This document shows, piece by piece, positions 1 through 64,000 of a stretch of 64,000 bases of DNA. The notes under the pieces are model-generated. The model made no database searches. It was not told the DNA's origin and saw only the letters and a list, made by a program, of their open reading frames with translations. The number at the start of each line of letters is the position of its first letter. Position 1 is the first letter of the stretch. Source of the DNA: Candidatus Pantoea bituminis (GTDB taxonomy: Bacteria > Pseudomonadota > Gammaproteobacteria > Enterobacterales > Enterobacteriaceae); NCBI RefSeq assembly GCF_018842675.1, contig NZ_JAGTWO010000004.1:806001-870000 (forward strand), written 5' to 3'. The translations under genes and the position numbers were made by a program.

Positions 1-418
1 GATGCGGATAGCGATCCGCTAGTGCCGGATCCAGGCCAACATGGCGAAAGCCTTGATTGATACGATCGTCAATGTTGTCGCGCTTCAGCAATTTTAACGG
101 CTCGGCAAGGGTACGACGCAGGCGGTGACGCGGATGCAGCGAGGCGTAGGGATCTTGAAAAACCATCTGTACGTCGCGACGCAGTTCACCGGTAAACGGT
201 TTACCAGGCGCAACATCTTTACCCGCCAGCTGCATCTTGCCTTGCCAGTGCGGATTGAGTCCGGCCATAACCCACAGCAGCGACGATTTACCGCAGCCGG
301 ATGGGCCAACCAAACCAAAGCAGGCACCCGCTTCAACCTGGAGATTGACATCATGCACCACGGTACGCAGCTCGTAACCCTGCTTGTGCGCCACACTCAG
401 GTTCTGCAAATTAATCAC
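1..418 (-). CDS. Peptide-type ABC importer ATPase, DppF/OppF-like (partial, runs off window)
   Basis: This is the N-terminal part of an ABC ATPase; the C-terminus lies beyond position 1. Translation from a GTG at 418 gives [20 protein letters not shown], followed by the Walker A motif GPSGCGKSS and the Q-loop MVFQDPYASLHPRHRLR, which is typical of the dipeptide/oligopeptide/nickel ATPase family. The GTG is preceded by GGAGGTGA at good spacing, and the gene overlaps the end of the upstream ATPase gene by 8 bases, so translation is probably coupled. It would power the importer made by the next four genes at the inner membrane. The substrate cannot be read from the sequence; DppF, OppF or an opine/nickel relative are all possible. 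Confidence 0.85.
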   Translation of the reverse strand, partial: MINLQNLSVAHKQGYELRTVVHDVNLQVEAGACFGLVGPSGCGKSSLLWVMAGLNPHWQGKMQLAGKDVAPGKPFTGELRRDVQMVFQDPYASLHPRHRLRRTLAEPLKLLKRDNIDDRINQGFRHVGLDPALADRYPH

Positions 419-1265
419 GGTTCACCTCCAGCGCAGCACGATCCAACACCGGCAGCGTTTGGCCATGCGTAGCTTTGCTCGGGCGGCACGACCACAAGGT
501 GCGCGTATAAGGATGGGTGGCGTTAGGCAGCTCATTAGCCGGCAGCGTATCCAGCAGTTGGCCTTTGTACATCACCATCACGCGTTCGCAGTGCTCTGAA
601 ACCTGCTGAAGATCGTGGCTGATCAGCAACAAACCCATATTGCGCGCTTCGACTAAACCACGGATCAGCGCCAGCACCTGATCGCGCATAGCATGATCCA
701 GTGCGGATGTCGGTTCATCAGCAATCAGGAAATCGGGATCGGTGATCAAGGCGATCGCCAGCATCACGCGCTGGCCCATGCCGCCAGAAAGCTGGTGGGG
801 ATAGTTTTGCATCAGTCGACGTGGATCAGGTAATCCCACTGCATTGAGCATCTCGCACACTTTCTCTTTACGCTCAGCGCGGTTGAGGCGGCGATGCAGC
901 AGCAGCGGCTCCTCAACTTGCCAGCCGATTGTGCGGGTAGGATTGAGGGCATATTTCGGATCTTGCATCACCATCGCAACGCGGTTGCCGCGCAGCGTAT
1001 TCCAGTCTCGCTCACGTAACTTCAGCGCGTTTTCTCCGGCTATTTGCAGCTGTTTTGCCTGTAAATGCAGAGCAGGGGAGAGTAGGCCCATCAAGGAGCG
1101 AGCAGTCAGAGATTTACCCGAGCCAGATTCGCCCACTAGCGCCACGCGCTCACGACCAAGGGTAAAACTGATGTTATCTACCAGCAGCGCATCATCGCTA
1201 CGAATAGTGAGCGACTCGGCATGAAGTAAGACATTATTTTGCATGTCGGGTATCCAGTCGGTCAC
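411..1265 (-). CDS. Peptide-type ABC importer ATPase, DppD/OppD-like
   Basis: This is an ABC ATPase of about 284 residues with Walker [10 protein letters not shown]-loop [11 protein letters not shown], signature LSGGMGQR, Walker [13 protein letters not shown] and an H-loop ISHDL. The PTSALD form and the gene order mark the peptide/nickel importer class. At 284 residues it is shorter than E. coli DppD (about 327). The C-terminal oligopeptide-binding extension is therefore short, and I see no clear cysteine cluster in it. A GTG at 1265 or an ATG at 1244 (MQNNVLL) could start it; neither has a convincing ribosome site, and the gene overlaps the upstream permease by up to 32 bases. It pairs with the following ATPase as the heterodimeric motor. 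Confidence 0.88.
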
Positions 1266-2091
1266 GCAGGCCGTCGCCTGTCAGATTAAAAGCGAGGCTG
1301 GCGAACAGAATCGCGGCGCCCGGAGCGGCAGCAACCCACCATTGGTCGAAAATGACTTTACTGCCTTCCGCGACCATTGAACCCCATTCAGCCGTTGGCG
1401 GCTGTACGCCCATGCCAAGAAAGCCGAGGCCAGCAGCAGAAAGAATAATACCGCCCAGACTCAGGGCCGCTCGCACCACCGCTGTCGGCATGCAAAGTGG
1501 CAGAATATGACCAAACATCAGGCGGAAGCCGGTAATACCCTGCATACGTGCGGCGGCAAGGTAATCACTGCGGCGCAGCGCCAGCGTTTCAGCACGAGCC
1601 TGACGCGCAAACGGTGGCCAACTGGTCAGCGCCAGCGCCAGTGCGCCGTTCATTAACCCCGGCCCCATAATTGACACCAGCGCCAGTGCAATCACCAGAT
1701 TCGGCAGCGACAGGAAGATATCGGTGATGCGCATCAGCACACGCTCCGTCCAGCCACCGACGTAACCTGCGGTAATGCCAATCAGCAGACCAACCGGGAT
1801 GGTTAGAATCAAAATCAACGACACCAGCAGTAGCGTTGGGCGCGCACCGTAAATCACGCGGGACAGCAAATCGCGACCAAAGCCGTCAGTGCCGAACCAG
1901 TGCAGCGCGGAAGGCGGCAGCAGGCGATTCGATATGGTTTGCAGGTTGGGATCGTAAGGCGAAAGCAGCGGAGCCAGCAGCGCCATCAGGATCAGGATCG
2001 CCACTAACGTCAGACCAATCGTTAATGAGGTGACGCGGCGTTGGCGGCGTCGAGGCCGCACAGTTTCAAGTTCAGAGAGTTGTTGCGTCAT
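1234..2091 (-). CDS. Peptide-type ABC importer permease, DppC-like
   Basis: This is a 285-residue inner-membrane permease. It has a hydrophobic segment after a basic N-terminus (about residues 22-45), then the DppC-type sequence HWFGTDGFGRDLLSRVIYGAR and several further membrane segments. The EAA-loop region, around RSDYLAAARMQG, contacts the ATPase. The N-terminal region before the DGFGRD motif and the length are normal for the DppC/OppC/NikC family. It overlaps the upstream DppB-like gene by 4 bases (ATGA-type) and the downstream ATPase gene, so the five genes are one operon. It forms the import channel with the DppB-like partner. Confidence 0.9.
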   Translation of the reverse strand: MTQQLSELETVRPRRRQRRVTSLTIGLTLVAILILMALLAPLLSPYDPNLQTISNRLLPPSALHWFGTDGFGRDLLSRVIYGARPTLLLVSLILILTIPVGLLIGITAGYVGGWTERVLMRITDIFLSLPNLVIALALVSIMGPGLMNGALALALTSWPPFARQARAETLALRRSDYLAAARMQGITGFRLMFGHILPLCMPTAVVRAALSLGGIILSAAGLGFLGMGVQPPTAEWGSMVAEGSKVIFDQWWVAAAPGAAILFASLAFNLTGDGLRDRLDTRHAK

Positions 2092-3140
2092 CGGGTTCTC
2101 GGATCGGTTAACCAGGTAAGGGCATCCGCCAGCGCATTAATTAAAATAAAGCAGCCGCCAATCAGTAATGTGGCACCCAGGATTGCGGGCACATCGCCGG
2201 AGAACAGCGCATTGGTCATGTAGCGACCGACGCCAGGCCAGGCAAACACGGTTTCGGTTAGCACTGAACCTTCCAGCAGCGTGGCGTAGGAAAGGGCAAT
2301 CACCGTGACCAGCGTGCCAAGTACGTTAGGGAAGATATGACGCAGCAGGATACGAACGCGTCCGGCACCTTTGGCGCGAGCCAGCGTCACATACTCTTTA
2401 CTGCTCTCTTCCAGCAGTGCAGCACGCAACAGGCGCGTAATACCTGCCATCGCCAGCAGGCCCAAAATCACTACCGGCAACCATAAGTGCGCAATCGCAT
2501 TACGGAACATCTCCGGCTCGCCCGACAGCCAGCTGTCGATCAACACAAAACCGGTTTTTGGCTCCAGCGTATAAACCCAGATATCATCCAGTCGTCCCGG
2601 TCCGGCTGACCAATGCAGCACGGCGTAAAAGAGCAACATGCCCAGCAGGCCGAGCCAGAACACTGGCACTGAATAGCCCAACAGTGAAATAAAGCGAGCG
2701 ATGTTATCGATGATGCTGCCTGGCTTCCATGCCGCAAGTAACGCCAGGCTAACACCAAACACTACCGCGAAGATCATTGCGCAGCTGGCCAGTTCAATCG
2801 TCGCCGGGAAAGTCTGCATCAAATCATTGCTGACCGGCTGGTTAGTCAACCGTGACACACCCAGATCGCCCCGCGCCAGATGCTCAATGTAGTGCCAGAA
2901 CTGCATTAATACTGGCTGATCCAGACCCAGCTCGTGGCGTACCTGCTCATAGGTCGCTTCGCTGGCGTGATCGCCCGCAATCTGCTGCACCGGATCGATC
3001 GGTGAAAGGTGCGACAACATAAAGGTGAAGGCGAGCAGGCCGAGCAACGTCACCAGCAGCGACAGCAAGCTGGTGGAAACGCGCCCGGCACGCTGCCAAA
3101 AATGCCGGGCGAACCCGGCAGAGTGGGCAGAATTTGCCAT
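2088..3140 (-). CDS. Peptide-type ABC importer permease, DppB-like
   Basis: This is a 350-residue membrane permease with a long N-terminal membrane segment and the family sequence LGLDQPVLMQFWHYIEHLARGDLG. Further membrane helices follow, and the conserved C-terminal block YVTLARAKGAGRVRILLRHIFPN is the EAA loop. It matches DppB/OppB/NikB in length and layout. Its start overlaps the last base of the substrate-binding-protein gene, and its end overlaps the DppC-like gene by 4 bases, a tight operon. Its predicted role is one half of the inner-membrane channel. Confidence 0.9.
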   Translation of the reverse strand: MANSAHSAGFARHFWQRAGRVSTSLLSLLVTLLGLLAFTFMLSHLSPIDPVQQIAGDHASEATYEQVRHELGLDQPVLMQFWHYIEHLARGDLGVSRLTNQPVSNDLMQTFPATIELASCAMIFAVVFGVSLALLAAWKPGSIIDNIARFISLLGYSVPVFWLGLLGMLLFYAVLHWSAGPGRLDDIWVYTLEPKTGFVLIDSWLSGEPEMFRNAIAHLWLPVVILGLLAMAGITRLLRAALLEESSKEYVTLARAKGAGRVRILLRHIFPNVLGTLVTVIALSYATLLEGSVLTETVFAWPGVGRYMTNALFSGDVPAILGATLLIGGCFILINALADALTWLTDPRTR

Positions 3141-4708
3141 TACTTCGTAACCTGCGAGTAGTAAACCATGTCAGGGTTGATGCCCTGTACATAGCCTTTG
3201 AGGTTATCACGCAGAGCAATCAGGTTTTTCGCCTGCATACCAATCACATACGGCGAGTTCTTCAGCACTTCGCGCTGCATAGCTTCATATAATGCAACGC
3301 GCTTCGCTGGATCGCTTTCAGCGGTTGCGGCTAATACCTGCTTATTCAGTTCCGGGATATGCCAGTCTGATCGATAAGCCAGGGTTTTGCTGCCATCTTC
3401 CGGGTTATAAGCGTAAGAAGCGGCGTTGGTGTTCGGATCGAAATAGTCGGAACCCCATGCATTGAGCGTAGCCTGGTATTGATGCGCTTTTACTTTAGTT
3501 GAGACTTCAGAGCTTAATCCCGGCACCACGTCCACTTTCACGCCGCCTTTGGCGAAGCTGCCTTGTAACGCTTGCGCGATATCAAGGTATGGCGGTTGAT
3601 TGCTGGTAGAAAGCGTAAAGGAGACGTTGTTTAAACCCGCTTTTTTCAGAATCGCTTTGGCTTTTTCAGGATCATAGCTGTAGGGCGTATCGTTCAGCGC
3701 GCCGAGGAAACCTTTCGGCAGGAAAGTCTGATGCACATCAAACTGGCCTTTCAGCAAGTCATTGGCGATGCCGTTATAATCCCACAGGTAACGCGCTGCT
3801 TCCCAAAACGCCGGATTTTTCAGCGTATCATTGGCGCCTATATTGAACTGAATATAGTAAAGTGACGCCATTGGAATGGCTTCGGTCTTCACGCCAGCTT
3901 TACCTTTAAGTGAAGCAATCTGGTCAGCACCCAGGTTGCGGGCAATATCCGCATCACCTTGCTCCAGCAACAGACGGCGAGCAGCGGGTTCCGGTACGTT
4001 TTTAATTAAAATGTTTTTCAGCTTTGGCGCACCTGCAGGTGAGGTTGGGTTGGCGCTCAGCAACACCACTTCATGCAGAACGACTTTGCGGATCTGGTAA
4101 GGACCGCTGCCTGCTGAATGCGTTGCTAACCACTGATTACCGAAGTCACCATTCTTTGCATTCGCCATCACCGTTTTTTCATCAACAATGGATGAAACCG
4201 GCGCAGAAAGCAGGCTCAGAACGTATGTTGGGCTGACGTTAGCACTCCAGCTAATCTGAACATGATTGTCATCGACTTTCTTCAGGAAAGTATCAACGTT
4301 GTCTTTGTTCCAGCCGAGCTGGGTAAGAATAAAAGAAGGATCAAGGTTCAGCTTGACCACGCGACCCAACGAGAAGATCACATCTTCTGGACGCAGCGGA
4401 TTGCCGCTGGCAAATTTCGCATCTTTACGCAGCTCAAACGTCATACTGCGATTGTCGCTGCCAGCTTGCCAGGAAGTGGCTAATGTCGGCTGCAGATCGA
4501 TAGGATTTTGCGGATCAGACTGCACCAGACGTTGATAGATATTGGTAAAAGCCTGCACGGTGGTAAGTTCAAAACCTTTGGCCGGATCAAAACTGTCGGC
4601 ATCATCAGTTGATTGAGCAATCACCAGCGTATCTTTTGGCGTGGCGGCATGGGCTGTGAAGGCTGCAGCCAGCGTCATTGCCAGCAGTGATGGAATTATT
4701 GTTTTCAT
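3140..4708 (-). CDS. Periplasmic substrate-binding protein of the ABC importer (SBP family 5)
   Basis: This is a 522-residue extracytoplasmic solute-binding protein. I chose the ATG at 4708 because it begins a clear signal peptide (MKTIIPSLLAMTLAAAFTAHA, cleavage before ATPKD) and is preceded by AAGGAAATTTC. An in-frame start further upstream would bury the signal sequence. Family-5 features include the region SDDADSFDPAKGFELTTVQAFTNIYQRLV (residues shown in part), VIFSLGRVV and a C-terminal NLKGYVQG. It delivers a peptide or similar ligand to the permeases encoded downstream. It is the first gene of the operon. The ligand is not evident from sequence. Confidence 0.9.
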   Translation of the reverse strand: MKTIIPSLLAMTLAAAFTAHAATPKDTLVIAQSTDDADSFDPAKGFELTTVQAFTNIYQRLVQSDPQNPIDLQPTLATSWQAGSDNRSMTFELRKDAKFASGNPLRPEDVIFSLGRVVKLNLDPSFILTQLGWNKDNVDTFLKKVDDNHVQISWSANVSPTYVLSLLSAPVSSIVDEKTVMANAKNGDFGNQWLATHSAGSGPYQIRKVVLHEVVLLSANPTSPAGAPKLKNILIKNVPEPAARRLLLEQGDADIARNLGADQIASLKGKAGVKTEAIPMASLYYIQFNIGANDTLKNPAFWEAARYLWDYNGIANDLLKGQFDVHQTFLPKGFLGALNDTPYSYDPEKAKAILKKAGLNNVSFTLSTSNQPPYLDIAQALQGSFAKGGVKVDVVPGLSSEVSTKVKAHQYQATLNAWGSDYFDPNTNAASYAYNPEDGSKTLAYRSDWHIPELNKQVLAATAESDPAKRVALYEAMQREVLKNSPYVIGMQAKNLIALRDNLKGYVQGINPDMVYYSQVTK

Positions 4709-5215
4709 GAAATTTCCTTGCCTAAAAAAAGTAACGCGAGTGTACGAAAGGGCCGAGACGAAGAATAGTCGAAAATAGGCTAATGATATGCAAAAAAGGT
4801 ATAAGGCTGACGATGCAGTTATAAGCGTGTGGGCAGACATTATGTTCAAACGCTACAAGCGTAATAGAGCCGAGAAAAAATGCATACTTCTGTTAGCGGT
4901 TATTAGCGCATTAATAACCTAATCCGGTGGCACGATTTTATTTTAAGGGGATTTATCGATCTTTTTTCAATCAGTTTGAGTAAATAGAAAAGTTTCGGAT
5001 CTTTGCGTGAACGTATATTTAATAAGGGTGGTTAAAATAAAAAATCGTGTTCCACTCTTTTAAACGGTTGAATGGATTTGTCTTTTTTAATAGGGAGTTT
5101 AAGTTTTAACCCGCTTTGTCGCTTTAGGTGAATAGGCACGTCATTTCAGTGAGTAAGTCAGTATCAGGCTTGCCCGCAGGTGATATTTATTAACTGTAAA
5201 AGATATGATGGCATT
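4709..5215. other. AT-rich divergent intergenic region
   Basis: About 500 bases lie between the minus-strand transporter operon and the plus-strand glycosyltransferase. The stretch is clearly AT-rich (many TTTTAA, AAAATAAA runs) compared with its neighbours. No convincing gene, RNA or palindromic operator is visible. It must hold the promoters of both flanking units, but I cannot assign them with confidence. Confidence 0.5.
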
Positions 5216-7025
5216 ATGACGATGATAAACTGGCAGGTTATTGATAAATTCATATTAATAATACTTGATGGAGATCAAGGCCGCTGGGCGTTCCTCGCTG
5301 ACCAATTGCGTTCTTTGGGGGTACCTGATGATAAAATTGTTCGTATTGAAACGCCATCAGGTGAATCTTCAGCTTGTCATCGGTCTCAATCACATATTAA
5401 TGCAGTAGAGATGGCGCAAACGCAGGGTTGGCATAATGCTTTTATCATTGAGGATGATTTTTGTTTTAATGAGTGTGAAAGTAATTATGAAAATATAAAA
5501 CGCTTTCTCAATGCGTTATCGAAGATAAAATGGAGTGTTGCGCTCTTCGCTGCAAATTACTATAAAGTCACTCCGGTTAAAACGGTTGATTATCTGGTCC
5601 GCGTTAATGTCGCGAGTTCTTCCTGTGCCTACGTGGTTAATAAAGATTATTACACCTCGTTATTAACCAATTACCGCTGTGGATTACAAGCCTTGCTTCA
5701 GGGAAAAAGTGAGCAAGAGTATGCTTTGGACGTAAACTGGCACACAGGTATGCATCGGGATTTATGGTTAGGCATTTTCCCCACTAGCGGCAGCCCTTTT
5801 ACTGATAAAAGCATGAATGAAAAGAGTGATTGTCGCTCGCAGTTTAACAAGCCATTACACGAAATTGTCTCTCCTGCAAAATTATCACCTTCACCCTCTG
5901 GCCCAATCAAAGTGGACTTTTACTTCCAGTGGCCGCCAGGATGGACAAATTTTGAATCGGTGATTGATGCTATGCGCAGTAATCCCGCTTTTGATTGTCG
6001 TATTGTTGTTGTGCCCTATCTGAACTTCAACGCCACCGATCTAAGGGGTGATCTCCAGCGCGGCATACTCAAAGAGAGGTCGCTCGATTACATTGGTTTC
6101 GAGGATTATTCGCTGGATTCACGCCAGCCTGATGTCGTTTTCCTGCAGAATCCTTATGACGAAGCGAGGCCAGAAGCTTTTCGCAGCGAATATCTGTATC
6201 AGCGTGGCGTTAAAATTGCCTATATTCCTTATGCGCTCGATACAGGCATCGGTGAAGAAACCATGGTGTATCAATACAATTTGCTATGTCAAAATTTAGC
6301 GACATGGATTTTCTCTCGCTCCGAAAGACACAGAAAAGAGTTCGCGTCTCAATGCCATGCAGGTAATAAGCATGTCTATGTCACAGGGCATCCTAAATTT
6401 GATTATTACGATCGCCGTTATGGTTTTGATGAAGAGAATAAAACGAAGGGGAAGGTTAAAACGTTTCTATGGACACCGCATTTTATCCTGCCGGGAAACC
6501 GGAAGATGTACAGCACATTTAATATTTATCATGCGGCAATCATAAAACTGATTGAACGTGATGATGTTCATGTGATCATTCGTCCTCATCCTTTGCTAAA
6601 ACAGTGGTTGAATGTGGCAAGTCAAAAGACTCAGGATAACTACCAAAAGCTCGTTGATATCTCAAAGACCCGGAGTAATGTTAGCTGGGACTTCAGTCAT
6701 GATTATAAATCTTCATTCTCCCAATCTGATGCGCTTATTGCTGATATGGGATCTTTTTACTTGAATACCTCCCTCGAAAAAGCCCATTCTTTATCTAACC
6801 CATAAGACGTGTTACGGACTGAATAAAACCGCAGATTTTATTTATGATGCCTATGATGTGGCAAGGAATGAAAAGGATATTGCACGATTTGTAGAAAATA
6901 TTGTCAACCATCGCGATCCAATGCGGTTAAAACGTGAAAAGGTTTTACAGGAAGAGTTACAAATAGATGATGTAACCGTAGGCGAGAAAATTACAGATAT
7001 TATCTACCAGTCGTTAAGAGATTAG
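5216..7025 (+). CDS. Two-domain glycosyltransferase: GT25-like N-terminus plus TagF/CDP-glycerol-transferase-like C-terminus (one-base frameshift)
   Basis: About 602 residues after frame repair. Residues about 10-200 resemble GT25 lipooligosaccharide transferases, with LIILDGDQGRWAFLADQLR and the acidic motif FIIEDDF. Residues about 240-590 resemble the CDP-glycerol glycerophosphotransferase/TagF fold, with VTGHPKFDYYDRRY, IIRPHPLL and SDALIADMGSFYLNTS. The frame breaks in an A run at 6777-6781. Removing one A continues the protein as EKPILYLTHKTCYGLNKTADF to a stop at 7025, exactly where the family expects KPIL. The ATG at 5216 gives the family-like start; an in-frame GTG at 5180 lacks a ribosome site. 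It probably decorates a cell-surface glycan. The acceptor is unknown. Low GC suggests acquisition. Confidence 0.7.
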
Positions 7026-7212
7026 GGGTTAGTTTAAGCGTTAATAATGTCAATGAAATTGATATTCTAAATCAATCGTTGGTAGGCTTTGATATTACAC
7101 TTGATTAAAAAGCGTAAAATTACGCTGCTAATATTGTTGCAACTCTTGATGAAGTTGAATATCGTCCATTGATGCTTTACTGGCGTAACGTACTCAATGA
7201 ATGGGAAATCTA

Positions 7213-7842
7213 ATGGCTGTAGCCTGCTTACACACCGCCGCGAGTAATATCGCTATTTTTGACGATGCAGCCTGTAAACTCAACATTCCCGCTATTCATT
7301 TAAGTCATCTAGTCGTGCCGCACTGGTTGGCTGAAGCTGAGCAGGCGGGCGGATTGACGGTGGAACTAAAGCAGCAATTGGTCTCTTTTATTCAGTCGAT
7401 AATGCCTCATTTTGACGCAGTTTTGATCACCTGTTCAACGCTGGGTGCAGTAGCTGAAAATTTCCCTTGTTTGGAAAAGAGATGCGCAGTGTACCGAACC
7501 GATCAAATGTTGGCAGATGCATTAGGTGATCGTCCTGGAAAGTCGGTGGTGCTTTATGCCGCACCGTCTACATTAGCGACCACGACAGCCCTTTTTTGTG
7601 GAGATACGACACGGTTACAGCCTGAAGTACGACTGGTATCGGAAGCATGGCAGATCTTTAAATCAGGCGATCGAGATAGCTATCTTGCGTTAATAGCTGA
7701 AGCGATCAAAAAAGCATTAGATGAGGGAGCAGATAATGTTGCCCTTGCACAAGTCTCTATGGCACCAGCGATTAAAGCTTTTACGGGTGATGCTCGTGTA
7801 TTAGCAAGCCCACATCTCAGTTTACAACGCTGCTTTGGCTAA
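7213..7842 (+). CDS. Aspartate/glutamate racemase-family protein
   Basis: About 209 residues. The family pattern is seen in MAVACLHTAASNIAIFDDA, which matches the common opening of this family, and in the first cysteine motif VLITCSTLGAVAENF. The second half has VALAQVSMAPAI where classical Asp/Glu racemases carry a second catalytic cysteine, so racemase activity is doubtful. Hydantoin-racemase or isomerase-like relatives also vary here. I chose ATG 7213 because GGGAAA precedes it; an ATG at 7201 would add MGNL without a ribosome site. It stands alone between the glycosyltransferase and a strong terminator. Confidence 0.75.
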   Translation: MAVACLHTAASNIAIFDDAACKLNIPAIHLSHLVVPHWLAEAEQAGGLTVELKQQLVSFIQSIMPHFDAVLITCSTLGAVAENFPCLEKRCAVYRTDQMLADALGDRPGKSVVLYAAPSTLATTTALFCGDTTRLQPEVRLVSEAWQIFKSGDRDSYLALIAEAIKKALDEGADNVALAQVSMAPAIKAFTGDARVLASPHLSLQRCFG

Positions 7843-7865
7843 AAGTTACTGTGGGTATCAAAGAC

Positions 7866-7893
7866 AAAAAAGCCCGCTTTCACGGGCTTTTTT
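7866..7893. terminator. Bidirectional rho-independent terminator
   Basis: The stem AGCCCG/CGGGCT has a short loop and is flanked by A6 on the left and T6 on the right. It can therefore end the plus-strand racemase gene and the minus-strand RIO kinase gene, which converge here. Confidence 0.85.
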
Positions 7894-8011
7894 AAATGAG
7901 ATAGCTTAATTCGACTGGAGCAGATTGCGTGTATTCAGCGTCTGGCTGCTTCTCTTTCCACGATTCTTTTCTGCTGCTAAAGCACCTCAGCGACGCATAT
8001 CGTTCTGGCAT

Positions 8012-8866
8012 TTATTCATCGTCTCGCTCTTTATTTGCGCGCTGCCGCTCGTAAAACTCATCTTCCGCTGCAATGATTTCATCCATCAACGAATCCATAT
8101 CCACTGTGTGATTCTCTTCGACGAAGAGACCGGTTAGCGGTGTTTCTGGCGTTAATTTTCCATCTTCATATAACAGCCAAATCTCTTTCGCATAACGCGT
8201 TTGCAATAATTGCGGTGCGAACTGACCATAATAAGCGGTGATGTTATTCACATCGCGTTCAAACATTGATTGAGCATGGTTGTTAGCAGCGGCGTCTACC
8301 GCCTGCGGCAAGTCGATAATTACCGGGCCATTCGCATCGAGCAACACGTTAAATTCTGATAAGTCGCCATGTACGATGCCTACACACAACATGCGCACAA
8401 TATTGCGAATCATGGTATCGAAATCAGCAATGGCACTTTCTTCTGTTAAGGTCACATCGCTAAGACGAGGAGCGACCATACCTTCAACATCCGTGACCAG
8501 CTCCATCAGTAACACGCCGTCGATACACATATAAGGCTGTGGTACGCGCACACCCGCGTTAGCCAGACGGAACAACGCATCGACCTCCGCCATTTGCCAG
8601 GACTCTTCTTGCTGCTTGCGTCCGAATTTGGAACCTTTTTGCATTGCACGGCTATTACGCGAATTACGGACTTTACGACCTTCCTGGTACTGCACGGCTT
8701 GCTTAAAGCTACGTTGCGTTGCTTCTTTGTACACTTTGGCGCACTGGATTTTGTCACCACATAAGACAGTGTACACGTCTGCTTCTTTGCCGCTTTTTAG
8801 ACGCTGGAGCACTTCGTCTATCAGGCCGTCATCGACCAGCGGTTGGATTCTGTTTGGGATTTTCAT
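8012..8866 (-). CDS. RIO1-like serine/threonine protein kinase
   Basis: This is a 284-residue atypical protein kinase of the RIO family. It has an ATP-loop-like SGKEADVY, the catalytic loop VHGDLSEFNVLL (HGDxxxxN) and the metal-binding loop IIDLPQAVD. The basic stretch KVRNSRNSRAMQKGSKFGRKQQ is also typical of bacterial RIO1-like proteins (the PA4780 type). In archaea and eukaryotes RIO kinases act in ribosome maturation; the bacterial role is not settled. It is a single gene read from an ATG at 8866. Downstream it shares the terminator at 7866-7893. Confidence 0.88.
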   Translation of the reverse strand: MKIPNRIQPLVDDGLIDEVLQRLKSGKEADVYTVLCGDKIQCAKVYKEATQRSFKQAVQYQEGRKVRNSRNSRAMQKGSKFGRKQQEESWQMAEVDALFRLANAGVRVPQPYMCIDGVLLMELVTDVEGMVAPRLSDVTLTEESAIADFDTMIRNIVRMLCVGIVHGDLSEFNVLLDANGPVIIDLPQAVDAAANNHAQSMFERDVNNITAYYGQFAPQLLQTRYAKEIWLLYEDGKLTPETPLTGLFVEENHTVDMDSLMDEIIAAEDEFYERQRANKERDDE

Positions 8867-9074
8867 GCGGCTTTATACCTTATTTCAGCCGCTTTTCGTA
8901 TCAATAACACAAACGGTGATACTGGAAAAAATTGGCAGAGTTTGGACAGTGGCTATCATTGGGTTTTCGTCGTTTAGGCATCACGAAAACAATCACATTT
9001 TACGAGGTACTTCTCAAGGTGTCTAAAAAGTTTGGATTTATTCAGGAAAATTCAGATTTCGCAGCGCTAATTTA

Positions 9075-9162
9075 AGACACAAAAAAGCCCGCAGGGCTTG
9101 CGCCGTGCGGGCTCTTAGGACTTCATCGGATGACTCTGGTGATCAACGATGGGGGATTTTGG
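9075..9162. repeat. Left end direct repeat (attL side) of the ssrA-inserted satellite
   Basis: These 88 bases match 16240-16327 without gaps, with four mismatches. The copy contains the same rho-independent terminator that follows ssrA and ends at the GG of the ssrA CCA. Just beyond it (about 9163-9181) a degenerate remnant of the ssrA 3' end follows (GCTGGCGGAATCTGAA versus the real GCTGGCGGGAGTTGAA, three bases missing next to CCA). It marks the left boundary of the element. Confidence 0.85.
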
Positions 9163-9232
9163 GCTGGCGGAATCTGAATAGGTGTCGCAACCTCATGAAA
9201 ATAAGTGTTTTTCGACAGTTCAACTTTGATTT

Positions 9233-9257
9233 GTGTACCTAATCGTGTACCAATTAT
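9233..9257. promoter_or_regulatory. Possible integrase arm-type sites, left end
   Basis: Two GTGTACC motifs lie 12 bases apart (9233 and 9245), followed by AATTAT. A near-identical unit occurs inside the right end at 16181-16205. Paired repeats just inside both ends of an integrase element are typical of arm-binding or excisionase sites. The function is inferred. Confidence 0.45.
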
Positions 9258-9334
9258 TGGATCTCATACCCCGGAACGGCAGGGCAAGGATAACGAATGC
9301 CCGGCGTTAATTCCAAAATAAAATGATTTTAGAG

Positions 9335-9443
9335 AAAAGTGTTCACACTGTTCACTTTTATTTTTTGTTTAATAAATTCATGGAGTTAGTTGGTGAGTAG
9401 TTTGAAGGTAAATGTGCACTAGTGTGCACTGAGAGTGATCACT
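9335..9443. promoter_or_regulatory. Iteron-like cluster, possible P4 ori/crr remnant
   Basis: On the minus strand 9335-9359 reads GTGAACAGT followed by GTGAACACT, close to the GGTGAACA(G/T) iterons bound by P4 alpha protein. Further right, TGTGCACT is repeated at 9413 and 9423 with a 10-base period, and AGTGATCACT at 9434-9443 is a perfect palindrome. The cluster fills the gene-free gap between the left repeat and the FRG gene. With alpha truncated, any origin would be inactive. Confidence 0.4.
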
Positions 9444-9457
9444 TTTTCCCTAGTATT

Positions 9458-9479
9458 AAAAAACCGGCCTGAGCCGGTG
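9458..9479 (-). terminator. Rho-independent terminator after the FRG gene
   Basis: Read on the minus strand the sequence is ACCGGC-loop-GCCGGT followed by six T. It lies about 160 bases past the stop of the FRG-domain gene. Confidence 0.7.
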
Positions 9480-9639
9480 TTAGGGCGAATCAAGGTAGCA
9501 ACCAATCCTGTTAAATGCTTGAGCAGCATACGCTCATTTTGAGTTATTGAGCATAATCAACGTTACATGCTGATTAAAGTGTCTTAGCGACTATGCTGGG
9601 ATATTCTTACAACGTTTTGCAACTGCATAAATTTCAGTT

Positions 9640-10746
9640 TTAGATGTAACGTTCTAGAATTTTTTCTTTCATATACACAGTATAATTTGGTAACTCAGGG
9701 TATATGAAATCCCGAGTAATGCCATAACGTTCCAGCTCTTTTCTAATAGCAGCTACATGCTTGTATTTGATAATGATTTTTAGACAGCTTTCATTCGTGA
9801 AGTTTTGTGAATCAAAATCTGTATCAGAAACAGTATTTTCATCAGTAAAGTGCGTTGCCTCAAAAATTGGTTGGTTTATAATATTAGAGAATAGCAATAA
9901 CCCCTGCTGATTTTTAATACGCTGGTTGATTGGAAGAGGAGTTATAACCTGTAAATTAGAATTGTATATACTAATTGAACTATGAGGCTGTCTGAAGTTA
10001 AAGCCATCCTCATGTGCAATAACATCTAACATTTTTTCTATACTAGCATCTTTAATCGCTCCCAAGTAACCGAGCAGAGCACAGTGATCTGGGTGAATAT
10101 CATCTTGGCATAGGATTAAATCCTGCTTTGAATCAAAAAAATCGTACTTGTAGTTTTTGACAAACTGAACTGCGTTTGTTAAAGATGAATTTTCTCCGCT
10201 ACGCATGTATGGTCTGATCGATTGATAAAAGTTATAATATTTATTTCGTGCTTTATCTAATTTAGATTGGAAAACGCTGCTAGAAGTTTCGGAATAACCT
10301 TCTTTTAAAATAAATACAGTGACATCAGTGTTAGGCTTGTTTTCTTCGGTGGCGAAGTATAGTGAAATTAATGGGTTTTTAGTTAGATCTACTACACGGG
10401 TTGGTAACTGATAATGCTGAGCCATGACGTGCAGGTCTATATCATTAAGTTCGTAACCTTTAATTATATTAACTTCCGAGTACAGCACAAACTTATCTTT
10501 GAAACTATCAAATAATTCAGTTGCCAATCGAGAGTGCGAAATTTTTGAGGCGAGAGTTGGGGGCATATTATCAACTGGGTGAGGTTTAATACTATTAGTG
10601 TTCAATAATCTGCAAAGAGAAGATGCTATCCCCCAACTAGCATCTGCTTGACCGCGGAAATATAATTGCCGGTCTTTATTTCTTTTTGCAACTTCGTTGA
10701 CTATTTTTAATAGATCGCCGACACATGCAACTTCGTGCTTATGCAT
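9640..10746 (-). CDS. FRG-domain protein (satellite cargo, possible antiphage gene)
   Basis: About 368 residues from the ATG at 10746, which has AAGGAATTATT just upstream; an upstream in-frame start at 10779 lacks a ribosome site. The FRG domain is clear near the N-terminus: QLYFRGQADASWGIASSLCR (about residues 28-47), then HVMAQHYQLPTRVVDLTKNP and LISLYFATEE. The C-terminal half (about 200-368) has no motif I recognise. FRG proteins are frequent in mobile islands and defence loci, but the biochemical activity is not established. The gene is AT-rich compared with the core genes and has its own terminator, so it is an independent cargo unit. Confidence 0.75.
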   Translation of the reverse strand: MHKHEVACVGDLLKIVNEVAKRNKDRQLYFRGQADASWGIASSLCRLLNTNSIKPHPVDNMPPTLASKISHSRLATELFDSFKDKFVLYSEVNIIKGYELNDIDLHVMAQHYQLPTRVVDLTKNPLISLYFATEENKPNTDVTVFILKEGYSETSSSVFQSKLDKARNKYYNFYQSIRPYMRSGENSSLTNAVQFVKNYKYDFFDSKQDLILCQDDIHPDHCALLGYLGAIKDASIEKMLDVIAHEDGFNFRQPHSSISIYNSNLQVITPLPINQRIKNQQGLLLFSNIINQPIFEATHFTDENTVSDTDFDSQNFTNESCLKIIIKYKHVAAIRKELERYGITRDFIYPELPNYTVYMKEKILERYI

Positions 10747-11022
10747 AATAATTCCTTTTTTAGACGGTTTTCTGAACAATTATTTCACCTAAAAGTCAAT
10801 TTTAAGAAGGGGTCAAGCATGTTATCGACCAAAAAGAAATTTACTTAATAAAAATATTCAATCAAGAATAAATATGCTGTAGTTGAAGCATGGTAGGAAT
10901 ATTTTTACCATCATTACGCCACTTTTTAGCCTAGCGCCGTATGATTTAACTCCCGCTTTTTCCAATGATTGCCTTGGTTGCCATAAATAGTTTAATCAAT
11001 TTCAATCGTTATCACATATAAC

Positions 11023-11041
11023 AAACCGGCCTAAGCCGGTT
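11023..11041 (-). terminator. Terminator-like hairpin after the alpha gene remnant
   Basis: Minus strand AACCGGC-TTAG-GCCGGTT followed by TGTT lies just past the stop of the alpha remnant. It is very similar to the hairpin at 9458-9479. The T tract is short. Confidence 0.5.
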
Positions 11042-11056
11042 GGTGTTATTAGTAAT

Positions 11057-12002
11057 CTACTTACTGCATGTTGGCAACCAATCTGCCTCGCTGTCTTCGT
11101 GCAGCGTAAGATTAGTTTGTATGCCGTTATTCGTTCGGCGTTTGAGCAGCACGCGTTCATACTCTTTCAGCGTCTGTGGCACAGCCTGGCCGAAAGCTGT
11201 CAGGCTGAGCGGATGCTGATGGCCGCGTGATTCCATAAACGACAGATACGCATGATAGAGATAGCGCTTCGGATTTATCGGGCGAATGTTTGCATTGCCG
11301 ATAAACAGCCCATTAGGCGTGCTCAACGGCATCAGGTAGCCACAGAAATCGACCAGTGGATCAGCCTGTCGCTTTATCTCCAGCGCTTCGCCGGAGGATT
11401 GCTGCGCCTGCAACAGCTCGCGCGCTTCGTCAGGTGACGCGAAGCGCTGCATCAGGTGGCGCACGATAACCGCCAGCTCACCGGCAATCTTCTCCAGCAG
11501 CTGCGGATCGCGCTCTTTCGCCGGTATTACTTCCGGGAAGGTCAGGATTACCCGGCGACGCGACACGCCGCCGCCGCGATCGCTGAAACGTGTTCACCGC
11601 TAGAATCACCGCGGGGATATGAGTTGAATAGGCGTCGCGATAATTGGGATCAATGGCGACTGCATCGCCGCCGGTAATCGCCTTAATACCCGCGCCGTCG
11701 TCGCTCCATTTCTCCTGATCGGGCAGAATAATCAGCGAGAATCCCACCACGCTGGCACGCTCCCGCGATGATTCCAGCGTGTCGATGGTAGCTGACGTGG
11801 TGTTATCGCGGCCAGCGAGCAGCGTAGCGATCGAAGCCATGACGCTTTTCCCGCTTCCACCTGGACCAGTTACCTCCAGGAACATCTGCCATTCATAGCG
11901 GTTTGCCAATACCATAAATAACGCCGCGAGGATGCGCTCCCGCTTGTCGTGATTGTGTCCGGCAGCCCTGCGTAACGTGAGTCCGTCGCTGCTGTGGGCC
12001 AT
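11057..12002 (-). pseudogene. P4 alpha-type primase/helicase, C-terminal remnant
   Basis: Only the helicase end remains. The part encoded by 12002 down to about 11585 holds LTLRRAAGHNHDKRERILAA, then Walker A GPGGSGKSVM, LIILPDQEKW and AGIKAITGGDAVAIDP. These are hallmarks of the superfamily-3 helicase domain of P4-like alpha proteins. The part below about 11575 continues in another frame as RRRVILTFPEVIPAKERDP to the usual C-terminus. At the junction the family pattern AVNNN-MRF is broken: AVN is followed too soon by RFSDRGGGVS, as if about 11 bases were lost. The whole N-terminal primase half is missing, cut off where the Sid-like remnant begins. The gene is non-functional. Confidence 0.82.
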
Positions 12003-12003
12003 T

Positions 12004-12288
12004 AAGCTGCGTATCCGCCGTGAAGAACTTTCCCCGACGTTTGCCGGAGACGATCGGGATAGAATTAAGGACGTGGCTTATCTGGTTGGTGAAGCACTGA
12101 CGCGGGCAGCGGCGGCCCTGCCGGACAATGTAATGGAAGAGGCACCGCTACTGGAAAATATTGGTCTGTATCGCCCGCCGTTAACGGGTATTGATATGGA
12201 GCTTTACCGCCATCCTATGCGCCGCCAGAAGCTGGCTGAATCAATCCGGATGCAGCGTGCAAAGCTTCAGGAGGGCAGCCAGAAATGA
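12004..12288 (+). pseudogene. Sid-like (P4 capsid-size) protein, C-terminal remnant
   Basis: About 95 codons are open up to a TGA that overlaps the ATG of the Ogr/Delta-like gene. The end of the peptide (PLLENIGLYRPPLTGIDMEL, then HPMRRQKLAESIRMQRAKL) lines up by eye with the C-terminus of P4 Sid: GL, L, MD-E, P and R in the same spacing. The position directly before a delta-type gene is the P4 order sid-delta. The N-terminal part is gone; upstream of about 12004 the DNA is antisense alpha-gene sequence, so this is a deletion junction. The Sid assignment comes from memory of the P4 protein and is tentative. Confidence 0.5.
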
Positions 12289-12536
12289 TGCATTGTCCCT
12301 ACTGCAAAAGCGCGGCACATACTAAATCGAGCCGCTATATGTCAGAGCAGGTAAAAGAGCGTTATCACCAGTGCACTAACCTCGACTGCTCCTGTACTTT
12401 CAAGACGAATGAGAGCATCACAAAGGTGATCACCGCACCGCCACAGCCGGAAAAAATACAGGTACCATCACCGGAACCAGCAAGAGAACGCCAGACGCTG
12501 GGCCGTTATGGTTCTGCATTCCGCCAGGTTCATTAA
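12285..12536 (+). CDS. Ogr/Delta-like zinc-finger transcription activator
   Basis: 83 residues. The pattern Cys4-x2-Cys7 ... Cys30-x4-Cys35 (MHCPYCKSAAHTKSSRYMSE, then YHQCTNLDCSCTFKTNESI) is the zinc-binding domain of the P2 Ogr/P4 Delta family, which turns on phage late promoters. It has a single domain, like P2 Ogr, whereas P4 Delta carries two. The start ATG (12285 or 12288) overlaps the Sid-like stop codon, showing an old operon. In this decayed element it is the only regulatory gene left and looks intact. Confidence 0.82.
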   Translation: MMHCPYCKSAAHTKSSRYMSEQVKERYHQCTNLDCSCTFKTNESITKVITAPPQPEKIQVPSPEPARERQTLGRYGSAFRQVH

Positions 12537-12544
12537 TCCCGCAC

Positions 12545-12571
12545 AGCCGCTGCCAGACCAGCGGCTTTTTT
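12545..12571 (+). terminator. Rho-independent terminator after the Ogr/Delta gene
   Basis: The stem AGCCGCTG/CAGCGGCT has a 6-base loop and is followed by six T, nine bases past the ogr stop codon. Confidence 0.85.
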
Positions 12572-12599
12572 ATGCCTGTCCTATGATTTTCTGAAGCTC

Positions 12600-12790
12600 T
12601 TTTTCTGGCCAGCCGCTTTGGAAAGAGCAGTGCATGCATAGCGTGCATGGATTTGCATGCATAATCATGCGCCGCTCTCCCTTGCTCAGGCCATGTCGAG
12701 CGCGGCACGGCCCGTATCATGCACCTGCATGAAAAGCGATGCATAAAGCGGGCAGGCGTGGCGGGGATAGCATTGCGCGCAGGCTGTTAA
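12600..12790 (+). other. P2/P4-type cos region
   Basis: The core GGCGTGGCGGGGATAGCAT at 12755-12773, followed by TGCGCGC, matches the P2/P4 cohesive-end sequence GGCGAGGCGGGGAAAGCAC (from memory) at 16 of 19 positions. The preceding 150 bases are rich in repeated GCATGCA/GTGCATG words, consistent with terminase-binding repeats. No gene is present in this stretch. The site would let helper phage terminase package the element. Confidence 0.65.
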
Positions 12791-12903
12791 AATTAGATGG
12801 GCAATAATGTTTGGGACCAAAAATTTTATGGAGGCCCATATATGCTCATATGTAAGTGAGGTAGTATATTCCTTAACCTCTGACGATTGATTTTGGTAAT
12901 AAT

Positions 12904-14905
12904 ATGGCAAGAAATGACACGGTTTTACTTGATGGGATAATCGAAGATCGTATGCAGGAGAATAACCCATCGGCAAATAAGGGAGAGGTTTTTGAATATC
13001 TAGTACTAGAGCAAGTTTTAAAGGAATATGATTTTTCATCTGAAGAAATTGAAAGCGGATGGGTAGATGGTGGGCATGATGGCGGGATTGATGGTTTATA
13101 TATAATAATCAATGGGCATTTAGTGCAGGATGTGAATGATTTTGTATGGCCAAAGAAAGGCACTGATTTAGCAGTCTATGTAATTACCTGTAAACATCAT
13201 GATACGTATAAACAAGCTGTTCTCGAAAGTCTAATTTCTACTGTGAATGAATTATTTGACTTTAGAGTGGCTACTTCAGAGTTAAATGGTCAGTATAATG
13301 ATGAAGTTAAAAAGAAAAGAGACGAGTTAATATATTCTTATAAAAAAGTCTCGGCTAGAATGAATACATTTAATGTTAATTTTATTTATGGTTCTCGAGG
13401 CGACTCAGCAGAGGTGGGAGAATCTATTAATAGCCGTGCTGAACAAATAAAAAAATAACAGAAGAATCGTTCGGACACTGTGATGTTAGCTTTTCTTTTT
13501 TAGGTTCAAAAGAAATTATTAATCTTTACCGGCAAGCACCAAATTTCTCATTAGAATTGCCGTATCTAGATTCTTTGTCTAGAGGCGAGCGTTATATTTT
13601 GATTGTTAGGCTGAGTGACTACTATAAGTTTTTGACTAACGAAGCAGATCAAACTTTGCGAAGATACTTATTTGAGTCAAACGTAAGAGATTTTATGGGG
13701 TTGAATGCAGTAAATGAAGATATCAAGTCAACTCTTTCAGATCAAGATTCACCGGATTTTTGGTTGCTAAATAATGGAGTTACAATACTGTCAACATCTG
13801 CTCAATTAATAGGGCAATCAATTTATATGGAGGACATACAAATTGTAAATGGTCTACAAACATCTGAGTCTATATTCAGGTATTTTGACGATGGAGGTTC
13901 TGATCAGCATGAAAGAGCGGTAATGGTTAAAGTAATTGTTTCGAGTGATGAAAGTGTACGCGATCAGATTATTCGGGCGACCAATAACCAAACAGCAGTT
14001 GAGCAATATTCACTTCATGCTACTGAACGAATTCAAAAAGATGTTGAGGAAATTCTTTTAAGAAATGGTTTTTTTATGATAGAAGAAAGAATTTTTATAA
14101 AAATCAAGGTGTTCCTAGGGATTCTGTTGTAACTCCCTTATACATCGCTGCTGGCTTAACAACTTTGGTTCTGAAAATGCCATACAACGCAAGCAGAATG
14201 AAAACCAGAGTTTTAAGAAATGAGGAAGCTTATAACACGATTTTCTCTGAACGATTGGATATAAATATTTGGCCTAGAATAGCCTTGATTTTTAAAAGAA
14301 CAGATGAATACCTGTATTCTATTCGAGGCCATTCTGGTGGTGAGGGTTTCCTAAAGAAATGGCGACAAATATTGGCGTTCTGTTCAGTTTCATTATATTT
14401 TTTGAAGTTCGACTTCACACCCAAGGATCTCTTATCTATAGATGTAGATGCACTTTTTAATAAACAAATTCCTGATGCTTGGCAACAAATATCCAAACTA
14501 CCTGATGATTTTATAGTCATCAATAGTAAGAAACTAAACAGAAATAATGTAATGTATATAATGCTATACATACAGACGGTTTTTAATTTGGATAATATAG
14601 AATGTGTTGAGAGATATAACAATGTTTATGATTCTATATCTGGAATGTCTCGCCCCTATAGAAACACCAAAGTTACCGAAGAGTTAGTAGAAGCTATATT
14701 TTCCCGACTGCCTCCACAACCATGGAAAGTTGGAATGCACCGTGAAATTATAAGAGAACTAGATTGTAGCAATGCACAATATACCATTGCTGTGGAGTTA
14801 TTAATTCAGTCAGGTAGAGTTTATAGACAAAAAGATGGCGTTTTATATGATCTAACTGGGAAGATTGTTGGTTTTGATGAAGAACGTACAAGTCTAGACA
14901 GTTAA
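12904..14905 (+). CDS. AIPR-family (abortive infection phage resistance) protein, two one-base frameshifts
   Basis: 667 residues once two homopolymer gaps are closed: an A missing at 13449-13455 and a T missing at 14092-14096. The joined frames read AEQIKKITEESFGHCDVSFS and EERIFYKNQGVPRDSVVTPL without a break. The N-terminal 120 residues look like a PD-(D/E)xK nuclease fold (DGGHDGGIDGLYIII, then VYVITCKHHD). The centre carries the AIPR signature FWLLNNGVTIL and IQIVNGLQTSESIF. AIPR proteins such as AbiR-type factors are linked to phage resistance. The gene lies alone between cos and the integrase and is very AT-rich, so it is satellite cargo. Whether the frameshifts are real decides if it is active. 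Confidence 0.8.
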
Positions 14906-14943
14906 TTCATTAACGTGGCCGATTATCCTACGGCCACTTAACT

Positions 14944-16131
14944 TTACCCCCGCACTTTATTCCCCCACCAATTCATTAATTCTATACGTTTATCTAAATA
15001 AATAGACCTATTATAAGCTCGCCTAACTTCATTTTTATCACTGTGAGCTAAAGCAGCCTCAATAACATCAGCATTAAATGCTTCTTCATTCATGGCAGTA
15101 CTTGCTATTGATCGTAAACCGTGCGCAACTAATTTTCCGACATAACCAATACGTTTTAAAGCAGCATTTGCGGTTTGGCTATTCATTGGCTGTTTAGGAT
15201 CATTTCTACTAGGAAAAATATGCTCACGATGAGCACTAATAGGTTTCATAACTTCTAGGATATCTAATGCTTGGGATGATAGAGGAACAATGTGCTCACG
15301 TTTAGCTTTCATTCGATCTGCTGGAATAGTCCAAAGTTTGTTTTCAAGATCGATCTCGTTCCATCGAGCACCAGAAGCCTCAGAAGGGCGCACAAGGGTC
15401 AATAGTTACCATTCAATCAGGCAGCGAGTCGGAACTGACAGATTGGACATAACCAATGACTGCATCAATTTCGGTAATTCCTCTGGCCGTAATGTTGGCA
15501 TGTTTTGTTTTTTTGGCTTTTCGAAAGCCATACCAACACCAGAAGCTGGGTTTGCATCGATCAAACCGGTGTTAACCGCATAAATCATGATCTCGTTGAT
15601 GCGCTGCACCAACCGGCGAACTGTCTCAAGTGCGCCGCGAGCTTTAATCGGCTCCAGTGCCTCTACAATCGTTCTAGCCTTAAGCGCCTGAACAGAAACC
15701 TCTCCGATAGTTGGGAAGATGTCCTTCTCCAGCGATCGCCAAATATCCTTCTCATAATCCTCGGTGACGTTTTTGCTCTTAAGCTGGAACCACCTTCCAG
15801 CCACAACTGAAAAAATGCTATCCAGCTCAATTTGCCGTTGCTCCGATACTTCCTCTTGCTGCTTCTGCGGATCGATGCCTTGCGCAAGCAGCGACAGATA
15901 TTGGTCACGCATTTGGCGTGCGACAGCTAGCGTTAAGGCAGGGTACGAGCCAAGACTGAGGTTTGTGCGGCTACTACTTGCTGGACGCTGGTAGCGAAAA
16001 CGCCACAGGTTCTTACCTGATGTTTTGACGAGCAGGAAAAGGCCGTCGCCATCATGCAGCGTGAAGTCTTTCTCTTGAGGCTTAGCTTTGAAGTTTTCGT
16101 TATTGGTGAGGGGGCGTGTATTCCGCGCCAT
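14944..16131 (-). pseudogene. P4-type tyrosine integrase with an in-frame stop
   Basis: The gene would encode 395 residues. The N-terminal DNA-binding part reads KDFTLHDGDGLFLLVKTSGK and LSLGSYPALTLAVAR, typical of P4/CP4-57 integrases. The catalytic part has the Arg in LVRPSEASGARW, HGLRS and the Tyr in RRAYNRS. Codon 242 (15406-15408) is TAA, exactly in frame between CLIEW and LLTLVRPSE, where a CAA (Gln) is the simplest ancestor. Unlike other breaks in this window it is a base substitution, so it may be real. It lies directly beside ssrA, like intA of E. coli CP4-57. Confidence 0.85.
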
Positions 16132-16180
16132 GACTGATTTACGTCCATAACTGGTACACGTTTTTGGCCCACATTACAGC

Positions 16181-16205
16181 GTGTACCTAAACGTATACCA
16201 ATTAT
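16181..16205. promoter_or_regulatory. Possible integrase arm-type sites, right end
   Basis: GTGTACC and GTATACC lie 12 bases apart, followed by AATTAT, mirroring the unit at 9233-9257. An inverted copy, GGTACACG, is at 16153-16160. All are between the integrase start and the right repeat. Confidence 0.45.
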
Positions 16206-16239
16206 CACCGGATTCAGGCGGATCCACTCGGAAGATTAC

Positions 16240-16327
16240 AGACACAAAAAAGCCCGCAGGGCTTGCGCCGTGCGGGCTCTTAGGACTTCATCGGATGACT
16301 CTGGTAATCACCGATGGAGAATTTTGG
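16240..16327. repeat. Right end direct repeat (attR side), overlaps the ssrA 3' end
   Basis: This is the partner of 9075-9162 (84 of 88 identical). It includes the ssrA terminator and reaches the terminal CCA of ssrA, so the element restores a complete tmRNA gene with its terminator after insertion. Confidence 0.85.
16246..16279 (-). terminator. ssrA terminator
   Basis: On the minus strand GAGCCCGCA...TGCGGGC is followed by six T, about 45 bases past the tmRNA 3' end. Confidence 0.85.
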
Positions 16328-16687
16328 TGGAGCTGGCGGGAGTTGAACCCGCGTCCGAAATTACTACACCGTCGGCACTACATGCTTAGTCCAGTCTTTA
16401 CATTCGCCGGTCAGCTGCGAACGGACACGCCACTGACAAACTAGCCTGATAGGATTTAACGCTTCAACCCCAGGCAGGGCGTCCACGCGATCTCTTTTGG
16501 GTTTGACCTCTCTTGATCCCCGTCCTAAGAGCGGAGGCTAGGGAGAGAGGGCTCTAAGCAGGTTATTAAGCTGCTAGTGCGTAGTTTTCGTCGTTTGCGA
16601 CTATTTTTTTGCGGCTTTTAACGAGGCAAACCGCCCCTCGGCATGCTCCTAAGGCTTCACAATCCCGTCGAATCCAGAATCAGCCCC
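16325..16687 (-). ncRNA. ssrA: Transfer-messenger RNA (tmRNA)
   Basis: 363 bases, the E. coli length. The 5' end GGGGCTGATTCTGG and the 3' end CCGCCAGCTCCACCA form the tRNA-Ala-like domain. The tag reading frame encodes ANDENYALAA followed by TAATAA, as in E. coli. A -10-like TAGTAT lies about 12 bases before the 5' end. With SmpB it rescues ribosomes stalled on broken messages. Its 3' end is the attachment site of the satellite. Confidence 0.97.
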
Positions 16688-16730
16688 AAGACTTCAAATA
16701 CTAGCAAAAAAGCGCATCAGAATCCAGCGT

Positions 16731-17213
16731 TTAACGGCGGGCGTTCTTCATGATGCGCGCTTTATCCATTTGCCATTCACGATCTTTAATATCCGAGCGT
16801 TTATCGTGCTCTTTTTTACCGCGAGCTACGCCAATTTTCAATTTACACCACGCGTTTTTCCAGTATAGCGACAAGGCTACGATGGTATAACCTTCGCGAT
16901 TTACTCGGCCAAACAGCGAATCAAGTTCGCGCTGTTTCAACAGTAACTTGCGGGTGCGTGTTGGATCACAAACAACGTGACTTGACGCGACAGCTAAGGG
17001 TTGAAAGGTCGAGCCGAACAAGAAAGCTTCGCCATCGCGCAGCAAGATATAGCTCTCGCTGATGTTAGCTTTACCTGCGCGGAGTGATTTAACTTCCCAT
17101 CCTTGCAGCGACAAACCTGCTTCGAACTCTTCTTCGATGAAGTATTCGTGGCGGGCACGCTTGTTCATGGCAATTGTGGCAGAACCGGATTTGTGTGATT
17201 TTTTCTTTGTCAT
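16731..17213 (-). CDS. smpB: tmRNA-binding protein SmpB
   Basis: 160 residues, full length. Recognisable blocks are [43 protein letters not shown] and the basic C-terminal tail around [20 protein letters not shown], which reaches into the empty mRNA channel. It binds the tRNA-like domain of tmRNA and brings it to stalled ribosomes. It lies 43 bases upstream of ssrA in the same direction, the standard enterobacterial arrangement, and divergently from ratA. Confidence 0.97.
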
Positions 17214-17371
17214 AGTGCTGAGTACTTTACATCACTTGGTCGGTTATCGCATCCCCAGTCCAGCGGGGCGTCAGGAAACAGGATATTCTAGCACACCCAA
17301 ACACCGAGGAATTTTTGTTTAACCGCTGAAAATGCTATTATTTAGCGGTTTTGTGACGAACAGGAACCATT

Positions 17372-17806
17372 ATGGCTCAGATTAGTCGTTCGGCGCTGGT
17401 GCCTTTCAGTGCCGGGCAGATGTACCAATTAGTAAATGATGTGGATGCGTATCCCCAATTCCTGCCGGGTTGTACCGGTAGTCGCGTATTGGATGCGTCA
17501 GAGAATCAAATGACAGCGTCCGTCGATGTTTCGAAAGCGGGCATCAGCAAAACGTTCACCACGCTTAATACGCTGACAGACAACCAGAGCATACACATGC
17601 AGCTGGTTGATGGGCCATTTCGTAAATTAACTGGCGGCTGGCGTTTTGTCTCATTAGGTGATGATGCCTGTAAAGTGGAATTAAGCCTGGAGTTTGAATT
17701 TACCAACATGCTGGTAGAGATGGCCTTTGGACGCATCTTCAAAGAGTTGGCTAATAGCATGGTTCAGGCTTTCACTCAGCGGGCCAAAGAGGTTTACAGT
17801 GCCTGA
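17372..17806 (+). CDS. ratA: RatA, START/polyketide cyclase-fold ribosome-association protein
   Basis: 144 residues, close to E. coli RatA throughout ([20 protein letters not shown], then [26 protein letters not shown]). It belongs to the coenzyme-Q-binding START family (COQ10-like). In E. coli it was reported to bind the 50S subunit and block subunit joining, though its role as a toxin is disputed. An extended -10 (TGCTATTAT, about 17332) sits just upstream, inside an inverted repeat AACCGCT...AGCGGTT. It overlaps ratB by 8 bases. Confidence 0.94.
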
Positions 17807-18089
17807 TATCTCCGTTGAGGTGGTTTATGCGCTGCCTGAAAAACAGTATCTGCGTTACGTTAAAGTAGAGCAGGGCAGCACGGTAGAACAGGCCATCAAA
17901 GCGTCAGGATTACTGGAGTTGCGCAAGGAGATTGACCTTAGTAGTAATAAGGTGGGTATTTTTAGCCGTCCTGTAAAGCTAAGTGACAGCGTGGACGAAG
18001 GTGATCGTATTGAAATATACCGCCCGCTGATTGCCGATCCCAAAGAGTTGCGTCGGCAACGTGCTGAGCGGGCAAGCAGCAAAAAGTAA
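17799..18089 (+). CDS. ratB: RatB, RnfH-family ubiquitin-like protein
   Basis: 96 residues, as in E. coli. The sequence [20 protein letters not shown] is the family opening, and [11 protein letters not shown] is the basic end. The GTG at 17799 overlaps the ratA stop, giving the correct N-terminus; a longer frame from 17727 is only ratA in another phase. RnfH/RatB proteins have a beta-grasp fold and unknown function. Confidence 0.92.
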
Positions 18090-18147
18090 CTCTATAACAT
18101 CTTCTTGCTCACCGCATGACTCCCAACAGGCTCGAGCCAGCGAAATG

Positions 18148-18173
18148 AAAAAGGCGCTAAATGCGCCTTTTTT
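18148..18173. terminator. Bidirectional terminator between ratB and bamE
   Basis: AAAAAGGCGC-loop-GCGCCTTTTTT is a symmetrical hairpin between two converging genes. Confidence 0.9.
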
Positions 18174-18191
18174 ATCATTCTTGATCCCACA

Positions 18192-18539
18192 CTAACCGCG
18201 TTTTGGAGTCAGGTTCGGCTTGTTATCAATGTTAGTGAGTACGCCATTACCGTCGAAGTTAAGCGTCAGCGTCTGCTGCTTTACGCTTTCATGACCCGGT
18301 TCCTGACGGAAAACGTAATACCAGACATTGCTGCCAAACGGATCTTTCATCATTGGAGTACCCAGCGTGTAAGCAACTTGTTGCTGAGTCATGCCGGTAT
18401 GAATCTTGGCCACATCATTAGCAACCAGGTAATTACCCTGATTGATATCCGGACGATAAACCACGCGCTCTAAAGTGGAACATCCGGCGGTCATCATTAA
18501 CATTACCACTGCCGCGGCAGTCAGCGTTTTACAGCGCAT
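18192..18539 (-). CDS. bamE: Outer membrane assembly lipoprotein BamE
   Basis: 115 residues with a lipoprotein signal ([20 protein letters not shown], Cys about residue 20 lipidated). The SmpA/OmlA fold follows, with [26 protein letters not shown] and [13 protein letters not shown]. It is the small accessory lipoprotein of the BAM complex, which inserts beta-barrel proteins into the outer membrane. It sits between ratB (converging) and recN (same strand), as in E. coli. Confidence 0.96.
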
Positions 18540-18725
18540 TTATACATTCCTTTTCTGGGGCCAAACGCCTTTCAACAGGCTTTTTGTTGCCATCAAAATC
18601 TGAACTCTGCTTGCGGCAGGCTTTATTACTTTGGCGACATAAGGTGCCGATGATAATAAACCTTTTCGCTATTGGGAACCTCTACAGAGCATGCATATGA
18701 CCGCGCTGTGTTAAAAAGTGCCTTC

Positions 18726-20387
18726 TTAGGCCGCTAAAAGTTCTTTAGCGTTAGCAAGCGTGTTGCGAGTGACTTCACTGCCGCCCAGTAAACGCGCCAG
18801 TTCTTGTAGGCGGGCTCGCTTATCCAGCGGCTGCATATGCGTTTCTGTCATCTCACCGTCCGTCTCTTTGCTAACGAAGAAATGTTGATGACCACAGCCC
18901 GCAACCTGCGGTAAATGCGTCACGCACATGACCTGAGTAGACTCGCCTAACTGGCGCAGCAGCTTGCCCACTACCGCGGCCGTAGGTCCGCTGATACCGA
19001 CATCAACTTCATCGAAAATCATTGCCGGCGTTTCCATTTTCTTCGCGGTAATAACCTGAATGGCCAAGGCGATACGGGAAAGCTCACCGCCTGAGGCAAC
19101 TTTACCCAATGGTTGCAAAGGTTGACCCGGGTTAGTCGTAACCTGGAAATCAACGCGACTGGCGCCATCAGCAGTGAGCTGATCAGGATTAAACATCAGT
19201 TCAATAGTGAAGCGGCCATGCGGCATCGACAACATATGCATGCTTTGGGTGATCAACTGCTGCAATTCATTTGCGAACTTCAAACGCTGTTCATGCAATT
19301 GCTCAGCGCTGTGCAATGCAGCTTGATAATGCTCAGTTACCAGAGTTTGCAAGCTCTCTTGATCACTCTCTTGCTGCGAAAGCAGCTCTGCTTCTGCTAA
19401 CAACTGCTGATGAAATTCAGGTAAACCTTCAGGCGTGACATGATGTTTACGCGCTAACGCGATCTGCCGAGAAATGCGCATCTCTAATTCGTACAAGCGG
19501 TTTGGATCAAGATCCAGGCTGTCGCAGTAGTGACGCAATTCATCGCTGGCTTCGCTGAGCTGAATCGCTGCTTCTTCAAGCAAATTGAATACGCCACTGA
19601 CTTTATCGTCGAGCGTAACCAGTTCTGACAACATCTGACGAGCGCTATAAAGCAGGCTGTTCAGATTGCTGTCATCACTGTCAGCCAACAGTTGTAAGGC
19701 CTGCTGGCTGGTTGAAAGAAGTTGACCGCTGTTAGCCAGGCGTTTGTACTCTTCATCAATCTGCTCATATTCACCCGCTTGCGGTGCAAACTCATTCAGC
19801 TCTTTCAACTGATACTGCAGTAGTTCGCGACGCGCTTCGCGTTCAAACGCCAGTTGCTGATGCTGTGCCAGTGTGCGACAGCTCTGATGCCAGGTTTGAT
19901 AGTGGCTGCGCATGCGCTGTAGCAAATCGTCATGACCTGCATAAGCATCTAAAAGGTGTTTTTGATGATCGGCTTTGAGCAACAGCTGGTGAGCATGTTG
20001 ACCATGAATTTGGATTAGCAACTGGCCAAGATCACGCAGTTGAGAAAGCGGGACAGCAGTACCATTAATGAAACCACGTGAACGGCCATCTGCGCTGATG
20101 ATACGGCGAAGCAGACATTCGTTGCCATCATCAAGATCATTCTCTTCCAGCCAGCGCTGGGCTGAAGGTGATAACTTTAACTGGAAGCGGGCACATAAAT
20201 CGGCCCGGCTGGCACCCTGACGTACCATGTCGGCTTCAGCACGGCCGCCAAGGCATAAACCCAGCGCATCAATGGCAATGGATTTACCTGCACCGGTTTC
20301 ACCAGTGATTGCTGTCATACCGCGTTGAAAATCAATGTCGAGCTCACGAACGATAGCGAAATTACTGATGGTCAGTTGTGCCAGCAT
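18726..20387 (-). CDS. recN: DNA repair protein RecN
   Basis: 553 residues, the same length as in E. coli. It is an SMC-like ATPase, with Walker [21 protein letters not shown] near the start, central coiled coils (about 160-370), the signature [15 protein letters not shown] and Walker [14 protein letters not shown] near the end. It acts early in double-strand break repair and is strongly SOS-induced. Two LexA boxes precede the start (20396-20451). It follows nadK on the same strand. Confidence 0.97.
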
Positions 20388-20395
20388 AGAATCAC

Positions 20396-20451
20396 CTGTA
20401 TGTAAAAACAGATATGGTTTTTCATACAGTATAAACTGGTTTTTTATCCAG
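20396..20451 (-). promoter_or_regulatory. Two LexA boxes controlling recN
   Basis: The boxes are CTGTATGTAAAAACAG at 20396-20411 and CTGGTTTTTTATCCAG at 20436-20451. Both fit CTG-N10-CAG exactly and lie within 65 bases of the recN start, as in E. coli, where recN has multiple SOS boxes. A weaker third copy may lie between them. Confidence 0.85.
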
Positions 20452-20471
20452 TAAAGAGGGCACGCGATTTT

Positions 20472-21350
20472 TTAAAATAATTTTTTTGACCAGCCGAGCT
20501 TGGAGCTTAGCGTGTTGAAATAGCTGTAATTTTTTGGATGTATTAGGTTAAGGTGATTCTCGCTACGCCTGATCAGAACATCTTCACCTTCCTGTATAGG
20601 CAAGGCAATTTGGCTGTCACAGCTGATTTCCAGGTCACTACGCCGTGATGAAAAACGTAATCGAATCGTACTGCTGCTGTTAATCACCAATGGACGCGCG
20701 GACAAGGTATGCGGGAACATAGGCACTAAAACAATGGCATCCAAAGAGGGAGTCAATATTGGGCCGCCGGCAGAAAGTGAATAGGCCGTTGAGCCGGTTG
20801 GCGTAGAAATAATTAAGCCATCTGAACGCTGCGAAAAGGCAAACACTTCGTCAATGTAGACTTCAAATTCAATCATATGTGCGACTTTGCCAGGATGAAG
20901 TACGACTTCATTTATCGCGCTACCAATACGTGGTGAACAGTCATGCCTGCAAACCTGCGCTTCCAGCAAAAAGCGGCTTTCGACAAAATAATTGCCCTGC
21001 AACACTTCATCTAATTGCTGTTGAGCATTATCAGGATCTAGATCGGTTAAAAAGCCTAAATTGCCGCGGTTAATACCAATCACTTTAATGTCATAACGCG
21101 CCAGTACACGCGCTGCGCCCAGCATGTTTCCATCACCGCCAACAACAACCGCAAGATCGGCTTGTTGACCGATTTCTGCAAGCGTACCGGTTTGCACATC
21201 ATGCAGGGAAAGTTCCTGCGCGATCTGCTTCTCAACGAGCACTTGATAACCTTTGGCTGTTAGCCAGCGCCAAAGCATTTCGTGGGTGGTTAGCGCTGTA
21301 GGATGACGTGGATGACCCACGATACCAATGCAGTTAAAGTGTTTGTTCAT
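20472..21350 (-). CDS. nadK: NAD kinase
   Basis: 292 residues, identical in length to E. coli NadK. The GGDG motif is in [20 protein letters not shown], followed by [13 protein letters not shown], and the second conserved block is [22 protein letters not shown]. It phosphorylates NAD to NADP in the cytoplasm and is essential. It is transcribed divergently from grpE, sharing the intergenic region that holds the heat-shock promoter. Confidence 0.97.
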
Positions 21351-21411
21351 GTAATGGGTATTCCTTATAAGCTAAAACGGCAAGGCAATGTGATAGGTTC
21401 CCTTGAAACCG

Positions 21412-21430
21412 CCAAACCGATCCCCATAAT
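21412..21430 (+). promoter_or_regulatory. Sigma-32 heat-shock promoter of grpE
   Basis: CTTGAAA at 21412-21418 and CCCCATAAT at 21422-21430 have the consensus words of RpoH promoters. The stretch between the -35 and -10 words is short if counted from those exact ends; using CCTTGAAAC to CCGATCCCCAT the layout is the usual heat-shock type. It lies 43 bases before the grpE start. Confidence 0.6.
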
Positions 21431-21472
21431 AAGCCAACCAGCGAAATGAATGTGCAAAACGCGGAGAAATTC

Positions 21473-22054
21473 ATGAGTAGTAAAGAACATAACACCCCTA
21501 ACGAGCAAGTCTCAGACGAAATTGAGCAGGATCAGCAGCAACCACAGGACGCGGAGACAGCGGTTGAGGTGGATTCTCGTGATGAGCGTATCGCCCAACT
21601 TGAAGCCGAATTAGCGCAATCTCAGACCGGCGTTCGTGATGCGCAGCTGCGCGCGCAAGCAGAGATTGAGAATATTCGTCGTCGTGCTGAGATGGATGTA
21701 GAGAAGGCGCACAAGTTCGCGTTAGAAAAATTTGCTAACGAACTGCTGCCTGTTATCGACAGCCTTGAACGTGCGATGGAAGTGGCTAATAAAGAAGATG
21801 AGAAGCTGGCGTCTATGATTGAAGGCATTGAACTGACGCTGAAATCCTTATTGGGTGCAGTACGTAAGTTTGGTGTAGAAGTCATTGGCGAAACGGGTGT
21901 GCCGTTTAATCCAGAAGTGCATCAAGCTATGTCAATGATGGAATCTGAAGATTTCGAACCGAATCACGTCATGTTAGTGATGCAGCGCGGCTATACCTTA
22001 AATGGTCGTCTGTTACGTCCGGCAATGGTTGCGGTAGCAAAAGCCAAAGGCTGA
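21473..22054 (+). CDS. grpE: Nucleotide exchange factor GrpE
   Basis: 193 residues from the ATG at 21473, which follows GGAGAAATTC; an upstream ATG at 21446 would add nine residues not found in the family. The N-terminal acidic region and long coiled coil (about 35-110) lead to the beta-domain with the GrpE signature around [20 protein letters not shown] and [20 protein letters not shown]. It releases ADP from DnaK. It is heat-shock controlled. Confidence 0.97.
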
Positions 22055-22076
22055 GTTTACGTCTGAAAATTGCTAG

Positions 22077-22100
22077 ACGGCCGCGCATTGTCGCGGCCGT
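22077..22100. terminator. Terminator between grpE and ung
   Basis: ACGGCCGCG-loop-CGCGGCCGT is a 9-bp perfect stem between converging genes. The T tract is weak (TTTGC). Confidence 0.7.
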
Positions 22101-22111
22101 TTGCATTTGGC

Positions 22112-22791
22112 TTATTCAGGCAGAACAGGTGTCCAGTTAATGGGCGTTTTGCCTTCTTCAGTCAGAATCGCGTTGGTTTTAGAAAAGTGCTGACACCCAA
22201 AAAAACCACGATGTGCTGAAAGCGGGGAAGGGTGCGGAGCCTGTAAAACGTGATGGCGCTCGCGATCGATAATGCTGCCTTTTTTCTGCGCGTGAGAGCC
22301 CCAGAGTAAAAAGATCACACCTTCCCGATGTTGGTTGATGGCTGCAATGACATTATCCGTAAACGTTTCCCAGCCGAAACGCGCATGCGAATGCGCTTTT
22401 CCCGCTTCTACGGTTAAAACCGTATTCAGCAACATCACGCCTTGTTTAGCCCAGCTTTCGAGAAAGCCGTGATTGGGTTTTTGGAAGCCCTCAATATCTT
22501 GCTGCAACTCTTTATACATATTCTGTAGGGAAGGCGGGGTAGGAACGCCCGGCAACACTGAAAAAGCCAGACCATGCGCCTGGTTTGGGCCGTGATAAGG
22601 ATCCTGTCCTAGAATAACAACCTTAATATCATCCAGCTCAGTTAAGCGAAACGCATTAAAAACATCTTTTTGGGGGGATAAACAGTTATCCCTGCAGCAC
22701 GCTCATTGGCAACAAGTTTTAAGGTTTCAACGAAGTAAGGTTTCTCTTTCTCTTCTGCCAGCACATCATGCCAGCTCAGCTTTTCAGCCAT
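22112..22791 (-). CDS. ung: Uracil-DNA glycosylase (one-base frameshift)
   Basis: 226 residues after repair (E. coli 229). The N-terminus is [20 protein letters not shown] from the ATG at 22791. A run of six G at 22672-22677 (C on the coding strand) needs one more base to give [20 protein letters not shown]. Downstream are the catalytic GQDPYHGP motif and [10 protein letters not shown]. It removes uracil from DNA to start base excision repair. Ung is normally intact in this group, so the break is probably a sequencing error. Confidence 0.93.
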
Positions 22792-22943
22792 GTTTAGCTC
22801 CTTCAAAAATCGATGTCTTAAGCTTAGCTGTTCTCGCTAAAGAGCAGAAGGGTAAAAATATTTTAAAAAGACAACAAATGTTGATCAATGTTGTTCAGAT
22901 AAATCAATAAGATAATAAAAGCGATTTTTTTGCCCCGATGAGA

Positions 22944-22957
22944 TTGATGCAGGTCAA
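22944..22957 (+). promoter_or_regulatory. FNR-like site upstream of grcA
   Basis: TTGATGCAGGTCAA differs from the FNR consensus TTGAT-N4-ATCAA at one position. It lies 94 bases before the grcA start. A second TTGAT half-site is near 22880. In E. coli, grcA (yfiD) is strongly FNR-activated under low oxygen. Confidence 0.55.
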
Positions 22958-23050
22958 ATCTTCATCACTTCAACAATGCTATACCAACGCCTCTATTTGA
23001 TTTCTTCACCAGATTGGCAATAGTCAATGCAATGCCTTGGAGGCTCAATC

Positions 23051-23433
23051 ATGATTACTGGTATCCAGATTACTCAGGCTAACAATCCACAACTTCTCAA
23101 CTCTTTCTGGCTGCTGGACGATGAGAAAGCAGAAGCGCGTTGCCTGTGCGCGAAAGGGGATTATGTAGAAGATCAGGTTGTAGCGGTGAAAGAGCTGGGT
23201 GAAATTGCGTATCGTGAAGTGCCATTGGAAATGAAGCCGCAGGTTCGCGTGGAAGGGGGCAGCACTTAAATGTGAATGTGCTAAGCCGTGAAACGCTGGA
23301 GGATGCAGTTAAACACCCAGAGAACTATCCGCAGTTAACCATTCGTGTTTCAGGTTATGCGGTACGCTTTAATGCACTGACACCTGAACAGCAGCGTGAC
23401 GTGATTACCCGCACTTTTACTGAAAGTTTGTAA
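23051..23433 (+). CDS. grcA: Autonomous glycyl radical cofactor GrcA (one-base frameshift)
   Basis: 127 residues after repair, exactly the E. coli length. The first part is [21 protein letters not shown] run of five G at 23255-23259 needs a sixth to read [20 protein letters not shown]. The second part contains the glycyl radical motif [20 protein letters not shown]. It replaces the damaged glycyl domain of pyruvate formate-lyase after oxygen exposure. It has a likely FNR site upstream. Confidence 0.93.
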
Positions 23434-23615
23434 TAACGGCGTTCAAGCGATTTTAAATCACCGGTAGAAAAAAGAGGCAAGACTCACACAGCATCTTTTC
23501 TTTTTATAATTATAAAGATAGGAAGAATTAACACCTTTCAGCATGAGTGAAGATTAACTTTATACTCATCAGAGCTTAGTTTCATCTCCAACGCGTTATT
23601 AATCGTTATATAAAC

Positions 23616-23647
23616 AAAAAAATCGCCTTTTTAAGAGGCGATTTTTT
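23616..23647. terminator. Bidirectional terminator between grcA and srmB
   Basis: A7-TCGCCT-loop-AGGCGA-T6 is a strong symmetrical hairpin just past the srmB stop codon. Confidence 0.9.
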
Positions 23648-23661
23648 GTCTGGGTGTCGAT

Positions 23662-24990
23662 TTATTCAGCTTTACCGGTGGTTGCTGCTTCACCGCTCGG
23701 CTTGCGGCGTTTGCCGACGTTTTTCATGTCACGATGACGTTTCTTCACACGTGGCTTTTCAACTTCTTTATCTTTGTTCTCAGAGCGCTTCGCAAGCACC
23801 TTTTTCGACGGTTTACCTGTCGCTTTTGCACTTGGTGCTCGCGTAGTCGGGCGCAGCTCATCGATAGTGCGAATCTTTATCGGCTCATTGACATAGCGGG
23901 TGATTTTACCCAGCAAGATATGGTCATGCGCTTCAACTAACGATATCGCGATACCTTTACGGCCCGCACGGGCGGTACGGCCGATACGGTGTAAATAGGT
24001 ATCGGCGGTGCGTGGCATATCAAAGTTGATGACGTGACTGACGTCATCAATATCGATACCACGCGCGGCCACATCGGTCGCGACTAACACATTAATTCGG
24101 CCATCTACCAAGCGTTTCAGCGCTTCAGTACGCTTAGCCTGCACCATCTCACCTTCAAGATAGCTACTACGAATCCCTGCATCATGTAACCAGCTTACCA
24201 GCTCGTGTAAACGTTCACGCTTACGAACAAACACAATGGTACGCGTAGCTTCTGGCTGCTTTAACAGATGAACAAGCAGCTTGGTTTTATGCTCGAGATC
24301 ATCAGCGCGGTAATACCACTGCTGGATTTTTTTACGCTCGCGACGGCTTGGATCGGCTTCAAGCTCAACCGGATCGTTAAGCAGACGCTCAGCAAAATCT
24401 TTGATGTTCTCGCCTTCCAGCGTTGCGGAAAACAGCATCGTCTGTTTGCGCCAACGCGTTTCAGCGGCGATGGTTTCGATATCCTGCGCAAAACCCATGT
24501 CCAGCATGCGGTCGGCTTCGTCAAGAATCAGCGTTTCTACGGCGCGGCAATCAAAGTTCTCTTCTTTGATGTACTGCAACAGGCGTCCGGTCGTGGCAAC
24601 GACGACGTCCTGATTCTCGCTGAAGACTTCAGCATGGTTCATGTAGGCGACGCCGCCGGTAATGGTCGCGATGTCGAGATGAGTATGTTTAGCCAGTTCA
24701 CGCGCTTGATCGGCAACCTGCATGGCCAGTTCACGCGTTGGCGTGAGGATCAAAATGCGCGGTGGGCCTGATTTTTTACGTGGAAAGTCGAGCAGATGCT
24801 GCAACGCCGGTAGCAAAAATGCGGCGGTTTTCCCGGTCCCGGTAGGTGCCGAACCCAGAACGTCGCGGCCCTCCAGAGCGGGCGGAATAGCAGCAGCCTG
24901 GATCACTGTTGGGCGCGTGTAGCCTTTTTCCTGCAGTGCTTCTAGCAGGCTTTCGTCAAGTTCGAGTTCGGAGAATGTGGTTACTGTCAT
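23662..24990 (-). CDS. srmB: DEAD-box RNA helicase SrmB
   Basis: 442 residues. Motifs are present in order: GSAPTGTGKTAAFLLPALQH (I), PTRELAMQ (Ia), LILDEADRMLDMG (II), MLFSATL (III), VATDVAARGIDI (V), and HRIGRTARAGRKG (VI). The basic C-terminal tail (about 375-442) is typical of SrmB, which acts in 50S ribosome assembly. It is divergent from trmN6, as in E. coli. Confidence 0.96.
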   Translation of the reverse strand: MTVTTFSELELDESLLEALQEKGYTRPTVIQAAAIPPALEGRDVLGSAPTGTGKTAAFLLPALQHLLDFPRKKSGPPRILILTPTRELAMQVADQARELAKHTHLDIATITGGVAYMNHAEVFSENQDVVVATTGRLLQYIKEENFDCRAVETLILDEADRMLDMGFAQDIETIAAETRWRKQTMLFSATLEGENIKDFAERLLNDPVELEADPSRRERKKIQQWYYRADDLEHKTKLLVHLLKQPEATRTIVFVRKRERLHELVSWLHDAGIRSSYLEGEMVQAKRTEALKRLVDGRINVLVATDVAARGIDIDDVSHVINFDMPRTADTYLHRIGRTARAGRKGIAISLVEAHDHILLGKITRYVNEPIKIRTIDELRPTTRAPSAKATGKPSKKVLAKRSENKDKEVEKPRVKKRHRDMKNVGKRRKPSGEAATTGKAE

Positions 24991-25153
24991 GGTCTACCTC
25001 AGTTTGGGGCGCTGATTATAGACAGATCAAACATAATCTTCATCTGTTAATCCGCATCCTCTGCGTCCGGCATCGTCTGTTACGTGAATTCCACTACACG
25101 TCACGTTACACTGATGCGCTGTCGTACGGCAGAAAAATCAATGGTAGCAGAGA

Positions 25154-25902
25154 ATGATGCAGGACAAACCGCCTGGGCGGCCCCAGTTAAAAAAGAATGG
25201 TTTTACCTTTAAACAGTTTTTTGTTGCACACGATCGCTGCGCAATGAAAGTGGGCACTGATGGCATTTTATTAGGTGCATGGTCGCCCATTGCCAATGTA
25301 AAACGCATTTTAGATATCGGTAGCGGAAGCGGACTTATTGCGCTGATGCTGGCTCAACGCACGCCGGAAACCGTTCATATTGATGCGGTTGAACTGGATA
25401 GCCAGGCGGCACAGCAAGCACGCGAAAATATTCAACAGTCACCCTGGTCAACACGCATTCATGTTCACCCGCAAGATATTGCCTCGTGGGCTGAAAACAG
25501 CGATCAACGTTATTCATTAATCGTCAGTAATCCACCTTATTTTGCGCCTGGCATTGCGTGCTCAAGTCCCGAACGTGACAGTGCGCGCTCGACCGCGACG
25601 CTCGATCATCAAACATTATTGCGTAGCGCAGCGTTACTCATCGAAGAAGATGGCTTTTTTGTGTAGTGCTGCCAGAAACGGTGGGGCAAGACTTTAGCGC
25701 GTTAGCGCTGGCTGATGGCTGGCATTTACGTTTCCGCCTTGACGTGGCGGAATACGCAGAACGTCCGCCACATCGTGTACTGCTCGCTTTTTCGCCCAGC
25801 CCAGGCGAAACGTTACTTGAACGCCTCGCTATCCGCGCTAAGGACACCCATTACTCAGAAGATTGGTGCGGCTTAACGCGTGACTTCTATTTGTTTATGT
25901 AA
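25154..25902 (+). CDS. trmN: tRNA1(Val) (adenine-37-N6)-methyltransferase TrmN6 (one-base frameshift)
   Basis: 249 residues after repair (E. coli YfiC 245). The SAM-binding motif [19 protein letters not shown] and the adenine-methylase motif VSNPPYF are present. At 25655-25660 six T need a seventh to give [20 protein letters not shown], matching the E. coli protein. It methylates A37 of tRNA1-Val. Its end overlaps the end of nadB, which converges, by 16 bases. Confidence 0.92.
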
Positions 25903-27512
25903 GCATCGGGAACCAGTATCGTTGGCAAGGCTTCCGGCAGTAGATCAGGGTAATCGAGAGTGAAGTGCAGGCCGCGGCTCTCTTTTCGCTCCAGCGCACA
26001 GCGCACCATGAGATCCGCGACCTGCACCAGATTACGTAACTCTAATAAGTTATTGGAGAGCCGGAAGTGAGCATAATATTCATTAATTTCTTGCTGCAGC
26101 AAATTAATGCGGCGAAGCGCTCGCTCCAGCCGTTTAGTGGAACGGACAATCCCCATGTAATCCCACATAAATAACCGTAATTCATGCCAGTTGTGTTGAA
26201 TCACAACGCGCTCGTCGGCGTCGTCCACTCGACTTTCATCCCACGCTGGCAACGTATCCACGAGGCTAATTTCAGGCAGCGTACGGATTAAATCTTCCGC
26301 TGCAGACCAGCCATAAACCAGACATTCCAGCAACGAGTTTGAGGCCATGCGGTTAGCGCCGTGTAAACCGGTATAACTGACTTCACCGATAGCATATAAG
26401 CCGTTTACATCGGTACGACCTTGTTGGTCAACCATGACGCCGCCGCATGTGTAATGCGCCGCCGGTACTACCGGTATGGGGTCTTTAGTTAAGTCAAAAC
26501 CGAAAGTCAGCAACTTCTCATAAATCATGGGAAAATGAGCGCGGATAAATTCTTCAGGCTGATGGCTTATATCAAGATACATACAATCTACGCCTAATCG
26601 CTTCATTTCATGATCGATTGCGCGTGCCACCACATCACGCGGCGCTAATTCTCCGCGCTGATCAAAGTCAGGCATAAAACGAGTGCCATCTGCACGAACC
26701 AGTCGAGCACCTTCACCGCGCAGCGCTTCTGTGAGCAAAAAATTTTGCGCTTGTGGATGAAACAAGCAGGTCGGGTGAAACTGATTGAATTCAAGATTAG
26801 CCACGCGGCTACCGGCGCGCCAGGCCATGGCAATGCCATCGCCAGAAGCAATATCTGGGTTAGTCGTGTATTGATAGACTTTCGCTGCGCCACCTGTCGC
26901 CAGAACCACCGCTCGCGCGCAGCAGGTTTCAACTTGTTCGCGATTACGGTTCCAAATCCAGGCACCTACGACCCGACGTGGCCCTGGCAAGCCAAGTTTA
27001 TCGGAAAGTATGAGGTCAACGGCATTGGTACGTTCGAGTATGCGAATATTAGGATGGTTTAGCGCCTGGCTAACTAAAGTCGTTTCGACTTCACGTCCGG
27101 TAGCATCAGCGCTATGTAAAATGCGGCGGTGGCTGTGCCCGCCTTCTTGGGTCAGGTGATAACGCATATCACCGGCAGCCTGCGGATCGAGATCAAAGGC
27201 AACGCCATTATCAATCAGCCATTGCACACAATGACGGGCATTGTTGGCGATAAACGAGACAGCGTTGCGGTCACATAATCCTGCGCCAGCAATTAATGTA
27301 TCTTCAATATGAGAATCGATACTGTCATTTTCATCAAAGACTGCGGCAATGCCGCCCTGAGCATACAGCGTAGACCCTTCATTCACCTGCGCTTTGCTCA
27401 ATACGGTGACGTTGTACTGCTGAGCTAAACGCAGCGCCAGGGATAAGCCTGCAGCGCCACTGCCTACAATCATGACATCGCACTGATAATCTGGAAGTGA
27501 GTGAGTTTTCAT
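25887..27512 (-). CDS. nadB: L-aspartate oxidase
   Basis: 541 residues (E. coli 540) from the ATG at 27512; a longer frame reaches 27548 but adds residues not in the family. The FAD-binding N-terminus is [20 protein letters not shown], followed by YAQGGIAAV. The active-site region has [17 protein letters not shown] and the substrate loop [14 protein letters not shown]. It oxidises aspartate to iminoaspartate in NAD synthesis. It is divergent from rpoE, as in E. coli. Confidence 0.96.
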
Positions 27513-27816
27513 AGTGTTTAATTTACTAAACAAGGATGGGCCGAGCATAAGCTTTATGTCGATTTCTGTGAAGTATTTTGAACAAATTATCGACTCTAAA
27601 ATCCCGTTTTTAAAATATATAGTTTCTTATCAGCGAGTTAGTACACGCATGGTTTAAAAAGTGTTTTTTATACCAAACATAGATGTGGGTAAGGATTTAA
27701 AGATGAAAAAGCCGTTGTCATGGGTTACTCTGCCAGCGATTTGCGCTCCTTACATTGAACGATAAACAACAAGCTGCATGATCTGCAGCGGAGCGGTAAT
27801 AATCAGGGCGATAAGT

Positions 27817-27843
27817 GAACTTTACGCCATATCATGACTCTAA
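27817..27843 (+). promoter_or_regulatory. Sigma-E promoter of rpoE
   Basis: GAACTT at 27817-27822 and TCTAA at 27839-27843 have a 16-base spacer, the RpoE promoter pattern. It gives positive autoregulation of rpoE, whose start codon is 82 bases downstream. The rest of the 27549-27924 gap holds no clear gene. Confidence 0.8.
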
Positions 27844-27924
27844 GCGCATGCTTGCTCAGAACAATGAGATGTGCTGGCAGTTCCTTTACGCATTAGAAAT
27901 GAATTTGGGGAGACATTACCTCGG

Positions 27925-28502
27925 ATGAGCGAGCAGTTAACGGATCAGGTTCTCGTTGAGCGGGTTCAGAAGGGAGATCAAAAGGCTTTCAACTTACTGG
28001 TTATTCGTTACCAGCATAAAGTGGCGAGCCTGGTTTCACGCTATGTTCCCTCAGGGGACGTGCCTGACGTAGTTCAGGAGTCTTTCATTAAAGCTTACCG
28101 CGCACTGGACTCGTTCCGTGGCGATAGTGCTTTTATACTTGGCTGTATCGAATTGCGGTCAATACCGCTAAAAATTACTTAGTTGCTCAGGGGCGTCGTC
28201 CACCTTCTAGTGATGTGGATGCAATTGATGCGGAAAACTTTGAAAGTGCAGGTGCACTGAAAGAAATTTCGAACCCTGAGAACTTAATGTTGTCAGAAGA
28301 ACTGAAACAAATTGTCTTTCGTACCATTGAGGCGCTTCCTGAGGATTTGCGTATGGCAATCACTCTCAGGGAACTGGATGGGCTAAGTTATGAAGAAATT
28401 GCCGCCATCATGGATTGTCCGGTAGGTACCGTACGTTCGCGTATCTTCCGTGCACGAGAGGCTATTGATAATAAGGTTCAACCGCTTATCCAACGTCAGT
28501 GA
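27925..28502 (+). CDS. rpoE: Sigma-E factor RpoE (one-base frameshift)
   Basis: 192 residues after repair (E. coli 191). The start is MSEQLTDQVLVERVQKGDQK at the ATG at 27925. Region 2 contains PDVVQESFIKAYRAL. Four T at 28131-28134 must be five, giving SAFYTWLYRIAVNTAKNYLV. Region 4 contains LSYEEIAAIMDCPVGTVRSR. It directs the envelope-stress regulon and is held by RseA at the inner membrane. RpoE is essential in E. coli, so the break is almost certainly a sequence error. Confidence 0.95.
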
Positions 28503-28529
28503 TAACGGCTACTGGAAGGGTACTTAGGC

Positions 28530-29182
28530 ATGCAGAAAGAAAAACTTTCCGCTTTAATGGATGGTGAAACCCTTGATAACGAACTTTTTCGGCGTTATCA
28601 AAGGATGCTGAGCTACAGAAAAGCTGGGAAAGCTACCATCTGATTCGCGACACAATGCGTGGCGATGTTGGCGATGTCCTGCATTTTGATATCTCTGCAC
28701 GCGTAGCTGCTGCCATCGAAAAAGAGCCGCTGCGTAAAATCACTACGTTGATTCCTGAAGCGCAGCCAGAACCGTCTCGCTGGGAAAAAATGCCGTTCTG
28801 GCACAAGATGCGTCCGTGGGCTGCACAGTTAACGCAGGTCGGCGTTGCAGCTTGTGTTTCTCTGGCTGTGATTGTGGGTGTTCAGCATTACAATCAGCCT
28901 GGAAGCAGCAGCGTTGAATCTTCAGATTCGCCGGTATTCAATACGCTGCCTATGATGGGCAAGGCATCACCCGTCAGTTTAGGTGTGCCGTCTGATGCAT
29001 TTGATACCAACAGCGCTAATCAACAGGTTCAGGATCAACGTCGTCGCGTTAATGCCATGCTGCAGGATTATGAATTGCAGCGTCGTTTGCACGCAGATCA
29101 ACTGCAGTTTGAAACTGACGCGCCTAAACAAGCGCAAACCAATGTTCCCGGAACTCAATCCTTAGGAATTCAGCAGCAGTAA
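28530..29182 (+). CDS. rseA: Anti-sigma-E factor RseA (one-base frameshift)
   Basis: 217 residues after repair (E. coli 216). The N-terminal sigma-binding domain begins MQKEKLSALMDGETLDNELF. Five T at 28585-28589 need a sixth so that LFSALSKDAELQKSWESYHL reads through. A single membrane segment (VGVAACVSLAVIVGVQHY, about residue 100-118) separates it from the periplasmic domain ending LGIQQQ. DegS and RseP cut it under envelope stress. Its stop overlaps the rseB start. Confidence 0.94.
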
Positions 29183-30138
29183 TGAAGCAGCTTTGGTGTG
29201 CCGTTAGCCTGCTGGCAGGCAGTCTGCTTTGGTCATCTACCGCCCCAGCGCAAACCTCTGCGTCTGGGGCGTTGTTACAACAGATGGAGCAGGCAAGCCA
29301 GAACCTCAATTACGAATTCGCCTATATCAACGTTTCTCGCATCGGTATTGAATCGCTGCGTTATCGTCATGCCGTGATTGATAACCGTGTTTTCGCTCAG
29401 CTATTGCAGATGGATGGACCGCGCCGCGAAATTATTCAGCGCGGTAACGATATTAGCTATTTTGAGCCCGGCCTTGATCCTTTCTCTCTGCCAGGTAATC
29501 ACATCATTGATGCGTTACCGTCACTGATTTTCGCCGACTTCTCAAAACTCAGCAGCGCTTACGATTTCATTACTGTTGGCCGTTCTCGTATCGCCGATCA
29601 AATGTGCGATGTACTGCGCATTGTTTCGCGCGACGGCACGCGCTACAGCTATGTAGTCTGGCTGGATGTGGATACTAAGTTGCCGTTGCGAATTGATTTA
29701 CTGGACCGTGATGGCGAAACGCTTGAGCAATTCAGGGTAATCAGTTTTGCTGTTGATGAAGGCGTACGTAATCTGATGCAAGGGCTGGAGAAAGCGAATT
29801 TACCGCCATCACTCTCCGTGCCGAAAGGCGATAAAGCGACGCTGACGTGGCAGCCTTCTTGGATTCCAGCGGGCATGGCGCTTGTGTCCCAAAATCGTCG
29901 TGACATCCCGGCAATGAACAAAAGTGTCGAATCACGGCTTTACAGTGACGGCCTGTTCAGTTTTGCCATTAACGTTACCTCAGCCGATAAAAGCAGCACG
30001 ACCCAGACATTGCGCACTGGACGTCGTACCGTACAAACCGTTTTGCGTAATAATAGTGAGATAACGGTCGTCGGCGAGTTACCGCCTACGACGGCAAAAC
30101 GCATTGCGGACAGCATCGATTTAGGGTCACAAAAATGA
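29182..30138 (+). CDS. rseB: Sigma-E regulatory protein RseB
   Basis: 318 residues with a signal peptide (MKQLWCAVSLLAGSLLWSST, cleavage about APAQ-TSA). The MucB/RseB domains follow: ALLQQMEQASQNLNYEFAYI, then DIPAMNKSVESRLYSDGLFS towards the C-terminus. In the periplasm it binds RseA and blocks DegS cleavage until lipopolysaccharide intermediates release it. It overlaps rseA by one base and rseC by four. Confidence 0.96.
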   Translation: MKQLWCAVSLLAGSLLWSSTAPAQTSASGALLQQMEQASQNLNYEFAYINVSRIGIESLRYRHAVIDNRVFAQLLQMDGPRREIIQRGNDISYFEPGLDPFSLPGNHIIDALPSLIFADFSKLSSAYDFITVGRSRIADQMCDVLRIVSRDGTRYSYVVWLDVDTKLPLRIDLLDRDGETLEQFRVISFAVDEGVRNLMQGLEKANLPPSLSVPKGDKATLTWQPSWIPAGMALVSQNRRDIPAMNKSVESRLYSDGLFSFAINVTSADKSSTTQTLRTGRRTVQTVLRNNSEITVVGELPPTTAKRIADSIDLGSQK

Positions 30139-30599
30139 TGAGAGAATGGGCCACCGTGGTGGCATGGCAGGATGGTATCGCAACGTTGCATACTGAGGCG
30201 AAAACCTCCTGTAGTAGCTGCTCAGCGCGTAAAGGTTGCGGCAGCCATATGCTTAACAAGCTTGGCCCAAAGAATGCTCATGTCATGCAGATCGCCAGCA
30301 GCAAACCGCTGGAACCGGGCCAACGCATTGAATTGGGTATAAAAGAAAGCAGTCTGCTCGGTTCAGCGTTACTGGTATATATGACACCGCTGTTTGGCCT
30401 TTTCCTTCTTGCTGGCCTATTTCAGGCGCTATTTAATAGTGATCTTGCGGCAGCGAGTGGGGCCTTATTAGGCGGCATTGGCGGTTTTATCGTGGCAAAA
30501 GGTGTGTCGATGAAATTTGGTGACCGCGAAGCCTTCCAGCCTGTAATACTCAATATCGCTTTACCGCCCGATGCGCTGCGCGTTGAAAGCGAAGCGTGA
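30135..30599 (+). CDS. rseC: SoxR-reducing/sigma-E modulating membrane protein RseC
   Basis: 154 residues. The N-terminal cysteine cluster CSSCSARKGCGS (about residues 22-33) is conserved in RseC, and two membrane segments lie at about 75-115. E. coli RseC is in the inner membrane and mildly affects sigma-E; RseC/RsxC-type functions in SoxR reduction are known. The start MMREWATVV overlaps the rseB stop. A GC-rich hairpin at about 30607-30632, without a T tract, follows. Confidence 0.93.
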   Translation: MMREWATVVAWQDGIATLHTEAKTSCSSCSARKGCGSHMLNKLGPKNAHVMQIASSKPLEPGQRIELGIKESSLLGSALLVYMTPLFGLFLLAGLFQALFNSDLAAASGALLGGIGGFIVAKGVSMKFGDREAFQPVILNIALPPDALRVESEA

Positions 30600-30817
30600 T
30601 CCTCATCCAGGCCGCATAGCTCGCGGCCTTCGTCATGTCCCCTCTCGCCACAATCTGTTGTGATTCCATCACGTTCCATTCTTTTATGCGCGGCCTTAAC
30701 AGTGTAATATGCGTCGTCATTAATGAGGCTGACAGGATTGTGGGTAAAGAGCGATCTTCCTGAATGTGTCTGTGCTCAGGTTTTCAACTGATTTTCTACG
30801 TGAAGATATTCATATAA

Positions 30818-32616
30818 ATGAAGCACATCCGAAATTTCTCCATCATCGCGCACATTGACCACGGCAAATCGACGCTCTCTGACCGCCTGATTCAAATTTG
30901 TGGTGGCTTAACCGATCGCGAAATGGCTGCGCAGGTTCTGGATTCCATGGACCTGGAACGCGAGCGCGGTATTACTATCAAAGCGCAAAGCGTAACCCTC
31001 GATTATAAAGCGTTAGACGGCGAAACTTACCAGCTCAATTTCATCGATACTCCGGGACACGTTGACTTCTCTTATGAAGTTTCTCGCTCATTGGCTGCCT
31101 GTGAAGGGGCATTGCTGGTGGTGGACGCCGGGCAGGGTGTAGAAGCGCAAACCCTGGCTAACTGTTACACAGCGATTGAGATGGATCTGGAAGTGGTGCC
31201 GGTCCTAAACAAAATTGACTTGCCAGCGGCCGACCCCGATCGTGCGGCGCAAGAAATCGAAGATATTATCGGTATCGATGCCACTGATGCGGTTCGCTGC
31301 TCGGCTAAAACCGGCGTTGGCGTCCCCGAAGTGCTTGAGCGACTGGTACGTGATATTCCAGCACCGGAAGGTGATCCTGATGCGCCGCTTCAGGCGTTGA
31401 TCATCGATTCCTGGTTCGACAACTATCTTGGCGTAGTGTCACTGGTGCGTGTTAAGAACGGCACCATGCGCAAAGGCGACAAGATCAAAGTTCTGAGTAC
31501 GGGGCAGGTTTACAATGCCGATCGCCTTGGCATCTTTACGCCGAAACAGGTTGATCGCACGCAGTTAAACTGCGGTGAAGTAGGCTGGTTAGTCTGTGCG
31601 ATTAAAGACATTCTTGGCGCACCCGTAGGCGATACTTTAACTGGCGCACGTAACCCAGCCGATAAAGCATTGCCAGGCTTCAAAAAGTGAAGCCGCAGGT
31701 CTACGCGGGTTTATTCCCAATCAGCTCTGATGATTACGAAGCTTTCCGTGACGCGTTGGGTAAACTCAGCCTGAACGATGCTTCTCTGTTTTATGAGCCA
31801 GAAAGCTCTACCGCGCTAGGCTTCGGTTTCCGCTGTGGCTTCCTCGGTTTGCTGCACATGGAAATCATCCAGGAACGTCTGGAGCGCGAATACGATCTCG
31901 ATCTGATCACCACCGCACCGACAGTGGTGTATGAAGTCGAAACCACCGGTGGTGAAGTGATCTATGTCGACAGCCCATCCAAGCTGCCGCCACTGAACAA
32001 TATTCAAGAACTGCGTGAACCGATTGCAGAGTGTCATATGCTGCTGCCTCAGGAATATCTGGGCAACGTCATTACGCTATGCATCGAGAAGCGTGGCGTG
32101 CAAACCAACATGGTTTACCATGGCAATCAGGTTGCGCTGACGTATGACATTCCAATGGCTGAAGTGGTTCTCGACTTCTTTGACCGATTGAAATCGACGT
32201 CACGCGGCTATGCCTCGTTGGATTATAACTTTAAACGTTTTCAAGCCTCTAACATGGTGCGCGTCGACGTTCTGATCAACTCTGAACGTGTAGATGCGCT
32301 TGCGCTCATCACCCATAATGAAAATGCACCGTATCGTGGACGTGAACTGGTTGAGAAAATGAAAGAACTCATCCCACGTCAGCAGTTCGATATTGCAATT
32401 CAGGCGGCGATTGGCAACCACATCATTGCTCGCTCAACAGTCAAACAGCTGCGTAAAAACGTTCTCGCCAAGTGTTATGGCGGTGACGTTAGCCGTAAGA
32501 AGAAACTGTTGCAGAAGCAGAAAGACGGTAAGAAGCGAATGAAGCAGGTCGGTAACGTTGAGCTGCCGCAGGAAGCGTTCCTTGCCATTCTGCATGTCGG
32601 TAAGGACAGCAAATAA
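30818..32616 (+). CDS. lepA: Elongation factor 4 (LepA), one-base frameshift
   Basis: 599 residues after repair, the E. coli length. GTPase motifs are [29 protein letters not shown] and [10 protein letters not shown]. Five A at 31682-31686 need a sixth so that [19 protein letters not shown] continues. The LepA-specific C-terminus [20 protein letters not shown] is present. It binds ribosomes and assists translation or initiation. It starts the lepA-lepB-rnc-era-recO-pdxJ-acpS cluster. Confidence 0.95.
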
Positions 32617-32625
32617 GGACTTACA

Positions 32626-35313
<2,688 letters not shown>

Positions 35314-35317
35314 TCCG

Positions 35318-36046
35318 ATGGAAGGCTGGCAACGCGCCTTTGTGCTGCATAGTCGCCCTTTCAGCGAGACCAGCCTGCTGCTCGATCTGTTTAGCGAGAG
35401 TCAGGGCCGGGTGCGTGTCCTTGCCAAAGGCGCACGCTCCCGGCGTTCACAGCTTAAAGGTGCGTTGCAGCCGTTTACACCGCTGTTAGTTCGCTGGAGT
35501 GGGCGTGGCGAGGTCAAAACGCTGCGCAATGCAGAAGCCGTGTCGCTGGCTTTACCGTTAAACGGCACCACGCTCTACTGCGGCCTGTACGTCAACGAGC
35601 TGTTGTCTCGCGTGCTGGAGCAGGAAATTCCCTTCTCGGAACTCTTTTTCGATTATCTCAATTGTCTTCAGGAACTGGCTGCTAGCAGCGGCTCGCCGGA
35701 GCCGGCGTTACGTCGCTTTGAATTGGCGATGTTGGGCCATCTTGGTTATGGCGTGGACTTCCTGCATTGTGCCGGTAGCGGCGAACCTGTTGCTGATGCA
35801 ATGACCTACAGTTATCGCGAAGAGAGGGGATTTATCGCCAGTTTGGTGGTGAATCAACGCAGCTTTACCGGGCGAGAACTGCGAGCATTGTGTGAGCGTG
35901 AGTTCCCCGACGCGGCGTGCTTACGTGCCGCTAAACGTTTTACTCGCATGGCGCTGAAACCCTATTTAGGGGGCAAGCCATTAAAAAGTCAGGAACTGTT
36001 TCGCCAGTTTGTGCCGAAAAAGAAACCCGACGCGGCGAGTGAATAG
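35318..36046 (+). CDS. recO: DNA repair protein RecO
   Basis: 242 residues. The OB-fold N-terminus is [20 protein letters not shown], followed by a helical domain with [19 protein letters not shown]. coli-type RecO lacks the full zinc-finger cysteines of other groups; only scattered Cys are seen here. With RecR it loads RecA on gapped DNA. Confidence 0.95.
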
Positions 36047-36118
36047 CGCTGGTCATACCGCTTGTGGCTTGCAACACGTTACACTCATAATTTCGACGTT
36101 AAAGAACTGAGGATTGTC

Positions 36119-36849
36119 ATGGCTGAGTTGCTATTAGGGGTCAACATTGATCATATCGCCACGGTACGTAACGCGCGTGGCACTCATTACCCCGATCCGG
36201 TGCAGGCAGCGTTTATTGCCGAGCAAGCGGGTGCGGATGGAATTACTGTGCATCTGCGCGAAGATCGCCGTCATATCACCGATCGCGACGTCCGTATTCT
36301 GCGTGATACTATTCAGACGCGCATGAATCTGGAAATGGCCGTCACGGATGAAATGATCGGTATTGCCTGCGAAATCAAACCGCAATTCTGCTGCCTCGTT
36401 CCAGAAAAACGTCAGGAAGTGACGACGGAAGGGGGCTGGATGTGGCTGGCCAGCAAGACAAACTCAATGCGGCAGTTAAGCTATTGAGCGAAGCCGGTAT
36501 TCTGGTTTCACTGTTTATCGATGCCGATCATCGTCAAATCGAAGCAGCCGTGACCAGCGGCGCACCTTATATTGAGATTCACACCGGTGCCTACGCCGAA
36601 GCGCCAGAAGGTTTAGCGCGTGAGGCTGAACTCGCACGTATTCGCAAGGCCGCGACTTTTGCCGCCAGCCTCGGTTTGAAAGTAAACGCCGGTCATGGTC
36701 TGACTTATCACAACGTACTGCCGATTGCTGCGCTGCCGGAAATGCACGAGCTGAACATTGGTCATGCGATCATTGGACGCGCTGTCATGAGCGGTCTGCC
36801 AGACGCAGTAAAAGAGATGAAGCAGTTGCTGAGAGAAGCGCGTCGCTAA
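36119..36849 (+). CDS. pdxJ: Pyridoxine 5'-phosphate synthase (one-base frameshift)
   Basis: 243 residues after repair, exactly the E. coli length. The start at ATG 36119 ([20 protein letters not shown]) excludes a longer upstream frame. Five G at 36431-36435 need a sixth to give [20 protein letters not shown]. Active-site blocks include [16 protein letters not shown] and [12 protein letters not shown]. It condenses 1-deoxyxylulose 5-phosphate with a PdxA product to make vitamin B6. It overlaps acpS by one base. Confidence 0.94.
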
Positions 36850-37229
36850 TGGCTATTCTCGGGCTGGGCACCGATATCGTAGAAATTGAGCGTATCGCGG
36901 GAGTGATTGAACGCTCTGGCGATCGTTTAGCGCGTCGCGTGTTGAGTGAAGCAGAATGGCAGCAGTATCAGGCGCATCAGCAGCCTGTACGCTTTTTGGC
37001 AAAGCGGTTTGCGGTGAAAGAAGCGGCAGCGAAGGCTTTTGGCACCGGTATTCGCGGTGGTTTAGCCTTCAACCAGTTTGAAGTGTACAACGATAACCTG
37101 GGCAAGCCAGGTTTACGCTTTTTTCAGCATGCTGCCGAAGTGGCTCAGCGGCTGGGCGTAAACGCTGTGCATGTCACGCTGGCAGATGAGCGTCATTATG
37201 CTTGCGCCACGGTAATCATCGAAAGTTAG
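36849..37229 (+). CDS. acpS: Holo-[acyl-carrier-protein] synthase
   Basis: 126 residues. The opening [15 protein letters not shown] and the block [20 protein letters not shown] are the AcpS signatures with the Mg-binding Asp and Glu. It attaches the 4'-phosphopantetheine arm to acyl carrier protein and is essential. Its end overlaps the converging yfhL by four bases. Confidence 0.96.
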
Positions 37230-37474
37230 CCGTGCAGCTCGACAAACTTTTCCCACAGCGCATCGCGTGATTCGGTGTGCTGTGGATCGATAATAATTGT
37301 GTTATCGATAGGGCAGACGCTCTGGCAAGTGGGTACATCATAATGTCCAACGCATTCTGTACAGCGGCTGACATCAATTTCATAAATCATATCACCCAAC
37401 GAAATGGCCTGATTCGGGCATTCCGGTTCGCACATATCGCAGTTAATGCATTTGGCCGTGATCAACAGCGCCAT
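37226..37474 (-). CDS. yfhL: YfhL-type 2[4Fe-4S] ferredoxin
   Basis: 82 residues from the ATG at 37474 ([20 protein letters not shown]). The first cluster motif is [11 protein letters not shown]; the second is [18 protein letters not shown], with the long Alvin-type insertion between cysteines. It is a low-potential electron carrier. Notably, this is a ferredoxin retained while the Isc ferredoxin gene fdx is absent from the isc locus in this window. A start at 37492 would add six residues not in the family. Confidence 0.93.
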
Positions 37475-37528
37475 AATCTCACCTGATAACAACAGAAAAA
37501 GCGCGGGTATTATACGTGTTGAGTCTGA

Positions 37529-38368
37529 TCAGACCAGCTTTTTCACTAAGGCTTCACTGTGACGAATATGGCTGGAGGCACGTTCTGGATCGTTTTGTAC
37601 CAGCGCCATGAACAGCAGGTCGGTGAGTGCTAACTGTGCAGTCGTTGAAGAGATAGCCGCGCTACGCGTGCTTTGTTCTTCTGCCACGGTATAAAGGCAA
37701 TGCGTTGCGCACTGTTGTAAGGTGTTGGGTGTGAAGCCAGTAAAAGCGAGCACGCTTGCCCCTATGCTTGCGGCTTCCTGTGCGGCCAAATTAATCTCAC
37801 GGCGTTCGCCGGTATAGGAGATTGCTAATAAAACGTCGCCGGGCCCCATCGCCTGAACGCTTGCCAGCAATGCGTGCATATCCTGCTCAGCGACTGCGTT
37901 AATCCCAATCTTCATCAGTTTCCACGAAAAGTCTTTTGCCACTAAACCTGACGCGCCAATACCCACTAATAAAGTACGCCGGGCATTTTTAAGTAACAGC
38001 AAGACGTCACGAAGCTTCTCTTCGCTATTAATATCCAGCGTGGCGCGGATCGCAGAAAGCTTTTCAGCCAATAATTTCTCGCCGACGGTTTTCAGCGGAT
38101 CGTCACTTAAAATATGGTTATGCACGGTAATCGCATCCTTGTCTGCCAGCGATTCGCTTAACGCTAACTTCAACGCCGGAAAGCCTTTGTAGCCCAGTTT
38201 CTGGGCAAACTTCACCACGCTTGACTGGCTGACACCCGACTCTTCAGCCAGTTTTTGTGAACTGAGATGTCGAGCCCGATCCGGTTGCGATAACAAAAAA
38301 TCTGCCAGTCGGCGCTCGTTCAGCGCCAGGCGTGGATAGAGCTGGCGTATACGCAGCAATGAACTCAT
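37529..38368 (-). CDS. yfhH: MurR/RpiR-family transcriptional regulator (YfhH-like)
   Basis: 279 residues. The N-terminal helix-turn-helix domain (LAEESGVSQSSVVKFAQKLG, about residues 40-60) is followed by a SIS sugar-phosphate-binding domain with LLVGIGASGLVAKDFSWKL and VLLAISYTGERREI. E. coli YfhH sits at the same place between acpS/yfhL and the tadA region; its ligand is not known to me. Confidence 0.88.
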   Translation of the reverse strand: MSSLLRIRQLYPRLALNERRLADFLLSQPDRARHLSSQKLAEESGVSQSSVVKFAQKLGYKGFPALKLALSESLADKDAITVHNHILSDDPLKTVGEKLLAEKLSAIRATLDINSEEKLRDVLLLLKNARRTLLVGIGASGLVAKDFSWKLMKIGINAVAEQDMHALLASVQAMGPGDVLLAISYTGERREINLAAQEAASIGASVLAFTGFTPNTLQQCATHCLYTVAEEQSTRSAAISSTTAQLALTDLLFMALVQNDPERASSHIRHSEALVKKLV

Positions 38369-38524
38369 GCCCGATCCTCAAGGTATTAGGAATTATTCTG
38401 AGAAGAATAAACTATTCATCGGGGATTGTAGTCATTGGAATTAAAAATGACAGTCATCGCCGCGTCGCCTGATGATAGCTACAATAAAGGCTGTTAACGC
38501 AAAATCAGCGAAAAGGAGAGTTGT

Positions 38525-39163
38525 TTGACCAAAGGTACACAACGTCGCGTGGTGTTTTTTGACCTGGATGGCACTCTGCATCAACAGGACATGTTCGGCA
38601 CCTTTATGCGTTATTTGCTGCGGCGTAAGCCGCTAAATGTATTGTTGGTGGTGCCATTGCTGCCGGTGGTAGGACTGGGCTTGCTTTTTAAAGGGCGGGC
38701 AGCGCGCTGGCCGATGAGCCTGCTGCTATGGTCAATTACATTTGGTCGCTCTGAAAACACCTTATTACGTCTGGAAGCAGAGTTTGCGCAATGGTTTCGT
38801 CTGCGGGTAAAAGCTTTTCCGGTGGTACAGCAGCGGCTGACTGACTATCTCAGCAGCGATGATGCAGACGTGTGGTTAATTACCGGCTCGCCACAATCGC
38901 TGGTCGAGCAGGTCTACTTCGACTCTGCTTTCTTGCCACGGGTTAAACTCATCGCCAGCCAAATGCAGCGTGGATTGGGTGGTCGCGTGCTCGCGATGCG
39001 CTGTCTCGGCCATGAAAAAGTGGCACAACTGGAAGAAAAGATTGGCACACCGCTACAACTTTACAGCGGTTACAGCGACAGCAAGCAAGATAACCCACTG
39101 CTGTTTTTCTGCCAACATCGCTGGCGCGTGACGCCAGGCGGTGAGTTGCAGCAACTCGAATAA
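38525..39163 (+). CDS. pgpC: Phosphatidylglycerophosphatase C (HAD family)
   Basis: 212 residues (E. coli YfhB/PgpC 211). The HAD catalytic motif VVFFDLDGTLHQQDMFGTFM is followed by a hydrophobic segment (about 38-55), WLITGSPQSLVEQVY and YSGYSDSKQDNPLLFF. It dephosphorylates phosphatidylglycerophosphate in phospholipid synthesis. The TTG at 38525 is chosen because AAGGAGA stands at the right distance before it and no ATG fits. Confidence 0.93.
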   Translation: MTKGTQRRVVFFDLDGTLHQQDMFGTFMRYLLRRKPLNVLLVVPLLPVVGLGLLFKGRAARWPMSLLLWSITFGRSENTLLRLEAEFAQWFRLRVKAFPVVQQRLTDYLSSDDADVWLITGSPQSLVEQVYFDSAFLPRVKLIASQMQRGLGGRVLAMRCLGHEKVAQLEEKIGTPLQLYSGYSDSKQDNPLLFFCQHRWRVTPGGELQQLE

Positions 39164-39196
39164 GCTGCTTCGAATCTGGTGAAGAGATCGCTATAA

Positions 39197-41176
<1,980 letters not shown>

Positions 41177-41340
41177 ATAGTTATCTCTCGATGGCTCTAA
41201 GGCCTCTGTCTTTTATAGGCAGTATTGATCTTTTTTGATCTCCCCGAGCGAGGGGCATTTTGCGCAACAAAGCGAAGCAGAGCAACTCATAAAGCAGCTT
41301 TTGTGCAAAATTCAGGCAAATCCGGTGGGCTATTAATTTT

Positions 41341-41379
41341 GCGCAAACGGTTTCGTCGAGAGAGCTGTTTCTCTATAAT
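41341..41379 (+). promoter_or_regulatory. purL promoter with PurR box
   Basis: GCGCAAACGGTTTCGT at 41341-41356 matches the PurR operator ACGCAAACGTTTGCGT closely, and TATAAT is at 41374-41379. The operator overlaps the -35 position (41351-41356, 17-base spacer), so purine-bound PurR would block the polymerase. Confidence 0.82.
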
Positions 41380-41445
41380 GTGCCCCGTTTTCCCTGTTGC
41401 GCCCAATGAAGCGTCGCCCGGCGCTTCGAAGACGAGAGATCTTTA

Positions 41446-44400
41446 ATGATGGAAATTCTGCGTGGTTCGCCCGCCCTGTCGGCTTTTCGTGTAAACAAAT
41501 TGCTGACCCGCTTTCAGGACGCTCATCTGCCGGTGAGTGATATTTACGCTGAGTACGTCCATTTTGCCGATGTCAGCGCGCCGCTAAGTGCCGATGAAAA
41601 AGCCCGCTTGCAGCGCCTGCTTAAATACGGTCCTTCTCTCGCTGAACATGCGCCGCAAGGGCGTCTGCTGCTGGTCACGCCGCGCCCAGGTACTATTTCG
41701 CCGTGGTCATCTAAAGCGACCGATATTGCCCATAACTGTGATTTACCGCAGGTGCGTCGTCTTGAGCGCGGTATGGCCTTTTATGTGCAAGCACCGCAAT
41801 TAACCGAAGCGCAGTGGCAAACACTGGCCTCACTGCTACACGATCGCATGATGGAAACCGTCTACAGTGACTTGGCGCAAGCCGAGCAGCTGTTCGTGCA
41901 TCATGAGCCACAGCCCGTAAAAAGCGTGGATATGCTGGGTGAGGGTCGTCAGGCGCTGGTTGAGGCGAACATTAATCTGGGCCTGGCGTTAGCAGAAGAT
42001 GAGATTGATTACCTGCTCGACGCCTTTACAAAATTGGGTCGCAACCCAAACGACATCGAACTGTACATGTTCGCGCAGGCCAACTCTGAGCACTGCCGTC
42101 ATAAAATCTTCAACGCTGACTGGATTATCGACGGCGAGAAACAGCCAAAATCGCTGTTTAAGATGATTAAAAATACCTTTGAGCAGACGCCTGATTATGT
42201 CCTTTCTGCTTATAAAGATAACGCCGCTGTGATGGAAGGCTCCGAAGTGGGCCGTTTCTTCGCAGACGCGGATAAAGGCGAATATGCCTATCATCAGGAA
42301 GCAGCACACATCCTGATGAAAGTTGAAACCCACAACCACCCAACCGCAATTTCTCCGTGGCCGGGTGCAGCAACCGGCTCCGGTGGTGAAATCCGTGACG
42401 AAGGCGCAACGGGACGAGGTTCCAAACCTAAAGCCGGTTTGGTTGGTTTTTCGGTATCGAACTTACGTATTCCCGGCTTTGAACAGCCATGGGAAGAGGA
42501 TTTTGGTAAGCCAGAGCGCATCGTAAGCGCGCTGGACATCATGACCGATGGCCCGCTGGGTGGCGCAGCCTTTAACAACGAATTTGGTCGTCCGGCGTTA
42601 AATGGCTACTTCCGTACCTACGAAGAGCAAGTTAATAGCCATAACGGTACTGAGCTGCGCGGTTATCACAAGCCGATCATGCTGGCAGGCGGCATCGGTA
42701 ACATCCGTGCCGATCATGTACAGAAAGGTGAGATCACCGTGGGTGCCAAACTGATTGTGCTGGGCGGACCGGCGATGAATATTGGTTTGGGCGGTGGCGC
42801 AGCGTCTTCGATGGCATCGGGTCAGTCTGACGCCGATCTCGATTTTGCCTCTGTACAGCGTGACAACCCAGAAATGGAACGTCGCTGTCAGGAAGTGATC
42901 GACCGCTGCTGGCAGCTGGGCGATGACAACCCGATTCTGTTTATCCACGACGTCGGCGCGGGCGGATTATCGAACGCCATGCCTGAACTGGTTAGCGATG
43001 GTGGTCGCGGTGGGCGTTTTGATTTGCGCGACATTCTCAGCGATGAGCCAGGTATGAGCCCGCTGGAAGTGTGGTGTAACGAATCACAAGAGCGTTACGT
43101 CATGGCGGTTTCGCCAGAAAAACTGGCTGAGTTTGCTGCTATTTGCCAGCGCGAACGCGCTCCTTATGCGGTGATCGGTGAAGCCACCGAAGAACTGCAT
43201 TTGAGTCTGGCCGACAGCCATTTCGATAACACGCCAATCGATATGCCACTGGATGTGCTGCTGGGCAAAACGCCTAAAATGACCCGCGATGTGGTTAAGC
43301 AGCAGGCGCAAGGCACTGCATTACAGCGCGATGGCATCACATTGACTGATGCGGTCAATCGCGTACTGCATTTGCCTACCGTGGCTGAAAAAACCTTTCT
43401 TATCACGATCGGCGACCGCAGCGTTACCGGCATGGTCGCGCGCGATCAGATGGTCGGCCCTTGGCAGATCCCTGTTGCGAACTGCGCGGTCACCACTGCA
43501 AGCCTCGACAGCTATCACGGTGAAGCTTTCGCCCTTGGCGAACGTGCGCCGGTTGCCTTGCTAGACTTCGCCGCGTCTGGCCGTCTGGCGGTAGGTGAAG
43601 CACTGACTAACATTGCAGCCACGCAGATTGGTTCACTGAAGCGCGTTAAGCTTTCAGCAAACTGGATGTCTGCAGCGGGCCATCCGGGTGAAGATGCCGG
43701 TTTGTACGAAGCGGTTAAAGCGGTGGGCGAAGAGCTCTGTCCGGCGCTGGGCATCACTATTCCAGTGGGTAAAGACTCAATGTCGATGAAAACCCGCTGG
43801 CAAGAAGGTACCGAGCAGCGTGAAATGACGTCACCGCTGTCGCTGGTGATCACCGCTTTTGCGCGCATTGATGATGTACGCCGCACTGTAACGCCAGAAC
43901 TGCAGGTAGAGCAGGATAACCTGCTGTTGCTTATCGATCTGGGTAATGGCGCGAACACATTGGGCGCAACGGCGCTGTCGCAGGTTTATCGTCAGTTAGG
44001 TGACAAACCCGCAGATGTGCGTGATGCGCAGCAGCTAGCGGGCTTCTTTAATGCTATTCAGGCGCTGGTGGCTGAGCAGAAACTGCTGGCTTATCACGAT
44101 CGTTCCGATGGTGGCTTGCTGGTAACGCTGGCAGAGATGGCGTTTGCAGGGCATTGCGGCGTGGATGTTGATATTGCTGCACTGGGCAGCGATGCGCTGG
44201 CGGCCTTGTTTACTGAAGAGTTGGGCGCGGTGATTCAAATTAATGCTGCCGATCGTGCTGCGGTAGAGAAGATTCTTGCCGATCACGGATTAGCCGCTTG
44301 CAGCCATGTATTGGGTAGCGCACAGCAGGGCGATCGCTTTGTTATCCGCGCGGGTGACAGCGCCGTATACAGCGAAAGCCGCACGACGTTACGTACCTGG

Positions 44401-45336
44401 TGGGCAGAAACCACCTGGCAGATGCAGCGCCTGCGTGACAACCCGGTTTGTGCCGATCAAGAGCATGAAGCCAAGAAAGATGACAACGATCCGGGCCTGA
44501 ACGTCCATCTGACCTTCAAACCGGAAGAGGATATTGCTGCGCCAATGATCGCTACCGGAGCGCGTCCGCGTGTTGCCGTATTACGTGAGCAAGGCGTTAA
44601 CTCACACGTTGAGATGGCAGCCGCTTTTGATCGCGCAGGTTTCACGGCAGTTGACGTGCACATGAGCGATTTGCTGGCAGGTCGACGCGGTCTGGAAGAA
44701 TTCCAGGCTTTAGTTGCCTGTGGCGGCTTCTCTTACGGTGACGTACTGGGCGCAGGCGAAGGCTGGGCGAAGTCAATCCTCTTCAACACCCGCGTGCGTG
44801 ATGAATTCGAAAACTTCTTCCATCGCCCGCAAACCTTAGCGCTGGGCGTGTGTAACGGTTGCCAGATGATGTCCAATCTGCGTGAATTGATTCCAGGCAG
44901 TGAGCTGTGGCCACGCTTTGTACGTAACCAGTCAGAGCGTTTTGAAGCACGCTTTAGTCTGGTTGAAGTTGCAGCAAGTCCATCGCTGTTGCTGAATGGC
45001 ATGGTCGGTTCTCATATGCCCATCGCCGTTTCGCACGGTGAAGGTTTTGTTGAAGTGCGTGATGGCACGCACCTCGCGGCGCTGGAAGCGAAAGGTCTGG
45101 TTGCGTTGCGTTTTGTCGATAACTTCGGCAAAGTCACAGAAACCTATCCGGCTAACCCGAATGGCTCGCCAAACGGCATCACCGCCGTGACCAACGAAAG
45201 TGGCCGCGTTACGATCATGATGCCACACCCGGAACGTGTATTCCGTACGGTAAGCAATTCATGGCATCCGGCAGAGTGGGGCGAAGACAGCCCATGGATG
45301 CGCATTTTCCGCAACGCGCGTAAGCAGTTGGGCTGA
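41446..45336 (+). CDS. purL: Phosphoribosylformylglycinamidine synthase
   Basis: 1296 residues, the large fused form. The synthetase half contains [20 protein letters not shown], the ATP-binding block [20 protein letters not shown] and [18 protein letters not shown]. The C-terminal glutaminase half (about 1040-1296) has [19 protein letters not shown], the nucleophile Cys in [12 protein letters not shown] and [10 protein letters not shown]. It makes FGAM in purine synthesis. It is read intact and is the longest gene here. Confidence 0.98.
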
Positions 45337-45356
45337 TTATAAAAGTGTTATAAAAC

Positions 45357-45383
45357 AAGGAGGCAGCGATGCCTCCTTTTTTT
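45357..45383 (+). terminator. purL terminator
   Basis: AAGGAGGC-AGCGAT-GCCTCC followed by seven T, 20 bases past the purL stop. Confidence 0.9.
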
Positions 45384-45427
45384 AATATCGCAATGGTAGG
45401 AAAAAGGCGACAAACGGCAACTTGTTG

Positions 45428-45508
45428 CGTCTCCAAACAGCGACACATATCCTTTTGATTTTAAATGTTAAATTCATTATTAGTTTTCAGTGTTGGCTAT
45501 TGGCGACA
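45428..45508 (+). promoter_or_regulatory. GlrR-like activator sites upstream of glmY
   Basis: Two near-palindromes fit TGTC-N10-GACA with one mismatch each. One is CGTC...GACA at 45428-45445 and the other TGTT...GACA at 45491-45508. They lie about 80-170 bases before the sigma-54 promoter of glmY. GlrR of this window is the expected activator. Confidence 0.6.
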
Positions 45509-45592
45509 CTTTTTCAGACCAAATGGAACACTTCGCGATGCGACGCGAACCAGCTTGTAGTAATTATCTGATAATAAAGTGATTAATTATAT

Positions 45593-45607
45593 TGGCACGC
45601 AAATTGC
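45593..45607 (+). promoter_or_regulatory. Sigma-54 promoter of glmY
   Basis: TGGCACG-CAAA-TTGC is a perfect -24/-12 element. The predicted transcription start is near 45619. Confidence 0.88.
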
Positions 45608-45618
45608 TTATGTTTACG

Positions 45619-45835
45619 TGCGGCTCATTCACCTGTTTATGATTGCCAGGCTTCACGGCCCAGAGCTCATAAAAATCGAATGACGCACCAAACGGAGCCT
45701 GTCGTCCACCCCACCGATAATCGTTTGCTTAGCAACGTTATCAAGCATCGGACGCAACGTTGAGTTAGGCTCCACCTATTCTTACCGCGATGTCCCGGCG
45801 TCGCGTTAACGGCAGGCCTTAGCGCCTGCCGTTTT
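45619..45835 (+). ncRNA. glmY: Small regulatory RNA GlmY
   Basis: The gene lies between purL and glrK, as in E. coli. The 5' end GCGGCTCATTCACC matches the E. coli GlmY start, the sigma-54 promoter is correctly placed, and the 3' end is a strong hairpin CGGCAGG/CCTGCCG with a T tract (45810-45835). GlmY titrates RapZ, which protects GlmZ and raises glmS (glucosamine-6-phosphate synthase). The predicted transcript is about 215 bases, longer than E. coli (184). The interior differs, which is usual for this RNA. Confidence 0.78.
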
Positions 45836-45907
45836 CATTTGTTTCCCTTCCTTCCCTTAGCAGAGTCCGCTAGCATCCGATAAGCGTTTTTTAGAGGAAG
45901 CGATTGC

Positions 45908-47334
45908 GTGAAAAAATGGCGTTTATTTCCCCGTTCACTGCGTCAACTGGTGTTGATGGCATTTTTGCTGGTGCTTTTACCGCTGTTGGTGCTGGCATGG
46001 CAAGCATGGGAAAGCCTTTCAGCCCTGAGCGAGCAGGCGGCTAATACCAATCGCAACACGTTTACCGATGTGCGTCGTAGTGAGGCGATGGCGCGCACCG
46101 CGGTGGAGTTAGAGCGCAGCTATCGACAATATTGCGTTTTAGACGACGCCACCTTGTCACGTCTTTATCAAACCCAGCTCACCCGCTATAACCAAATGCT
46201 CAGCTCGCACGCGAATAGCCTGCCGGAACTTCCCGCTTTCCAAACGGTGCAGGCTATCATGCCGCAGCTGACCCAGCTGCAATGCGACAATGGAAATCCC
46301 GTTGCGATTGCATCGCAAGCGTTGGATCGCTTTTCAGCCACTAATGCGCAGTTAGTGCAGGACACGCGACAGGTTGTATTCTCGCGGGGTTTACAACTGC
46401 AGCGTGAAATTGCCGATCGTGGACAGTTTTTCGGCTGGCAGGCGCTGATTTTATTCATCATCAGCCTGGCGTTGATGCTGTTGTTTACCGGTATGATTAT
46501 CGGCCCAGTGAAAAGCGTTGAACGCATGATCAATCGACTCGGCGAAGGGCGAGAACTGGGCAACAGCGTGGTTTTTCGTGGGCCGCGTGAGCTGCGCTCA
46601 CTCGGTCAACGTATTGTCTGGCTAAGCGAACGGCTGGCATGGCTAGAAACCCAACGCCACGAATTTTTACGCCATCTTTCCCACGAACTGAAAACGCCGT
46701 TAGCCAGCCTGCGCGAAGGTGCCGAACTGTTGGCTGACGAAGTCGTCGGCTCGCTCAATACCGATCAAAAAGAGGTTGTTGCGATATTGGATGGCAGCAG
46801 CCGTCATTTGCAGCAACTGATTGAACAATTGCTCGACTACAATCGTAAGTTGGCCGACAGCCCAACGCCGCTTGAAACGGTAGCGTTGGATGAGATTATC
46901 GATATGGTCGTCAGCGCACATGCTTTGCCCGCCCGAACTAAACTGATGCACACCGAAATCGCGCTTAAGGTGACGCGTTGTCTGGCGGAGCCGATGCTGC
47001 TAATGCGCGTTATTGATAATCTCTATTCCAACGCCGTGAACTACGGCAGCGAATCCGGTAACATCTGGCTGCGCAGCCAGCAGCAGGGCGACAGAATTTG
47101 GATTGAGGTCGCAAATACCGGTACGCCGATCCCCGCAGAAGAGCAAAAAATGATTTTCGAACCTTTTTTCAAGGTAGCCAACAGCGTCAAGGGCCGATCA
47201 AAGGCAGCGGACTGGGACTGAGCATCGCCAAAGATTGTGTTCGTCGCATGTTTGGCGATCTTACATTGGTCGATAGCCCAGACGCCGACGTTTGTTTTCG
47301 CATTGAACTGAACACCACAGCCGGGAACGTCTGA
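45908..47334 (+). CDS. glrK: Sensor histidine kinase GlrK/QseE (one-base frameshift)
   Basis: 475 residues after repair, as in E. coli. Two membrane segments (about 13-30 and 170-190) frame a periplasmic domain. The H-box FLRHLSHELKTPLASLREGA holds the phosphorylated His. Six T at 47164-47169 need a seventh so that the G-box reads FFQGSQQRQGPIKGSGLGLS. It phosphorylates GlrR. It begins with GTG at 45908 and is followed four bases later by qseG. Confidence 0.93.
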
Positions 47335-47337
47335 TCG

Positions 47338-48006
47338 ATGAAACTCTTTACACCTTTGTTGCTAAGCATGTTAAGCGGCCTGTTGCTCAGCGGATGCCAG
47401 ACTGCTCCCGCTTCACCTTCGCACGCTTCGACACAGCCGGTTGCAGAGCCTGATGTGAAATTAGCCGATTACCTTGCTACAGATTGCGACAATGTCTGGC
47501 AGATTGAAACGGACGCAGCCATGAGCAATCCACTTTACTGGCTGCGTGCTATTGATTGCGCTGAACGTTTGTCGCCTGCGCAAGCACGAGCAGAAGCTCA
47601 TCGCTGGCCAGCTGAAAACTGGTCGCGCGCCTTTAAACAGGGCGTATTACTGGCTAACGGTAACGTCACGCCGTTAGAACGACGCGATTATGTCGTGACG
47701 CTTGATGCCTTCAGTAATACCTTTCCAGCGGCGGTTCGTCCCCTTATTCAGCTCTGGCGCAGCAATCAGGCGGGGCAACTTGATCTGAGCGAGACGCGTA
47801 CACGCTATTCTCACCTGCAACAATCGAGTGACGTGCAGATGGATCATCTGCGACAGCAACAATTGCAAATGCGTCAACAATTAGCCGACACCCAGCACAA
47901 GCTGGAGCGACTGACCGACATCGAACGCCAGCTCTCATCGCGTAAAGCACCGGACGTTTCCGACAGCACCCACGGCACAGCCTTGCCGCAAGAAGAGGAT
48001 CAGTAA
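47338..48006 (+). CDS. qseG: Outer membrane lipoprotein QseG
   Basis: 222 residues. The lipoprotein signal is MKLFTPLLLSMLSGLLLSGC (Cys 20), and the C-terminal region (about 150-195) is a coiled coil rich in Gln (MDHLRQQQLQMRQQLADTQH). QseG interacts with the GlrK sensor in the envelope and is needed for its signalling. It lies between glrK and glrR and its stop overlaps the glrR start. Confidence 0.92.
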   Translation: MKLFTPLLLSMLSGLLLSGCQTAPASPSHASTQPVAEPDVKLADYLATDCDNVWQIETDAAMSNPLYWLRAIDCAERLSPAQARAEAHRWPAENWSRAFKQGVLLANGNVTPLERRDYVVTLDAFSNTFPAAVRPLIQLWRSNQAGQLDLSETRTRYSHLQQSSDVQMDHLRQQQLQMRQQLADTQHKLERLTDIERQLSSRKAPDVSDSTHGTALPQEEDQ

Positions 48007-49339
48007 TGGTAAAACAACCGGCGCGCCTGTTGCTGGTGGATGACGATCCCAGCTTATTGAAACTGTTAGGGATGCGTCTGAGCAGCGAAGGTTATCAAGT
48101 CACCACCGCTGCCAGCGGGCCAGAAGCGTTACGTCTGCTGCAAAAGAGAAGATCGAGCTGGTGATCAGCGATCTGCGTATGGATGAGATGGACGGCCTGG
48201 CACTATTTGGCGAGATCCAGAAACGTCATACCGGTTTGCCGGTGATCATTCTTACCGCGCATGGATCAATCCCAGATGCAGTATCTGCTACTCAGCAAGG
48301 TGTATTCAGTTTTCTGACTAAGCCGGTGGATCGCGATGCTTTATACAAGGCTATCGACGACGCGCTGGCGCAGCGGGCACCGCTCAACGACAACCGCTGG
48401 AGCGAAGCGATTGTTACGCGCAATCCACAAATGCTGCACTTGCTTGAACAGGCGCACATGGTGGCGCAATCCGATGTCAGCATATTGATTAATGGTCAAA
48501 GCGGAACCGGAAAAGAGATTCTGGCGCAGGCGATTCACGCGGCGAGTCCGCGCGCGACGCAACCGTTTATCGCCATTAACTGCGGCGCGCTCCCGGAACA
48601 GTTGCTGGAATCAGAGCTGTTTGGTCACGCCAAAGGGGCCTTTACTGGCGCGGTCAGTGCACGTGAAGGGTTGTTCCAGGCTGCGGAAGGTGGCACGCTG
48701 TTTCTTGATGAAATTGGCGATATGCCGCAGGCGCTGCAGGTAAAACTGCTGCGCGTATTGCAGGAGCGCAAAGTGCGTCCGCTGGGCAGCAACCATGATA
48801 TTGCCATCAATGTACGCATCATCTCCGCGACGCATCGCGATCTGCCGAAAGAGATGGAGAAGAAAGAATTTCGCGAAGATCTTTTCTATCGTCTGAATGT
48901 CGTGAATTTAAAGATTCCTACGCTGCACCAGCGCACGGAAGATATTCCTTTGTTAGCTAATCACCTGTTACGTCAGGCCGCGGAACGGCATAAACCGCAG
49001 ATTCGCAGCTTTTCAGTGGACGCCATGAAACGATTAATCTCGGCAAGCTGGCCGGGAAACGTGCGTCAACTGGTGAACGTAATAGAGCAATGCGTGGCGC
49101 TTAGCTCTTCGCCCGTGATTAGTGATGCGTTAGTTGAGCAAGCGCTGACCGGCGAAAACAGCGCGCTACCCACCTTTGTCGAAGCGCGAAATCAGTTTGA
49201 GCTGAACTACCTGCGTAAACTGTTGCAGATGACCAAAGGCAACGTGACGAATGCGGCTCGTCTCGCTGGACGCAACCGCACCGAATTTTATAAGCTGCTG
49301 TCGCGCCATGAACTGGACGCCAGTGATTTTAAAGAGTAG
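48006..49339 (+). CDS. glrR: Sigma-54-dependent response regulator GlrR/QseF (one-base frameshift)
   Basis: 444 residues after repair, the E. coli length. The receiver domain begins ARLLLVDDDPSLLKLLGMRL. Four A at 48142-48145 need a fifth to give LLQKEKIELVISDLRMDEMD, which holds the phosphorylated Asp. The AAA+ domain has INGQSGTGKEILAQAIHAAS, GAFTGAV and the FRED-type loop, and the C-terminal helix-turn-helix ends RLAGRNRTEFYKLLSRHELD. It activates glmY. Confidence 0.93.
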
Positions 49340-49777
<438 letters not shown>

Positions 49778-49789
49778 GCCAGGTTCAAC

Positions 49790-49825
49790 AAAAAGCCCGC
49801 AACGGTCAACGCTGCGGGCTTTTTT
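49790..49825. terminator. Terminator between glnB and hmp
   Basis: AAAAAGCCCGC...GCGGGCTTTTTT is a symmetrical hairpin between two converging genes. Confidence 0.9.
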
Positions 49826-49841
49826 ATTTTTAATGCATTCA

Positions 49842-51026
49842 CTACAAAACTTTGTGCGGGCCAAAGACTTCATAATGAATGCGATCGACCTCTACACCCG
49901 CGTCACGCAGTTGAGTGCCGACAAATTGCATAAAGCCCACAGGACCGCAAAGATAGTAATGCGTATTCTTGTCCTGTAAGCGTGCTGACATCAACGTCAC
50001 ATCCATCAAGCCTTGTGCATTAAAACGATCCGCATCCTGTTCAGTTGGCTCGCGATACCAAATCTGCTGAACGAAATCCTTCAGGCGTTTGCCCGTCGTG
50101 GTAACTTCCTCACTGAACGCGTGCTGTTCACCGTTTTCAGTGGCATGCAGCCAGCTTACAGGCGCGGCGTGATGTTGGTCGGCTAGGGTATGCAGCATCG
50201 CCAGCATTGGCGTTTGGCCGACGCCGGCGGAAATCAGCGCAACCGGCGTGGCAGGATCAATCTGCATAAAGAAATCGCCGTGTGGGGCGGCCAGTTGAAC
50301 CTCATCACCTACTTTAGCGTGCTGATGCAAATAGCCAGAAACCGTGCCTTGCGCTTCACGTTTCACCGCAATGCGATAATCTTTGCCGTTGCTGCTGTGG
50401 GTCAGGGAATACTGACGAATTTGCTGATGCTCAAACGCCGCAGGATGCAAATGTACCGTCACATATTGTCCCGGCTGGAAGGTCGCTACCGCACCGCCAT
50501 CAATCGGGGTCAAGGTGATGCTTTTGATCACGGCGCTTTGTTGCTCAATAGCGCTGATACGGAAAGCACGCGTGCCTCGCCAACCGCCCACCTGCTGCTC
50601 AGACTCTTGATAGATTGCCTCTTCACGCTGGATAAACACCTGCGCAAGCACACCATACGCACGTCCCCAAGCCGCCAATACCTCTTCGCCTGGATTCAAC
50701 AGCTCTTTAATGGTTGCTAACAGATGCTCGCCGACAATGGCATATTGCTCAGGCTGAATATTGAGGCTGGTATGTTTCTGCGCAATTTTTTCCACGGCGG
50801 GCAACAGCACCGCAAGGTTTTCTAAATTTGCACCGTAGGCGCAAATAGCATTAAACAGCGCTTCGCGCTGCGCGCCGTTGCGCTGGTTATTCATGTTGAA
50901 CACGTTTTTCAGTTCAGGGTGATGCGACAACATGCGGTCATAAAAGTGGGCGGTAAGTTTTGGGCCACAGGCCGCAACGGCAGGAAGGGTTGATTTCACG
51001 GTAGCGATGGTTTGTGCATCAAGCAT
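49842..51026 (-). CDS. hmp: Flavohemoglobin (nitric oxide dioxygenase)
   Basis: 394 residues. The globin domain (about 1-140) has [20 protein letters not shown] and the proximal His in [12 protein letters not shown]. The FAD domain has [20 protein letters not shown], and the NAD domain has [19 protein letters not shown]. It converts NO to nitrate. An NsrR operator lies just upstream (51047-51069). It is convergent with glnB and divergent from glyA. Confidence 0.96.
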
Positions 51027-51046
51027 AAGGAATCCCTTGGTTTGTT

Positions 51047-51069
51047 AAGTTGTATATTAAATGCATCTT
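51047..51069 (-). promoter_or_regulatory. NsrR operator of hmp
   Basis: On the minus strand the two half-sites AAGATGCATTT and ATACAACTT, separated by two bases, form the 23-base NsrR palindrome. It is 20 bases before the hmp start, as expected for NO-sensing repression. Confidence 0.8.
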
Positions 51070-51155
51070 ATAGCCGCTTGGTTTAACTGTAAATTACCCC
51101 TACTTTTTTACAGTGACAAATTTGGCAACTTTTCGTTGCATCGTTAGAGAACTTC

Positions 51156-51170
51156 CCTCACAACGTGAGG
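51156..51170. promoter_or_regulatory. Unassigned palindrome in the hmp-glyA gap
   Basis: CCTCA-CAACG-TGAGG is a perfect 5-bp inverted repeat, with another GTGAGG 14 bases further on (51178-51183). It may be a MetR or other activator site for glyA, but it does not fit the MetR TGAA-N5-TTCA pattern. Confidence 0.35.
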
Positions 51171-51226
51171 AAAAATAGTGAGGCTTAAGGCGTGTAAAAC
51201 GGCGTAAAAAACCTTTGCCAGTGCGG

Positions 51227-51242
51227 GGCCAAACGTTTGCGT
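51227..51242 (+). promoter_or_regulatory. PurR box upstream of glyA
   Basis: GGCCAAACGTTTGCGT matches the PurR operator at 14 of 16 bases. glyA is a PurR target in E. coli since it supplies one-carbon units for purines. Confidence 0.75.
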
Positions 51243-51355
51243 AAAAAGAGGGGATTCGCGCTACCGTCACTAGTTAAAACGGTTTACACTGTGGGCCTTC
51301 GCGCCTAGCGGGGCTTAAATTGCCGTTAAAAAGATAGCTGAGTCAGGAGATGCGG

Positions 51356-52609
51356 ATGCTAAAGCGTGATATGAACATTGCCGATTATGATGCCGAGTTG
51401 TGGCAGGCGATGGAGCAAGAAAAAGTGCGTCAAGAAGAGCACATTGAACTGATTGCTTCTGAAAACTACACCAGCCCGCGTGTTATGCAGGCGCAAGGTT
51501 CTCAGCTCACCAACAAATACGCGGAAGGCTATCCGGGCAAACGTTACTATGGCGGCTGCGAATACGTTGATATCGTTGAGCAACTGGCGATTGACCGTGC
51601 AAAAGCGCTGTTTGGTGCAGACTACGCTAACGTGCAACCCCATTCTGGTTCCCAGGCTAACTTCGCTGTTTATACCGCGCTGCTGAAGCCGGGCGACACC
51701 ATTCTGGGTATGAACCTGGCACACGGTGGTCACCTGACGCACGGTTCACCGGTAAACCTGTCCGGTAAGCTCTACAACGTGGTGCCTTACGGCATCGATG
51801 AAACCGGTAAAATTGATTACAACGAATTGGCTGAGCTGGCGAAAACCCATCAGCCTAAAATGATCGTTGGTGGTTTCTCTGCGTATTCAGGTATCTGCGA
51901 CTGGGCAAAAATGCGTGAAATCGCAGACAGCGTAGGCGCTTATCTGTTCGTGGATATGGCGCACGTTGCGGGTCTGATCGCAGCTGACGTTTATCCAACG
52001 CCAATTCCGCATGCTCACATCGTCACTTCAACCACTCACAAAACCCTTGCGGGTCCTCGTGGTGGTTTGATCCTTGCAAAAGGCGGCGACGAAGAGCTGT
52101 ACAAAAAGCTGAACTCTGCGGTGTTTCCGGGTGGCCAGGGCGGCCCGTTGATGCACGTCATTGCAGGTAAAGCCGTTGCTTTCAAAGAAGCGATGGAGCC
52201 TGAGTTCAAAACGTACCAGCAGCAAGTTGCGAAAAACGCGAAAGCGATGGTAGAAGTGCTGATTGAACGCGGTTACAACATTGTTTCTGGCGGCACCTAT
52301 AACCATCTGTTCCTGATCGATCTGGTAAGCAAAAACCTGACCGGTAAAGAAGCCGATGCTGCATTGGGTCGCGCGAACATCACCGTGAACAAAAACAGCG
52401 TACCAAACGATCCTAAGAGTCCATTTGTGACTTCAGGCGTGCGTATCGGTACCCCAGCTGTAACGCGTCGTGGCTTCAAAGAAGCGGACGTGCGTGAGCT
52501 GGCTGGCTGGATTGCTGATGTGTTGGATAACATCAACGACGAAGCAACTATCGAACGCATCAAGCAGAAAGTCTTGGAAATTTGCAGCCGTTTGCCGGTT
52601 TACGCGTAA
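51356..52609 (+). CDS. glyA: Serine hydroxymethyltransferase
   Basis: 417 residues from the ATG at 51356 ([20 protein letters not shown]), the E. coli start; an in-frame ATG at 51350 adds two residues. The PLP lysine is in [20 protein letters not shown]. It converts serine and tetrahydrofolate to glycine and methylene-THF, the main one-carbon source. A terminator follows. Confidence 0.97.
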
Positions 52610-52633
52610 GCGTTTAGTCGGCAGGGTTAGCAG

Positions 52634-52661
52634 AAAAAGGATGGCGAAAGCCATCCTTTTT
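52634..52661 (+). terminator. glyA terminator
   Basis: AAAAAGGATGGC-GAAA-GCCATCCTTTTT has a stable tetraloop, 25 bases past the glyA stop. Confidence 0.92.
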
Positions 52662-52735
52662 ATTGCCGCAACTACAGTGCTCTGCCAAAGTAGCGGCCAT
52701 TCTTGCTGCGTCGCAGCATCTTTGCTGGAGGGAAT

Positions 52736-53884
52736 ATGGCAATCGGCTCCGCCAAATGGCTCGGATTGAGCTACTTCACTTACTTCTTTTGTTATGGCAT
52801 TTACCTGCCTTTCTGGGGCGTGTGGTTAAAAGGCACAGGCCTTGATGCTGAGAAAATTGGTCTGCTGCTCGGCTGTGGCATGGTGGCGCGTTTTGTCGGC
52901 AGCTTGCTGATTGCTTCACAAGTACGAAATCCCGCTCAACTCATCACCGCGCTGCGTCTGCTGGCATTAATGACCTGTCTGTTTGCGGTAGGTTTTTGGG
53001 TGGGAGAGCAATGGCTGTGGCTGCTGATGGTGATGGTAGGTTTCAATCTGTTTTTCTCGCCGCTGGTGCCGCTTAGCGATGCGCTTGCCGCAACCTGGAC
53101 GCAGCAAATTGGTCTGGCGTACGGCCCTGTAAGACTTTGGGGGTCGCTGGCCTTTGTCATTAGCTCGGCATTAACGGGCCTGCTGGTCAGCGCGTACTCA
53201 TCACAGGCAATCTTAGCGTTGTTATCACTTGGCGGGATTTGTATGTTGGCGGGCTTGATGCTGTCACCCGCTACACGACCGCAGGGCAGCGAAAGACAAG
53301 GTGCCGCAGACGGCGGCTGGCAAGCCTGGCGATCTTTATTACGTGAAAATGCAGTCTGGCGCTTTATGTTATGCGTCACGCTGTTGCAGGGCGCGCACGC
53401 CGCTTACTACGGCTTCAGTGCTATCTGGTGGCAAGAAAGCGGTTATTCTGCCTCGGTGGTGGGCTATTTATGGTCACTGGGCGTTGTGGCAGAAATCATC
53501 GTGTTTGCTTCGAGTAATCGATTATTCCACCGCTGGAGCGCACGCGATTTATTGTTGTTGTCGGGTATTTGCGCCTTGATTCGCTGGAGCTTATTAGGTG
53601 CCAGCACCGCGCTACCGTTGCTCATTGTGGCGCAAATTCTTCATTGTGGCAGTTTCACGGTGTGTCATCTGGCCGCGATGCGTTTTATTGCCGCACGCAA
53701 AGGTGCGGAAGTGATCCGCCTGCAGTCGCTTTACTCTGCGTTGGCGATGGGCGGCGGTATTGCGGTAATGACCATGATTTGCGGTGTCCTGTTTACGCAT
53801 TTGCAGGGACATCTGTTTTGGGTCATGGCGCTGGTAGCGCTGCCTGCTCTGTTTTTACGTCCGCGTTACGACTCCAGTAAATAA
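52736..53884 (+). CDS. hcaT: MFS transporter HcaT-like (phenylpropionate:H+ symporter family)
   Basis: 382 residues with about 12 membrane segments. The start at the ATG at 52736 (MAIGSAKWLGLSYFTYFFCY) follows GGAGGG; an upstream frame adds residues with no ribosome site. FGVWL-type motif FWGVWLKGTGLDAEKIGLLL is typical of the HcaT/nucleoside-H+ symporter branch. In E. coli the hca catabolic genes sit beside it; none are seen here, so the actual substrate is uncertain. It converges with csiE, ends overlapping by 19 bases. Confidence 0.85.
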   Translation: MAIGSAKWLGLSYFTYFFCYGIYLPFWGVWLKGTGLDAEKIGLLLGCGMVARFVGSLLIASQVRNPAQLITALRLLALMTCLFAVGFWVGEQWLWLLMVMVGFNLFFSPLVPLSDALAATWTQQIGLAYGPVRLWGSLAFVISSALTGLLVSAYSSQAILALLSLGGICMLAGLMLSPATRPQGSERQGAADGGWQAWRSLLRENAVWRFMLCVTLLQGAHAAYYGFSAIWWQESGYSASVVGYLWSLGVVAEIIVFASSNRLFHRWSARDLLLLSGICALIRWSLLGASTALPLLIVAQILHCGSFTVCHLAAMRFIAARKGAEVIRLQSLYSALAMGGGIAVMTMICGVLFTHLQGHLFWVMALVALPALFLRPRYDSSK

Positions 53885-55136
53885 CGAATCCGCTGCTGAT
53901 GATGTGCGGTCAGCGGCAGTTCAGCATGGATCAGCGGCGGTGAAAACAGTGGTAGCGAGGTTGCATAGGGCGAGATCACCATATCGATCTCGCGCGGTGC
54001 GCCATCGCGCTGGAAATCACGTATTGCCTGATATTTGATATTAATTGGCAACAAAGTGATCTCACGAATTTGCTGCTCGACCTCTTGCTCAAGCTGAGGA
54101 TTTTCGCCGGTTAGCAGCAGCACCTGCTTCTCCTGCAACGCGTTTTCCTGCATCAGCCACGCGCCGAAAATCACCGTAATCAGGCTGATCTCTTCCGGGT
54201 TAAACGCCACTTCATAATCTGTCTCAAACGCAGTTAACGCTTGTTGCGTGGTCCGCAGCAGGCGTGGATAGAGGTGAGCAACGTCAAGCGCCACGCTGTT
54301 ATCAATGCCAATCGTGAAATGGAGGCGATCCAGCGCCTGAGCTAAATGGGTGTAAAGCTGCTGCCGCAATTCGCTGCGATCAGCGAAGGTGACTTCGGCG
54401 CAGCGCTCAAAATCATCGATCAGTCTGTCAGTGGAGATCATCAAACGGTATTCACTAGGATGCTTCAACGATTCTGCATTGGGCGCATGGATCAGGCTAA
54501 ACAGCAGCGTCCAAAATTCAGCTTCGGAGGGATGCGGTGCAAGGTGGCAACGCTTTTGCCAATGATGAATCACATCCATTGCAACGTCCCGTTCAGCTTT
54601 ATTGAGTAGCCATGCACATTGCTGTTCATTGAAAAGTGCGGGCTGGCGCTGGCATAGCCCATATTTCATTAAAATCTGTAAAAAAGACGATCGCGTGGCG
54701 TAAAATCACGCGCCAGCCGCTGGCTACAATGTTGGATAAGCGCCTGCAAATTGATCTCATCGTAGAGTACTTTCTCAATTTTCATGACTTTCAAGCGTTG
54801 ACGCAGCGGCGCAGCGAAATGATCACGAACAAAATCTTCCGACAAGCGCAAGCTACGCCGCAGGTTATGCAGCAAACAGATACGTCGGTCCAACTCCGTG
54901 CCATGGATGCGCAAGCTGCCGTCCACCATTTGATGCAGTTCAAGTTGGTGGTAGCGCTGTATCTCGTCACCGACATCCGCGATATCCTGTCGGGCAACCG
55001 CAGGATCTACGCCATTAAGCTGGCAAATTTTTTCTAGCGTTAATGCGGGAGTCGGCAGAAACAACAGCAGCAAGAGATGGCAACGGCGCTGGGAACGGGT
55101 GAAGAGTGGTGCTGAAGATGTAGCAGAACTCATCAA
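53866..55136 (-). CDS. csiE: Stationary-phase inducible protein CsiE (one-base frameshift)
   Basis: 423 residues after repair (E. coli 426). The N-terminal helix-turn-helix is SQRRCHLLLLLFLPTPALTL. Six A at 54680-54685 (T on the coding strand) need a seventh so that PRDRLFLQILMKYGLCQRQP joins the two halves. The rest resembles PRD regulatory modules of BglG-type antiterminators. CsiE is sigma-S/cAMP-CRP induced in E. coli; its function is not well established. Confidence 0.88.
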
Positions 55137-55288
55137 TCAAAATTCCAGCGGGTAATTTTGAGCTAAGAATAGTCAACCGCCTGCGACACCGCGTAAATTG
55201 TCCGGTTTTTTGCTCAGAGGTTTAAAGCGGGTCACAAAATTTTGTTACTTATGGATTCTTTTCATCAGGAACGTTACTTTATAACATT

Positions 55289-55913
55289 ATGAAACGCACA
55301 CTTTTTGCTTTGCTGATACTGATGAGTTCGACGGCTTTAGCGCATCCGCACAGCTTTATCGATATGAAAACTGAATTAGTCGTTGATGGTGATCATTTTA
55401 CCGGCCTGAAAATGACCTGGACGATGGATGAGATCACCTCCGCTGATCTGTTATATGACGCGGGTGACGCGAAACCGGGTTCGGTGATCTGGAAAAACTG
55501 GCGGCAGGCGTCATGGCTAATGTATTGGGCCAGCACTATTTTTCTGAAATCTGGCACAATAAACAGCGGGTGAAATTTTTGAATTTACCAAAAGAGTATC
55601 AGCTCTCACGTAACGGTCACAAAGCGGTGCTGGAATTCATCCTGCCGCTGGCAGAACCCCCATACTCAGCGGCCAGCGCTTCGAAATCCTGACATTCGAT
55701 CCCACCTATTTTGTCGATATGTTTTATGACAATGCAGGCGCGTTGAGCTTGCCAGCCAGTTTGCAGTCGCGCTGTGCATTTGACCTTAACACGCCCAAAC
55801 CAAACGATTCACTGAAGCAATATGCCTTGTCCCTGGACAAAGCAGACGCGCCGCCGGAAGAAGTCGATTTAGGACGGCAATTTGCCCAAACGGTGATATT
55901 GACATGTCATTGA
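55289..55913 (+). CDS. DUF1007-family periplasmic protein (two one-base frameshifts)
   Basis: 208 residues after repair. A signal peptide (MKRTLFALLILMSSTALA) is followed by HPHSFIDMKTELVVDGDHFT, the DUF1007 signature. Five A at 55493-55497 and five C at 55657-55661 each need one more base; the joined frame reads VIWKKLAAGVMANVLGQHYF and LAEPPILSGQRFEILTFDPT. The gene overlaps the NicO transporter start by 10 bases, a pairing common in Gammaproteobacteria. It probably supplies or senses metal for the transporter, but the metal is not known. Confidence 0.82.
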
Positions 55914-56884
55914 CGTCTTTGTCGCCACGCGTGATGCGCAGCTGGCCGCTTTGGTTACTGGCTGCATTATTGATGGTGCTGGGCGTGACCCTTTGGCTGC
56001 ACTGGTCGCAGATTCTGTTGCAGAGCGTGTTGTGGCAGAAAACGCTGCACCGCGAAATGACCCAGTTGTTGCAGCAGGTAGCTGATCAACCTCATCAGGC
56101 TGGCCTTTCACTGCTGTTATTCAGCCTGCTCTATGGCGTGCTGCATGCGCTGGGCCCGGGACATGGCAAAGTCGTCATCACCACTTTTTTGGCAACCCAT
56201 CCGGCAAAGCTAAAAACCAGCTTGAAACTCACGCTGCTGGCATCGCTGCTGCAAGGTACAGTTGCCATCGTGTTAGTGACGCTCATGCTGGTTATTTTGC
56301 AAACGTCGTCACGTCAGCTTCATCTCGGCAGTTTTTGGCTTGAAAAGGGCAGCTATTTGCTGGTGATTGGATTAGGCATTTGGATAGGTTATCGCGCGCT
56401 ACAGTCACTTTGGCAGCAACGGCAGCAGCGTTCGGCACTAAAAATCTATACTTTACGGTCTGATCATCAACACGATGCACATTGCGGCTGCGGTCACGCG
56501 CATCTGCCCAGCGCGCAGCAAATTTCTGAGGCGGTGAATGGCAAGACGCAATTACTGGTGGTGATGTCGATGGGTTTACGCCCTTGCTCGGGTGCCATCA
56601 TGATGCTGCTGTTCGCTAAGGTCATCGGCGTCTATCTCTGGGGCGTGGCATCGGCAGCAGTAATGGCCGTGGGCACCGCGCTGACTATCTCCGCCATTGG
56701 CTTGTTCGTGCAGCGATCGCGTGCTTTAGCCCAGCGGTTGGCACGCGTCAGCGGTGTAGCGAAAAGTGCACGCTTTTTGATGCCCCTGCTGGCGCTGTTG
56801 TGTAGCCTGCTATTAATATTTGCCGGAGCACTATTATGGCAATCAGTACAACCCGCATTAACCGGCGGAATTCGCCCTTTCTAA
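55904..56884 (+). CDS. NicO/RcnA-family nickel/cobalt transporter
   Basis: 326 residues with about six membrane segments. The HALGPGHGKVVITTFLATHP motif, a His-rich loop (HQHDAHCGCGHAHLPS) and GLRPCSGAIMMLLFAKVIGV are hallmarks of NicO family proteins. It is likely an exporter or importer of Ni/Co (or Zn) at the inner membrane, working with the DUF1007 protein encoded just upstream. Confidence 0.86.
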   Translation: MSLTSLSPRVMRSWPLWLLAALLMVLGVTLWLHWSQILLQSVLWQKTLHREMTQLLQQVADQPHQAGLSLLLFSLLYGVLHALGPGHGKVVITTFLATHPAKLKTSLKLTLLASLLQGTVAIVLVTLMLVILQTSSRQLHLGSFWLEKGSYLLVIGLGIWIGYRALQSLWQQRQQRSALKIYTLRSDHQHDAHCGCGHAHLPSAQQISEAVNGKTQLLVVMSMGLRPCSGAIMMLLFAKVIGVYLWGVASAAVMAVGTALTISAIGLFVQRSRALAQRLARVSGVAKSARFLMPLLALLCSLLLIFAGALLWQSVQPALTGGIRPF

Positions 56885-57094
56885 TTATTAAAAAAGCGCA
56901 GCGGAATTTATATTTCCACGCGCTATTCTCCTCGCTAGTTATTTTTTCACGCCTCGGTAATATTTTTATCTCTTCACGCTTTGCTGGTGAAATGAGTTTT
57001 CTCTGTCTACGCTGAATAACAACCAAAGGGTATTAACTCACTCGGTTAGATAATTAAAAGTTTTTACTTACGTCTGTCGCAAGGAGAATACATT

Positions 57095-58108
57095 ATGGCT
57101 GAAACTCGGATTAGTAATGGTACTACGCAAACGGTGGCAACAACGCCTGCCGGCTTACCATTGAAACGTATTTCCTGGAGCGCTGTTTTCGCAGGGGTTA
57201 TATGTGCTTTGATCGTGCACATTTTATTAGCCCTGCTTGGAACCGCAATTGGCGCAACCACCATCGATCCTATGGAAGAAAAGAATCCACTGCAGCATCT
57301 CGGCACAGGTGCGTTGGTGTGGACCGCCATTAATATGCTGCTGGCTATGGCTGCAGGTAGTTACGTTGCCGGACGTTTAGCGCAGCGTGAAGGTGCAATG
57401 CATGGTTTGTTAATGTTCGGCCTGAGCACATTATTTACCATTTGGCTCGCAGTTTCACTCGCCAGCAGCGTATTAGGCGGTGCAATGAATATTGTGGGTT
57501 CAGGATTTCAGGCATTGGGTAGTGGTATTTCCGCCGCCGCGCCGTCGGTTACGCAAATGGCAAAAGATAAGCTACAAGAAAATAATATTAATTTAGGCGA
57601 TCTGCAAAATGAGCTGGAAACCACGCTGCGCCAAACGGGCAAGCCGGAATTACAGCCAGAGAACTTACAGCAGGATGCAAATAAAGAAGCGCAAAATGCA
57701 GAGAACCAAGCGGCGGATACAGCTAAGCAGCCACAAAATGCTGATACTGACTTAACAAACTGGCTGCGCGGAATCATGGATCGTCACTCAGATACATTAC
57801 AAGCAGCCGATCGTGACGCTTTGAAAAATATCATTAAAGCGCGTACTGGGAAAAGCGATCAGGAAGTCGATCAGATTGTGGCCCAGACTGAACAGAGCTA
57901 CCAACAGGCGATGCAGAAATATCAGGAACTCAAACAGCAGGCTGAGCAAAAAGCGCGTGAAGCGGCTGAGCAGGCTGCCGCTGCTACGGCAAAAGCCAGC
58001 TGGTACGCTTTCTTCATGTTAATTATTGAAGCTATCCTGGCCGGTGTGATGGGAATGATTGGCCGTCGTACTCAGCCGCATCAGGTTCTGAGCCACGAAC
58101 GTCGTTAA
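57095..58108 (+). CDS. Uncharacterised membrane protein with a long coiled coil
   Basis: 337 residues. Three membrane segments are near the N-terminus (about 28-50, 68-90 and 100-125), a Gln/Glu/Ala-rich coiled-coil region at about 150-300, and a final membrane segment (AFFMLIIEAILAGVMGMIG, about 305-322). SD AAGGAG precedes the ATG. I do not recognise a named family beyond bacterial stress-type membrane proteins; no function is assigned. It has its own terminator. Confidence 0.6.
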   Translation: MAETRISNGTTQTVATTPAGLPLKRISWSAVFAGVICALIVHILLALLGTAIGATTIDPMEEKNPLQHLGTGALVWTAINMLLAMAAGSYVAGRLAQREGAMHGLLMFGLSTLFTIWLAVSLASSVLGGAMNIVGSGFQALGSGISAAAPSVTQMAKDKLQENNINLGDLQNELETTLRQTGKPELQPENLQQDANKEAQNAENQAADTAKQPQNADTDLTNWLRGIMDRHSDTLQAADRDALKNIIKARTGKSDQEVDQIVAQTEQSYQQAMQKYQELKQQAEQKAREAAEQAAAATAKASWYAFFMLIIEAILAGVMGMIGRRTQPHQVLSHERR

Positions 58109-58133
58109 TCTTCTTTAGTCACTGAAAGGCAAT

Positions 58134-58164
58134 AAAAAAGGCGGCATAGGAATGCCGCCTTTTT
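58134..58164. terminator. Bidirectional terminator before suhB
   Basis: AAAAAAGGCGGCAT-AGGA-ATGCCGCCTTTTT is a strong hairpin shared by two converging genes. Confidence 0.9.
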
Positions 58165-58196
58165 CGTTCACGCTGTCGCGCGATACATCTCTGCTT

Positions 58197-59000
58197 TTAG
58201 CGCTTCAGCGCTTCACTCAGTTCTTCACGCATAGAAGAAAGCATCGCTTTTACGACACGAGGATTACCCGCTACGAGGTTACCTGAGTGCAGATAGCCGT
58301 GATTACCCGTGAAATCCGTGACCAAACCGCCTGCTTCACGCACCAGCAAATCGCCTGCTGCGAAATCCCACGGCTTAAGGCCGATCTCGAAATAACCATC
58401 AACGCGACCTGCTGCAACATACGCTAAATCCAACGCAGCTGAACCGGTGCGACGGAAATCGGCACACTGAGTAAAGAGTTTGGTAACGATGTTCATGTAA
58501 GTTGGCGCGTGCTGCTTCAGTTTGAACGGGAAGCCGGTTGCCAGAATAGTGCCATCCAGATCGCGAGCGATGCTTCCGCGCAGACGATATCCATTAAGCT
58601 GTGTGCCTTGACCACGTACTGCGCTGAACAGCTCATTGCGCATTGGATCGTAAACCACGGCAACTTCGGTGCGGCCTTTGATGCGCACAGCGATAGAAAC
58701 AGAGAAATGGGGCAGACGTTTGATGAAATTGGTGGTGCCATCCAGCGGATCGATTACCCATTGAATGTCCTGATCTTCGCCCGCCAGTTCACCGCTTTCT
58801 TCGGTGATAATGGTGTGCTGCGGATATGATTTACGAATAACTTCGATAATCAGGCGTTCTGCGTCGCGGTCAACATTGGTAACGAAGTCGTTGCTGCCTT
58901 TCTGGCTAGCCTCGACGGCGTCCGGGGTTTCATAATTCTTGGCAATTAAATTTCCGGCCTTGCGCGCTGCGCGCACGGCGATGTTGAGCATCGGATGCAT
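58197..59000 (-). CDS. suhB: Inositol monophosphatase SuhB
   Basis: 267 residues. The metal site is in ITEESGELAG and IDPLDGTTNFIKRLPHFSVS; the second metal-binding block is WDFAAGDLLVREAGGLVTDF. It is a Mg-dependent phosphatase and also a Nus-factor partner in ribosomal RNA antitermination in E. coli. It is divergent from trmJ, as in E. coli. Confidence 0.96.
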   Translation of the reverse strand: MHPMLNIAVRAARKAGNLIAKNYETPDAVEASQKGSNDFVTNVDRDAERLIIEVIRKSYPQHTIITEESGELAGEDQDIQWVIDPLDGTTNFIKRLPHFSVSIAVRIKGRTEVAVVYDPMRNELFSAVRGQGTQLNGYRLRGSIARDLDGTILATGFPFKLKQHAPTYMNIVTKLFTQCADFRRTGSAALDLAYVAAGRVDGYFEIGLKPWDFAAGDLLVREAGGLVTDFTGNHGYLHSGNLVAGNPRVVKAMLSSMREELSEALKR

Positions 59001-59120
59001 CGGTATCTCTCACTGGATGTTAAAGAACGGGGAAAACGGCGCGGAGTATATCAGCGTGTTCGGTAAATGTCCTGTTTTTATGTTAGGCTGAGCGCCATCA
59101 TTTTCTGACCAATCCCAATT

Positions 59121-59873
59121 ATGCTGCAAAATATTCGAATTGTGCTGGTGGAAACCTCCCACACCGGCAACATGGGCTCCGTTGCGCGCGCCATGAAAAC
59201 CATGGGTTTAACGAATCTTTATCTGGTCAATCCGCTGGTGAAGCCGGATTCCCAAGCTATATCCCTGGCCGCAGGCGCCAGCGATGTTATTGGCGAAGCC
59301 AAAATCGTTGACTCGCTCGACGAGGCGATCGCCGGATGTAGCCTTGTTGTTGGCACCAGCGCACGCTCACGTTCGCTGCCGTGGCCAATGCTCGACGCGC
59401 GCGAATGCGGCATCAAAAGTGTGGAAGAGGGCCAGCAAGCGCCGGTCGCGCTGGTGTTTGGTCGTGAGCGCGTGGGGCTAACTAACGACGAATTGCAGAA
59501 ATGCCATTATCACGTCGCGATTCAGGCTAATCCAGAGTACAGCTCACTGAACCTGGCGATGGCGGTACAGATCATTGCCTATGAAGTGCGCATGGCATGG
59601 CTGCAGGCGCAAGAAAAAGCCGATCCAAAACCAGAGTATCAAGCGTCACCTTATCCGCTGGTCGACGATCTTGAGCGCTTTTATCAGCACATGGAACAGA
59701 TGATGCTGCGCAGCGGCTTTATTCGTGAAGCCAATCCGGGCCAGGTAATGAGCAAATTGCGTCGCCTTTATACCCGTGCGCGTCCAGAACGTGATGAGCT
59801 CAATATTTTGCGCGGCATGCTTTCTTCATTTGAGAAGCGTAAAAACAGCAAGGATGGCGACGATAATAGTTGA
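59121..59873 (+). CDS. trmJ: tRNA (cytidine/uridine-2'-O-)-methyltransferase TrmJ
   Basis: 250 residues of the SPOUT family: [20 protein letters not shown], then [20 protein letters not shown], and [20 protein letters not shown], the knot that binds SAM. It methylates position 32 of several tRNAs. It is followed by the isc-type control region of iscR. Confidence 0.96.
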
Positions 59874-59940
59874 GTAAATTACTTGGTTAAATACTTGACT
59901 AAAATACTCGGTTAAATAGTTGACCAATTTACTCGGGAAT
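59866..59940 (+). promoter_or_regulatory. Three tandem IscR-type sites at the iscR promoter
   Basis: There are three 25-base units at an exact 25-base period starting at 59866, 59891 and 59916. Each reads ATA(G/C)TTGA...TACT(T/C)GG, the IscR type-1 pattern. They cover the region upstream of iscR, giving negative feedback by cluster-loaded IscR as in E. coli. Confidence 0.78.
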
Positions 59941-60002
59941 GTCAGACTTCGGACATCTTTCGCTAATCCTCCGATAACCGGACGCTATTGAGGTCGTACG
60001 CT

Positions 60003-60500
60003 ATGAGACTGACATCCAAAGGACGTTATGCCGTTACTGCTATGCTGGACGTTGCCCTTCATTCCCATGAAGGCCCGGTTCCGCTAGCTGATATTTCTGA
60101 GCGTCAGGGCATTTCGCTGTCGTATTTGGAGCAGTTATTCTCGCGTTTACGTAAAAATGGCTTAGTGGCCAGTGTTCGCGGCCCGGGTGGCGGTTATCTG
60201 CTTGGTAAAGAGTCGAATGCCATCGCGGTAGGCGAAGTGATCACGGCGGTTGACGAATCTGTCGATGCCACTAAATGTCAGGGCAAAGAAGGTTGTCAGG
60301 GCGGCGAGCGTTGCCTGACTCACGTTCTGTGGCGCGATCTGAGCGTGCGCATTAGTGAGTTCCTGAACAACATTACGCTGGCTGAATTGGTCAACAATCA
60401 GGAAATCCTTGATGTTGCCGATCGTCAAAATGCGAATGACAACCGTCGCTTCCAGAAGCCGCGTGCTCAGGAAATTAACGTTAACCTGCGCGCCTCTTAA
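60003..60500 (+). CDS. iscR: Iron-sulfur cluster regulator IscR
   Basis: 165 residues from the ATG at 60003 ([20 protein letters not shown]); an earlier frame from 59988 is not used. The Rrf2-family winged helix is followed by the cluster ligands C92, C98 and C104 in [20 protein letters not shown] with the nearby His107. Holo-IscR represses its own operon; apo-IscR activates suf. It is intact here although most of the isc operon is absent. Confidence 0.96.
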
Positions 60501-60588
60501 TCCCTGCCTCTTCGGCCCTTACTGCTAACGCGGTCAGGGCCGTTTCTGCTATAAATACGTATGAATTTTTATACGGAGCTGTAGCGCA

Positions 60589-61755
60589 ATGAAATTACCG
60601 ATTTACCTGGATTACGCCGCAACCACGCCGGCCGATCCGCGTGTGGCCAGCAAAATGATGCAATTTTTGACGCTGGACGGCACCTTTGGTAATCCGGCCT
60701 CGCGTTCTCACCGTTTTGGTTGGCAATCTGAAGAAGCGGTCGACGTTGCGCGCAATCAAGTGGCGGAACTGGTTAATGCCGATCCACGTGAAATTGTTTT
60801 CACCTCCGGCGCGACTGAATCAGATAACCTCGCCATAAAAGGCGCTGCCCATTTTCATCAGGCGCGCGGCAAACACATCATCACGAGTAAAACGGAACAC
60901 AAAGCGGTGCTCGACAGTTGTGAACAACTTGAGCGCGAAGGCTTTGACGTGACCTATTTAACGCCTGCCGCTAATGGCATCATCACGTTGGATGCGCTGC
61001 GCGCTGCGCTGCGTGATGACACCGTGTTGGTGTCAATCATGCACGTCAATAATGAAATTGGTGTCATTCAGAATATCGCTGCCATGGGCGAGTTGTGTCG
61101 TGAGCGCGATATTCTCTTTCATGTTGATGCCACACAAAGCGTCGGCAAATTGCCCATTGATCTCAGCAAACTAAACGTCGATTTGATGTCCTTTTCAGCG
61201 CATAAAATCTACGGCCCGAAAGGCATTGGCGCGCTCTACGTGCGGCGTAAACCGCGTATTCAAATTGCGGCCCAGATCCATGGCGGCGGTCATGAGCGCG
61301 GTATGCGTTCGGGAACGTTGCCGGTGCACCAGATTGTCGGCATGGGTGAGGCGTACCGCATCGCCCATGAAGAGCGTGAACAAGAGATGGCGCGTTTGCA
61401 GCAACTGCGCGATCGTTTATGGCAAGGGCTTAGCGTGCTCGATAATGTCTACCTCAACGGCGATCTGCAGCAAAGTTCTGCCAATATCCTTAATGTCAGC
61501 TTTGCCAATGTTGATGGCGAATCGTTGATCATGGCCCTAAAAGATTTGGCGCTCTCCTCGGGTTCAGCCTGTACTTCTGCCAGTCTTGAACCTTCTTACG
61601 TGCTGCGAGCCTTGGGCCTGAGCGACGAACTTGCACACAGTTCGCTGCGCTTTTCGCTTGGCCGTTTTACCACTGAAGAAGAGATCGATTACGCCATCGC
61701 ATTGGTGCAAAAATCGGTCACACGTCTGCGCGCCTTGAATTCTGCTGCACGCTAA
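60589..61755 (+). CDS. iscS: Cysteine desulfurase IscS, short C-terminus
   Basis: 388 residues versus 404 in E. coli. The start [20 protein letters not shown] and the PLP Lys in [10 protein letters not shown] are normal, and the active Cys is in [20 protein letters not shown]. The protein then ends [20 protein letters not shown] plus RALNSAAR. The E. coli tail WEMYKQGVDLNSIEWAHH, which contacts IscU, is missing, and no frame downstream restores it. It likely still feeds sulfur to tRNA thiolation and other acceptors. No iscU follows. Confidence 0.94.
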
Positions 61756-61919
61756 TCGTTAAGCCGCATGATTCTGGAAAGGGCGCTATTGTCCGGGATG
61801 CGCTGGCATCGCCTGAAATAATCTGTTATCAGGATTGTCTGCACATTCCATGTAACACCTTCACAGGCCGTACCTACACTTTGCCTGGATGACACTTATA
61901 ACGTATACGGAGCTTCGCG

Positions 61920-63206
61920 ATGACCACGCAACCGATGAACATCACTCTTAGCAACCAGCCCGCCGATGCGCGCTGGGGCGAAAAAGCCATTCTGACCAGC
62001 AACGACAGCGGTATGACGCTGCATATTACCGGCGCGGATGCGCTGATGACGATTCAACGCGGCGCACGCAAAATTGATGGTCAGGGCGTTCGCCATGTCG
62101 CGCTGGTCGGTGAGGGCTGGCACCTCGAACAGTGCTGGGCTTTCTGGCAAGGCTATCGTGGACCAAAAGGCAAACGTCAGGTTGACTGGCCGACACTGGG
62201 TGAGCATGAGCAAGCTGAGTTTGCGCGCCGCCTGAAAATCGTTGATTGGGTACGTGACACCATTAACCTGCCAGCGGAAGAGTTGGGACCAGAAGATTTA
62301 GCGCACAGCGCAGTGGATTTGATCAGTGAAGTGGGCGGCGATGCTGTGAGCTATCGCATTACCAAAGGTGAGGATCTGCGCGAGCAAGGTTACATGGGCT
62401 TGCATACGGTTGGACGCGGTTCAAATCGCCCACCCGCTTTTCTCGCTCTGGATTTCAACCCAACCGGCGACGACAAAGCACCGGTTTACGCTTGTCTGGT
62501 CGGCAAAGGTATCACCTTTGATACTGGCGGTTACAGCATGAAGCAGAGCAGCTTCATGGACTCAATGAAATCCGATATGGGCGGTGCGGCAACGGTGACT
62601 GGCGCGCTGGCGATGGCCATTTCACGCGGTCTTAATAAGCGCGTAAAACTCTATCTTTGCTGCGCGGATAACATGGTCAGCAGCAATGCCTTCAAACTGG
62701 GCGATATCATTCGCTATCGTAACGGCAAATCCGTTGAGGTCATGAATACCGATGCGGAAGGGCGTTTGGTCCTGGCCGATGGCCTGATTGATGCCAGCGA
62801 GCAAAAGCCGACTTTACTGATTGATGCGGCAACGCTGACCGGTGCGGCAAAGACGGCGCTCGGCAACGATTATCACGCCCTGTTTACTTTTGATGATGTC
62901 ATGGCGCAGTCACTGATGGGCAGCGCAGTCAGTGAGAACGAGCCGTTCTGGCGCTTGCCGTTGGCAGAATTCCATCGTAGCCATTTGCCATCAAACTTTG
63001 CCGATCTGAACAATATTGCCAGCCCAGCACATGCTGCGGGTGCCAGCAGCGCGGCTGCTTTTCTGTCGCATTTTGTCAGCGATTATCAGCAAGGTTGGCT
63101 GCACATTGACTGCTCCGCCACCTATCGCAAAGCCGCAGTGGATCAGTGGTCTGCGGGTGCAACCGGTCTTGGCGTACGTACGCTGGCAAACCTGTTACTG
63201 AAGTAA
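61920..63206 (+). CDS. pepB: Peptidase B (M17 aminopeptidase)
   Basis: 428 residues (E. coli 427). M17 metal and catalytic motifs are present: [35 protein letters not shown] and [25 protein letters not shown] [15 protein letters not shown]. It releases N-terminal residues from peptides. It normally sits at the far end of the isc operon; here it follows iscS directly after a 164-base gap with no gene. Confidence 0.95.
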
Positions 63207-63254
63207 ACGATCCCAGCGGCGGCAAACAGGCCGCCGCTTTTTTGAGAGTAGATT

Positions 63255-64000
63255 ATGAATCGTCTTGAAGAAGTGCTGAAGCTGGCGGCAACCGAGCCTG
63301 CGCATCGTCCCGAGTTTTTCCAGTTATTGCTGGAAGCAGATGCCTGGGTGCCAGGTGAAAGCACTGCACAGCAGCTGGATGCCAATACACCGGTCGATTT
63401 GCAGCACTGGGAAAAAGAAGATGGCAGCAGCGTCATTCCGTTTTTCACCTCTGAACACGCGATGAGTGAAGCCATCAGTGCTGAACAAGCTTATCTGCGT
63501 TTGCCGGTTCGCACGCTGTTCGAAATGACACGTGGCGAAGCGCTGTTTCTGAACCCAAAATTGCCGAGCGGTAAAGAATTTTCTGCGGCTGAGATCAGCC
63601 ATTTGCTGGGCGAGCAGGGCGATGCGCTGAGCCAGCAAACAGTGTTGGAAGGCGGGCATGCGCTGCTGTTATCAGAAGTGGCGGAGCCGCCTGCGCAGAT
63701 GATCGATTCTCTGACCCAGCTGTTCAGCAAGTACAAACAGGTGCGACGCGCCTTTGTCGCCAGCATTCGTGAAAGTGCGGAAGAAGAGCCAAATCTGCTG
63801 ATTGGCATCGAGGCGGAAAGCGATATTGACGCCATCATTCAGGCTGCAGGCAGCGTAGCGACTGATACCTTACCGGATGATGCGCCCATCGATATTTGTG
63901 AAGTGACGCTGGACGATCGCGGCATCAGCCACTTTTTTACCGCCCACATTACGCCATTTTATGAACGTCGCTGGGGCAGTTTCCTGCGCGACTTCAAGGG
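63255..64000 (+). CDS. sseB: Enhanced serine sensitivity protein SseB (partial, runs off window)
   Basis: At least 248 residues with no stop before 64000 (E. coli 258). The start is MNRLEEVLKLAATEPAHRPE at the ATG at 63255. The conserved ending SHFFTAHITPFYERRWGSFL is reached, so only a few residues are missing. It follows pepB, as in E. coli. Its function is unknown beyond affecting serine sensitivity and possibly cytochrome-related phenotypes. Confidence 0.9.
   Translation, partial: MNRLEEVLKLAATEPAHRPEFFQLLLEADAWVPGESTAQQLDANTPVDLQHWEKEDGSSVIPFFTSEHAMSEAISAEQAYLRLPVRTLFEMTRGEALFLNPKLPSGKEFSAAEISHLLGEQGDALSQQTVLEGGHALLLSEVAEPPAQMIDSLTQLFSKYKQVRRAFVASIRESAEEEPNLLIGIEAESDIDAIIQAAGSVATDTLPDDAPIDICEVTLDDRGISHFFTAHITPFYERRWGSFLRDFK

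Follow-up and report, generated by a model that had tools for sequence, protein, structure and literature searches.

The view of ISC as the housekeeping system and SUF as the stress system of cluster building derives from E. coli and its close relatives. In E. coli K-12, the genes iscU, iscA, hscB, hscA, fdx and iscX lie between iscS and pepB. Most bacteria have a single cluster system, usually SUF, and enterobacteria are special for having both, according to recent work (PMC11559095). The combination of SUF with a lone iscS is already known from elsewhere. Mycobacterium tuberculosis is described in a review as having a SUF operon and a standalone iscS (PMC8300815), and the insect symbiont Moranella endobia has a complete suf operon and iscS with no iscU of its own, the latter being kept by its partner only (PMC3620526). 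The case presented here differs from M. tuberculosis in phylum and gene context, and in that the loss recurs within a group where most other members with large genomes have kept the operon; it differs from the symbiont genome of M. endobia in that it is also found in genomes of 4–5 Mb. The larger result here is the recurrent loss of ISC among enterobacteria, together with a matching change in IscS.

In the window, i.e. the whole 64,000-nucleotide stretch of DNA that was analysed, the isc locus matches the E. coli iscRSUA-hscBA-fdx-iscX region in position and in the order of its flanking genes, and the IscR ligands, the IscR-like sites of type 1 and the catalytic residues of IscS are shared too. 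Unlike in E. coli, no operon gene remains beyond iscS, CyaY is missing and the IscS protein is without the IscU-docking helix. Upstream, suhB (58197–59000), whose product scores above the cut-off of its NCBIfam model, lies on the opposite strand; all further features are on the forward strand. The conserved flank gene trmJ (59121–59873; ORF list, NF011694 above cut-off) is followed by three tandem 25-base matches to type 1 IscR sites (59866–59940), the gene for the cluster-sensing regulator IscR (60003–60500; NF008110 and TIGR02010 above cut-off) and iscS (60589–61755), which encodes a cysteine desulfurase of 388 aa identified via TIGR02006 and by alignment to E. coli IscS. The iscR frame has an ATG start at 60003, while the ORF list opens the same frame at a TTG at 59988. 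On the downstream side, the conserved flank consists of pepB (61920–63206; NF003450 above cut-off) and sseB (63255–63998), the latter cut at the window's end and recognised by tblastn with 66% identity to E. coli SseB.

Between iscS and pepB remains a spacer of 164 bases (61756–61919; ORF list, tblastn), at the site of iscUA-hscBA-fdx-iscX in E. coli. The E. coli proteins IscU, IscA, HscB, HscA, Fdx and IscX gave no tblastn match at the locus (E 1e-4), and under relaxed settings the spacer yielded chance-level matches only, with no relic recognised in the window. An earlier note on this DNA, made from its letters, had described an isc operon cut to iscR-iscS, with pepB starting 164 bases after iscS, none of the missing isc genes in the gap and the order of iscR, trmJ, suhB, pepB and sseB kept. 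This description holds: the reduction is confirmed, and the gene order follows from the ORF list with NCBIfam names for all genes but sseB, which tblastn supplies.

The loss extends to the whole genome of the window, a 5.2 Mb assembly in 5 contigs that is 95.96% complete and whose nearest named relatives, judged by neighbouring proteins, are Pantoea (93% identity over 930 columns with Pantoea sp. Eser). Genome-wide searches found no match to NifU_N/IscU, in a search that was positive in the E. coli control, and none to CyaY (frataxin), the C-terminal domain of HscB or the ISC-type ferredoxin. Matches to A-type carriers number three, read as ErpA, SufA and NfuA, compared to four in each of three IscU-bearing controls. 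A complete sufABCDSE operon is present (L105, 11576 to 5998), followed by ldtE-like and pykF-like genes as in E. coli; SufB and SufD were called by model and the other suf genes from their translations and gene order. The suggestion of the earlier note that the cell builds clusters another way, probably via SUF, is supported, and iscU, hscB and fdx do not reappear elsewhere in the genome and HscA is absent at the locus. The genome encodes a SufS and a SufE of its own and has one TusA match, and its thiI falls into two overlapping frames, for which an indel is the probable cause. In the window itself, a gene at 55289–55913 that is intact as one frame in three Pantoea relatives falls into several broken frames; together with the split thiI, this suggests indel errors in the assembly.

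Across the genus of the window, NifU_N was absent from 55 of 61 genomes, including the window's own. The six proteins found in the remaining genomes (G195, G160, G159, G187, G178 and G179; L256–L261) are 274 aa long and score 467–473 bits with the NifU model (cut-off 273.3), whereas their 119–123 bits with the IscU model fall short of the 192.4 needed there. IscU is therefore found in 0/61 genomes of the genus and a Nif-type NifU in 6/61. Among the best 80 of 586 named loci, the reduced operon occurs in eight (Pantoea anthophila, Pantoea sp. Eser, P. stewartii, Pantoea sp. IMH, Erwinia persicina, an uncultured Erwinia, an Enterobacterales MAG and Lonsdalea quercina), while 70 have iscU after iscS. 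The latter include a Mixta, Tatumella saanichensis and Erwinia sp. OLFS4, which has kept the long operon except for a recognisable iscX. A check of other Erwiniaceae, proposed in the earlier note, thus gives a mixed answer: the reduction extends to some Erwinia, but it is no family-wide trait, with one Mixta and one Tatumella locus keeping the whole operon. L. quercina, which groups with other genera in the marker tree, has a reduced isc as well. Two further loci deserve mention. In L073, one of the best 80, the contig stops just past iscS, and in L086, a Thiohalobacter MAG, iscA lies directly 3′ of iscS with no iscU between them; since its IscS tail is retained, iscU may be located elsewhere in that genome.

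To cover the GTDB family, 149 genomes were sampled, approximately one per genus, of which 93 have and 56 lack NifU_N. One of the 93, G141, has its sole NifU_N match in a frame of 295 aa that is read as NifU, and this genome was treated as ISC-lacking. SufB is present in 55/56 NifU_N-lacking genomes, the sole exception being a genome of 0.2 Mb, and in 59/93 NifU_N-bearing ones. CyaY was found in none of the 56 as opposed to 85 of the 93. Many of the 56 are small genomes, yet among the 25 without IscU that entered the suf promoter comparison below, 17 are at least 3.5 Mb in size. In a set of 30 genomes, HscB is absent from all 27 that lack IscU (the window's and G141 among them) and present in the three IscU-bearing controls, which are also the only ones with an ISC ferredoxin above cut-off. 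The 5.4 Mb genome G022 (L194) has IscU, HscB and the ISC ferredoxin and no match to CyaY, i.e. frataxin can be absent without ISC loss. That CyaY goes together with ISC has been reported in a general way (PMC4440780).

The number of losses was estimated on a tree of the markers TrmJ, PepB and SuhB obtained by a quick search. Of 125 loci entered, 93 had at least two of the three markers, and nine long-branched or near-duplicate rows were left out, resulting in 84 rows. This tree requires five changes of the IscU label, and its starred branches force five as well. However, placing the twelve IscU-lacking rows on the Erwiniaceae side in a single clade is not rejected (p-AU 0.42), and the claim is accordingly set at four or more: the best tree has ISC lost five times, and four losses are the minimum, provided that it was never regained.

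Relics of the lost genes were searched for in the iscS-pepB spacers of 25 IscU-lacking genomes with relaxed settings and a tiny database. Most matches lie at the level of chance: flanking genes, which served as an unplanned control, reached E 0.13 in this search, and only iscX matches below 0.01 were used. The clearest is an iscX piece with internal stops in G119 (E 2.6e-9); weaker pieces were found in G004, G054, G104, G103 and G026 (E 5e-4 to 6e-3, tiny database), four of which are close kin on the tree. A decaying isc operon is preserved in G039, a genome of 2.4 Mb (L119, 4757–9722). Here, an open, tail-less iscS is preceded by degraded remains of iscR and followed by those of iscU, iscA and fdx (E 1e-7 to 7e-4 within a stretch of 11 kb), which lie in the order of the operon and at roughly the distances expected; the fdx piece is also detected by its model (E 5.9e-4).

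How has the loss of its partners affected IscS? The window's protein scores 688.6 bits with TIGR02006 (cut-off 643.2), the match ending at 382 of 402 model positions, and it aligns with E. coli IscS up to residue 384 of 404, with a stop after four more residues. The PLP lysine and the catalytic cysteine are kept and the C-terminal IscU-docking helix is absent, the last five codons (61738–61752, forward strand; C-terminus alignment) replacing the 21-residue tail (384–404) of IscU-bearing relatives. In the E. coli crystal structure, IscU contacts IscS at helix 309–316, at Glu347, where helix 11 ends, and on the C-terminal helix (379–391), and IscS without residues 376–404 does not bind IscU (PMC2854127).

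The tail follows IscU closely in relatives. Among the best 80 of 586 named loci, all 70 in which iscU follows iscS possess it, and all eight reduced operons have none or a different one; L073 and L086 have it as well. In the family sample, 90 of the 93 NifU_N-bearing genomes show an IscS match that extends at least to E. coli residue 401, the other three being G028, which is 49% complete, G096, where the match is partial, and G141. A long IscS match is present in 50 of the 56 NifU_N-lacking genomes, and only one of these 50, G064, matches to at least residue 401, with a degenerate tail. The six IscU-lacking genomes without a long IscS match measure 0.2–0.6 Mb, showing that IscS is not indispensable after ISC loss.

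The remaining surface of IscS was compared as mean identity to E. coli in 65 IscU-bearing and 30 IscU-lacking proteins, the latter set leaving out three rows of small symbionts and including five genomes of at least 2 Mb from outside the tree. H104, K206 and C328, the catalytic residues, are kept in 30/30 IscU-lacking proteins. Helix 379–391 drops from 0.87 in IscU-bearing to 0.39 in IscU-lacking proteins and the tail 392–404 from 0.86 to 0.06, as compared to 0.92 and 0.80 for residues 1–375 and 0.96 and 0.83 for the other IscU contacts (309–316 and 347). By contrast, the TusA contacts W45, E49, D52, R55, R220 and R237, defined from the E. coli crystal structure, stand at 1.00 and 0.99. These residues could also be needed by IscS itself; the protein as a whole is more diverged when IscU is lacking (0.80 vs 0.92 over 1–375). 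At the site defined by mutations for CyaY and IscX, four of ten positions are relaxed in IscU-lacking proteins, i.e. R116 (0.47), E227 (0.40), R223 (0.67) and R225 (0.73), and the other six remain at 0.90 or above; in the window's IscS, positions 225 and 227 are occupied by Q and A. Among the otherwise invariant columns, R112 is the most relaxed, being kept in 7% of the 30 IscU-lacking proteins (0.07). It falls into the stretch 88–116 (window 60850–60936), in which Y90, F89, K92, K95, K101 and R116 are strongly relaxed too, and which, judging from this pattern of substitutions, looks like a partner surface. Columns of a partner set make up four of the ten most relaxed columns (0.8 expected, P 0.005) and five of the top 20 (P 0.014), although this set was our own choice, includes position 89 from the ThiI list and does not carry the main argument.

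The possible recipients of IscS sulfur differ in how regularly they are retained. TusA is encoded by 30/30 genomes examined. ThiI is above cut-off in 25/30, where one of the two pieces stands for the window's genome; in the group of 27 without IscU it is degraded in G029 and G051, a weak match in G079 and G118, and split in G147 and the window's genome, so ThiI is not a universal reason for keeping IscS. The earlier note had proposed that IscS is kept for tRNA thiolation. The presence of the TusA gene, the kept TusA contacts and the missing IscU-docking tail support this proposal without proving it. The shortened IscS, the missing CyaY, the recurrence and the altered suf promoter are additions to what that note contained.

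Taken together, it is highly probable that isc was cut to iscR-iscS in an ancestor of the window's genus, that SUF became the sole general cluster builder and that IscS was kept as a persulfide donor. After the trimming of the operon, SufS-SufE and SufBCD would build the general clusters and SufA, ErpA and NfuA would deliver them. The persulfide of IscS would still be needed, above all for thiolation of tRNA U34 via TusA and, in most members, for ThiI. Without IscU, CyaY, IscX and Fdx, IscS lost its C-terminal docking helix and relaxed part of the CyaY/IscX surface, with its TusA contacts staying fixed. IscR, matured by SUF, would sense cluster supply and repress iscRS, and apo-IscR could act on suf. 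The sequences directly show which genes are absent and present, how IscS has changed, that the IscR ligands are conserved and that the loss recurs; we infer that cluster building falls to SUF entirely, that TusA and ThiI still receive sulfur from IscS, and that suf is under IscR control.

Other readings of the short operon fare less well. The isc genes might exist and simply have been dropped or misassembled in the window's genome, which is 95.96% complete and has its probable indels in thiI and the 55289–55913 gene. Yet IscU is missing from all 61 genomes of the genus, the same reduced order is seen in four named Pantoea records among the best 80 of 586 loci, G146 of the same genus has a short IscS of the same kind, and the stretch aligns unbroken, at 82% identity, to two named relatives, which makes such an artefact vanishingly improbable. 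Hardly more credible is that the short operon, seen as it is in several branches, is ancestral, and that iscUA-hscBA-fdx-iscX was inserted between iscS and pepB in E. coli and others: the long operon is found in the same order in Aeromonas, Vibrio, Shewanella and Pasteurellaceae loci, making a gain in E. coli implausible, and degraded pieces of the lost genes persist in some IscU-lacking genomes, which refutes this reading for the lineages concerned. Both explanations were rejected on the evidence of relatives, long-operon outgroups and relics.

It is unlikely, if less so than these two, that the tail-less IscS still takes part in cluster assembly by giving sulfur to SufE/SufBCD, to a Nif-type NifU or directly to apo-proteins. 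A functional standalone iscS beside SUF in M. tuberculosis, as the same review has it (PMC8300815), and the NifU of 6/61 genomes of the genus would fit such a role. However, the window's genome has its own SufS and SufE, no NifU_N protein occurs in 55/61 genomes of the genus and the conserved partner surface is that of TusA, although a side role of IscS in cluster assembly is still conceivable.

Among enterobacteria with genomes of 4–5 Mb, ISC has been given up on four or five occasions, and every such loss is a natural experiment on what the ISC-specific parts are for. The IscS tail tracks IscU almost without exception, and the fixed surface points to TusA as the partner that retains IscS. 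The E. coli scheme is also a risky guide for interpreting iscR mutants in Pantoea, Lonsdalea and some Erwinia. One such mutant has been studied in P. stewartii, and ‘iscU’ does not occur in the main text of that paper (PMC8882988). As to recurrent ISC loss in Erwinia, Pantoea, Sodalis and enterobacteria at large, no description was found in the open-licence literature, though genome-survey tables may contain one.

IscR probably stayed on as sensor of the cluster supply. The window's protein keeps the cluster ligands C92, C98, C104 and H107, and these residues plus E43 are kept in all 27 IscU-lacking rows with a usable IscR and in 65/65 others. The three tandem type 1 IscR-like sites of the window's iscR promoter have 5, 3 and 3 mismatches, those found by the same scan in E. 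coli 1 and 3, using a consensus and no shuffle control; we take them to be the expected autoregulatory site.

In E. coli, sufA has a type 2 IscR site with a Fur site directly after it. The promoters compared came from 25 IscU-lacking genomes (of 57 with G141) and from 36 IscU-bearing ones plus E. coli, chosen by the coordinates at hand. The E. coli type 2 consensus is matched with up to five mismatches in 11/37 IscU-bearing and 1/25 IscU-lacking promoters. Loss of IscR control at suf was considered and rejected, because the promoters themselves reveal an element that has diverged and is nevertheless conserved. Scored with a simple anchor, this IscR-like element at sufA is present in 35/37 IscU-bearing and 19/25 IscU-lacking promoters, the latter comprising 17/17 genomes of at least 3.5 Mb and 2/8 smaller ones. 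At the anchored Fur position, a 13-base core with at most two mismatches occurs in 26/35 IscU-bearing vs 2/19 IscU-lacking promoters, and with at most three in 34/35 vs 5/19, with anchor and cut-offs picked after inspection of the promoters. The window's genome has five mismatches in this core. Exceptions are G020, near the Pantoea clade, and G119, which lack IscU and have two mismatches each, and one IscU-bearing genome with six. Of the only five independent contrasts on the tree, a mean of 3.6 have Fur-site decay accompanying the loss of IscU and 0.4 or 0.0, depending on the cut-off, have the opposite, a number of contrasts too small for the association to reach significance. The usual decay of the Fur-like site at sufA in IscU-lacking genomes suggests, as a lead rather than a result, that SUF has turned housekeeping. 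We lean slightly towards a repeated and predictable switch in enterobacteria, in which the suf Fur site decays under maintained IscR control and SUF rises from stress to housekeeping system, CyaY is lost jointly with HscBA, Fdx and IscX, and IscS, by shedding its tail, becomes a dedicated donor of sulfur to TusA. If this is true, ISC-less genomes offer natural SUF-only experiments inside the very order behind the ISC-housekeeping/SUF-stress model. At the position of the E. coli Fur site, the suf promoter of the window's genome (L105, ~11615–11645) carries the inverted repeat GTGATC-ACGCA-GATCAC, a changed version of which is found in G146; it is possibly another operator, or its outer arms may have been kept as promoter elements.
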